Notes under the pieces: model-generated
Seen by the model: only the letters and a program-made list of their open reading frames with translations
Told to the model about the DNA's origin: nothing
The model's database searches: none
Position numbers and translations under genes: made by a program
From: Nitrospirota bacterium
Lineage (GTDB): Bacteria > Nitrospirota > Thermodesulfovibrionia > Thermodesulfovibrionales > UBA6898
DNA: 40,477 nt
NCBI GenBank assembly: GCA_021811105.1
Contig: JAJZPM010000033.1
Span: 1 to 40,477, forward strand
Direction of reading: 5' to 3'
Shown here: in pieces, positions 1 to 40,477 of the stretch
Layout: every line of letters starts with the position of its first letter
Position numbering within the stretch: the first letter of the stretch is position 1

Positions 1-32
1 TGCTTGTGATAATCAATTCCCATATACTTCAT
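1..32 (-). CDS. IS110-family transposase, N-terminal fragment cut by window edge
   Basis: Reading leftward from an ATG at 32 gives MKYMGIDYHK and then leaves the window. This opening (a short strand ending in G-I-D-x-H-K) is typical of the DEDD/RuvC-like domain of IS110-family transposases, where the Asp is the first catalytic residue. A strong ribosome-binding site, AAGGAGG, lies just upstream on the minus strand (40-46). Only ten full codons are visible, so the family call rests on the N-terminal motif and on the structured leader next to it. Confidence 0.6.
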   Translation of the reverse strand, partial: MKYMGIDYHK

Positions 33-118
33 GTGTGCACCTCCTTATGTGATCCTTTGAGATCGTAGGGGATAGTTTATGCTATCACCCTGTAACGGAG
101 GTGCACTTTTTCATGTTA
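33..118 (-). mobile_element. Non-coding end of the IS110-type element with structured leader
   Basis: The stretch upstream of the transposase start carries a perfect 10-base inverted repeat, GTGCACCTCC at 35-44 and GGAGGTGCAC at 97-106. Between the arms are two smaller hairpins: GATAG/CTATC around 71-86, and GATC/GATC around 51-64. In the minus-strand transcript the GGAGG of the ribosome-binding site lies inside the 3' arm, so the fold would hide it. The outer boundary of the element near 107-118 is a guess, placed where the next repeat family begins. Confidence 0.5.
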
Positions 119-212
119 TCATTCCCGTGAAGACCTGCCTGCCGGCAGGCAGGCAGGCGGGAATCCAGTGTATTCGAGGAGTTCTGGATACCCGCCTCCG
201 CGGGTATGACAA
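119..212. repeat. Palindromic intergenic repeat (TCATTCCCG...CGGG-ATGAC family), copy 1
   Basis: The left arm ATCATTCCCGTGAAG and the right arm CGCGGGTATGACAAA are inverted copies, with inner GGGAATCCAG and CTGGATACCCG boxes. This is the same family as the copies near 1996-2072 and 3040-3110. A perfect 20-bp palindrome made of CCTGCCTGCC and its complement sits inside the left arm at 134-153 and looks like a secondary insertion or expansion. The element directly abuts the IS110-type end. Confidence 0.75.
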
Positions 213-303
213 ACTCCTATGAAAGATCAAAATATTACTTTTTCAACATCGATTTTACTGACACGGGGACAGGACTGTCAATGACAAAATACCCGGGAAC
301 TTC

Positions 304-331
304 TTGGGGAAGGTGCCGAATGTGTTAAAAT
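304..331 (+). promoter_or_regulatory. Putative sigma-70 promoter of cobA-hemD
   Basis: TTGGGG at 304-309, a 16-base spacer and TAAAAT at 326-331. Transcription would start near 338, only a few bases before the ATG at 341, so the message would have almost no leader. The -35 box is a weak match. Confidence 0.4.
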
Positions 332-340
332 GGAACGCTC

Positions 341-1969
341 ATGAAAAACGGAAAAGGTATTGTCTATCTTGTCGGCGCGGGGCCGGGCGATATCGGGCTG
401 CTGACGGTCAAGGGGCTGCGGTGCCTCCAGAAGGCCGAAGTGGTGATCTACGACTTTCACCTGAACGGCCAGATCCTCAATTATATAAGCGGCGACGCTG
501 AATTCATATACGCCGGAAAGCGCGGGGGCCATCATGCGATGACCCAGGACGAGATAAACGCGGCGATCGTCGCGAAGGCAAAAGAGGGAAAGATCGTCTG
601 CCGGCTCAAGGGAGGCGATCCCTTTGTATTCGGGAGGGGCGGTGAAGAGGCCCAGGTATTGGCAAGAGAGAACATTCGGTTTGAGGTCGTGCCTGGCGTG
701 AGCTCTTCAGTTGCCGCACCGGCGTATGCGGGCATCCCGCTTACCCACAGACTTTACTCGTCTTCCTTCGCGGTCATTCCGGGCTACGAAGATACCACCA
801 AGGGGGAGTCGGCCATAGACTGGGCGAAACTTGCCACAGGGGTAGGCACCCTCGTATTTCTCATGGCGGTCAAGAACATCGGGGTCCTCACGGAGAAGTT
901 GATCGAACACGGAAGGAGCTCCGACACTCCTGTTGCGGTCATACGATGGGGAACGCGGCCCGACCAAAGGACTCTTGTGTCCACGCTGGGGAATATCGCC
1001 GAGCTAGTCCGGGAGAAGGACATAAGGCCTCCTGCGGTGATGGTGGTCGGAGACGTTGTGAATCTCCGGAAGGAACTTTCCTGGTACGAAGAAAAGCCGA
1101 TGTTCGGTCACCGCATACTCGTGACAAGGGAGCACACCGGAGGGTTCGAACCGCTCGAAGAACTCGGCGCCGAAGTGATCCAGTTCCCGACGGTCGAGAT
1201 AGTGCCCCCGCCGTCATGGGAAGAACTTGATGTATGTATCGACCGGATACATGCGTACGACTGGCTCATATTTACGAGTGCGAACGGAGTAAAATATTTT
1301 TTCAGAAGGCTCTTCGAAAACGGGGTCGATATCCGCGAACTGAAGGGGCTGAGGATATGCGCGATCGGTGCGAAGACCGCTGCCGAGGTCGGAAAATTCG
1401 GCCTCAAGGTTGATCTCGTGCCAGAGGAATTCAGGGCTGAGGGGCTGATAGAGGCGTTTGTAAAATTGCATAGAGCGGAGAGCAAAGGGCGAAGCGTGGA
1501 TGAAAGAAAAGACTATGGAAGTAAGGAATCTGCACCCTGTGCGCCAAGCGCTATGCCCCTTGCGGGTTTTAAGTTCCTCCTTCCCCGGGCAGAGGTGGCG
1601 CGGGAGATTTTCCCTGAAAAAGTCCGCCAACTGGGAGGGGAGATCGACGTGCCGGTGACCTACAGGGCGGTCTTGCCCGAGCTTCACGGGAAGAGGCTGC
1701 GGCGGTTTCTGAAGGAGGGCCGGATCACTATCGCGACATTTACGAGTGCGGCGACCTTCAATAATTTCAGGGAGATCATGGGGGACGAATCGGATGTGCT
1801 TCTCAAAAAGGTTGCGATCGCCGTGATAGGCCCTGTTACGGAAAAGGCGGTGAAGAAAGCGGGGCTCGATGTCTCAATCATGCCTCGGGAGGCGACGATC
1901 GAGGCGATGGTCGAAGCGATAAAAGAATGGGTGGCAAGTAACGCTCCCGCCTCCGGCGCCCCCTCTTAA
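341..1969 (+). CDS. cobA-hemD: Uroporphyrinogen-III C-methyltransferase / uroporphyrinogen-III synthase fusion (CobA-HemD)
   Basis: A bifunctional cytoplasmic enzyme of tetrapyrrole synthesis. The C-terminal half closes hydroxymethylbilane to uroporphyrinogen III; the N-terminal half methylates it with SAM to precorrin-2, for sirohaem, cobalamin or haem d1. Residues 1-245 are the SAM methylase: GAGPGD near 12-17, RLKGGDPFVFGRGGEE at 88-103, VVPGVSSS near 117. Residues about 255-535 are HemD-like. Such fusions are common in Nitrospirota, Desulfobacterota and clostridia. Two oddities involve repeats. A roughly 30-residue low-complexity insert (about 377-406) is encoded by an imperfect inverted repeat at 1468-1556. 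The last residues and the TAA stop are encoded by the first half of a 58-bp repeat family that also occurs at 7860 and 9329. There is little sign of a Shine-Dalgarno sequence before the ATG, in line with a nearly leaderless transcript. Confidence 0.93.
   Translation: MKNGKGIVYLVGAGPGDIGLLTVKGLRCLQKAEVVIYDFHLNGQILNYISGDAEFIYAGKRGGHHAMTQDEINAAIVAKAKEGKIVCRLKGGDPFVFGRGGEEAQVLARENIRFEVVPGVSSSVAAPAYAGIPLTHRLYSSSFAVIPGYEDTTKGESAIDWAKLATGVGTLVFLMAVKNIGVLTEKLIEHGRSSDTPVAVIRWGTRPDQRTLVSTLGNIAELVREKDIRPPAVMVVGDVVNLRKELSWYEEKPMFGHRILVTREHTGGFEPLEELGAEVIQFPTVEIVPPPSWEELDVCIDRIHAYDWLIFTSANGVKYFFRRLFENGVDIRELKGLRICAIGAKTAAEVGKFGLKVDLVPEEFRAEGLIEAFVKLHRAESKGRSVDERKDYGSKESAPCAPSAMPLAGFKFLLPRAEVAREIFPEKVRQLGGEIDVPVTYRAVLPELHGKRLRRFLKEGRITIATFTSAATFNNFREIMGDESDVLLKKVAIAVIGPVTEKAVKKAGLDVSIMPREATIEAMVEAIKEWVASNAPASGAPS
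1468..1556. repeat. Imperfect inverted repeat inserted in frame in hemD
   Basis: The left arm begins GCATAGAGCGGAGAGC at 1468. The right arm ends AAGCGCTATGC at 1556 and pairs imperfectly with it (GCATAG, GC and AGGG blocks recur in reverse complement). The segment falls between the conserved parts '...AEGLIEAF' and 'FKFLLPRAEVARE' of the HemD domain, which in relatives are joined by only a few residues. It therefore looks like a palindromic element captured in the reading frame. Confidence 0.55.
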
Positions 1970-2124
1970 GCTATGAACCCGGCAATTAAATATCGTCATG
2001 CCCGAGGTTCTCAGTCGGGCATCCAGAGTCATTGTTTCTTCTGGATTCCCGCCTACAGACTGCGGAAATGACAAATTACGGAATTTTGTTGCCGGAGTAA
2101 TAAGAGGGGGAAGGGGGAGTTATG
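1938..2124 (+). repeat. 58-bp palindromic repeat, copy 1, split by a MITE
   Basis: The left half GTAACGCTCCCGCC...CCCCTCTTAAGCTA (1938-1973) and the right half TAAGAGGGGGAAGG...GAGTTATG (2101-2124) together match the uninterrupted copy at 9329-9386. They are separated by 127 bp. The left half provides the final codons and stop of CobA-HemD. The right half ends in GGGGGAGTTATG, a ribosome-binding site plus ATG. Confidence 0.8.
1974..2100. mobile_element. 127-bp MITE with TA target duplication, nested in the 58-bp repeat
   Basis: The insert is bounded by TA at 1972-1973 and TA at 2101-2102; the intact repeat copy at 9329 has a single TA there. Exactly five bases inside each boundary lie CCGGCAA (1979-1985) and its complement TTGCCGG (2089-2095), followed on both sides by further imperfect inverted matches (AAAT..CGT, then CAT.CCG). 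The interior is a copy of the TCATTCCCG/CTGGATTCCCG palindrome family. No coding capacity. TA duplication plus terminal inverted repeats is the pattern of IS630/Tc1-mariner-type MITEs. Confidence 0.75.
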
Positions 2125-2193
2125 GCCGCCTGTCAGCCTATTTTGAAGAACGAACTATTTTTTTGTTCGCACATGTCCGATGCTCGCAGATAA
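2122..2193 (+). CDS. Possible 23-codon leader peptide supplied by the repeat, overlapping plsC
   Basis: The ATG at the very end of the 58-bp repeat is preceded by GGGGGAG at good spacing. It opens a 23-codon frame (begins MAACQPILKNELFF) that stops at 2191-2193, 14 bases after the start codon of the acyltransferase in another frame. The acyltransferase has no clear ribosome-binding site of its own, so translation of this short frame could couple to it. There is no homology evidence, and it may be a chance frame. Confidence 0.25.
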   Translation: MAACQPILKNELFFCSHMSDARR

Positions 2194-2962
2194 AGATATC
2201 TATATCACCGACCCGCAGCGTCCGAGGTCCCTTTTTTCGAGGGTCTTTCTCAGCCCGAAGTTCACCTTTTATCCCCAGTTTTTTTGGATCGTATGGGCGA
2301 ACAGCAGGAAGGCGAAAAGGGGCTTGTACGGAGGCAAGGAATGGGCGGAGAGCAGCCTCGACGTCATGCGCGCCCTCGAGAACGTGGGCGTCCGGGTCGA
2401 GATCACCGGCATGCATAATATGAGGAAGTTCGACGGTCCGGCGGTCTTCATAGGCAACCACATGAGCACGCTCGAGACCATGGTGCTTCCATGCATCATT
2501 CAGCCGGTAAAAGAGGCCACGTTCATTGTAAAGAAAAGCCTGATCACGATGCCTGTTTTCGGACACGTCATGCGGTCGAGGGACCCGATCGTTGTGGGCC
2601 GCACTAACCCGAGGGAGGACCTAAAGACGGTCCTCGAACAAGGGACAAGGAGACTGCAAAAAGGCAGGTCGGTCATTGTCTTCCCGCAGAGCACGAGGGC
2701 CGTCGAGTTCAAGCCCGAGGAGTTCAATTCTCTCGGGATAAAACTCGCTGCGAGGGCAGCAGTGCCCGTCATCCCGGTGGCACTGAAGACAGACGCCTGG
2801 GGAATCGGGAAATACGTAAAGGAATTCGGGCCCATAGACAACCGGAAGACCGTGCACTTCGCCTTCGGAGAACCGATGAAGGTGGAGGGTCGCGGCTCAG
2901 ATGAGCATGAGCGGGTGATCAGGTTCATACGGGAAAAACTCGAAGCGTGGAACAAGTTTTGA
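2180..2962 (+). CDS. PlsC-like lysophospholipid acyltransferase with altered motifs
   Basis: A 260-residue protein of the PlsC/1-acyl-glycerol-3-phosphate acyltransferase family, which moves an acyl chain onto a lysophospholipid or related acceptor at the membrane. The first motif block is NHMSTLE at 93-99, so the family His-x4-Asp is His94-x4-Glu99. The third block, usually FPEGTR, reads FPQSTR at 169-173 region; VPVIPVAL follows as block IV. A hydrophobic stretch with aromatic residues near 26-40 could dip into the membrane. Both altered positions lie in catalytic or phosphate-binding motifs, so the usual AGPAT reaction is not assured; a different acceptor or acyl donor is possible. The start at 2180 lacks a good Shine-Dalgarno and may be coupled to the short frame at 2122-2193. 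Confidence 0.8.
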   Translation: MLADKDIYITDPQRPRSLFSRVFLSPKFTFYPQFFWIVWANSRKAKRGLYGGKEWAESSLDVMRALENVGVRVEITGMHNMRKFDGPAVFIGNHMSTLETMVLPCIIQPVKEATFIVKKSLITMPVFGHVMRSRDPIVVGRTNPREDLKTVLEQGTRRLQKGRSVIVFPQSTRAVEFKPEEFNSLGIKLAARAAVPVIPVALKTDAWGIGKYVKEFGPIDNRKTVHFAFGEPMKVEGRGSDEHERVIRFIREKLEAWNKF

Positions 2963-3034
2963 TGTCGCACACCGGTAAGGCGGACATGATGAAAGAAGCC
3001 ATAAAAGCGGCAATTATCAAGTGAGTTCATTAAC

Positions 3035-3112
3035 GGGGTGTCATTCCCGCGAAGGCGGGAATCCAATTTAACCTGCAATGGATTCCCGATTAAGGTCCTC
3101 GGGAATGATAAC
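3035..3112. repeat. Palindromic intergenic repeat (TCATTCCCG family), copy 3
   Basis: GTCATTCCCGCGAAGGCGGG followed by AATCCAATTTAACC, then TGGATTCCCG and CGGGAATGATAAC on the other side. These are inverted arms related to the copies at 119-212 and 1996-2072. Outside the arms GCGGCAATTA on the left resembles the terminal repeat of the MITE at 1974-2100, so this may be an older, decayed copy of the same element. It fills most of the gap 2963-3161. Confidence 0.7.
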
Positions 3113-3167
3113 AAAGTGATTTTTTTCAGGGGTTTCTACCAGGAGGAGAAACCGGGGGACATTGGCG

Positions 3168-3416
3168 ATGGAAATACGGAATGAAGACATTCAAGAGGTG
3201 ACAGTCGGGGTCCCGGAAGGTCACAGACATATCAGGACCTGCATCGTACTCAGGGACGGCACGGAATTGGTGTTCCGGGAGGCGGCGGTGGCGAATATCC
3301 TGAGGGCCTTCGTCACGGTGAAGACCCATCCTGCTAAGACGTCCGTAAGGCTGATCGGGAAGACCATGGAGCAGAGGAAGAAAGGCTACGCCGAGTGGCA
3401 GCTCGTGGAGGAGTGA
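3168..3416 (+). CDS. Conserved-looking small protein of unknown function
   Basis: An 82-residue soluble protein, acidic to neutral, with alternating beta-like and helical segments and no signal peptide, membrane segment, Cys cluster or known motif that I can recognise. The ATG at 3168 follows GGGGGA by about nine bases. A TTG at 3162, with AGGAGGAG 13 bases upstream, is an alternative start that adds two residues. It stands alone between two repeat-rich gaps. Codon use looks like that of its neighbours, so it is probably a real gene. I do not recognise the family. Confidence 0.6.
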   Translation: MEIRNEDIQEVTVGVPEGHRHIRTCIVLRDGTELVFREAAVANILRAFVTVKTHPAKTSVRLIGKTMEQRKKGYAEWQLVEE

Positions 3417-3476
3417 AATTTCACCAGCGGTCTGATCGTATTAATGGCCTCGAAATAGTATTCACATGTTTATCGG

Positions 3477-3554
3477 AAAATCCCTCCTCACCTCCCTTTG
3501 CCAAAGGGAGGAAATACGACCCTCTTTAGCAAAGAGGGGAAACGGGGAGATTTT
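3477..3554. repeat. Paired REP-like palindromes (CCCTTTGSCAAAGGG family)
   Basis: Two short hairpins in opposite orientation: CTCCCTTTGCCAAAGGGAG near 3492-3510 and CCCTCTTTAGCAAAGAGGG near 3520-3538, with outer arms AAAATCCCTCC and GGGGAGATTTT. The tail arrangement (hairpin, then purine-rich GGGGA.TTTT) is the same as at 28332, 28400, 32762 and 32867. Apart from this pair I see nothing else clear in the gap 3417-3635. Confidence 0.75.
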
Positions 3555-3635
3555 ATAATTTGTTATCCATCCCTCGAATAATTGATGACTCCCGGTTTAC
3601 CAATTTCGGGCGTAAAGTGTTACATTATAGGTGCT

Positions 3636-3980
3636 ATGGCTGAGAAGATCCTTGTTGTCGACGACGAGACCCTGATACTTACCGCGGTCGAGAGGGCGCT
3701 TGTTAAGGTCGGCTATTTCATTGCGAGGGCGCAAACCATGGAAGAACTCGACGAGGTGGTGAAAGATGGGCCGTTCGACCTGCTTATCACGGATATCTAC
3801 ATGGAGGGAGGCTCCCTCGATGAGGTGATCGAAAAAGTGCGAAAGACATCCCCGTCGATCAAGGTCCTCAAGATGAGCGGCGCGGCCGGCGGAGGGAAGA
3901 CCGGGCACTTCATCGAAAAGCCTTTTAATATCGAGACGCTCAGGAAAAAGGTCAAAGACATACTCAATGGGTCTCTCTGA
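3636..3980 (+). CDS. Receiver-only response regulator
   Basis: A 114-residue single CheY-like receiver domain with no output domain. The acidic pair is Asp9-Asp10 (LVVDDE), the phospho-acceptor Asp53 (LLITDIY), Ser81 replaces the switch Thr/Ser (LKMSGA), and Lys95 sits in FIEKPF, so all phosphorylation residues are present. I chose the ATG at 3636, behind AGGTG; an upstream ATG at 3582 would add 18 residues unlike any receiver start. It overlaps the next gene by 14 bases and so is probably cotranslated with the PAP2-GT39 fusion. It may signal by protein-protein contact with a partner outside this window. Confidence 0.88.
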   Translation: MAEKILVVDDETLILTAVERALVKVGYFIARAQTMEELDEVVKDGPFDLLITDIYMEGGSLDEVIEKVRKTSPSIKVLKMSGAAGGGKTGHFIEKPFNIETLRKKVKDILNGSL

Positions 3981-6009
3981 ATTAGACGTTTCGGTATTCT
4001 TTTCCATCAACAGAAATCTTCAAAACGGCCTCTTCGACGTTGTGATGCCTTTTCTTTCGAACAATTCGAAGCTGGTCTTTCTGCCGCTTCTGATCTGGGT
4101 ATTCGCGAAAGAGGGAAGAAAAGCATGGTCTTTCCTGGCGATTGCGGGTCTTGCCTTTGCTTTGGCTGATTCCGGAGGGAACATCCTGAAGCAGTTGATC
4201 GCCAGGCCCAGACCCTGCAGCGTGCTCGACGGCGTGCGCCTCCTTGCGGGCTGCGGAAACTCCTTCTCGATGCCTTCCAACCACGCAGTAAATGCCTTCG
4301 GGGTCGCGGCCGCCTTCTGGTTTCTCCGCAAGGATTTTGTCACGGGTTTCTATCTCTTTGTCGCGGCCGCTATCGGATTTTCGCGGGTGTATATCGGGGT
4401 CCATTATCCGGCCGATGTCCTGGCGGGCGCACTGTTCGGCGTCGGGGTCGCGTATACCGCGGTTGTGCTGTCCGCGCGTGCGGCCGGAATGTACCGCAGA
4501 GGAGCTTACGGCAGACTGCTTTTTCTCGTCATCGTGCTTATCAGTATATTGCGTATTTACTATATCCATACCGGTCCCTTTGATCTGAGCGCTGACGAGG
4601 CCCATTACTGGGAATGGTCGAGAAGACTGGACCTGAGCTATTACTCGAAGGGGCCGATGATCGCCTATCTCATCCGTGCCGGCACCTCGGTGTTCGGCAA
4701 TACTGTTTTGGGGGTGAGGGTATTCGCGGTCGTCCTTTCGGCCCTGAGCAGCCTCGCGCTTTTCAAGCTGGGCAAGCAGCTCTATGACGGAAGGACCGGC
4801 TTTTTCTCCGCATTGCTGGTGCAGGTCGTCCCGCTCTACTCCACCTACGGTGTGCTTATGACGATAGATTCGCCTTTCATGTTCTTCTGGATTCTGTCGC
4901 TCCTCTTCTTCTGGAAGACGATGGAATCCGGGGGCCCCGGAGTTTCCGGGAAACGGGGCATGCTTCCCTGGGTGCTGCTGGGGGTTTCGATAGGGCTCGG
5001 TCTCCTGGCGAAATATACCATGGCCCTTTTCTATCTCTCAGGATTTCTTTTTTATATTTTCAATAAAGACGCGCGGAGGTTCCTTCTCGAAAAAGGCCCC
5101 TATATTGCGGCGGCGGTCAGTCTCATCGTCTTTAGTCCTGTGATCATATGGAATGCCGGCCGCGGCTGGGTCACCCTGAAACATACCGCAGGGCAGGCCC
5201 ATCTGTATGACGGGCTCGTCCTGTCGCCGAAATATTTTTTCGATTTTCTCGGCTCCCAGCTTGGCGTGATCACCCCGGTCCTGTTTGTGCTTCTCTTCAT
5301 CGCCCTCTGGAAGATGAAGGGCGATAAGAAAGGCGCATTCCTCTTTTGGTTCTCGGTCCCGATCTTCGTGTTTTTTGCACTGAAGAGCATCCAGGGCAAG
5401 GTCCAGGGAAACTGGGCACTGCCTGCATACGCAACCGGATTCATCGCATTTTCGGCATGCTTCGTCAATGAAACGGCCCTTGCAAAAAAATCTTACCGGT
5501 GGCTCGTGGCCGTATCGATCACCCTTGCCCTGGTCCTGACCTCCATTGCCTATTACCCGTCGCTTCTGAAATTCCTTCCCCCCAGGATTGACCCGACGGC
5601 GAGGCTGACAATGAAGCTGCTGGGTTGGAAGGAACTCGGCGAGCAGACGAGCGGCATCTATAGAGAACTGTCATCGAAAGGCCCCGCATTTGTCTTTTCC
5701 GACAGCTATCAGATTTCGAGCGAACTCGCCTTCTATATGGCGGGGAATCCGGTCACCTACTGCGTGAACCTCGGGAGACGGATGGACCAGTACGACCTCT
5801 GGCCGGGGTTCGAAAAGGACATCGGGTATAACGCTCTCTTTGTGGCGTATAACGACACAGACCTCCCGCAGGAACTGGCGCATGCCTTTGCGAGAAGTGA
5901 GAAAATACCGGTCCTCATCGTGCTCAAGAGGGACAGGATAATGAAATTTACGGTCTTTAAGTGTTATGATTTCAAGGGCATTAAATCCAGATCTTCGGAG
6001 ACGTATTGA
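3967..6009 (+). CDS. PAP2 lipid phosphatase fused to a GT39/ArnT-like glycosyltransferase
   Basis: A 680-residue polytopic inner-membrane protein with two enzymes. Residues 1-170 are a PAP2 phosphatase with all three motifs: K75-x6-R82-P83, P103-S104-N105-H106, and S139-R140 with His146 and Asp150. Residues about 180-680 are a PMT_2/ArnT-type transferase with Asp210-Glu211 in the first periplasmic loop (ADEAHYWEW) and many hydrophobic helices. Members of this second family move a sugar from a polyprenyl phosphate onto lipid A, a protein or another acceptor. PAP2 enzymes remove phosphate from polyprenyl diphosphate or lipid A. The start overlaps the response regulator, and the stop overlaps the following GT2 gene (TGATG), so the cassette is translated as a unit. 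The acceptor cannot be read from the sequence. Confidence 0.88.
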   Translation: MGLSELDVSVFFSINRNLQNGLFDVVMPFLSNNSKLVFLPLLIWVFAKEGRKAWSFLAIAGLAFALADSGGNILKQLIARPRPCSVLDGVRLLAGCGNSFSMPSNHAVNAFGVAAAFWFLRKDFVTGFYLFVAAAIGFSRVYIGVHYPADVLAGALFGVGVAYTAVVLSARAAGMYRRGAYGRLLFLVIVLISILRIYYIHTGPFDLSADEAHYWEWSRRLDLSYYSKGPMIAYLIRAGTSVFGNTVLGVRVFAVVLSALSSLALFKLGKQLYDGRTGFFSALLVQVVPLYSTYGVLMTIDSPFMFFWILSLLFFWKTMESGGPGVSGKRGMLPWVLLGVSIGLGLLAKYTMALFYLSGFLFYIFNKDARRFLLEKGPYIAAAVSLIVFSPVIIWNAGRGWVTLKHTAGQAHLYDGLVLSPKYFFDFLGSQLGVITPVLFVLLFIALWKMKGDKKGAFLFWFSVPIFVFFALKSIQGKVQGNWALPAYATGFIAFSACFVNETALAKKSYRWLVAVSITLALVLTSIAYYPSLLKFLPPRIDPTARLTMKLLGWKELGEQTSGIYRELSSKGPAFVFSDSYQISSELAFYMAGNPVTYCVNLGRRMDQYDLWPGFEKDIGYNALFVAYNDTDLPQELAHAFARSEKIPVLIVLKRDRIMKFTVFKCYDFKGIKSRSSETY

Positions 6010-6956
6010 TGACTATATCGGTAGTAATCCCTCTTTATAACGAAGAAGAGAACGTTGGCGAGCTCCATCGGAGGGTGAAATCCGCTATGGACGGCACGGG
6101 GAAAGAATACGAGGTCATCTATGTCGATGACGGCAGCACCGACCGTACGCTCCCCCTGCTGCAGGACATCCAGGCGGCCGACAGAAACGCGGTGGTGCTC
6201 AGCCTCAGGAGGAACTTCGGACAGACCGCCGCCTTTGCCGCAGGCTTCGACTATGCGAGGGGGGAAGTGATCGTGACGCTTGACGGCGACCTCCAGAACG
6301 ATCCCGACGATATCCCTAAGCTGCTCGAACTGATCCCGGAAAACGATATCGTCAGCGGGTGGCGGAAGAAAAGGAAAGACCCTTTTCTTTCGAGACGGCT
6401 GCCCTCGGTCATGGCCAACTGGCTGATCAGCAAGGTCACCGGCGTGACACTCCATGATTACGGTTGCTCTTTGAAGGCCTACCGCAGGGAGGTGGTCAAG
6501 AACCTGAAGCTTTACGGGGAGATGCACCGTTTCATCCCCGCGGTTGCCAACTGGTACGGGGTAAAGATCGCAGAGGTGGAGACGACCCATCACCCCAGGC
6601 TGAGGGGGAAATCGAAGTACGGGATCTCGCGCACGGTCAGGGTGGTGCTCGACCTGATTACGGTAAAATTCCTCCAGAGTTTTTCCACCAAGCCGCTCCA
6701 GTTTTTCGGCCCCATAGGACTCCTGAGCGGTCTTATCGGGCTTCTCATCTCCTTCTATATGACTGTCGAAAAGTTGTTCCTCGGGAGAGATATCGGCGGC
6801 AGGCCGTTGCTTCTGCTCGGGGCGCTCCTGATAATCGTCGGCATACAGTTTATCGGCATGGGCCTGCTTGGGGAGATGATGGTCAGGGTCTACCACGAAA
6901 CCCAGAAGAAGCCGATATACGTCATCAAAAAAGTAAGCAGGCATGAAGATAAATAA
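6009..6956 (+). CDS. GT2 polyprenyl-phosphate sugar synthase (ArnC/GtrB/DPM1-like)
   Basis: A 315-residue membrane-attached glycosyltransferase of family 2. The N-terminal GT-A domain has VIPLYNEEENV near 6, YVDDGSTDRT near 40 and the metal-binding DGDLQNDPDD near 94-103. Two hydrophobic segments near 235-260 and 268-295 anchor it. This layout is that of enzymes that load a sugar from a nucleotide donor onto undecaprenyl phosphate. It would thus make the donor for the GT39 domain encoded just upstream. The ATG at 6009 shares its A with the preceding TGA; a TTG at 6006 is possible but unlikely. Its end overlaps the following gene by 14 bases. Confidence 0.9.
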   Translation: MTISVVIPLYNEEENVGELHRRVKSAMDGTGKEYEVIYVDDGSTDRTLPLLQDIQAADRNAVVLSLRRNFGQTAAFAAGFDYARGEVIVTLDGDLQNDPDDIPKLLELIPENDIVSGWRKKRKDPFLSRRLPSVMANWLISKVTGVTLHDYGCSLKAYRREVVKNLKLYGEMHRFIPAVANWYGVKIAEVETTHHPRLRGKSKYGISRTVRVVLDLITVKFLQSFSTKPLQFFGPIGLLSGLIGLLISFYMTVEKLFLGRDIGGRPLLLLGALLIIVGIQFIGMGLLGEMMVRVYHETQKKPIYVIKKVSRHEDK

Positions 6957-7848
6957 GACCGCCTTTTTTCTCTTCAAGCTGGTGGTCAGCGCGCTTTCGC
7001 TTTACATCGTTTTTTCGGAGGCGGGCCCGCGCCAGATCCTGTCGATGATGAGGCGTATCGGGCCCCTTTATTTTTTTACTGCATGTCTCATATATATAGC
7101 GGCGCAGGCGATCTCGACCTTCCGGTGGAAACTCCTCCTTCCGGAGAACTTCACCTTCAGGAAACTTTTTTCCCTGTATATGATCGGCGCCTTCTTCAAC
7201 AGTTTTCTTCCGGGGCTCGTCGGCGGAGACGTGGTGAAGGCCTATTATCTCAACAAGGACGCGAGGAAACTTGGCGTTACCCTCGCCTCCATTTTCATGG
7301 ACCGGTATGTCGGATACGTGGCGCTCATGATCGTGGGTATGGTTTCCTATCCTTTTGCGCTTCGCTATTTCGGGGCGTCGGTCTACAAGTGGGTCATGCC
7401 TGCCATCGTCTGCGCCTTTATCGTGGGGAGCTTTCTTTTCTTCGGCCTCAGGCTGGGAAGGCGGTTCACGACTATGTCCGAGTTCTATGAATATTTCGTT
7501 TTGCTGAAGTCCCGCAAGGTGGTGATCGCAAAGGCGGTCCTGATGTCCCTCTGTGTCCAGATCATGGGTTTTTCCGCGGTCGCCCTCCTCGCCTCGGCCA
7601 TGGGCGAGGACATCCCGATCTTTCTTCTTTTTGTCTTTCTGCCGATTATCATTACGGTGACTACGGTCCCGATCTCGATATCCGGACTCGGGGTGAGGGA
7701 GGGCGCCTTTGTCCTGCTGCTCGGTCTGATCGGGATCAGGCCCGAGTTGGCGACCTCGCTCTCCCTGTCGTGGTTTTTTTCGAGTTTCCTGGGGAGTCTC
7801 CCGGGGCTGGCAGCCTACATCAAACAGACCGGTGGGGCGCGAAGGTGA
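6943..7848 (+). CDS. Flippase-like membrane protein of the LPTM/AglD C-terminal family (UPF0104)
   Basis: A 301-residue protein with about eight membrane segments. It has the family hallmarks FLPGLVGGDVVKAYYL near 85-100 and ISGLGVREGAFV near 245-256. The family includes the flippase-like domain of MprF (lysylphosphatidylglycerol synthase) and membrane halves of some glycosyltransferases. Placed directly after a polyprenyl-phosphate sugar synthase, it may move the lipid-linked sugar across the inner membrane, but that is inferred from context. It starts inside the GT2 gene, and its TGA overlaps a GTG that is the likely start of bioA. Confidence 0.82.
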   Translation: MKINKTAFFLFKLVVSALSLYIVFSEAGPRQILSMMRRIGPLYFFTACLIYIAAQAISTFRWKLLLPENFTFRKLFSLYMIGAFFNSFLPGLVGGDVVKAYYLNKDARKLGVTLASIFMDRYVGYVALMIVGMVSYPFALRYFGASVYKWVMPAIVCAFIVGSFLFFGLRLGRRFTTMSEFYEYFVLLKSRKVVIAKAVLMSLCVQIMGFSAVALLASAMGEDIPIFLLFVFLPIIITVTTVPISISGLGVREGAFVLLLGLIGIRPELATSLSLSWFFSSFLGSLPGLAAYIKQTGGARR

Positions 7849-9311
7849 CCCCTCCGGATCATAACTCCCCCTTTCCCCCTCTTATCTTTTCTCCTCGGCG
7901 AATCCGCCTGAGTGCGGAAAGAGGGGGTGTCCCGAAAGGGCTTCGGGAGGGCGTTACGCGGCAGCTCGAAGAATCCGACAAAAAGTATATCTGGCACCCT
8001 TTTACCCAGATGAAGGAGTGGGTGGGGGAAAAGCCGCTTATCATTGCGGGCGGGGAAGGCTGCCATCTCGTGGATACGGACGGCAACCGCTATCTTGACG
8101 GCGTCTCCTCCCTCTGGGTGAATATCCACGGCCACAGGAAAAAAGAGATCGACGAGGCTATCAAGGCGCAGATCGACAGGGTGTCGCATTCCACGCTCCT
8201 CGGCCTGAGCAACGTGCCGGCGATACAGCTGGCGGAGCGGCTGGTAAAGGTGGTCGGTAGGGGCATGGCATGCCACGCCCCTACAAGGGTCTTTTATTCC
8301 GACAACGGCTCGACCTCAGTCGAGGTGGCCCTCAAGATGGCCTTCCAGTACTGGAAACACAAAGGAGTCGAAGGAAAGAACTGTTTCCTCTCACTGAACA
8401 ACGCCTACCACGGCGATACGATCGGCGCAGTGAGCGTAGGAGGCATCGATGTTTTTCACGCCGCGTTCGGGCCGCTCCTCTTCAGGACGTTCAAGGCGCC
8501 TTCGCCGTACTGCTACCGCTGCGAACTTGCTGCCGAATATCCGGGCTGCGGTCTGGCGTGTCTCGAAAAAATGGAGGACATCCTCAAGGCCCGTCATCAG
8601 GAGATTGCGGCGCTGATCATAGAGCCGCTTGTCCAGGCGGCGGGCGGGATGATCGTCTTTCCGCCGGGATATCTCAAAGGGGCACGCGATCTTTGCTCGA
8701 AGTATGGCGTCCTCTTCGTCGCGGACGAGGTCGCGACCGGATTCGGCCGGACCGGAAAGATGTTTGCCTGCGAGCATGAGTCTGTTGTCCCCGATATAAT
8801 TTGCCTGTCGAAGGGCATCACCGGGGGGTATCTCCCGCTTGCGGTGACGGTCGCAACGGACGAGGTCTACAATGCGTTTCTGGGGGAATTCAGCGAATTG
8901 AAGACCTTCTTCCACGGCCATTCGTATACCGGCAATCCGCTGGGATGCGCGGCCGCCCTGGCCTGTCTCGATATCTTCGAAAAAGAGGGGACTCTGGAGA
9001 AACTGGCCCCCAAAATAAGACTCCTAGAAGAAGGACTCAGGACGTTGTCGGACCTTCCGCACGTGGGAGACGTGAGGAACAAAGGTCTGATGGCCGGCAT
9101 CGAGCTTGTCACGGACAAAAAAACAAAGGAGCCCTATGCCTGGGAAGAAAAGATGGGGTGGCGCGTCTGTTACCGGCTGAAGGAAAAGGGGTTCCTGCTC
9201 AGGCCGCTCGGGAACGTCCTTGTGATCATGCCCCCGCTGAGCATATCAGAAGAAGAGCTCAGCGGGATGCTTGATGCTATTGGAGAGGCGGTAACAGAGT
9301 GCTGCGGATGA
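7845..9311 (+). CDS. bioA: Adenosylmethionine-8-amino-7-oxononanoate aminotransferase (BioA)
   Basis: PLP enzyme of biotin synthesis that transfers an amino group from SAM to 8-amino-7-oxononanoate to give 7,8-diaminopelargonate. Hallmarks: YIWHPFTQMKEW near 48-59, VFYSDNGSTSVEVALKMA after residue 148, and the PLP lysine near 323 in LSKGITGGYLPL. At 488 residues it exceeds the usual 430-455. The only plausible start before the WHPFTQ block is GTG at 7845, which overlaps the previous stop (GTGA) behind GGTGGGG. Codons about 6-38 are encoded by a copy of the 58-bp repeat family, so the N-terminus looks rebuilt by a repeat insertion. A second palindrome (8257-8284) adds about seven residues before VFYSDNG. 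No other biotin gene is visible. Confidence 0.9.
   Translation: MTPPDHNSPFPPLIFSPRRIRLSAERGGVPKGLREGVTRQLEESDKKYIWHPFTQMKEWVGEKPLIIAGGEGCHLVDTDGNRYLDGVSSLWVNIHGHRKKEIDEAIKAQIDRVSHSTLLGLSNVPAIQLAERLVKVVGRGMACHAPTRVFYSDNGSTSVEVALKMAFQYWKHKGVEGKNCFLSLNNAYHGDTIGAVSVGGIDVFHAAFGPLLFRTFKAPSPYCYRCELAAEYPGCGLACLEKMEDILKARHQEIAALIIEPLVQAAGGMIVFPPGYLKGARDLCSKYGVLFVADEVATGFGRTGKMFACEHESVVPDIICLSKGITGGYLPLAVTVATDEVYNAFLGEFSELKTFFHGHSYTGNPLGCAAALACLDIFEKEGTLEKLAPKIRLLEEGLRTLSDLPHVGDVRNKGLMAGIELVTDKKTKEPYAWEEKMGWRVCYRLKEKGFLLRPLGNVLVIMPPLSISEEELSGMLDAIGEAVTECCG
7860..7957 (-). repeat. 58-bp palindromic repeat family, copy 2, enlarged and inside bioA
   Basis: Read on the minus strand this element begins GTAACGCCCTCCCGAAG and ends GGGGGAGTTATG, as do the copies at 1938 and 9329. 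Its centre is enlarged by about 30 bases carrying GGCGAATCCGCC. On the plus strand it stays open through the bioA frame and encodes the unusual proline- and arginine-rich N-terminal extension. Confidence 0.7.
8257..8284. repeat. 28-bp palindrome inserted in frame in bioA
   Basis: GTAGGGGC at 8257-8264 pairs with GCCCCTAC at 8277-8284. The inner bases ATGGCATGCCAC continue the dyad with one mismatch. It encodes a G-R-G-M-A-C-H-A-P-T segment where BioA relatives have only a short linker before VFYSDNG. GTAGGGGC-type palindromes are a familiar kind of dispersed bacterial repeat. Confidence 0.65.
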
Positions 9312-9328
9312 CGGCTTGTGTTTTGATG

Positions 9329-9386
9329 GTAACGCCCCCGCCTTCAGCACCCCCTCTTAAGCTAAGAGGGGGAAGGGGGAGTTATG
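9329..9386 (+). repeat. 58-bp palindromic repeat, copy 3 (intact)
   Basis: The reference copy: GTAACGCCCCCGCC, then CCCCCTCTTAAGC with TAAGAGGGGG as the hairpin, then AAGGGGGAGTTATG. The hairpin plus purine-rich tail resembles the REP-like family elsewhere in the window. The final ATG (9384-9386) is the start codon of the next gene. Confidence 0.8.
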
Positions 9387-9836
9387 AGTAAGAAATCGAT
9401 CGCACTGCTCGCCCTTCTGATCATCTCTCCGGTGATCATCTACTTCCTCTGGCCGTCCGATGAGGCGAGGATCAAGAAACTCTTCAGAGAGGGCACGAAG
9501 GCGGTCGAAGAGAGGAATCCGGAGGAGGTAATGTCGAAGGTCTCGTACAATTATTCCGACGGGCACGGTCTTTCGTACATCACCTTGAAGCAGGCCATCG
9601 AAAGGACGTTCAAAGAGATGTCCGGAATTCAGGTCGAATACGAGATCAAGGGCATAACGATCAGGGAAAAGAGCGCCTCCGCAGAACTCGATTTGCGGAT
9701 CATCGCGACGCACGGCAGCGACACCGGCTATGCGCTCGGGGACGCGGCCAGGCCTGCGCATCTGACTTTTTCGCTCGAAAAGGAGCGGACGAACTGGCTT
9801 GTCACGAAAGTAGAGGGGCTTGGAGTGGAGTACTGA
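9384..9836 (+). CDS. Membrane-anchored NTF2-like protein of unknown function
   Basis: A 150-residue protein with an N-terminal membrane anchor or signal (about residues 5-23, ALLALLIISPVIIYFL) and no lipobox. It is followed by a helix-plus-sheet domain: DEARIKKLFREGTKAVEERNPEE, then GHGLSYITLKQAIERTF, then beta strands. This resembles NTF2/SnoaL-like cone-fold proteins, often scored as nuclear-transport-factor-2-like. No catalytic residues can be assigned. The ribosome-binding site (GGGGGAG) and the ATG are both part of the 58-bp repeat, so expression signals were provided by the repeat. It probably faces the periplasm. Confidence 0.7.
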   Translation: MSKKSIALLALLIISPVIIYFLWPSDEARIKKLFREGTKAVEERNPEEVMSKVSYNYSDGHGLSYITLKQAIERTFKEMSGIQVEYEIKGITIREKSASAELDLRIIATHGSDTGYALGDAARPAHLTFSLEKERTNWLVTKVEGLGVEY

Positions 9837-9867
9837 GATATGAACTTCTACGCATGTTTTGAGGTTC

Positions 9868-9978
9868 CCACCCCCCCTTGGCCCCCCTTATCAGGGGGGG
9901 GAAAGGGGCCGGGGATACGGAGGCTGTGAGGGGGCGGTTCCTCCCTTGATAAGGGGAGGTCAGGAGGGGTTTAAGGGG
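9868..9978. repeat. G/C-run palindromic repeat pair in intergenic gap
   Basis: Two hairpin-like units: CCCCCCTTATCAGGGGGG around 9884-9901, and CTCCCTTGATAAGGGGAG near 9941-9958, each with a purine-rich GGGG tail. The same design as the REP-like units at 28332 and 32762, with TTGATAA in the loop instead of TTTGGCAAA. A short reading frame through this region (9859-10065) is only repeat sequence. The rest of the gap 9837-10161 holds the regulatory sites listed separately. Confidence 0.65.
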
Positions 9979-9982
9979 TTCG

Positions 9983-10004
9983 ACTATGTAACCGGTTACA
10001 TAGT
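9983..10004. promoter_or_regulatory. Perfect 22-bp palindrome, candidate enhancer-binding site
   Basis: ACTATGTAACC followed at once by its exact reverse complement GGTTACATAGT. Its centre lies about 80 bp upstream of the sigma-54 -24 box and about 105 bp upstream of the expected transcription start. That is the usual place for the upstream activator site of a sigma-54 enhancer-binding protein. A second dyad, AGTTC-AGG-GAACT, sits at 10038-10050. Function is inferred from position and symmetry only. Confidence 0.55.
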
Positions 10005-10073
10005 TGGGAAGACAAATACCCAGGTAAGCCGGAGTACAGTTCAGGGAACTACAGTTTATCAATAGGTTAGCGA

Positions 10074-10089
10074 TGGCACTCCCCTTGCA
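10074..10089 (+). promoter_or_regulatory. Sigma-54 (RpoN) promoter of the pilus operon
   Basis: TGGCAC-N5-TTGCA with the invariant GG and GC exactly ten bases apart, a full match to the -24/-12 consensus. The start would be near 10100, leaving about 60 bases to the first gene. A TATAAT at 10130-10135 has no good -35 and may be incidental or a second weak promoter. Confidence 0.75.
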
Positions 10090-10161
10090 ATAAATCCGGT
10101 GCAGCATAGAGATTTTTCCCATATTTTTATATAATAGCGTCGTCTCTGCAAGGAGGGCATA

Positions 10162-10470
10162 ATGAAAATGAAGAAAATCCTTTTGCCGCTGCTGTTGCTT
10201 CTTTCTGCATATGCAGTGGCTCCGGCCTATGACAGAGGGGGCGTCTATATAAACGGCACGATACAGTATCTCTCGGGCGATGAAATCACTATCTCAGGGG
10301 ACACCTACCAAATCGATCCCAATTGCGAGATACTCTTGCAGTACAGAGAAAAAGACGCCCTGCATGTGAAGAAGGCCTCGCGCTGGGACCTGCGGGTAGG
10401 GGAATCGGTATGGGCCAGGAATATGGGCAGGACGCTGCTGCAAATCCAGATTGAGGGGTGGAAGAGATGA
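10162..10470 (+). CDS. Small exported protein heading the pilus-tip operon
   Basis: A 102-residue protein with a clear signal peptide (K-M-K-K start, hydrophobic 7-16, likely cleavage after about residue 20-22, APAYD). The mature part is short and beta-rich (GVYINGTIQYLSGDEITISGD). It resembles the small exported OB-like or beta-barrel proteins that accompany PilY1 in Nitrospirota and Desulfobacterota pilus operons, but I cannot name a family. AAGGAGGGC precedes the ATG at good distance. Its TGA overlaps the ATG of pilY1, so the two are translationally coupled. It may help PilY1 fold or be a tip component. Confidence 0.75.
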   Translation: MKMKKILLPLLLLLSAYAVAPAYDRGGVYINGTIQYLSGDEITISGDTYQIDPNCEILLQYREKDALHVKKASRWDLRVGESVWARNMGRTLLQIQIEGWKR

Positions 10471-13400
10471 AGATCCGGGGAAATAAGACGGCCTTAATCC
10501 TGACCTTTACGCTGCTTGTTGCCTTTTTTGCGGGCCCGTGGACGGCACAGAGGGCAGATGCGGCGATGTCCGATTACTGCGTAACCCCGCCTTTTGTGAC
10601 GCAGAGCGTCCCGCCGCTCGTCATGCTGATCATGGGCCGGGACCATAAAGACTATTATCAGGCGTACAACGACGCCTCGGACCTTGATGGAGACGGCCAG
10701 CTCGACACCACCTACAACCACTCCATCGTCTATTACGGCTATTTTGACCCTGACATGTGCTACACGCACAGCGGCGGCACAGGGTCTAACGACGGATTCT
10801 CTCCCGCGGGGCCGGCAACCGGCAAGTTTTGTACGACAGGCCAGTGGAGCGGCAACATCCTCAACTGGCTTACCATGTCTAAGATGGACGTGATAAGGAA
10901 GGTTTTTTACGGGGGCCACAGGAGCACCGACAGCAATTCATCCGTTGTACTCGAAAGGGCGTTTATCCCCCAGGACGCCCACAGCTGGGGCAAGGAGGTG
11001 ACCGGCAGGCTCTGCTGGGACGGAGGGAGCGTGTATACGAACCAGTGCTCCTCTGACAGCGACTGTAACTCCGGATATACCTGCGTCGACAAGTCGGTGA
11101 ACCTCATCGGCATCGCCGCCGCCTCGGGGCCAACGCAGTGCACCCCCATTCCCAAGGTCTGCTCGAACACCACGAACAAGACGGTCGGTACTATATGCGC
11201 ATCCGACGCCGACTGCACTTCGCCCGAGACCTGCATCGACTCGCCGAAGTTCGGCCAGATGATCCTCGTCCAATATGACCATAGCCCATCCACTAATTAT
11301 CCGGCAACTCATACGGATATGCTCAATTCCTACGAGCCGGGGAACCTGCATTCGGGGTATCCGACCTATATCACTGATTTCAATGCCACCCAGGTCGACC
11401 CTACCAAAAACCATGGCGACAATTTCAACTATCTTGTTATGGCTGATTTCGATGTGACCGGCAATTCAGGCACCTGGCAGTTTGCGGTCGACGGGGACGA
11501 CGCAGTCGAGGTCGAGATAGACGGCGTTGTGGTTGCCAATTTTTACGGGGCACACGGCAGCTGCAACTGTCAGACGCACTTTGGGTCCATTGTTCTTAAC
11601 TCCGCAAACGGCATCAACGGCACGTCGTGGCACAGGCTGATCGCGAGGCATTTCGAAAGGAGCGGCAACGACGGAGTCAAGGTGTGGTATAAGAGGCCGG
11701 GCGATACGAAGTGGTCGATCTTCGGCCAGAAGAATAATCAGTTAAATATCAAGGCCCCGAATATCACCCCCGGAAACGAATGCAACGTCGAGTCCGGCAG
11801 CGGCGCGGGGACCTTCATCGGCGACGGCACGCTGCCTACGACCCCTTTTACGACCGGCAACGCCAAGCGTCACCTCTTCTGCAGCACATCCCTCGGCGAC
11901 GGACCGAGCTATTCCCCGCTGCTCCGGCTACTTACGAACAGGAGCAACAGGATATGGGAGTGGTCGGCAAAGGAAAGGCCTGTCTGCGACAACTCACTGG
12001 GCACCCCGACGGATTACGCGGTGAGGGTGAACGTCTGTACCGCGACCGACGCTGCGGCGAACACAGACTATTTCAAGAAGTACTGCAAGCTCTATCCCGG
12101 TGGAGGCGGAACGTACAAGCCCATAGGGCTTCTCCAGAAATACGGCGAGAGCGACGGCACCAAGGTCTGCTCTAAGCAGTTTACGAAGGCATGCAACACC
12201 AACTCCGACTGTGTAACCGGGGAAGGCATCTGCATGGACAGGGTGAAGATGCTCTTCGGCCTGCTGTCAGGCTCATATGACTACAACCTCTCCGGCGGCG
12301 TCCTCCGTAAAAATGTCTGGTCGATACTCGACGAGACGAACGTCAACGACGGCACGTTCCAGACGTCGGAAAACGTCGAGGGAAATATCATCAATACGCT
12401 GGAGCGGATGAAGGTCGTAGGCTATAGCTACTCCAGTTATTCCTATGATTGCGGCTGGATAGAGACCCGTCAGCCGAACGAAGGGGAATGCAAGATGTGG
12501 GGCAACCCCATAGGCGAGATGATGTACGAGGCAACGCGCTATTTTGCCGATAAAGGGGCTCCCACCGCCGATTTCATGTATCCGAATAATGCCGATGGCG
12601 GGCTTAACCTTTCGAAGCTCGGCGTAAGCAATAAGCCCTGGATAGCGCCCTATGATCAGTATCCCGCCTGTTCGAGACCGTTCATGCTCGTCTTCAGCGA
12701 CATCTCGCCGAGCTACGACTCGGACAAGATCCCGGGATCGTCGTTCAGCAGTTTTACTGGCGACCTTACAGGCCTGAATGCGACGACCGAGGCGAATATC
12801 ATCGGGACATCTGAAGGCCTTGCGAATACGAGCGAATTCATAGGCCAGAACGGCGCGACCACGGACTTTCTCTGCTCTGCCAAGAACATCAGCAACCTCG
12901 GTAATGTAAGGGGACTCTGTCCCTATGAGCCGAACAAACAGGGCAGCTATTATTCCGCCGCTGTCGCGTATTACGCCAAGGAGATGCTGAAGACCTGCAC
13001 GAACAGCCAGACGACGGTCTGCACTTCAGATTCGGACTGCGCAACACCGGCGCCGGCAGGCAAGTGCGTGAGGAAGAACATCAGCACATACTCGGTGGCG
13101 CTTCCTGCGCTCGCGCCTGAACTGACCATGAAGATCGGCGGAAAGAGCGTAAAGTTCATTCCCGCGGGCAAGTCGGTGAGCGGCTGCCTGAATGTCGACC
13201 AGGCGTGCGCAAATAAATGCACATTGAATGTCGATCAGGATTGCGGCGGGATTGCGAACTCAAAGGGCCTTCAGCTCTGCAACTGCAGCAGCACCGCCTT
13301 CTGCCCTTCCAACCAGTTGGTGAATATGTTCGTGGACAGGATCATTTATGATTCGAGCGGCAATGTGACCTACGCCAAGTTCAGGATCAACTTCGAGGAC

Positions 13401-16400
13401 TCGGAACAGGGCGCCGACCACGACATGGACGCGATCGTAACTTATGAAATATCCGTAGACCCCACCGACCCGACGAACAAGATCATCATCTCGCTCTCTT
13501 CCGATTACGCCGCGGGCTGTATCAACCAGGTGCTCGGCTTCGTAATCTCCGGCACTACTGAAGACGGCGTTTACCTGCCTGTAAGGGACGCCGACAGCGC
13601 CTCCGCTGGAACAGGGGCCGGGAGCCTGCCGCTGAACTGGGAGCACACCTTCACGACTACGGGCACTTCTGTTCAGTCTTTGAAAGACCCGTTGTGGTAC
13701 GCGGCTAAATGGGGCGGCTTCGAAGACGCGGACAACGACGCCAGCCCGCCCACGCCGAACCTTCAGTCGGAATGGGACAAAGACAATAACGGCACCCCCG
13801 ACACTTACTTCCTGGCCGTGAACCCCCTTAAGATCGAGGAGCAGCTGGAGGCGGCGTTATTGGCTATACTGAGGCGCGCGTCCTCGGGTACCGCAGCATC
13901 GGTGCTGGCCTCCGGAGAGGGAAGCGGCGCAAACCTCGCGCAGGCGATATTCTATCCCAAGAAGATGTTTGACGCGGCGAATACGGAGCTCAGCTGGATA
14001 GGGACGCTGCAGAACTACTGGTATTACCTGGACCCGTCCCTGAGCAGGAGCACGATAAGGGAAGACACCATCCAGGACAGAAAAATGAAACTGGACGAGG
14101 ATTATATCGTGAATTTCTTCTTCGACGATGCCGAGCAGAGGACCAAGGCCAGACGCAATCAGGGTGATGCGCAGGGCAACATCGGGGCACAGCAGCCTAC
14201 CGTGTATATCGAGAACCTGAAGAACCTCTGGGAGGCCGGTCTCCAGTTATGGAATACCCCGGCCGCTTCGAGGACAATTTACACGAACTGCGGGCTAACC
14301 GGCGGCACCTGTATCTCGGGCACCGGACTGCTCGATTTTTCAACAGCCAACAAGACGACATTGCGGCCCTATCTGAACGCGGCGAGCGATGCCGAGGCAG
14401 AGGCGGTGATCCGGTATACGAGGGGTGAAGACACCCCGTTCAATCCGGCGATCGCCGGGTTCACCCCGGATTACCGGTCCAGGACGACTGCGATCGACCT
14501 GAACGGCGACAATCAGATCTCCGGCGCGGCTGAATCGCCGAAGGTCTGGAAACTTGGCGACATCGTGAACTCGACGCCGAGGATCGTGTCGTGGATACCG
14601 GTGGACAAATACGACCAAACGTATAACGATTCGACATATAAGGAGTTCGTCAGTACGTCTTCGTACAAAAAGAGGGGAACTATCATTACCGGCGCCAATG
14701 ACGGCATGCTCCATGCGTTCAAACTCGGGTTGTTCCAGCTCAATAACGACAATACGTCTTTGAAGGCGGTGCTGTGTGACGATGCGAACGGAAACGGGGT
14801 CTGCGACGACGGAGTGCCCGCGACAGACACGCTCGGCACTGAACAGTGGGCGTTCATACCCGGACAGACCCTTCCCTACCTGAAGTATCTCGCGGACAAA
14901 GATTACTGTCACATCTATTCTGTTGATGCTACGCCCTTTATCGTAGATGCGAGCGTAGGGATCCCTTCCGCCTGCACAGAGACGGACTACTGGAAATGCG
15001 CGAAGACGGCGGACAGCTGGCGGACGATCCTTATCGGCAGCATGAGATACGGCGCGGCCTGCAGGAAGACAGGCTCGGGATGCAGCAACTGCGTGAATAC
15101 CCCCATCACGGACCCTGCCGACAATACCAAGGGGCTCGGCTTTTCCTCTTATTTCGCGCTGGACATTACCGACCCGACCGCGCCGAAGAAGCTCTGGGAG
15201 TTTACCGATCCGACCCTCGGGTTCTCGACTTCCGGCCCCGCCGTTCTGAAAATAAAGGCTCGCACGGCATCAGGTTCTGTCAGCATTCCTGACGACAACA
15301 AGAACGGCAGATGGTTCGTTGTCCTGGCGTCGGGGCCCACGGGGCCGATCGATACCGGGGCCCATCAGTTTATGGGAACATCGGACCAGCCCCTCTCCCT
15401 TTTCATCCTCGATCTGAAAACCGGGGTCCTTGCAACCCCAAAGATCACCATGGACGGGACCAACGGCACCCCCAACCTCCCCAATGCTTTCTCCGGCTCC
15501 CTCGTGAATGGAAACATCGACTTCGATCATGACTACCAGGATGATGCCGTATACTTCGGCTACACAAAACTGGACAGCGCGCCCAATACATGGACGCAGG
15601 GAGGCATTCTCAGGCTCCTTACAAAGGAGGACCTGAACGGCGCCGATGTTTCGGCTACCGGAAATACCGCGTTGAACCCGGCCAACTGGCAGATCAGCAC
15701 GGCGATAGACGATATCGGCTCAGTTTCGGCAGCGGTCGTCGCGAGCGGCTTTATCCCGACCGGGGCCTCGTGGCCTGCCTCAGGCTGGCTGTTCTTTGGG
15801 TCAGGGAGATACTTCTATAAGGGGGACGACAACAGCACTCAGCGCATGCTCTTCGGCATGAAGGACCCGTGCTTCAGCAAGTTTGTCAAGAATGCGAGCC
15901 CCCCCTATCTGTTAGCCGACACCGTATGCAGCGCCACGGACCAATATGCGCTGTCGGAACTTGACAATACCACGATTGATGTCCATGGGCCGTCTGTGAC
16001 GAACGGCTGGTACGTGAAACTCGAAAGTCCGACCAATACCGAGACGAACAATATCGAAGGCACGACGATGAATGTCACTTCCACGGCAGAGCGCCTGATT
16101 ACCGACCCTCTGGTGACCCCGAGCGGCGCGGTCTTTTTCACTACCTTCGAGCCGAGTGCGGACATCTGCCAGTATGGCGGAAACAGCTTCCTCTGGGCGC
16201 TGAAATGGGACACCGGCAGTTCCGCGGCCGCGGCCGGCATCTTGCAGGGCCAGGCGTTTCTCCAGGTCTCTACCGGACAGATCACGAACATCGATCTCGG
16301 GTCTGCCTTCGTTTCCAAAATAGCGATACAGCACGACCCGCCGCCGCTCCGGCCGCCGCCGCCTACTTTCACTCCCGGGCCGGAATCGGCAGGAAGACGG

Positions 16401-16499
16401 ACCGGCGCGATCAACGGTATGCCTCCCGGAGGTCAGGGCCTGACCGTGGTAGTCGCACCGAAGCCGATACAGAGCATAATGCATATACGAAAACGATGA
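10467..16499 (+). CDS. pilY1: PilY1-family type IV pilus tip adhesin with PA14-like and Cys-rich modules
   Basis: A 2010-residue exported protein: signal peptide to about residue 33 (ends QRADAAM), then a long N-terminal region, then a PilC/PilY1 beta-propeller from about 1360 to 1920. Propeller landmarks are GDIVNSTPRIVSW, ITGANDGMLHAF and FSSYFALDITDPTAPKKLWEF. Asp-rich loops that could hold calcium occur at about 1345 (DLNGDNQISG) and 1686 (DFDHDYQDD). About 328-420 looks like a PA14 fold (WQFAVDGDDAVEVEIDG...). Four C-x-(S/T)-(D/N)-(S/A)-D-C units near 193, 243, 577 and 853, plus a Cys cluster near 908-946, suggest many disulphides. PilY1 proteins cap the pilus, bind surfaces and control retraction. 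It is far longer than the 1,100-1,200-residue Pseudomonas protein. A GTG at 10458 is an alternative start; ATG 10467 overlaps the upstream stop. Confidence 0.92.
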   Translation: MKIRGNKTALILTFTLLVAFFAGPWTAQRADAAMSDYCVTPPFVTQSVPPLVMLIMGRDHKDYYQAYNDASDLDGDGQLDTTYNHSIVYYGYFDPDMCYTHSGGTGSNDGFSPAGPATGKFCTTGQWSGNILNWLTMSKMDVIRKVFYGGHRSTDSNSSVVLERAFIPQDAHSWGKEVTGRLCWDGGSVYTNQCSSDSDCNSGYTCVDKSVNLIGIAAASGPTQCTPIPKVCSNTTNKTVGTICASDADCTSPETCIDSPKFGQMILVQYDHSPSTNYPATHTDMLNSYEPGNLHSGYPTYITDFNATQVDPTKNHGDNFNYLVMADFDVTGNSGTWQFAVDGDDAVEVEIDGVVVANFYGAHGSCNCQTHFGSIVLNSANGINGTSWHRLIARHFERSGNDGVKVWYKRPGDTKWSIFGQKNNQLNIKAPNITPGNECNVESGSGAGTFIGDGTLPTTPFTTGNAKRHLFCSTSLGDGPSYSPLLRLLTNRSNRIWEWSAKERPVCDNSLGTPTDYAVRVNVCTATDAAANTDYFKKYCKLYPGGGGTYKPIGLLQKYGESDGTKVCSKQFTKACNTNSDCVTGEGICMDRVKMLFGLLSGSYDYNLSGGVLRKNVWSILDETNVNDGTFQTSENVEGNIINTLERMKVVGYSYSSYSYDCGWIETRQPNEGECKMWGNPIGEMMYEATRYFADKGAPTADFMYPNNADGGLNLSKLGVSNKPWIAPYDQYPACSRPFMLVFSDISPSYDSDKIPGSSFSSFTGDLTGLNATTEANIIGTSEGLANTSEFIGQNGATTDFLCSAKNISNLGNVRGLCPYEPNKQGSYYSAAVAYYAKEMLKTCTNSQTTVCTSDSDCATPAPAGKCVRKNISTYSVALPALAPELTMKIGGKSVKFIPAGKSVSGCLNVDQACANKCTLNVDQDCGGIANSKGLQLCNCSSTAFCPSNQLVNMFVDRIIYDSSGNVTYAKFRINFEDSEQGADHDMDAIVTYEISVDPTDPTNKIIISLSSDYAAGCINQVLGFVISGTTEDGVYLPVRDADSASAGTGAGSLPLNWEHTFTTTGTSVQSLKDPLWYAAKWGGFEDADNDASPPTPNLQSEWDKDNNGTPDTYFLAVNPLKIEEQLEAALLAILRRASSGTAASVLASGEGSGANLAQAIFYPKKMFDAANTELSWIGTLQNYWYYLDPSLSRSTIREDTIQDRKMKLDEDYIVNFFFDDAEQRTKARRNQGDAQGNIGAQQPTVYIENLKNLWEAGLQLWNTPAASRTIYTNCGLTGGTCISGTGLLDFSTANKTTLRPYLNAASDAEAEAVIRYTRGEDTPFNPAIAGFTPDYRSRTTAIDLNGDNQISGAAESPKVWKLGDIVNSTPRIVSWIPVDKYDQTYNDSTYKEFVSTSSYKKRGTIITGANDGMLHAFKLGLFQLNNDNTSLKAVLCDDANGNGVCDDGVPATDTLGTEQWAFIPGQTLPYLKYLADKDYCHIYSVDATPFIVDASVGIPSACTETDYWKCAKTADSWRTILIGSMRYGAACRKTGSGCSNCVNTPITDPADNTKGLGFSSYFALDITDPTAPKKLWEFTDPTLGFSTSGPAVLKIKARTASGSVSIPDDNKNGRWFVVLASGPTGPIDTGAHQFMGTSDQPLSLFILDLKTGVLATPKITMDGTNGTPNLPNAFSGSLVNGNIDFDHDYQDDAVYFGYTKLDSAPNTWTQGGILRLLTKEDLNGADVSATGNTALNPANWQISTAIDDIGSVSAAVVASGFIPTGASWPASGWLFFGSGRYFYKGDDNSTQRMLFGMKDPCFSKFVKNASPPYLLADTVCSATDQYALSELDNTTIDVHGPSVTNGWYVKLESPTNTETNNIEGTTMNVTSTAERLITDPLVTPSGAVFFTTFEPSADICQYGGNSFLWALKWDTGSSAAAAGILQGQAFLQVSTGQITNIDLGSAFVSKIAIQHDPPPLRPPPPTFTPGPESAGRRTGAINGMPPGGQGLTVVVAPKPIQSIMHIRKR

Positions 16500-17083
16500 A
16501 GAAAAAAGGCTACACATTGGTCGAGCTTATGATCGTCATATCGATCATCGGCATACTTGCGGTTGCGCTCGGCTTTACTTACAGCGGCTGGCTGGGCAGG
16601 TACAAGGTCGAAAAGACCACCAAAGACCTTTATTCCGACCTCATGGACGCGCGGTCAAGGTCGATGCAGAGGGGCCGCATGTATTTCGCTGACTGGCCGA
16701 CGTTCAATGAATACGAGATACGCGAGGACACCAATGGAAGCGGGCAGAACGATGCGGGGGATACAGTCCTGCCGGGTTTCCCGAAAAGGGTTGAATATTC
16801 CGTCAGTGTCTATTCAGTCAATACAAATATCGATGACTATACCGACAGGCAGCTTAGGAGCGAGGCGCTGTCGAACGCCGAGACTGATTTCGGCGACAAG
16901 GGAACGCTGTCGTGGCCGAGCATGCCTGCCCCGCCGGCAAACAGGGCGACTACCGGGATTATGTTCTGGATGACGTCGACTTATGATGCGGACTACGACT
17001 GCCTTTCAATGAGTCAAACAGGGATAGCCATGGGCAAGTGGGGAACGATGACAACGGGAGGAACGGGCTGCCGTGAGAAATAG
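16496..17083 (+). CDS. FimT/GspH-type minor pilin
   Basis: A 195-residue prepilin. The leader MKKKG is followed by YTLVELMIVISIIGILAVAL, the prepilin-peptidase site with Glu at +5 and the N-terminal assembly helix. The C-terminal globular part contains Cys residues near the end (DYDCLSM, GTGCREK) that may form a disulphide. Length and position next to PilY1 fit FimT/GspH-like initiation pilins that prime pilus assembly. The ATG overlaps the PilY1 stop (ATGA). A longer frame from 16205 is only an extension into pilY1. Confidence 0.88.
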   Translation: MKKKGYTLVELMIVISIIGILAVALGFTYSGWLGRYKVEKTTKDLYSDLMDARSRSMQRGRMYFADWPTFNEYEIREDTNGSGQNDAGDTVLPGFPKRVEYSVSVYSVNTNIDDYTDRQLRSEALSNAETDFGDKGTLSWPSMPAPPANRATTGIMFWMTSTYDADYDCLSMSQTGIAMGKWGTMTTGGTGCREK

Positions 17084-17531
17084 GGTGCGAAACGAAAAAG
17101 GAATGACACTGGTAGAAGTGATGATCTCGATGGTGATATTGCTCCTGGTGTTTGTCGGGCTTATCCAGGCCTCATTGCTGAGCATCGATTACAACACCAG
17201 AAACGAGCTCCGAGACGAAGCAGTCAGGGTTGCCGCCGAGTCCATGGCCGGGGTCAGGGCAACACCTTTCGGCAATGCGGTCCTGGTCGACACCGGTGGA
17301 AACTGGGTCACCTTTCCGTCCCTGGGCACATCGGGGGCGGTTTTGCCCGGCGGCCCCGTTCGCAGAAACATCCGGCTTTTTCAGCAGCAGTATGACAGAC
17401 AGATAATGATCACCGACCTGGACCCCGGTCCGACACCCTCCCTGAAGCGTGTTGACGTCAGGGTGGTCTGGACCGATCCCAAGGGAGAAACTCATACGCA
17501 GGCGATCTCTGCAAACGTGAGGAACAAATGA
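17073..17531 (+). CDS. PilV-like minor pilin
   Basis: A 152-residue prepilin with leader ...NEKG followed by MTLVEVMISMVILLLVFVGL, Glu at +5. The mature domain is short. It starts at a GTG (17073) 11 bases inside the preceding gene, with GGAGG upstream. Order in the operon (FimT, PilV, PilW, PilX around PilY1) matches the minor-pilin set of Pseudomonas-type pili. Confidence 0.85.
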   Translation: MRNRVRNEKGMTLVEVMISMVILLLVFVGLIQASLLSIDYNTRNELRDEAVRVAAESMAGVRATPFGNAVLVDTGGNWVTFPSLGTSGAVLPGGPVRRNIRLFQQQYDRQIMITDLDPGPTPSLKRVDVRVVWTDPKGETHTQAISANVRNK

Positions 17532-18820
17532 GGCGCTGCAGGACTGACAGGAGACAGGACGGCTTCACCCTCGTCGAACTGATGGTGACCTTGCTGGTTT
17601 TCATGATCGTTATAGTGGCCGCAACCAATATCTTCTCAGGGTTGCTTACCCAGTTCAAGCAGCAAAGCAGGATCGCCGAGACGAACATAGAAGGCATTAT
17701 AGGTCTCGAACTGCTGCGCTATGACCTGGAGCAGGCAGGCAACGGCATCCCGTGGCAGCTCGACGGTGTGAATTATAGCGAAGTGCCATCAGGCGACGGT
17801 GCCTTATATGATGATGCGCCGACGAACCCTCCGAAGGCGATGATCATTGCGGACGGGGGTGCTCCCGAAACAGGATGGAGAAGCCCCGGCCAGGCAGTAG
17901 GGTCCAGCTATCCGGGGTCCGATGTGCTGGTGATCAAGGCGACAAACGTCGCCACCAGCGACGCCGCGCAGAAATGGACGCACATCATTAAAATGGTGCC
18001 GGCCCAGCACAATATCCTTAGAGAGTGGGGCACTATGCAGACCGAAAACCCGCTTTCTTCAGATTATGCGATTGTCATCAATCCGGGCACTTCGACCAGC
18101 CAGAGGGTGCTTATGAACAACGGCGGAGTCTTCTCGGTGCAGCTTAATGACAACCATTTCTCCTTCGTTCCACCGGGCAGTAATAGCACTACCTTTCCGT
18201 TTGAGCCCTTCAGGGACACTGATAACGACTTCATCGTGTACGGCATCAAGCCTGACGACGGCAGCGCCCCGAGGATGCCCTTTAACAGGGCCGATTATTA
18301 TATCAGCGCCTCGAATGTGCCGTCGGTATGTGCCGCCTCCGAACTGCCGAAAACACAAAGGACAACGGGCGTTCTTTATAAAAGCGTTATTATAAACAGC
18401 ACCAGCGGCACTAATGCAGGCAAACGGGGGGCGCCGATGCCGATCCTTAACTGCGTCGCGGACATGCAGGCGGTCGCGATGCTGGATACGGACAACGACG
18501 GCGTAATCGACGCGACTACCGGTGATCTTACCTTGATGGACGCAAACACGATCAGGACCCAGCTTAAGGAGATAAAGGTCTATGTCCTTGCGCAGGAAGG
18601 GCAGAAGGACCCGACTTTTACCTTCAACAATTTCACCGGCGCGTCCCCCGGGAATACTTGCCTGGGCAATTGTGCGACCTGTATAGCGGTAGGCGAGAAC
18701 TGTGCCGGGAGCATCTTCGACCTGTCGAAGATCAGCGCCAACAGCGCAGACACAAATGATTATCTCCATTACCGCTGGAAGGTGTATACAATCGCAGTGA
18801 CTCCGTATAATCTCAGGTAA
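17528..18820 (+). CDS. PilW-like minor pilin
   Basis: A 430-residue prepilin: a long basic leader (MRRCRTDRRQDG) then FTLVELMVTLLVFMIVIVAA, Glu at +5. The large C-terminal domain has paired Cys near the end (TCLGNCATCIAVGENCAG), probably disulphide-bonded in the periplasm. PilW proteins link the PilY1/PilX/PilV tip complex to the pilus. The ATG overlaps the previous stop (ATGA). The length is above the roughly 270-330 of many PilW proteins because of the insert-rich globular domain. Confidence 0.87.
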   Translation: MRRCRTDRRQDGFTLVELMVTLLVFMIVIVAATNIFSGLLTQFKQQSRIAETNIEGIIGLELLRYDLEQAGNGIPWQLDGVNYSEVPSGDGALYDDAPTNPPKAMIIADGGAPETGWRSPGQAVGSSYPGSDVLVIKATNVATSDAAQKWTHIIKMVPAQHNILREWGTMQTENPLSSDYAIVINPGTSTSQRVLMNNGGVFSVQLNDNHFSFVPPGSNSTTFPFEPFRDTDNDFIVYGIKPDDGSAPRMPFNRADYYISASNVPSVCAASELPKTQRTTGVLYKSVIINSTSGTNAGKRGAPMPILNCVADMQAVAMLDTDNDGVIDATTGDLTLMDANTIRTQLKEIKVYVLAQEGQKDPTFTFNNFTGASPGNTCLGNCATCIAVGENCAGSIFDLSKISANSADTNDYLHYRWKVYTIAVTPYNLR

Positions 18821-18831
18821 AGAGGTGACGA

Positions 18832-19440
18832 ATGAAGAAAATCCTGAAAAATGAGCAAGGCATGGCGCTGGTGATCGTGATGCTGCTTTCGTTGATAGGG
18901 CTCATGATCGTCTCTTCACTCCTCTTTATGATTACCATGGGCACCCGCACTTCGGGGCAACACAGATTTTTCAGGTCGGCCGATGATGCAGGACTCGGTG
19001 GGTCCGAGATATCGGTGGAGTTCGTGAAAAACCTAGGGTACCTCCCCGGTGCTTGGACGACGTTGACCGTAAATTCCACGTGTCTCCAGCAGAAATTGAC
19101 ATTATCAAGAGGGGACTGGACGACCACGAATTGGACGAATTGCAATACCAATGAGATGTCGCTTGATGCCGCAACAAACCCGGACCTCTTTTTCACGCTG
19201 CCGGGGCCTGCGGGGAAGGTGTTCAATGTCTCTTCCAAGATTGTCGACACGGTTGCGGGCAATTCCGATCGCAGCGGACTAATTATGGGGGGGAACCTGT
19301 CGTTGGGGGGAGTCGATAATTCAAACACGGGGCTCGTCAATCCTCCGCATCACCCATATGTCTACAGGATCGAAGTCCAGGCTGAGGACCCGACGAATAC
19401 CTTCGTAAGGACGAGATATTCTGTTCTCTATGCATATTGA
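18832..19440 (+). CDS. PilX-like minor pilin
   Basis: A 202-residue prepilin-like protein: leader MKKILKNEQG then MALVIVMLLSLIGLMIVSSLL. The +5 Glu is absent, as is usual in PilX and GspK, the pilins thought to sit at the very tip. GAGGTG precedes the ATG at about five bases. The C-terminal part has two Cys (STCLQQ and TNCNTN) about 25 residues apart. Together with the previous three genes it completes a minor-pilin set for presenting PilY1. Confidence 0.85.
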   Translation: MKKILKNEQGMALVIVMLLSLIGLMIVSSLLFMITMGTRTSGQHRFFRSADDAGLGGSEISVEFVKNLGYLPGAWTTLTVNSTCLQQKLTLSRGDWTTTNWTNCNTNEMSLDAATNPDLFFTLPGPAGKVFNVSSKIVDTVAGNSDRSGLIMGGNLSLGGVDNSNTGLVNPPHHPYVYRIEVQAEDPTNTFVRTRYSVLYAY

Positions 19441-19441
19441 C

Positions 19442-20380
19442 ATGAAATTCATAATGAAGATCTTGCTTTTTGCGCTTGTCATCGGCCTTGCTGCATGCGC
19501 TCAGGAGAAGCCCGTCGAAAACGCGAACCGGCCGCAGCCGGTTGCGCCGGCAGGTGCTGCTCCGAGTGGCCCGGGTGGCGGTGGAGAAGTCGGGAATGCG
19601 CAATATGGCCTGGAGTTGAGACCGGCAGAAGTCTGGAAAAACAGCACACTGGCGGTTGCCCCGAGAGGCTTTAATTTGGCAGGTGCGAAGGTGGAGTGGC
19701 TTGTTAATGGCGCCCCGGTCGAAAACCCCCTTGTGGTCCAATATAAGGCGTCTGACGTCGCGAAGGGAGACGCTATCCAGGTCAGGGCATTAATTAACGG
19801 CATCGAGATAAAGTCGAACGAGGTGCGGGTCAGGAATTCGCCTCCGGCGGTCGGCAAGGTCAGGATCATGCCTGAAATTTTTAAGCCTGGTGATACACTC
19901 TATGTCGAAGTAACTGGCAATGATCCTGACAATGATCCGCTGACGTTCCTTTATGAATGGACAAGGAATGGCGAACCTGCCGGCACGGGCCAGAAAATAG
20001 AGGGCGGCATCAAGCGCGGCGATGCTATTGCGGTAAAAATTACCCCCTTTGACGGCGAGGTCTATGGGCGGCCGGTCGTCCTCAATGCCGGGATCCGGAA
20101 CATGCCTCCCGTCATCGCCCAGCATAATAAGATCAACTTCGACGGCAAGGTCTTGACCTATCAGGTGAAGGCCTCCGACCCCGACGGCGATCCGCTCACT
20201 TATGCGCTCAAAGAGGGACCGACGGGCATGACCATCAATGCGGATTCGGGTCTCGTGACATGGAACGTGCCCGCTGAATTTAAGGGGAGCGGCTCTTTCA
20301 CTGTGATAGCAAAAGACGGTCAGGGCGGCGAGACGAGCTATACCGCGAATGTAACCATAAAGAGCGAAGCGATAAAATAA
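19442..20380 (+). CDS. Lipoprotein with Ig/cadherin-like domains, last gene of the pilus operon
   Basis: A 312-residue lipoprotein. The signal runs MKFIMKILLFALVIGLAAC with the acylated Cys at 19, followed by a Pro/Ala/Gly-rich linker. Three beta-sandwich-like modules come next. Two carry the D-P-D-x-D-P-L-T signature (NDPDNDPLTF and SDPDGDPLTY) of cadherin-like/Ig-like repeats, and the last ends FTVIAKDGQGGETSYTANV. Such domains mediate adhesion or scaffold contacts. Genomic position suggests a pilus-related outer- or inner-membrane lipoprotein. The start could be the ATG at 19430, which overlaps pilX by 11 bases; I prefer 19442 because it gives a compact signal sequence. Neither has a strong Shine-Dalgarno. 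Confidence 0.75.
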   Translation: MKFIMKILLFALVIGLAACAQEKPVENANRPQPVAPAGAAPSGPGGGGEVGNAQYGLELRPAEVWKNSTLAVAPRGFNLAGAKVEWLVNGAPVENPLVVQYKASDVAKGDAIQVRALINGIEIKSNEVRVRNSPPAVGKVRIMPEIFKPGDTLYVEVTGNDPDNDPLTFLYEWTRNGEPAGTGQKIEGGIKRGDAIAVKITPFDGEVYGRPVVLNAGIRNMPPVIAQHNKINFDGKVLTYQVKASDPDGDPLTYALKEGPTGMTINADSGLVTWNVPAEFKGSGSFTVIAKDGQGGETSYTANVTIKSEAIK

Positions 20381-20478
20381 ATTTGATCTGTCTCGCGGCG
20401 CGGCTATTCGTGGCGGAAACTATTTGATTTGTTTCATTTTTCTTTCCCTTAACGACCTCTCATGCACAACCTCTTTCA

Positions 20479-20508
20479 TTGACTTGGCTCTCTCCGTAAA
20501 GGTAATAT
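20479..20508 (+). promoter_or_regulatory. Putative sigma-70 promoter of dnaE, leaderless
   Basis: TTGACT at 20479-20484, 18-base spacer, TAATAT at 20503-20508. The ATG of dnaE begins six bases after the -10 box, so transcription would start at or within a base of the initiation codon. No Shine-Dalgarno precedes the ATG at normal spacing. Confidence 0.5.
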
Positions 20509-20514
20509 TTCTGT

Positions 20515-23500
20515 ATGCATTCACACGCGGATTTTGTCTCCCTCCATCTTCACACTGAATACAGTCTGCTGGACGGGGCGATACGGATAAAGGAACTGGT
20601 CGAGAGGGCGAGGGAGTTCAAAATGCCGGCCCTTGCCATGACCGACCACGGCAATCTCTTCGGCGCGGTGGAGTTCTACAAACAGGCGACGAAGGCAGGA
20701 ATCAAGCCTATCATCGGCTGCGAGGTCTACGTTGCACCCGGCACCAGGACCGACAGGGGGGGGACCGAGGGGAAAGAAGAGGCATCGTTCCACCTCATCC
20801 TTCTTGCGAGGGACAACGCCGGATACAGGAACCTCGTGACGCTCGTGACAAAGGCCTATCTGGAGGGGTTCTATTACAAGCCGAGGATCGATATGGACCT
20901 CCTCGAACAATACAGCGGCGGACTTATCGGTCTTTCGGCCTGTCTCAAAGGCGAGATTCCCTACTGTCTGCAGCGGGGGATGGTCGACAGGGCGAGGGAA
21001 AGGGCGCTGCAGTTCAAGCATATCCTCGGCCCGGAGAACTTCTACATTGAGATACAGGAGAACGGCCTTCCCGAACAGACCGAGGCGAACATTAAACTGG
21101 TCGAGCTTGCCCGGGAGCTCCATGTAGGCGTTGTGGCGACGAACGACTGCCATTACCTGAAGCGCGAGGACGCAAAGGCGCATGAAGTGCTCCTCTGCAT
21201 CCAGACCGGCAGGACGATGAAAGACGCCACGAGGATGAAGTTTGCTACGGACGAGTTTTACTTCAAATCGCCGCAGGAAATGAAGGAGGCTTTCAAGGAG
21301 ATCCCCGAGGCGATTGCGAATACCGTCAGCATCGCCGAGCGGTGCAATGTCGAGTTCGTGCTCGGCGAAAGCCTTCTGCCGCATTACCAGGTCGAAACAG
21401 GCGAGAGTCCGGATGACTTTCTCACGGCACTTGCGGCGTCCGGTCTGGACCGGAAATTCGGCGGAAATCCGCCTGAGGCCTACCGGGAGCGGCTGAAACA
21501 CGAACTCGAAGTGATCCGGAAGATGGGCTATGCCTCCTACTTTCTGATCGTCTGGGACTTCATAAGCTTCGCGCGTTCGAAGGGGATACCGGTAGGCCCC
21601 GGCAGAGGTTCTGCCGCCGGCAGCCTTGTTTCATATGCCGCCGGCATTACCGAGATCGATCCGATCAGGTATAACCTCCTCTTCGAAAGGTTTTTGAACC
21701 CCGAGAGGATCAGCATGCCGGACATCGACGTCGACTTCTGCCAGGACAGGAGGTCCGAGGTGATATCCTATGTCTCCGAGAAATACGGCAAGGACCGGGT
21801 CGCCCAGATCATCACCTTCGGGACGATGGCGGCGAAGGCGGCGATCCGCGACGTCGGCCGCGCCATGGACATGCCCTATGCCGAGGTCGACAGGATAGCC
21901 AAACTTGTGCCGAATACACTCAAGATAACGATCGGGGATGCGATAAAGGCCGAGCCGCAGCTGAAGGAGATGTATGAGTCGAACGCCGAGGTGAAAGAGC
22001 TTCTGAATATCGCGATGCGTCTCGAAGGGCTCAACCGCCACGCCTCGACGCATGCCGCGGGCGTCATCATCGCCCCGGTTCCGCTGACCGAATATACCCC
22101 TCTTTACAAGAGCCCTTCCGATGAAAGCATCATGACCCAGTTCGACATGGGATCGGCCGAAGCGATCGGCCTGCTGAAGTTCGATTTCCTCGGACTCAAG
22201 ACGCTTACGGTGATAGAGAAGACCCTTGCGCTGATCGGGCAGGGCGGCAGGGAGGTGTCGTTGCGGGAAATACCGCTCGACGACAAGGAGACGTATGAGC
22301 TCCTGAGCTCCGGCCAGACCACCGGCATATTCCAGCTCGAAAGCGCGGGGATGAAAGACATCCTCGTGAAGATGTGCCCCAACAGGTTCGAGGACCTCAT
22401 TGCGCTCGTGGCGCTTTACAGGCCGGGTCCGATCGGCAGCGGCATGATCGACGACTTCATAAAAAGGAAGAAGGGGAAGACCCCGGTACGATACGACCTG
22501 CCCCAGCTGAAGGAGATCCTCGACGAGACGTACGGCGTCATTCTCTACCAGGAACAGGTGATGCGGATCGCGAACAAGCTGGCGAGCTTCACGCTGGGAC
22601 AGGCCGATATTCTGAGGAAGGCGATGGGTAAGAAGAACCCCGAGGCTATGGCAAAGCAGAAGGAGAATTTCGTAAAGGGCGCGATTGCCAACGGCATATC
22701 CGAGAAGAAGGCAGGCAAGATTTTCGACCTCATGGAACTCTTCGCAGAGTACGGGTTCAACAAGTCCCATTCCGCGGCCTACGCATATGTCTCGTTCCAG
22801 ACCGCGTATCTCAAGGCGCACTACCCGGTCGAGTTCATGGCAGCCACGCTCAGCTCGGACAGGAACGACACCGACAAGATCGTCAAATCGATCAACGAGT
22901 GCCGCAAGATGAAGATAGAGATACTGCCTCCGGACATCAATCTCTCAGGGAGAGAGTTCAAGGTGATCGGCAACTCCATACGCTTCGGACTCGAGGCGGT
23001 GAAAGGGGTCGGAGGCGCGGCGATAGAATCGGTCCTCGAGGTAAGGACAGGTGACGGACCTTTTCAGTCTGTTGCCGATTTCGTCGGTCGCGTGGATACA
23101 AGGAAGGTGAACAAGAAGGTACTGGAAAGCCTGGTCAAGGCCGGTGCGTTCGATTCTCTCGGCGTCACGCGTGCATCGGCAATGCAGACGGTCACCGGCC
23201 TGCTCAACGGCGGCCCCAGGAAAGACGACGGCCAGACGAGCATGTTCGGTGACGAGCCGGCGGCTGCCGTACCCGAAGCCCCTGAATGGGACGAAGCGGA
23301 ACTGCTCAGGAACGAGAAGGAAGCGCTCGGCTTTTATATCACGGGTCATCCCCTGTCGCGATACGACCTCCAGCTGAGGAGGATCAGGGCCAGAAAGACG
23401 TCTGATCTCGAAGGCGCCGCCGACAAGGAAGAAGTCGTGATCGGGGGTGTGCTGAGGGGGATCAAGAAGAAGAACGTAAAGTCCACGGGAGATTTGATGG

Positions 23501-23919
23501 CATACCTGACCCTCGAAGACGACGAGGGAAGCATAGAGGTGATCGTTTTTTCTGAATTGTACAAGAGCGTCAACCTTCTTCTGAAAAAGGACGCCCTCAT
23601 GCTCATCAAAGGCAGCATCGACAGGGACGAAAAAGGTGTCCGGGTGAGGGCGCGCGAGGTCTTGGGCCTCGAAAACGCAGGAAAGGCGGGCCTGAAAAGG
23701 CTAGAGATTGCGCTGAGGGACCCTGATTCATGCAGGGACAGGCTGCAGGATATCCGGACGCTCGTTTCCCGTTATCCGGGCGACTGTCAGCTCTATCTGC
23801 GCATCAGCCTCAACCGCTCCCAGACGCTGATCGCTACGGGGATCAACCTGAACCCGGACAATGTGCTGATCAGCACGCTTGAAGATATGGTGGGAAGAGG
23901 GGCGGTGAGCGTCTCGTGA
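20515..23919 (+). CDS. dnaE: DNA polymerase III alpha subunit (DnaE)
   Basis: The 1134-residue replicative polymerase. N-terminal PHP domain: [12 protein letters not shown] near 11-22, [13 protein letters not shown] near 42, [11 protein letters not shown] near 143, TNDCHYL near 205. Most PHP metal ligands are present. The C-family palm holds [10 protein letters not shown] near 363 and the catalytic [12 protein letters not shown] with Asp403 and Asp405. Fingers and helix-hairpin-helix follow, with [11 protein letters not shown] near 751, then [10 protein letters not shown] near 942 and an OB fold near 980-1060. Length fits DnaE1 (about 1,150). It is followed at once by accA (TGATG overlap), an arrangement seen in several phyla. 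Confidence 0.97.
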
Positions 23920-24893
23920 TGAGGTCGTACCTGGAGTTCGAAAAGCCTATCGAAGATCTAGAGGTGAAGATCGAGGAACTGAAGCGCATATCCGACGGCA
24001 AGGACATTAACCTGACCGGGGAAGTAAAGAAGCTTGAGAAGAAGGTGCGCGATCTTCGGACAGAGATCTTTTCGAAGCTTACCCCCTGGCAGAAGACGCT
24101 CCTGGCAAGACATCCCGACAGACCCTATACACTTGATTACATACCGCTTATTACCGAGGATTTCATTGAGCTGCACGGCGACAGGAGGTTTGCCGACGAC
24201 AAGGCGATAGTCGGGGGGCTTGCGAGGATAAAGGGCCATCCCGTTGTGATCGTCGGCCAGCAGAAGGGACGCGGCACAAAGGAGAGGATAAAACGGAATT
24301 TCGGGCAGCCTCACCCCGAAGGGTACCGGAAGGCGCTGCGACTGATGGAGCTTGCCGAGAAGTTCAAACGACCGGTCGTCACTTTTGTCGACACGCAGGG
24401 CGCTTATCCCGGGCTCGGCGCGGAAGAGCGGGGCCAGGCAGAGGCGATCGCAGTCAACCTCATGCGGATGGCGCGGCTCGGGACCCCGATAGTTTCGGTC
24501 GTGATCGGCGAGGGAGGCAGCGGCGGAGCGCTTGCCCTCAGTGTGGCCGACCGCTTCTACATGCTCGAGCATTCGGTGTATTCGGTCATATCCCCCGAGG
24601 GTTGTGCAGCGATACTCTGGAGGAAGAACGGCGAGCTCGGCCCGGAGGATTTTTCGAAGGCTGCCGAGGCGTTGAAGCTCACCGCGCAGGACCTCCTTAA
24701 GTTCAAGATCATAGACGACATCATCGCTGAACCGGTGGGGGGGGCGCACAGGGACGTTGAGCAGGCTGCGAAGAACATCGGGGACAAGATTGTCGTTGCC
24801 CTCGAAGAATTGAGTCAGAAGACCCCTGCCAGGCTCGTGGAGGAACGGTATAAGCGGCTGAGAAAGATAGGCGGACTCGCCGGAGAGGCATAG
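23919..24893 (+). CDS. accA: Acetyl-CoA carboxylase carboxyltransferase subunit alpha (AccA)
   Basis: The 324-residue alpha half of the carboxyltransferase that moves CO2 from biotin-BCCP to acetyl-CoA, the committed step of fatty-acid synthesis. Typical segments: [15 protein letters not shown] at the start, [17 protein letters not shown] near 65-81, the oxyanion region [11 protein letters not shown] near 190-200, and [11 protein letters not shown] near 222. Full length for the family (315-325). The ATG at 23919 overlaps the dnaE stop by one base; a GTG at 23916 would add one codon. The AccD partner is not in the window. BioA nearby would supply biotin for the same complex. Confidence 0.97.
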
Positions 24894-24949
24894 CAGCCGG
24901 AAGCGTTCCTGATTTTGTTACAATAACAAATAAAAATCTTGGAGGAACC

Positions 24950-25477
24950 ATGAAGAAAATAATTGTCCTGCTGCTTCTTGCACTGGCGGCCGTCTCATGT
25001 CAGAAGAAGGAGGAGCCGAAACCGCAATACCAGTTCCCGACTGGTCCTGTCCAGACCGGACCGATACAGGATGATACAGCGATGCTGAAGGAAGTGGTGA
25101 AGAACGATCCGAAGAATGTCGCCGCATGGATAAAGCTCGGGAACGCAATGATGGATACGAACCGTTTCAGCGAGGCGATCGATGCATACCAGAAGGCGCT
25201 TGCGCTGGACCCGAAGAATGTCGACGTGAGAGTCGACATGGGGACCTGCTACCGGAATACCGGCAAGCCCGATGTCGCGGAGAAGGAGTACAGGGAGGCG
25301 CTCGAGATAAACCCTAACCATCCCATTGCGCACCGGAACCTTGGGGTCGTCCTGGCCGATCTGAAGGACAATGCCCAGGCGGTGAAGGAGTTCGAGAGGT
25401 ATCTCCAGCTTGCCCCGAACGCTCCCGATGCGCCGACGATCAGAAATCTCATGCAGCAACTGAAGGCCGCCAAATAA
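24950..25477 (+). CDS. TPR-repeat lipoprotein
   Basis: A 175-residue lipoprotein: signal MKKIIVLLLLALAAVSC with acylated Cys17, then a Pro/Gln-rich linker. Three TPR units follow (about 52-85, 86-119, 120-153) with the WIKLGNAMMDTNRFSEAIDAYQKALALDP pattern interrupted only by normal variation; written in pieces: AAWIKLGNAM, FSEAIDAYQKAL, AEKEYREAL. TPR lipoproteins scaffold envelope complexes; no partner can be named. GGAGGAACC precedes the ATG, and TACAAT at 24919 is a possible -10 box. It is followed within seven bases by uvrC. Confidence 0.85.
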   Translation: MKKIIVLLLLALAAVSCQKKEEPKPQYQFPTGPVQTGPIQDDTAMLKEVVKNDPKNVAAWIKLGNAMMDTNRFSEAIDAYQKALALDPKNVDVRVDMGTCYRNTGKPDVAEKEYREALEINPNHPIAHRNLGVVLADLKDNAQAVKEFERYLQLAPNAPDAPTIRNLMQQLKAAK

Positions 25478-25484
25478 TTTTATT

Positions 25485-27359
25485 TTGCGGACGATTCAGG
25501 ATAAGCTCGCACGCGTGCCGGCCAAGCCGGGCGTCTATTTTTTCAAGGACGAAAAAGGCAGGATACTCTATGTAGGCAAGGCAAGGGACCTGAAAAACCG
25601 CCTTCGCAGCTACTTTCAGAAATCCGCGGCCCTCGACGAAAGGAAGGCCGCTATGGTGAGGAGCGTCAGGGACTTTGAATACACCGTTACCGAGAACGAA
25701 CTCGAGGCCTTTGTGCTCGAAGCTAACCTCATCAAGCAGTTCCGGCCGAGATACAATATACTCCTCAGGGACGACAAGAGCTACCCCTACCTGAAATTAA
25801 CGGTGAACGAAACATGGCCGCGTCTCGAAGTGGTGAGGAGGGTCCAGAAAGACGGGGCGCGATACTTCGGTCCGTACGTCCCCGCAGGCGCGATGTGGGA
25901 AATCCTCTCCTTTATCCGGAACAATTTTAATATCAGGACCTGCAAATATTCACTCGAAAAGAGGATGAGGCCGTGTATCCAGCACCAGATCAAGAGGTGC
26001 ATCGCTCCTTGCGGCGGCCACGTGGATCATGATGAATATATGCAGATGATCGACGAGGTGAGGCTCCTCCTTGAGGGCAGGAACAGCGGCCTTCTCAACG
26101 TCCTCGAGAAAAAGATGAGGCGGCTTTCCGCCGAAATGAAGTATGAGGAGGCGGCGCTCCTGCGGGACAGGATACGGGCGATCAGGCAGATATCCGAAAG
26201 GCAGAAGGCGGTCGCTCCTCAACTCGGAGATGTGGACGTTATCGGGATTTTCAGAGAAGCGGGCAGAGCGGTCTTTAAGATATTATTCATTCGAAACGGC
26301 TTCATGATCGGATCACGGCATTTCATCATCGTCGATGCGGCAGGGGAGACAGACGGTGCCCTGCTCGGCAATTTCATCGGACGGTTCTATGAAAAAGAGA
26401 TCATCCCTGCGCCTGAAGTCCTTTGTCCGTTTCGTCCTGAAGACGCCGGGCTGCTCGCCTCATGGCTTTCCGGCAGGCGGGACTCGGCGGTGAAGATCGC
26501 CGTGCCCAAAAGGGGGATCAGGAAGAAACTTGTGGCGATGGCGGAAGAGAACGCCCTGCTTCTTTCCCGGAGCGACCGGGGACCGGAGGGGACCGCACCG
26601 ACGGAGAGGCTCACGGAATTCCTCGGGCTCGAAAAAGTCCCGGAAGATATCGGGGCGTTCGATATTTCTAACATCGCGGGCAAGGAGCCGGTCGGCGCCT
26701 TTGTCTATTGGGCGGACGGCATGTTTCGAAAAGACAAATACCGGCATATCCGGATGGACGCGGTGCAGGGGCCGGATGATTACGCGATGATGAAGGAGAT
26801 GGTTAGGAGGACTTTTAAAAAGTCAGGAGTCGGGAGTGAGGAGTCAGGAATGAGGCGCAAAGAAGAAAACACCTCACACCTTGCACCTCACCCCTCACGT
26901 CTTACGCCTTTGCCTGTGCCTGATCTCATCGTAATTGACGGTGGAAAGGGACAGCTCGGGGCTGCACGGAAGGCATTGGAAGAACTCGGTATTGACACGG
27001 CGGTCATAGCGGTTGCAAAAGACCCTGACAGGGCCTTTCTCGCGGACCGGGAAGAGCCCCTCAGTCTGGAAGACGGCGGTGCTCCGTCGCTCCTCCTCAG
27101 GAGGATACGGGACGAGGTCCACCGGTTTGCGGTCCGCTATCACAAGAAACTGCGGGCGAAGAGGACCTTCGAATCGCCTCTCGAAAAGATCCCCGGGGTC
27201 GCGAGGAAAAGGAGATTTGCCCTGCTAAAACATTTCGGAAGTATCGAGGCGATCAGAAGCGCCCCGGTCGAAGAGATCGCGGGGCTCAAGGGTTTTCACA
27301 GAAAGATCGCGGAGAAGATACACGAATCACTGGCGAAGTCAGAGAAGGAGACAGCATGA
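25485..27359 (+). CDS. uvrC: Excinuclease ABC subunit C (UvrC)
   Basis: The 624-residue nuclease that makes both incisions in nucleotide excision repair with UvrAB. GIY-YIG domain at 12-95 (KPGVYFF, ILYVGKARDLKNRL), UVR domain near 205-235 (KYEEAALLRDRI), RNase-H-like endonuclease domain with ISNIAGKEPVGAFV near 395 and DLIVIDGGKGQL near 480, then tandem helix-hairpin-helix near 560-615. The start is a TTG at 25485 with no clear Shine-Dalgarno, seven bases after the TPR gene, so translation is probably coupled. Residues about 446-477, between MVRRTFKK and VPDLIVIDGG, are a low-complexity insert encoded by an inverted-repeat element (26822-26909). Its TGA overlaps the next ATG. Confidence 0.95.
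   Translation: MRTIQDKLARVPAKPGVYFFKDEKGRILYVGKARDLKNRLRSYFQKSAALDERKAAMVRSVRDFEYTVTENELEAFVLEANLIKQFRPRYNILLRDDKSYPYLKLTVNETWPRLEVVRRVQKDGARYFGPYVPAGAMWEILSFIRNNFNIRTCKYSLEKRMRPCIQHQIKRCIAPCGGHVDHDEYMQMIDEVRLLLEGRNSGLLNVLEKKMRRLSAEMKYEEAALLRDRIRAIRQISERQKAVAPQLGDVDVIGIFREAGRAVFKILFIRNGFMIGSRHFIIVDAAGETDGALLGNFIGRFYEKEIIPAPEVLCPFRPEDAGLLASWLSGRRDSAVKIAVPKRGIRKKLVAMAEENALLLSRSDRGPEGTAPTERLTEFLGLEKVPEDIGAFDISNIAGKEPVGAFVYWADGMFRKDKYRHIRMDAVQGPDDYAMMKEMVRRTFKKSGVGSEESGMRRKEENTSHLAPHPSRLTPLPVPDLIVIDGGKGQLGAARKALEELGIDTAVIAVAKDPDRAFLADREEPLSLEDGGAPSLLLRRIRDEVHRFAVRYHKKLRAKRTFESPLEKIPGVARKRRFALLKHFGSIEAIRSAPVEEIAGLKGFHRKIAEKIHESLAKSEKETA
26822..26909. repeat. GAGTGAGG-type inverted repeat inserted in frame in uvrC
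   Basis: The left arm GTCAGGAGTCGGGAGTGAGG starts at 26822. The right arm near 26870-26909 is built of CACCTCAC, CACCTCACCCCTCAC and TTACGCC, roughly its reverse complement. The frame stays open and adds about 30 residues rich in Ser, Glu, Pro and His at a surface position just before a conserved UvrC strand. Relatives have a short linker here. Confidence 0.65.
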
Positions 27360-28285
27360 AAATTTTTATTTCGGGCTCGCTCGCATACGACAGGATCATG
27401 GATTTTCCGGGAAGGTTTTCGGACCATATCCTCCCTGATAAACTCCATATACTGAACGTCTGCTTTACCGTCAACGGCATGATCGAGAAGTTCGGGGGCA
27501 CCGCCGGAAACGTTGCCTATTCGCTTAGCCTCCTGGGGGAAAGACCGGTCGTAGTCGCTACGATCGGCAAAGACTACGCGGCCTATTTCTCGTGGCTCAA
27601 GCAAAACGGTATCCCTGTCGAAGGCATCAGGATCATCGATGAGGAATTCACTGCGGGGGCCTATATTACCACCGACAAGGCCGACAATCAGATAACCGGG
27701 TTCAACCCTGGTGCGATGAAGCACCGGGCAGGCTATTCGCTCGAAAAGGCAGACGGCGGGGCGATTTGCCTGGTCGCGCCTGGTAACCTCGGGGACATGA
27801 TCGGATACGCTGAGGACTGCAGGAAGGGTGGGATACCGTATGTCTGCGATCCCGGGCAGTCGCTCACGCAGTGGGACGGAAAGGCGCTGAGAGAATGGAT
27901 CAGGGGGTCTCTGCTTCTGATTACAAACGATTATGAACTCGAGTTGGTGATGAAGATGACCGGCGAGGACAAAAGGGGGCTTTTGAGCCTGACAGGGACG
28001 CTGATTACTACCCTCGGCGAAAAGGGGTCGCTCGTGAGCACGCCGCACTCAGCGGTCCCCATCCCCGCGGCAGAGGTGGATAACGTGGTCGATCCGACGG
28101 GCGCAGGGGATGCATACCGGTCTGGGCTGCTGAAAGGGCTTGCGGGAGGGAAGGACATGTTGACCGCTGCGAAGATGGGAACGGTGGCTGCCGCCTACGC
28201 AGTCGAAAGGTACGGCACCCAGGAGCACCGCTTTTCGCATGAAGACTTCATGGAGCGATACCGCCGGAACTTCGGGGAGAGGTAA
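27356..28285 (+). CDS. PfkB-family carbohydrate/nucleoside kinase
   Basis: A 309-residue ribokinase-fold kinase. The N-terminal part has KFGGTAGNVAYSLSLLG near 44-60 (sugar-binding, oxyanion side) and the C-terminal signature DPTGAGDAYRSG at 246-257, with Asp252 as catalytic base. It resembles the archaeal-type nucleoside/adenosine kinase branch more than fructokinases because of the GSLAYDRIMDFPG opening, but the substrate cannot be fixed from sequence. ATGA overlap with uvrC indicates cotranscription. It ends an operon that began at dnaE or at the TPR gene. Confidence 0.88.
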   Translation: MKIFISGSLAYDRIMDFPGRFSDHILPDKLHILNVCFTVNGMIEKFGGTAGNVAYSLSLLGERPVVVATIGKDYAAYFSWLKQNGIPVEGIRIIDEEFTAGAYITTDKADNQITGFNPGAMKHRAGYSLEKADGGAICLVAPGNLGDMIGYAEDCRKGGIPYVCDPGQSLTQWDGKALREWIRGSLLLITNDYELELVMKMTGEDKRGLLSLTGTLITTLGEKGSLVSTPHSAVPIPAAEVDNVVDPTGAGDAYRSGLLKGLAGGKDMLTAAKMGTVAAAYAVERYGTQEHRFSHEDFMERYRRNFGER

Positions 28286-28331
28286 CTTGGGGGGGGCGAC
28301 CAATTTATTGGTAGCGTCCTGGAGTATGTTG

Positions 28332-28372
28332 AATATTCCCCCTTTGGCAAAGGGGGATGAAGGGGGATTTTT
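28332..28372 (+). repeat. REP-like palindrome, unit 1 of a pair
   Basis: AATATTCCCCCTTTGGCAAA, then GGGGGATGAAGGGGGATTTTT: a hairpin (CCCCCTTTG/CAAAGGGGG) with the family's purine-rich tail. Its partner lies 28 bases away. Confidence 0.8.
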
Positions 28373-28399
28373 CAGAATAATAGGATATCATCTTTCAAT

Positions 28400-28440
28400 A
28401 AATCTCCCCTAGCCCTTTTCCAAAGAGGGGTTTTAAGAAT
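28400..28440 (-). repeat. REP-like palindrome, unit 2 of a pair
   Basis: AAATCTCCCCTAGCCC, then TTTTCCAAAGAGGGGTTTT: the inverted-orientation partner of 28332-28372, with a degenerate hairpin. The pair sits between the PfkB gene and the regulated leader of the next gene and could also end transcription from upstream. Confidence 0.7.
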
Positions 28441-28475
28441 ACCAGCTTTTCCCCCAGGCCTGTATCACGGTTAGC

Positions 28476-28506
28476 TTGGAAATTTTGTGCTGCTCTCCGG
28501 TAGAAT
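28476..28506 (+). promoter_or_regulatory. Weak putative promoter of the GGDEF-EAL gene
   Basis: TTGGAA at 28476-28481 and TAGAAT at 28501-28506, with a long 19-base spacer. The implied start (about 28513) coincides with the first base of the foldable leader, which is the main reason to mention it. Confidence 0.35.
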
Positions 28507-28512
28507 ATCCGG

Positions 28513-28563
28513 AGGGATTGCTCGGTAAAGGCGCAGGAAAACGCGGCGTTTTCCGAAATCCCT
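28513..28563 (+). ncRNA. Structured 5' leader, candidate cis-regulatory RNA
   Basis: AGGGATT at 28513-28519 pairs with AATCCCT at 28557-28563. Inside lies a strong hairpin GGAAAACGC/GCGTTTTCC (28536-28554) next to an unpaired GCTCGGTAAAGGCGCA. The ribosome-binding site GAGGGA follows directly. An upstream hairpin CTCCGG/CCGGAG (28495-28514) shares two bases with the outer stem. It does not match the c-di-GMP-I or -II riboswitch consensus that I know. The call as a regulatory RNA is an inference from base pairing and position. Confidence 0.35.
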
Positions 28564-28573
28564 GAGGGAAAAA

Positions 28574-31081
28574 ATGAGGCATAAAATAACAGTTTATCTC
28601 CTCTCTCTTTTCGCGTTTTTCGCCGCCGGCGCGATATTGGCCGTCTTTTATATCAGGACTACCACTGAAGAAGTCGACCGTCTCCTTATGCTTCATCAGA
28701 TAGAGGACCTGCGTCAGAACCTGGTGATGAGCGTGCAGAGGGTCCAGGCAGACCTGTACACCGTACGAAGCGCTCCCGGCGAAAACATCGAGCCTATTAT
28801 CGAGAATGTATCGACTCTCGAAGTGCGCGCCGGGCACTGCACTTCCTGTCATCACGAGCCTCTGGTGACAAAGGAACTTGAAAGGATGCAGTCGCTTGTC
28901 CATGGCTATCAGGATGCCCTGAGCCAGTACATCACGGCTTCTGCCGATGCGAAACGGATCGAAGGACTGAAGCTCGGCGCGGTGGGCATAGGCAACAAGA
29001 TCCTATTTGCCGCCGAGGGCATGTCGGTCAGGGCGGGTGACGAGCTCGGAAAGATGACCAGATCCGTGATGGTAAAAATAGAAAGGGTCAAAACAATCCT
29101 CTATGCGACCATCATTTTGTCGTGTATCCTCGGGATTGTTATCTCGGTGCGTCTTACCATGGCCGTCACGCATCCCGTAAATGAACTCGTGAAGGCGGCC
29201 CGTGCGATCGAGCTGGGTGAAGTAGGATATACGATTTCTTATTCTGACAAGACCGAACTGGGCGAGCTTGCCGGCGTGGTTAACAGGATGAGCGCGGCAC
29301 TGGAAGACGGATATACGAAACTCCATAGTGAAATCATCGAACGCAAGAAGACCGAGGAGGCGCTGCGGCAGAGCGAGGAAAGGTATGCCCTTGCCGCGCG
29401 TGCCGCAAACGACGGACTCTGGGACTGGCAACTCTCCCAGAACAAAGTCTATTTTTCGAGCCGCTGGAAGAGCATGCTGGGGTACGAGGGTGCCGATCTG
29501 GGGACCGGCCCGGAGGAATGGTTCAGGCTGGTGCATCCGGATGACCGGAAACATTTTGAAGCCAAGATCGCCACGCATGTAAACGGCCACACGACACACC
29601 TGGAATGCGAGTACCGAATCCTGCACAAGGACGGCGCATATCGATGGGTGCTGAATCGCGGGCTTGCAGTGAGAGACATAAACGGAAAAGCCTACCGGAT
29701 GGCCGGTTCACAGACCGATATCACCGAGAGGAAAATGGCGGAGAAGCAGCTGCTCTTTGATGCCTTCCATGACGCCCTGACGGGTTTGCCGAACCGGGCG
29801 CTTTTCACGGACCGCCTCCAGCACCGACTGCGGCAGGCGGCCAAGAGCAAACAGCGGCCCACGGGATATATGTTCGCGGTGCTCTTCATTGATCTGGACC
29901 GATTCAAGATAATCAACGATAGCCTCGGCCATCTCATTGGCGACCGCCTGCTCGTGGCCGTCAGCCGGAGACTGACCGAGTCTGTCCGGCCCGGGGATAC
30001 CGTGGCGCGCCTGGGAGGGGACGAATTCGCGGTTCTCCTCGAGGACGTCAGGGACAGGGAACATGCTGAGCAGGTCACGGAGCGACTCCAGAAGGAGCTG
30101 CCGGCACCCTTCCTTATCGAAGGCCATGAGGTATTTACTACTGCAAGCATCGGGATCGCCCTCAGTTCGCAGGATTACGAGAGGCCCGAAGACATGATCC
30201 GAGATGCGGACATCGCGATGTACCAGGCTAAGGCGAGAGGCAAGGCGCATCACGCGGTGTTTGAGTCGGGAATGTATACCACCGCAGTGGCCCGTCTCGA
30301 GACAGAGACGGACCTGCGCAGGGCGGTCGAGCATGGCGACTTTGTCGTGCACTACCAGCCGATTATCGAACTCAGCACAGACGGCCTTATCGGGTTCGAG
30401 GCGCTTGTGCGCTGGAACCACCCGGTGCGGGGCCTCGTGTATCCGGCAGATTTTATTCCCCTTGCAGAGGAGACCGGACTTATTTTCCAGATCGGGGAAT
30501 GGATACTCAACGAGGCCTGCAGCCAGCTGCGCAGCTGGCGGAGCCAGTACCCTATGCACGCCGGTTTGAAGATGAGTCTGAATATCTCGAGCCGGCAGTT
30601 TCTGCAGTCCGATCTGGCGCAGAAGATCAGTCAGGCCCTCCAGAAGAATGCGCTCGATGCCTCCAATCTCACTATAGAAATAACCGAAAGTATGATCATG
30701 GAGAACATCGATTCTGCGGTGGAGGTGCTGAAACAACTGCAGGCGATGGGCGTCCATATCCACATAGACGACTTCGGCACGGGATATTCATCACTTAGTT
30801 ACCTCCAGCGGTTCCCGGTGAACGCGCTGAAGATCGACCGGTCGTTCGTCGACAAGATGCATATCGACAAGGAGAACCTCGAGATCGTCAAAGCGATCGT
30901 TTCCATGGCGGGCAACCTGAAACTCGACCTGATTGCCGAGGGGCTCGAAAAGACCGACCAGCTTGTCCGCCTGCGGGAACTGAATTGCGCCTACGGTCAG
31001 GGATTTCTGCTCTCCAGACCGATGGATGCCGCTGCGGCCGAATCCTGGATGCAGAAGAAGTTTCGGGGCATGGCTCCCTGA
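28574..31081 (+). CDS. Periplasmic haem-c sensor with HAMP, PAS, GGDEF and EAL domains
   Basis: An 835-residue inner-membrane c-di-GMP enzyme. A membrane helix near 6-26 and a second near 176-200 enclose a periplasmic sensor with Cys89-Thr-Ser-Cys92-His93, a c-type haem attachment motif, followed by another His. Then HAMP (about 200-250), PAS/PAC (about 275-395, WRLVHPDD-like WFRLVHPDDRKHF), GGDEF and EAL domains. The cyclase motif GGDEF (481-485) is intact, with an R-P-G-D inhibitory site five residues upstream. The phosphodiesterase residues also look intact (EALVRW at 609, NISSRQF, EITES, DDFGTG, LKIDRSF, IAEG). It could therefore make or destroy c-di-GMP in response to redox state or a small gas. 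C-di-GMP commonly controls pili such as those encoded upstream. GAGGGA precedes the ATG; the message may carry a folded leader. Confidence 0.92.
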   Translation: MRHKITVYLLSLFAFFAAGAILAVFYIRTTTEEVDRLLMLHQIEDLRQNLVMSVQRVQADLYTVRSAPGENIEPIIENVSTLEVRAGHCTSCHHEPLVTKELERMQSLVHGYQDALSQYITASADAKRIEGLKLGAVGIGNKILFAAEGMSVRAGDELGKMTRSVMVKIERVKTILYATIILSCILGIVISVRLTMAVTHPVNELVKAARAIELGEVGYTISYSDKTELGELAGVVNRMSAALEDGYTKLHSEIIERKKTEEALRQSEERYALAARAANDGLWDWQLSQNKVYFSSRWKSMLGYEGADLGTGPEEWFRLVHPDDRKHFEAKIATHVNGHTTHLECEYRILHKDGAYRWVLNRGLAVRDINGKAYRMAGSQTDITERKMAEKQLLFDAFHDALTGLPNRALFTDRLQHRLRQAAKSKQRPTGYMFAVLFIDLDRFKIINDSLGHLIGDRLLVAVSRRLTESVRPGDTVARLGGDEFAVLLEDVRDREHAEQVTERLQKELPAPFLIEGHEVFTTASIGIALSSQDYERPEDMIRDADIAMYQAKARGKAHHAVFESGMYTTAVARLETETDLRRAVEHGDFVVHYQPIIELSTDGLIGFEALVRWNHPVRGLVYPADFIPLAEETGLIFQIGEWILNEACSQLRSWRSQYPMHAGLKMSLNISSRQFLQSDLAQKISQALQKNALDASNLTIEITESMIMENIDSAVEVLKQLQAMGVHIHIDDFGTGYSSLSYLQRFPVNALKIDRSFVDKMHIDKENLEIVKAIVSMAGNLKLDLIAEGLEKTDQLVRLRELNCAYGQGFLLSRPMDAAAAESWMQKKFRGMAP

Positions 31082-31107
31082 TGGGCGCTCACCCATTCCG
31101 GATGTGA

Positions 31108-31269
31108 TACAATAGCGCCTCCGTACTCAGGGACGCCGAAGGCCGCATCATCGCAGGGATCGAGGTCGTCCGGGACATCACCGCCCGAAAAAGAGCCGAA
31201 AACGAGCTTTGCCGCCGGATAGATAAACTCGGCCATGCTCCTTCAGAACTGATTGCGGTCATAAACGAA
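31108..31269 (+). pseudogene. Remnant of a PAS/PAC domain upstream of a LuxR output domain
   Basis: In the same frame as the following HTH gene, but without any usable start codon, the sequence reads SVLRDAEGRIIAGIEVVRDI then TARKRAENELCRRID. That is a PAC tail of a PAS sensor domain and its linker helix. An in-frame TGA at 31105 precedes it. The bulk of the sensor is missing, so the gene seems to have lost its 5' part by deletion. Confidence 0.65.
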
Positions 31270-31554
31270 GTGTATGAGTCGGGCAGGAACCTGGGTCTTC
31301 CTCTTGCGGAGCCTTTTGCCGGCGAGGCGGGGAAAGATAAAATGATAGCGCCGCACGAAATACTCTCGGCGAGGGAACTGCAGGTCCTGCGCATGATCGC
31401 GTCGGGGAAGGCGGGGAGAACGATAGCGGATGAGTTGTCGCTCAGCGTAAAGACCGTCGCCACCTTCCGGAGCCGCATCCTGAAAAAAATGCGCTTGACA
31501 AACAATGCGCAGCTTGCGCAGTACGCAATAAGACATCGCCTGATTGACGGATAG
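31270..31554 (+). CDS. LuxR-type HTH protein, probable truncated PAS-LuxR regulator
   Basis: A 94-residue product starting at a GTG with no obvious ribosome-binding site. Residues 30-94 are a complete LuxR/FixJ-type HTH: SARELQVLRMIASGKAGRTI, then ADELSLSVKTVATFRSRIL. Together with the upstream PAC remnant it looks like the C-terminal end of a PAS-LuxR regulator. If expressed it would be a DNA-binding domain without sensor, possibly constitutive; otherwise it is decaying. Close to the upstream GGDEF-EAL gene (gap under 200 bases). Confidence 0.6.
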   Translation: MYESGRNLGLPLAEPFAGEAGKDKMIAPHEILSARELQVLRMIASGKAGRTIADELSLSVKTVATFRSRILKKMRLTNNAQLAQYAIRHRLIDG

Positions 31555-31657
31555 CTCACGTTACAGACACCGGACTCACTGCTGTTGCACAGATACCGGA
31601 CGAGAACGCCTAAAGGTCTTGTAACGCTGCCTCCTATTCACAAGCATACTGCGGCGA

Positions 31658-31663
31658 TATAAT
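31658..31663 (+). promoter_or_regulatory. -10 box giving a leaderless message for the APH-fold gene
   Basis: A perfect TATAAT ending five bases before the ATG at 31669, with no Shine-Dalgarno between. The -35 region (31635-31640, TATTCA) is poor. Confidence 0.4.
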
Positions 31664-31668
31664 GAACC

Positions 31669-32715
31669 ATGATCAACGAAGGGGCGATAAAGTCCTATCT
31701 GTTGCAGAAATACGAAGATACCGTCGGCGTCGAGATACGTAAACTCGGCTCCGGCGTGCAGGGCTCCGGGTTCCTCGTGGAACTGAAGACGGAAACGGAA
31801 ACGCGTTCGTACGTCGTCAAGGGTCTGCTCTCAGAAGGGCTCGGGCACGACTATCCTTCGGACAGGGCGGCGGTCTTCCTCCTCGACCTTGAAGAATACA
31901 AAAACCTTCCTAAACACGTGCGGGCGGTCGACGTGCTTTCAGAGATGGAAGACGGCACGGTAAAGTCCATCGGGGGGGGCAGGGAATATTATCTGCTCAT
32001 GGAAAGAGGGGAAGGGACGGACTACTTCCATGACCTTGCGGCGTTTCCGAAGAAGAAGCGCCTTGAGGCAGGCGACATCGCAAAGATAAAGGCGATGGCC
32101 TCGTACCTCGCGAATATTCATTCGGTAAAGAAGAATTCGAAGACGCTTTACTGGCGGAAGCTGAGGGACACGGTCGGTCACGGCGAGTGTCTCATGGGGG
32201 TTTTCGACACCTATCCCGACGGTGTGCTGAGTTATCGGGGAATGGCGGATATCGAGAAAAAGTGCGTCGACTGGAGGGCGAAGCTGAAGCCCCGTCACGC
32301 GCGATTGTCGCAGATACACGGCGATTTTCATCCGGGCAACATATGGTTCAGCGGCGATGAGGATTTCATACTTCTCGACAGAAGCAGGGGACCGTGGGGT
32401 GAGCCGGCAGACGATGTCACGGCGCTGGCGATCAACTATATATTTTTTTCGGCAAGAAACCATGGGGATGTCCGGGGCGCGTATCTGGAAGGGCTGCAGT
32501 TCTTCTTTGATGAGTATATACGCCTTACGGACGACACCGAGATTCACGGCGTGGTCGCTCCCTTTTTTGCGTTCAGGGCGGTGGTTGTCGCGAACCCCAT
32601 CTTCTATCCTGACCTCCCGAAAGATGCGCGGGAAAAGATATTCAACTTTACGCGGGCGGTTCTTTCAGCCGAGCGATTCGACGCGGAGCGGGTGAACGAG
32701 TACCTGAAAGGATAG
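31669..32715 (+). CDS. Aminoglycoside-phosphotransferase-fold (APH) kinase family protein
   Basis: A 348-residue cytoplasmic protein of the APH/choline kinase superfamily. The nucleotide loop is near 26-35 (KLGSGVQGSG), the catalytic loop is His217-Gly-Asp219 in QIHGDFHPGNIWF, and the metal-binding position is LLDRSRGPW near 234, where the usual IDFD/IDW is Asp-Arg. EPADDV follows as in true members. Substrates in this superfamily include aminoglycosides, homoserine, sugars and amino-alcohols; nothing here marks an antibiotic resistance gene. The gene stands alone, ends toward a repeat pair and converges with the exonuclease gene. Confidence 0.85.
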   Translation: MINEGAIKSYLLQKYEDTVGVEIRKLGSGVQGSGFLVELKTETETRSYVVKGLLSEGLGHDYPSDRAAVFLLDLEEYKNLPKHVRAVDVLSEMEDGTVKSIGGGREYYLLMERGEGTDYFHDLAAFPKKKRLEAGDIAKIKAMASYLANIHSVKKNSKTLYWRKLRDTVGHGECLMGVFDTYPDGVLSYRGMADIEKKCVDWRAKLKPRHARLSQIHGDFHPGNIWFSGDEDFILLDRSRGPWGEPADDVTALAINYIFFSARNHGDVRGAYLEGLQFFFDEYIRLTDDTEIHGVVAPFFAFRAVVVANPIFYPDLPKDAREKIFNFTRAVLSAERFDAERVNEYLKG

Positions 32716-32761
32716 AAGGGCATTACGATTTAGAGTCTTCCGAGGACCCTGCCGATAAGGG

Positions 32762-32798
32762 AAAATCCCTTTGGCAAAGGGAGGACAGGAGGGATTTT
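32762..32798. repeat. REP-like palindrome between convergent genes, unit 1
   Basis: AAAATCCCT at 32762-32770 and AGGGATTTT at 32790-32798 enclose CCCTTTGGCAAAGGG, so the whole unit is a nested palindrome. It is followed by TTAC and an A-run. It may serve as a terminator for the APH-fold gene. Confidence 0.8.
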
Positions 32799-32866
32799 AC
32801 AAAAAAATGTTGTCAATATTATGAGGCCGTTATTAAGAGTCTCATAATTGAATTGACAGTAACCAT

Positions 32867-32916
32867 AAAAATCTCCCCCGACCCCTCTTTGCTAAAGAGG
32901 GGGACAGGGAAATATT
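32867..32916. repeat. REP-like palindrome between convergent genes, unit 2
   Basis: AAAAATCTCCCCCGACCC, then CTCTTTGCTAAAGAG, then GGGGACAGGGAAATATT. Same hairpin-plus-tail design. The 68 bases between the two units (32799-32866) show no coding sequence. The gap 32716-32950 holds only these repeats. Confidence 0.8.
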
Positions 32917-32950
32917 ACAGCAAAGTCTAAAGAGCAAAAAATTATTGGAG

Positions 32951-33631
32951 CTACCGGCGATTTGAAAACTTCAGATAGTTTTCCCAGACCGCCAATAATT
33001 CCTTTGTAGCCCTCAGGTCGCCGGCGCAATACCGCGCGATTTCGATGTGCTTTCCCGACTGGAAGAGCTCTTTTACCTGGTATCCTGTGATGCCGTCTTC
33101 TTTCGGACTCTTAATGCCGAAGGTCCTGCACCACATATCGAGGCTGAACTTCCTGCGGGATGCGCCGAAGAAGGTGAGCTGGTCGAAAAGGTCGATATGG
33201 GCGTCTCCGTAACGGTTCGGCATAAGGTCCCTTTTCGGCTTTATCTTATGGACCGCGGAGCGCACCATTATGAAGGGGCAGTCGAAACCCCTGCCGTTGA
33301 AGGTGACGAACTGGTCGTAGCTCTTCACCGTGTCCCAGAACTTTACCAGGATATCTTCTTCGGTCCCGCTTTCGTACCTGATGCCGTCCTCTTCAAAGGG
33401 CAGCAGGGGGTCGCTCCTGTTCTGGAAGTAGACCGCTCCTTTTGCCGTGTCGGGATTCAACATGCCTATAGCGACAATCTCGCCCGTAAGAGGATAGAAA
33501 GAAAGACTCTCTTCGACTTCCTTCTTTTCTTCATCGGACTCAGCCCATCTGAGCAGATAGTCCTGGACCGGTTGTTCGAGCGAATCGAAATCCTTTCCGA
33601 CGGTCTCTATATCAAATATGACGCGGGACAT
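32951..33631 (-). CDS. DEDDy-type 3'-5' exonuclease domain protein (PolB-exonuclease-like)
   Basis: A 226-residue stand-alone proofreading-type exonuclease domain. It has Asp7 and Glu9 in FDIET, Asp117 in FNGRGFDCPF, and Tyr201-x3-Asp205 in YCAGDLRAT, so it belongs to the DEDDy group, as in the predicted PolB-like 3'-5' exonuclease family (DNA_pol_B_exo2). Such proteins occur without a polymerase domain in many bacteria; the substrate (DNA or RNA) is not settled. There is no clear ribosome-binding site. Its start lies beside a direct repeat (33635-33669). It reads away from ctpA with a gap of about 100 bases. Confidence 0.88.
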   Translation of the reverse strand: MSRVIFDIETVGKDFDSLEQPVQDYLLRWAESDEEKKEVEESLSFYPLTGEIVAIGMLNPDTAKGAVYFQNRSDPLLPFEEDGIRYESGTEEDILVKFWDTVKSYDQFVTFNGRGFDCPFIMVRSAVHKIKPKRDLMPNRYGDAHIDLFDQLTFFGASRRKFSLDMWCRTFGIKSPKEDGITGYQVKELFQSGKHIEIARYCAGDLRATKELLAVWENYLKFSNRR

Positions 33632-33634
33632 TTT

Positions 33635-33669
33635 CAGTGAGCAGTAAATAATGAACAGTGAGCAGTAAA
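33635..33669. repeat. Short direct repeat upstream of the exonuclease gene
   Basis: CAGTGAGCAGTAAA occurs at 33635-33648 and 33656-33669, 21 bases apart. The type (CAGTGAGCAGT/GAACAGT) resembles a simple dispersed repeat. It touches the 5' end of the exonuclease gene. Confidence 0.6.
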
Positions 33670-33727
33670 AAAAGCGAAAGCGCTCAACAACCGTCGCGCC
33701 TGCATGGCTCCCCTGCTTTTCCCCTTC

Positions 33728-35041
33728 TCATTTCTTGTTTTCTGCCGAAGCAGGCGGCGCAGGGATGTCCCTGAAAATGTTCCATGTCTTCAGGATGTCC
33801 ACCGCGCGCTGAAGCTGGATATCGTCCTTTTCGTCCACCTCGATCGGGGCCATCTCCACATCCTCAGGCTTCATGTCCGTCTGTTCGTTCTTCAGATGCC
33901 GCGCGAGGTCCTTTTCCCTCAAAACGGGATGCTCCTTTGCCCCGTTTTTCGCCTCGAGTTTCAGCACGATATCCGGTGTGATGCCTGTGTTCTGGATCGA
34001 TATACCCTTCGGAGTATAGTATTTGGCCGTGGTGAGCCTCAGGCCGGCGCCGTCGCTAAGCGGGATCACCGTCTGTACCGAACCCTTGCCGAAGGTCTGC
34101 GTTCCGAGGATGGCGGCCCTGTTCCAGTCCTTCAGAGCGCCTGCCACGATCTCCGAAGCGCTAGCGCTCCCCTGGTTGACCAGCACGATCATCGGTTTGG
34201 TGAAGTGCGACTCACCGTCGGTGAAGAATTCCGACTTTTCGCCGGACCTCGTTTTTGTATACACGACGAGCTTGCCCTTCGGAAGGAACTGGCTTGTCAC
34301 ATCGATGGCGCTGTTTAAGAGGCCTCCGGGATCGTTCCTCAGGTCGAGCACGAGGGAGTTCACCTTTTCACCTTCGAGCTTTTTCAGGGCCGCCTCGAGA
34401 TCGGATGCCGTCATCTCCTGGAACTGACTGAGCTTTATATATCCGATCTTGTCTTCGAGCACCTTCGCCTTGACGCTTTTTATCTTAATGATGTCCCTCA
34501 TAAGTGTGAAGTCCTTCGGCTCTTGCCATCCCTCGCGCAAGATGCTGAGCGTGACAGAGGTTTTCGGGGCGCCTCTCATCTTCGTCACCGCGTCTTCGAG
34601 TGTCATGTCTTTGGTGGGTTCCTTATCTATTTTCACAATCTTGTCCCCAGCCTTGATACCCGCTTTGTAGGCAGGCGTATCCTCGATCGGCGCGATTACG
34701 GTAAGGGTTTTGTCCTTGATGCCTATCTGTATGCCCAGCCCCCCGAATTCGCCCTTCGTCTCTACCTGCATTTCCTTGTACGCCTCGGGAGGCATGAAGC
34801 TTGAGTGAGGATCGAGGGAACCTAGCATGCCCTTTATGGCGCTGTAGACGAGGTCCTTGGTATTCACCTCTTCGACGTAGTATTTCTTCACCATCGAGAG
34901 CACCTCGGTGAACGTCTTGAGCTCCTCGTATCCCTCGCCGGCGGCGCTCACGCTGGTCACCGACATTCTCCCTACCGATACGCCGAGAACCGCCGTGAAA
35001 ACGACCAGCATCACGACCACCGCTATCCTCTTGACTTTCAT
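33728..35041 (-). CDS. ctpA: C-terminal processing peptidase (S41 family, CtpA)
   Basis: A 437-residue periplasmic serine protease: N-terminal signal or anchor (5-24), a PDZ domain near 97-175 (GGLGIQIGIKD), the S41 core with NQGSASASEIVAGAL near 289-303 and TFGKGSVQTV near 316. The Ser294-Lys319 dyad has the 25-residue spacing of the family. CtpA proteases trim or degrade envelope proteins including cell-wall hydrolases. The start is the ATG at 35041 behind GGAGGT; a longer frame to 35140 only reads back into envC. It lies 16 bases after envC, in the ftsEX-envC-ctpA operon, so its substrates may include EnvC-controlled amidases. Confidence 0.94.
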   Translation of the reverse strand: MKVKRIAVVVMLVVFTAVLGVSVGRMSVTSVSAAGEGYEELKTFTEVLSMVKKYYVEEVNTKDLVYSAIKGMLGSLDPHSSFMPPEAYKEMQVETKGEFGGLGIQIGIKDKTLTVIAPIEDTPAYKAGIKAGDKIVKIDKEPTKDMTLEDAVTKMRGAPKTSVTLSILREGWQEPKDFTLMRDIIKIKSVKAKVLEDKIGYIKLSQFQEMTASDLEAALKKLEGEKVNSLVLDLRNDPGGLLNSAIDVTSQFLPKGKLVVYTKTRSGEKSEFFTDGESHFTKPMIVLVNQGSASASEIVAGALKDWNRAAILGTQTFGKGSVQTVIPLSDGAGLRLTTAKYYTPKGISIQNTGITPDIVLKLEAKNGAKEHPVLREKDLARHLKNEQTDMKPEDVEMAPIEVDEKDDIQLQRAVDILKTWNIFRDIPAPPASAENKK

Positions 35042-35057
35042 CAAACTGACCTCCTGA

Positions 35058-36203
35058 TTATCCTCTCCTGTGCCGCAGCCACTGGGCCGGGTCGAGGGGC
35101 TTGCCTTTATATCTAATTTCAAAGTAAAGGCCGGGGGCATTCAACATGCCTGACGTCCCGACCTTACCGATAACCTGGTTTTCTTTTATTATATCTCCAA
35201 CATGGGAAAAAATCTCCGAAAGGTTTCCGTACAGCGTATGATACCCGCTGCCGTGGTTGACGATGACGAGCTGACCGAAGCCCTTGAACCACTCGGCGAA
35301 TATCACCTTCCCCTCATGGACGGCCCTCGCGTCGGAGTTTGCAGAGGTCTCGATTTGGACGCCGTTTCTGAAAACCGGTGTATTGTACTGAGGGTCTCTC
35401 TGAGACCCATAGGGGACGGCGATCCTGCCGTCCGCGGGCCACGGGAGCTTCCCCTTGAACCGGGTGAACCCGATGCCGGGTCCCGTATAGGTATCGGTCC
35501 TTGACGACCGTTCTATGAGGTCGAGGAGTCTCCTGGAAGCCTCTTTCAGCTCGGCGAGCATCTTCTGCCGTGACACTTTTTCCTTCCTGACTGAAGAGAG
35601 GATAGTTTCTTTTGCCCGCTTTTGATCGGCCAATTCATTTTCCTTTGCCTTGATCCTCTCCGCATCGGTCTTGAGTTCCGCCTTCATGGTCTTCAGATGT
35701 TCGTATTTCTCGGTGAAGTCCCTCAGGTTTTCGCGGTAATCGCCGAGAACCTGATGCTCGTGGAGCGTGATCTGCTCGAGATATTTCCAGGTCCTCATCA
35801 TCTGGGAGATGTCCTCGGCGCTGAGCAGGAGCACGAGCATGTCGCCCGAATAGCCGAAACGGTTCATGATCCGCAGTTTTCGCTTCAGCCAGTCCTTCTG
35901 TTTTTCGAGTGTCCCCCTGATCTTCTCGATCTCGGCAGTGGTGGTCCGGATCGCCGCTTCGGTCTCGCTCATTTTCTTTCTGTACTTTCTCAGTTCCGCC
36001 TCGATCCTGTCGAGATTGCCATTTACGCCTTCAATCTCGCCGAGGATGGAAGATTCCCGCTTCTGCGCCTCACCGAGCTTCTTCTTCTGCTCGGCCATCT
36101 TCTTCTGGACTCTCTGGTATTCCTCCTCGTGTGAGTTGACGGCTGCGGTAACGGGCGGGGGGACGAGGAGCAGAAAGAGGAGCAGGGGCAGAAACAGGAA
36201 CAT
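35058..36203 (-). CDS. envC: EnvC-like murein hydrolase activator with degenerate LytM domain
   Basis: A 381-residue exported protein: signal peptide to about residue 20, a long coiled coil (25-245) and a C-terminal M23/LytM domain (about 265-375). The zinc ligands are missing: the first motif reads FRNGVQIET instead of H-x-G-x-D, and the last reads LYFEIR instead of H-x-H. So it should not cut peptidoglycan but activate amidases, as in EnvC of E. coli. That EnvC is recruited and gated by FtsEX, encoded directly upstream (TGATG overlap with ftsX). A division-site function is therefore strongly suggested. Confidence 0.9.
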   Translation of the reverse strand: MFLFLPLLLFLLLVPPPVTAAVNSHEEEYQRVQKKMAEQKKKLGEAQKRESSILGEIEGVNGNLDRIEAELRKYRKKMSETEAAIRTTTAEIEKIRGTLEKQKDWLKRKLRIMNRFGYSGDMLVLLLSAEDISQMMRTWKYLEQITLHEHQVLGDYRENLRDFTEKYEHLKTMKAELKTDAERIKAKENELADQKRAKETILSSVRKEKVSRQKMLAELKEASRRLLDLIERSSRTDTYTGPGIGFTRFKGKLPWPADGRIAVPYGSQRDPQYNTPVFRNGVQIETSANSDARAVHEGKVIFAEWFKGFGQLVIVNHGSGYHTLYGNLSEIFSHVGDIIKENQVIGKVGTSGMLNAPGLYFEIRYKGKPLDPAQWLRHRRG

Positions 36204-37072
36204 CAGTACTTCAGCCTTCCGAGGGCGATGGCGGCTCCGGTGACGCCGAGGAACGTACCGACGAAGGGCAGGACGAGGAACAGGTCCGTAGGAAAGAGTA
36301 TTGCCTTGAAGATCGGCATCGAGACGCTGAGCCTCAGAAGGACTATATAGTAAAAGGCAAAGATGCCGAGAAGGCTCACGACGCCGCCCGATGTGCCGAT
36401 GAGGGCGCCCTCGACAAGAAAGGGCGTCCTGATAAAGGCCTTTGTGGCACCGAGCAGCTTGAAGGTCTCGATCTCTTCGTCCCTGCGATAAAAAAGGATC
36501 TTTACCGTGCTGTAGCAGACGAAGACGATGCCCGCCCCGAGGCTCGCGATCAGAATTAGTCCGATTGTCTTCATCCCGACCCTCAGATAATTGAGTGTGG
36601 AGAGGAATTTTTCGGCGTAATCGACCTCTTTTACTCCCGGTATCTTCATGACTTCGCCTGCAAATTTCCTGACCGTTTCCTGCCCCACTGCGTCTTTTTT
36701 CAGTTTCACCTCGATCGCGTCGGGCAGGGGATTTTCATCGAGTCCCTCGAAGACGTAACTCGAGTTTTTCAGCGTTGCTTTCAACTCCTTCAGTGCCTCC
36801 TCTTTCGGGATATACCGCACCGAAAGGACCGCGTTGTTCTTTTTGAGAAGGCCGACTGCGGCATCGACTTTTTCTTTCTGGATGTCGTTGTCGAGGTAAA
36901 GGATCATCGAAAACCGCTCGGGCAGGTTCTTTGTCGCCGCGTCGATGTTGTAGACGGTGAAGAGCGCGAGGCTGATGATCAGCAGGCCCGAAGCGATGGT
37001 GAGGACGGATAGGAGATTGATCCACTTCTCCCTGATCAGGCTCTGGAAGGCGAGTATGACGGCATAGGTCAT
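36203..37072 (-). CDS. ftsX: Cell-division ABC-type permease FtsX
   Basis: A 289-residue membrane protein with four helices: one near 18-42, a periplasmic domain near 50-160 (FSMILYLDNDI, PDAIEVKLK), then three near 170-195, 218-245 and 258-280. The family core YRRDEEIETFKLLGATKAFIR near 194-215 (in parts: YRRDEEIETFKL, LGATKAFIR) contacts FtsE. The periplasmic loop binds EnvC-type activators. Its start overlaps the ftsE stop (ATGA), and its stop overlaps the envC start. Confidence 0.95.
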   Translation of the reverse strand: MTYAVILAFQSLIREKWINLLSVLTIASGLLIISLALFTVYNIDAATKNLPERFSMILYLDNDIQKEKVDAAVGLLKKNNAVLSVRYIPKEEALKELKATLKNSSYVFEGLDENPLPDAIEVKLKKDAVGQETVRKFAGEVMKIPGVKEVDYAEKFLSTLNYLRVGMKTIGLILIASLGAGIVFVCYSTVKILFYRRDEEIETFKLLGATKAFIRTPFLVEGALIGTSGGVVSLLGIFAFYYIVLLRLSVSMPIFKAILFPTDLFLVLPFVGTFLGVTGAAIALGRLKY

Positions 37073-37764
37073 TGCGCTCTTTCCTCCGCGACGAGGTTGC
37101 CCATATCGAGCTTGATCACCCTCCTGCCGCTGTTCCGGAAAAGCTCGCGGTTGTGGGTGGCGATGAGGACCGTGGTGCCCTTGGCGTTTATTTCCTTGAA
37201 AGTCCTCATCACACCTTCGGCAGTATCAGGATCGAGATTGCCGGTCGGCTCATCCGCGAGGAGAACGGTCGGCTCGGCCACTATCGCCCTGGATATTACT
37301 ACGCGCTGCTGCTCTCCGCCTGACAGCCGTCTGGGGAACACGTCGGCCTTGTGTCTGAGATTGACCGCCTTAAGCGTTTCGTATACCTTTGTCTTGATCT
37401 CCTTTTCGCTAATCCCTCTGATTCTGAGTGCCATCGCCACGTTCTCGAAGACGTTCTTGTTCTGGAGCAGCCTGAAGTCCTGGAACACGATGCCGATATT
37501 CCGCCTGAGGAAGGGGATGCTCGATTCTTTCAGCAGTCCCGTTTCCCATCCGGCGACGGAAATGGTCCCCCCGTCCGGTTTTTCCGCAAAATAGATAAGT
37601 TTCAGCAGGGTGGTCTTGCCCGAGCCGCTGGGACCCGTAACGAAGAGCATCTCGCCTTTTTCTACAGAGAAGGTGATGTCCCGCAGTGCGGTCAGGTTAT
37701 CGTAATCTTTCGTCACACCGCTGAAGTGAATCATCGGATTGTTTCCGTCGTTGGCCCAGGTCAT
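37069..37764 (-). CDS. ftsE: Cell-division ATPase FtsE
   Basis: A 231-residue ABC ATPase: Walker A GPSGSGKTT at 44-52, Q-loop near 95 (VFQDFRLL), signature LSGGEQQR at 147-154, Walker B VLLADEPTGNLD at 167-178, switch His in ATHNRELF. With FtsX it forms the complex that controls septal peptidoglycan hydrolysis. I chose the ATG at 37764, which follows AAAGGA by six bases and lies just past the stop of the upstream gene. The ATG at 37734 (MIHFSGV) matches the usual FtsE start and is an alternative. A longer frame to 37926 only reads through the neighbour. Confidence 0.94.
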   Translation of the reverse strand: MTWANDGNNPMIHFSGVTKDYDNLTALRDITFSVEKGEMLFVTGPSGSGKTTLLKLIYFAEKPDGGTISVAGWETGLLKESSIPFLRRNIGIVFQDFRLLQNKNVFENVAMALRIRGISEKEIKTKVYETLKAVNLRHKADVFPRRLSGGEQQRVVISRAIVAEPTVLLADEPTGNLDPDTAEGVMRTFKEINAKGTTVLIATHNRELFRNSGRRVIKLDMGNLVAEERAQ

Positions 37765-37771
37765 CGTTCCT

Positions 37772-38182
37772 TTACTTCCCTCCCCTGATGATATAGTCGA
37801 GCAATACGTCGTCGAGGCTCCTGGAAATTTGCTGCTTTGCGCCGGCCTTCTGTTCCTGCGGTTGCTCCTCCTGCTTGACTGCAGAGGTTTCCGGCTGTTT
37901 TTCTTCCTGCGAATCTCCGGGTGCATCTGCGACGTCGCCGTGCACGCCCCGGATCAACTCCTTCATCATGGCCTTGTGTTGTTCTTTCATCAACTCCCGT
38001 ACTTTCTCTTTGTAATCGGGGCTGGAAATCAGGTCCGCGTAACTGCTCTTCTTCGAGGCAAGTATGGTGCCCTTGTAATAGAGCAGGGTGATTACGAGCG
38101 GGTTTTTGAGGCCGTTATCCTCTGTCTGGACATGGTAGAGCTTGCCCTTATAAGGCACATTGGTATTATAACCGACTAACAT
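37772..38182 (-). CDS. Conserved small protein at the head of the ftsEX operon
   Basis: A 136-residue soluble protein. The N-terminal part (LVGYNTNVPYKGKLYHVQTE, then NPLVITLLYYKGTILASKKSSY) looks like a compact beta-domain that I recall as conserved in Desulfobacterota and Nitrospirota. The C-terminal part is a Gln/Glu-rich linker ending in a short helix (LDDVLLDYII). No known function. TATAAT at 38213-38218 (minus strand) gives a leader of about 25 bases. It ends eight bases before ftsE, whose ribosome-binding site is inside its 3' end, so it is cotranscribed and may have a division-related role. Confidence 0.75.
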   Translation of the reverse strand: MLVGYNTNVPYKGKLYHVQTEDNGLKNPLVITLLYYKGTILASKKSSYADLISSPDYKEKVRELMKEQHKAMMKELIRGVHGDVADAPGDSQEEKQPETSAVKQEEQPQEQKAGAKQQISRSLDDVLLDYIIRGGK

Positions 38183-38212
38183 GAGTTCAGTTCATACACA
38201 AAGATGATACCT

Positions 38213-38218
38213 ATTATA
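38213..38218 (-). promoter_or_regulatory. -10 box for the ftsEX operon
   Basis: TATAAT on the minus strand, with TTCACT about 17 bases upstream as a weak -35. It lies about 30 bases before the start of the first gene of the operon. Nothing else is clear in the gap 38183-38341. Confidence 0.4.
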
Positions 38219-38341
38219 AATGCTGGAAGGACAAAAGTGAAGGGCAGTTCCGCTGAGTTCCCGACAACGGACGGGGGGGCGGCAATGTGAGCGGATCAAC
38301 GGGGCATATTGTCTCACCGGAAGGATGCGCAACGCGGGGAC

Positions 38342-39385
38342 CTATTTTTCGACATGGATATGGATGTCATCCTTTAGCTCCCCCGTCACATCGCCGATGT
38401 AGGCGGCCAGAAGCCCCTCGCTCTGCATGGTGCTGATGAGTCTCTCCTTCTTCCCCGTGGGCACGAAGATGAGAAGGCCGCCCGATGTCTGCGCATCGTT
38501 GAAGAGGATCTTTTCGGGTTCTGAAACCCCCTCGCCGAACGTGACGTGCCTGCTGAAACTCTTGATATTGGCGATCGTGCCTCCCGGCACCTTGTTGAGG
38601 CCGATAAGTCTCGCGGCCTCCTCGAAAAAAGGCACCTGCCCGGAAAAAATCTTTGCCCTGCATCTGCTGGCGGTGAGCACCTCGTTTAAGTGGCCGATCA
38701 GGCCGAAGCCGGTGACGTCCGTTGCAGTGCTGACGCCCACTTCAATCATGATCTCGCTCGCCCGTCTGTTCAGCATTGCCATCGAAGAAGTGAATTCCCG
38801 GATCACCCCGTCGCTGCAAAGGCCGGCCTTCACGCCGGTAGAGATAATTCCGGTGCCGATCTTTTTTGTAAGGACGATCGCGTCGCCCACCCTTGCCTTG
38901 GAGTTGTCGAGGATCTTGCCGGGATGAATTACGCCGAGGACGGCAAAGCCGTACTTCGGCTCTTTGTCCCTGATCGTATGACCCCCTACGACCGATACTC
39001 CCGCCTCCGCCATCTTGTCGATCCCGCCCTGCATGATCGCCTTCAGAGACGGAAAAAAACCGGGCTGCGCCGGGAACATCGCGATATTCAGCGCGGTCAG
39101 CGGCCGTGCACCCATCGCGTAGACATCGGAGAGCGAGTTTGCCGCGGCTATCGCGCCAAACCAGTACGGATCGTCCACAATGGGGGTAAAGAAGTCGGCC
39201 GTCAGGACAACCGCAATATCATCGGTAATGCGGTAGACGCCAGCGTCATCGGCATTTGCATACCCGACAAGGACATTAGGGTCGGTGATTGGTGGCAGCT
39301 GCCCCAGCACCTGGGACAGGTCCGAAGGACTGAATTTGGCTGCTCAACCTGCGCAGCTTGACAGTTCAGTGAGTCTGATGTCCAT
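38342..39385 (-). CDS. selD: Selenide, water dikinase (SelD), a selenoprotein with Sec14
   Basis: A 347-residue ATP-dependent enzyme that makes selenophosphate from selenide, the selenium donor for Sec-tRNA and selenouridine. Reading from ATG 39385, behind GGGGGAAAG, codon 14 is TGA (39344-39346) within S-C-A-G-U-A-A-K, exactly where SelD has its active-site Cys or Sec; Lys17 is the catalytic Lys. Later signatures follow: DDAGVYRI, LTADFFTPIVDDPYWFGAIA, GGHTIRDKEPKYG, ATDVTGFGLIGHL, DAQTSGGLLI. Standard gene callers would start at GTG 39310 and lose the first 25 residues, including the catalytic ones. A hairpin after the TGA fits a SECIS. It lies 23 bases after arsR1 and is probably cotranscribed. 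Confidence 0.95.
39302..39346 (-). promoter_or_regulatory. Candidate bacterial SECIS element after the selD UGA
   Basis: Downstream of the UGA, CA-GTCC-TTC-GGAC-C-TG forms a small stem with a UUC loop (or UUCG-type apex) and one bulged C, about 16-20 bases from the UGA. That is the distance needed for SelB-dependent decoding. The exact fold is my hand estimate. Confidence 0.5.
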
Positions 39386-39408
39386 CTTTCCCCCTTTCTC
39401 TACAGTTG

Positions 39409-39753
39409 CTAATTCGTTCTGTCACCCGGATACTTGCCTTTCTTCGTTATCGGGCAGCACGCGGGTGCGGGAAGAGTGCCCGCATATTCCTTTTTCAGTA
39501 TGTCGAGGATGTCCGGGACCATAGGATCGACGAGGAAATAGCACCGCAGCCTGCCGTCGATATAGTAATCGATAATCCCGTGGTTCCTGAGAAGCGCAAG
39601 GTGCTGTGAAACGTTCGGCTGGCTTATGCCGAGGAAGTCCTCGAAGTCGCTTACGCACTTCACACCCTTCGCGAGTTCATCCAGGATTCTGAGCCTGACT
39701 GGATGCGCGATCACGCGCAGCGTTTCGATTTTATTTTTTTGCGGGAGTGCCAT
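39409..39753 (-). CDS. ArsR-family regulator upstream of selD
   Basis: A 114-residue winged-helix regulator. The helix-turn-helix is VSDFEDFLGISQPNVSQHLA, then LLRNHGIIDYYIDGRLRCYF. Cys residues are at 33 (before the first recognition-side helix), 71, and 99-100 (PACCPIT), so metalloid, thiol or selenium sensing is possible, though the classical ELCVCDL box is reduced to one Cys. It is followed by selD after 23 bases, implying that it controls its own operon. The start overlaps an operator-like region, and the leader is only a few bases. Confidence 0.88.
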   Translation of the reverse strand: MALPQKNKIETLRVIAHPVRLRILDELAKGVKCVSDFEDFLGISQPNVSQHLALLRNHGIIDYYIDGRLRCYFLVDPMVPDILDILKKEYAGTLPAPACCPITKKGKYPGDRTN

Positions 39754-39761
39754 GTCTATAA

Positions 39762-39807
39762 AAATATATAAGGATATTTGAATGTTGTGTCAACAAAAAA
39801 TTTGTTG
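39762..39807 (-). promoter_or_regulatory. Promoter and operator-like dyads of arsR-selD
   Basis: On the minus strand: TTGACA (39788-39793), a 17-base spacer, TATATA (39765-39770). One dyad, AAATAT-N6-ATATTT (39762-39779), covers the -10 box. Another, CAACAAA-N3-TTTGTTG (39791-39807), covers the upstream edge of the -35 box. Both are well placed for repression by the ArsR proteins. Confidence 0.6.
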
Positions 39808-39865
39808 GGCAGCGCATAGAAGTCTTTTTAAAAAAAAGGGAGGAACAAAACGCCTGAGGTCCGGA

Positions 39866-40198
39866 TCACTCGTTGGAGACGATGTCGATCAGCTTTGACC
39901 TTTCCTTCATCTGTTCGGTGAGCACCTCGCGCATCAGCACGCATGCCTGCACTACCTTCGGGTTGGCTATGCGGTAATAGATGTTGACTCCATCCCTCCT
40001 CGATTTCAGGATCCCCTTGTGCCTCATCACCGCCAGGTGCTGGGAAACATTCGCCTTTGGCACACCCAGGATATCGACCAGTTCGCCGACCGTTTTTTCA
40101 CCGTCTTTCAGCGAGTTGATGATCTCGAGTCGCTTGGGGCTCGCCAGTGTCTTGCACACCTCGGACTGCATTTCGAACAAGGTTTTGCTCTGTTTCAT
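39866..40198 (-). CDS. Second ArsR-family regulator
   Basis: A 110-residue winged-helix protein: SPKRLEIINSLKDGEKTVGE leads into VDILGVPKANVSQHLAVM, the DNA-recognition unit, then the wing RRDGVNIYYRIA. Two Cys (15 and 86) are far apart in sequence, a pattern used by some persulphide- or redox-sensing ArsR proteins, but this is weak evidence. The start at 40198 is chosen because the promoter -10 box lies seven bases upstream and AGGTA precedes it; a longer frame to 40234 would run through the promoter. About 110 bases separate it from arsR1, which has its own promoter. Confidence 0.86.
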   Translation of the reverse strand: MKQSKTLFEMQSEVCKTLASPKRLEIINSLKDGEKTVGELVDILGVPKANVSQHLAVMRHKGILKSRRDGVNIYYRIANPKVVQACVLMREVLTEQMKERSKLIDIVSNE

Positions 40199-40205
40199 CG
40201 TACCT

Positions 40206-40234
40206 ATTCTATTTTTTCGGTATAAAAACGTCAA
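40206..40234 (-). promoter_or_regulatory. Promoter of the second arsR gene, nearly leaderless
   Basis: On the minus strand: TTGACG (40229-40234), 17-base spacer, TAGAAT (40206-40211), then seven bases to the ATG at 40198. Transcription should start at or next to the initiation codon. Confidence 0.6.
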
Positions 40235-40278
40235 GAAAAAAGTTTCAGCTCCCCTGAACTCTGATTTTCATTTTTCTA

Positions 40279-40308
40279 TTGACAAAGGGTTTCCCGTGTT
40301 GCTAAATT
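40279..40308 (+). promoter_or_regulatory. Divergent plus-strand promoter facing the IS630-type element
   Basis: TTGACA at 40279-40284, 18-base spacer, TAAATT at 40303-40308. It points right, away from arsR2, but within about 50 bases the IS630-type end begins. It may have driven an ArsR-controlled gene that is now displaced, or it may read into the transposase. Confidence 0.5.
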
Positions 40309-40357
40309 AGCGACGGTACACTCCCGGGGGATCAGACGCCGGAGAAGAAATCAGCTA

Positions 40358-40477
40358 GTGTAGTGTCTCATAAATAGCTTTACAATATGGTGAATCTTAT
40401 GTATAGTGAATATATGAGCAGAACGGCAGCCCCAATAATGTTATCACAGGAAGAACGATCCACAATTGGCATGTGGG
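40358..40477 (+). mobile_element. IS630-type insertion element, left end, cut by window edge
   Basis: After a TA dinucleotide at 40356-40357 the sequence GTGTAGTGTCTCATAAATAG reads like an IS630-family terminal repeat, followed by a short AT-rich leader and the transposase start. The exact boundary (TA at 40356 or 40361) is uncertain without the other end. Confidence 0.55.
40414..40477 (+). CDS. IS630-family transposase, N-terminal fragment cut by window edge
   Basis: The frame opens MSRTAAPIMLSQEERSTIGM and continues beyond the window. This matches the usual start of IS630-type transposases: a short basic tail, then L-S-x-E-E-R-x-x-L, the first helix of the N-terminal HTH. The catalytic DDE domain lies outside. 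No strong Shine-Dalgarno is seen, as is frequent in insertion sequences. Confidence 0.55.
   Translation, partial: MSRTAAPIMLSQEERSTIGMW

Follow-up and report, generated by a model that had tools for sequence, protein, structure and literature searches.

The window analysed here, i.e., the whole stretch of 40,477 nucleotides from a Nitrospirota bacterium, harbors on its minus strand (38342-39385) the gene selD, encoding a selenide, water dikinase (selenophosphate synthetase). When the TGA at codon 14 is read as selenocysteine (Sec), the ORF runs from an ATG at 39385-39383 to a stop codon ending at 38342 and comprises 347 amino acids, with the N-terminus MDIRLTELSSCAGUAAKFSP. The profile TIGR00476 recognizes the read-through protein with 349.5 bits (cut-off 125) over profile positions 1-307 of 311, in one match that spans both sides of the TGA, and the best structure match is the solved Aquifex SelD (2yye, E 5e-66), aligned through the active-site loop. 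The TGA, placed by the initial annotation within S-C-A-G-U-A-A-K, is located at 39346-39344 (minus strand) and occupies the Cys/Sec column of SelD, where the aligned A. aeolicus sequence reads SGCAAK. The G-U-A-A-K segment has the arrangement of the SelD loop, with the predicted Sec in an N-terminal glycine-rich loop where Cys or Sec is found, followed by the essential Lys. Upstream of the ATG, a purine-rich putative ribosome-binding site can be read from the sequence (AAAGGGGGAAAG, 39386-39397, minus strand); the site previously described as strong is plausible, although it is short and lies 4 nt from the ATG.

If genetic code table 11 is applied, the only ORF retrieved in this frame is one of 322 amino acids starting with GTG at 39310, so that the active-site loop of SelD is lost from the annotation, as had been anticipated for ordinary gene calling. 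The existence of this standard-code ORF might suggest that the SelD-like protein begins at the GTG, the TGA being an ordinary stop codon and the upstream frame a product of chance; such a truncated form, however, would be devoid of both the active residue and Lys17.

A gene for an ArsR/SmtB-family regulator (39409-39753, minus strand; NF033788, 74.6 bits) lies upstream of selD with a gap of 23 nt, and the two genes are probably co-transcribed. The regulator ends with a CC motif, and a second ArsR/SmtB-family gene is located upstream of selD at 39866-40198. An orthologue of the nearer gene (70-95% identical) precedes selD in seven more of the 30 relatives described below (8/30 including its own genome), and the ArsR/SmtB genes might control selD in response to selenium or metals. 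Elsewhere in the window, a protein with a RomY N-terminal domain (37772-38182; NF053858, 117.7 bits) is encoded beside an FtsE/FtsX-like pair, and other frames joined by a TGA are present. The window yielded no tRNA in a tRNA search and no match in an Rfam search at gathering scores.

In order to assess the conservation of the TGA, 30 selD sequences from the same order (66-100% identical, the one of the window being counted among them) were compared. All of them contain exactly one TGA, at the same column and preceded by a matching upstream peptide, which excludes chance; thus, the upstream extension and its TGA are both present in close relatives, whose lack of such an extension would have spoken against a Sec-containing enzyme. 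The analysis was extended to a sample of 246 Nitrospirota genomes, 108 of which harbor SelD: by our own count, the in-frame TGA occurs in 101 of these 108, whereas six lack it and one is represented by an N-terminally incomplete fragment. Since the TGA is just one base away from TGC and TGT, a point change of a Cys codon, due to a sequencing error or to the decay of the gene into a pseudogene, might be invoked; this explanation is scarcely credible, given that about 100 other genomes share this TGA, together with the SECIS element and the Sec machinery.

The region following the TGA was supposed to fold into a compact hairpin. The hairpin is real, but the region actually contains two adjacent structures, a short one at 39330-39320 and a SECIS-like one at 39319-39299 (both on the minus strand). 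The latter, a predicted bacterial SECIS (bSECIS) stem-loop with the sequence CUGUCCCA[GGUGC]UGGGGCAG, has a stem of 8-9 bp and a 5-nt apical loop (39311-39307) starting 32 nt past the UGA, and folds with -13.6 kcal/mol (z -3.16). It is kept in all 30 selD sequences, with a loop that always carries [G/C]GU, the GU being invariant, and its stem covaries among them: the pair 31/45 appears as UG, UA, GU, or CG, and the pair 34/42 as CG, UA, or AU. The published bSECIS model calls for a loop of 3-9 nt, a stem of 4-16 bp, a G among the first two bases of the loop, a spacing of 16-37 nt from the UGA, and an energy of at most -7.5 kcal/mol (PMC13188914); the check for a SECIS element after the TGA gave a hairpin agreeing with every one of these values (a 5-nt loop with G as its second base, a stem of 8 bp, a spacing of 32 nt, and -13.6 kcal/mol). 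When the whole 54-nt segment after the UGA is folded as a single sequence, it is only weakly unusual (z -1.6), so that the strong evidence for the predicted bSECIS is the comparative one, the single-sequence fold not being decisive. In the codon alignment of the 30 relatives, codons 18-30 represent the 13-codon window with the lowest synonymous diversity (0.13); the median is 0.57, and the lowest window past codon 35 still has 0.39. This collapse marks selection acting on the RNA. Such a constraint, along with the upstream frame and TGA shared by the 30 relatives, makes a protein starting at GTG 39310 extremely improbable. The short accessory hairpin that lies after the UGA and ahead of the SECIS, GUCC[UUC]GGAC, shows an invariant 4-bp helix in the 30 relatives and a variable loop (UUC in this genome). 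Since its helix never varies, covariation is silent on this structure, which could belong to an extended recoding element.

The genes expected for the decoding of UGA as Sec are all present in the same genome: selA and selB, which score 614 and 373 bits, respectively, and exceed their cut-offs, lie side by side on contig C37, and a tRNA-Sec with the anticodon UCA was retrieved with 65 bits. The column occupied by the TGA, the bSECIS, this machinery, and the relatives all support the proposal of the initial annotation that SelD is itself a selenoprotein; the parallel statement that the organism decodes UGA as Sec is in line with the three genes as well, but Sec might not be the only residue involved, because a tRNA-ReC-like tRNA-Cys is also encoded (see below). 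Judging from the sequence, the region 39385-38342 almost certainly encodes a Sec-containing selenophosphate synthetase whose UGA would be read via SelB and the SECIS, and we infer that Sec is inserted at codon 14 and that catalysis relies on Sec14. It is known that SelB and Sec-tRNA-Sec bind the SECIS and decode the UGA, and that SelD supplies the selenophosphate used by SelA. In this bacterium, SelA would turn Ser-tRNA-Sec into Sec-tRNA-Sec with selenophosphate from SelD, and SelB, sitting on the hairpin just past codon 14, would bring Sec-tRNA-Sec to the UGA, allowing translation to go on. Within the mobile N-terminal loop, Sec14 would carry out catalysis jointly with Lys17, so that SelD would help to make the amino acid of its own active site.

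The gene shares with the known Sec-SelD the protein family, the UGA in the N-terminal loop, the bSECIS inside the coding region, and the occurrence of selA, selB, and selC in the genome, and it differs from them in belonging to a Nitrospirota lineage, in a further hairpin, short and invariant, that separates the UGA from the SECIS, and in the ArsR-family gene upstream. Compared with the Cys-SelD of the Escherichia coli type, the enzyme family and the expected reaction are the same, whereas a Cys is found there at the column corresponding to the UGA. Sec-SelD has been listed, for instance, for Clostridioides difficile and Desulfovibrio vulgaris (PMC1794560); about 81% of the SelD proteins in a reference set of prokaryotes contain Cys and 19% Sec (PMC4561486). 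Among bacterial selenoproteins, Sec-SelD ranks second in how widely it occurs (PMC13188914), so that the title of the initial annotation overstated the novelty of the finding: the Nitrospirota Sec-SelD is a clear addition to a well-known selenoprotein family, correct and ordinary.

The tRNA-Sec model also matches a second sequence of this genome, outside the window (G000:C10:25953-26043; L009 1501-1591; L100 7950-8044), with 62.2 bits (gathering 47). This tRNA-Sec-like tRNA-Cys has a GCA anticodon, U73, an 8-bp acceptor, a long variable arm, and a 5-bp T stem (GTGGG/CCCAC) with no bulge; given that a normal tRNA-Cys is encoded on contig C52, it represents an extra tRNA. By its predicted tRNA-Sec-like architecture, U73, and GCA, it fits the tRNA-ReC/selC* class of tRNA-Cys, reportedly the subject of works by Mukai in 2017 and Vargas-Rodriguez in 2018. 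The selC* molecules have an 8/4 domain with an unpaired A51a, whereas the tRNA on contig C10 shows an 8+5 domain in which the 51a bulge is absent, and for this reason it looks closer to tRNA-ReC than to selC*; the tRNA-ReC with this domain is presumably that of Desulfotomaculum nigrificans. Nitrospirae are among the phyla for which tRNA-Cys of the selC* type have been reported (PMC7609411).

The C10 tRNA lies directly upstream of yedF (192.8 bits), a gene of selenium metabolism (PMC5322559), and ReC-like tRNAs with yedF or selB downstream recur across the order. Pattern matches without tRNA-like pairing (31 loci) were removed, and so were a few others that paired by chance and lacked the 8-bp acceptor plus the TCCA end. 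Of 39 ReC-like loci, 15 are followed on the same strand, at a distance of less than 700 bp, by the start of yedF (11) or selB (4), in comparison with none of eight canonical tRNA-Cys loci, near which no query gene was found. The four selB genes directly downstream of a ReC-like tRNA (G196:C20 and G210:C15, i.e., L103 and L106, plus L133 and L135) form a clade of their own (100/99). The genomes G196 and G210 contain a further selB elsewhere, and the second selB placed after the ReC-like tRNA in these two related genomes resembles the deltaproteobacterial selC*-selB* pairs. Part of this distribution and gene linkage may already be published.

As a ReC-like tRNA-Cys could decode the UGA of selD, Sec is maybe not the sole residue at position 14. 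It might be hypothesized that tRNA-Sec inserts Sec at the codon as long as selenium is available, and that the ReC-like tRNA, likewise acting through SelB, inserts Cys in the absence of selenophosphate; the resulting Cys-SelD would start selenophosphate synthesis, and the cell would not be locked out of Sec. This tentative hypothesis, which appears rather unlikely, would widen the Sec-SelD explanation without excluding it. Besides the extra tRNA of the tRNA-Sec family and the linkage of its relatives to yedF or selB, it draws on the fact that a ReC-type tRNA, the tRNA-Sec-like tRNA-Cys of D. nigrificans, decodes the Sec UGA as Cys through SelB (PMC11415595), and that selenophosphate is made by both Sec- and Cys-SelD (PMC4561486). 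Moreover, 34 of the 37 genomes found via a ReC-like tRNA have a SelD, and all 34 have UGA-SelD; a cultured relative, Thermodesulfovibrio sp. N1, carries both the ReC-like tRNA and UGA-selD. Most of these genomes, however, belong to Nitrospirota, in which almost all SelD genes have the UGA, whether or not ReC was detected, so that the co-occurrence weighs little inside the phylum, and its contrast with the 19% of Sec in the reference SelD is phylogenetically weak; in addition, other bacteria with Sec-SelD cope without ReC. For the same reason (101/108), the presence of ReC fails to separate genomes with UGA-SelD from those with Cys-SelD within the phylum. The more specific proposal, i.e., that the selD UGA is a deliberate two-way codon, read as Cys by tRNA-ReC if selenium is short and as Sec if it is plentiful, thereby bootstrapping SelD without Sec, is to be regarded as still more doubtful.

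In four genomes that are nearly complete and encode selA and selB in full length (G196, G210, G046, and G182), no selD could be recognized, which could reflect either an assembly gap or a true loss. G196 and G210 also carry tRNA-Sec, yedF, DUF3343-like, and cysteine-desulfurase genes; as both retain tRNA-Sec alongside two selB genes and a selA of full length, they were rejected as cases of a full replacement of Sec by Cys.

As far as annotation is concerned, gene callers lose the first 25 residues of SelD, active site included, both in this genome and in its relatives. Sec-SelD as such poses the old question of how Sec synthesis might start if an enzyme required for it contains Sec, and the tRNA context adds a little to the interest of the selD finding: the occurrence of UGA-SelD and of a Cys-type, SelB-type tRNA in one lineage makes this start-up question directly testable. 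A dual reading of the UGA as Sec or Cys, if true, would ease the start-up problem of SelD, and, if the codon were indeed a two-way one, the tight association of tRNA-ReC with yedF, or with a selB of its own, would reflect a regulated switch.
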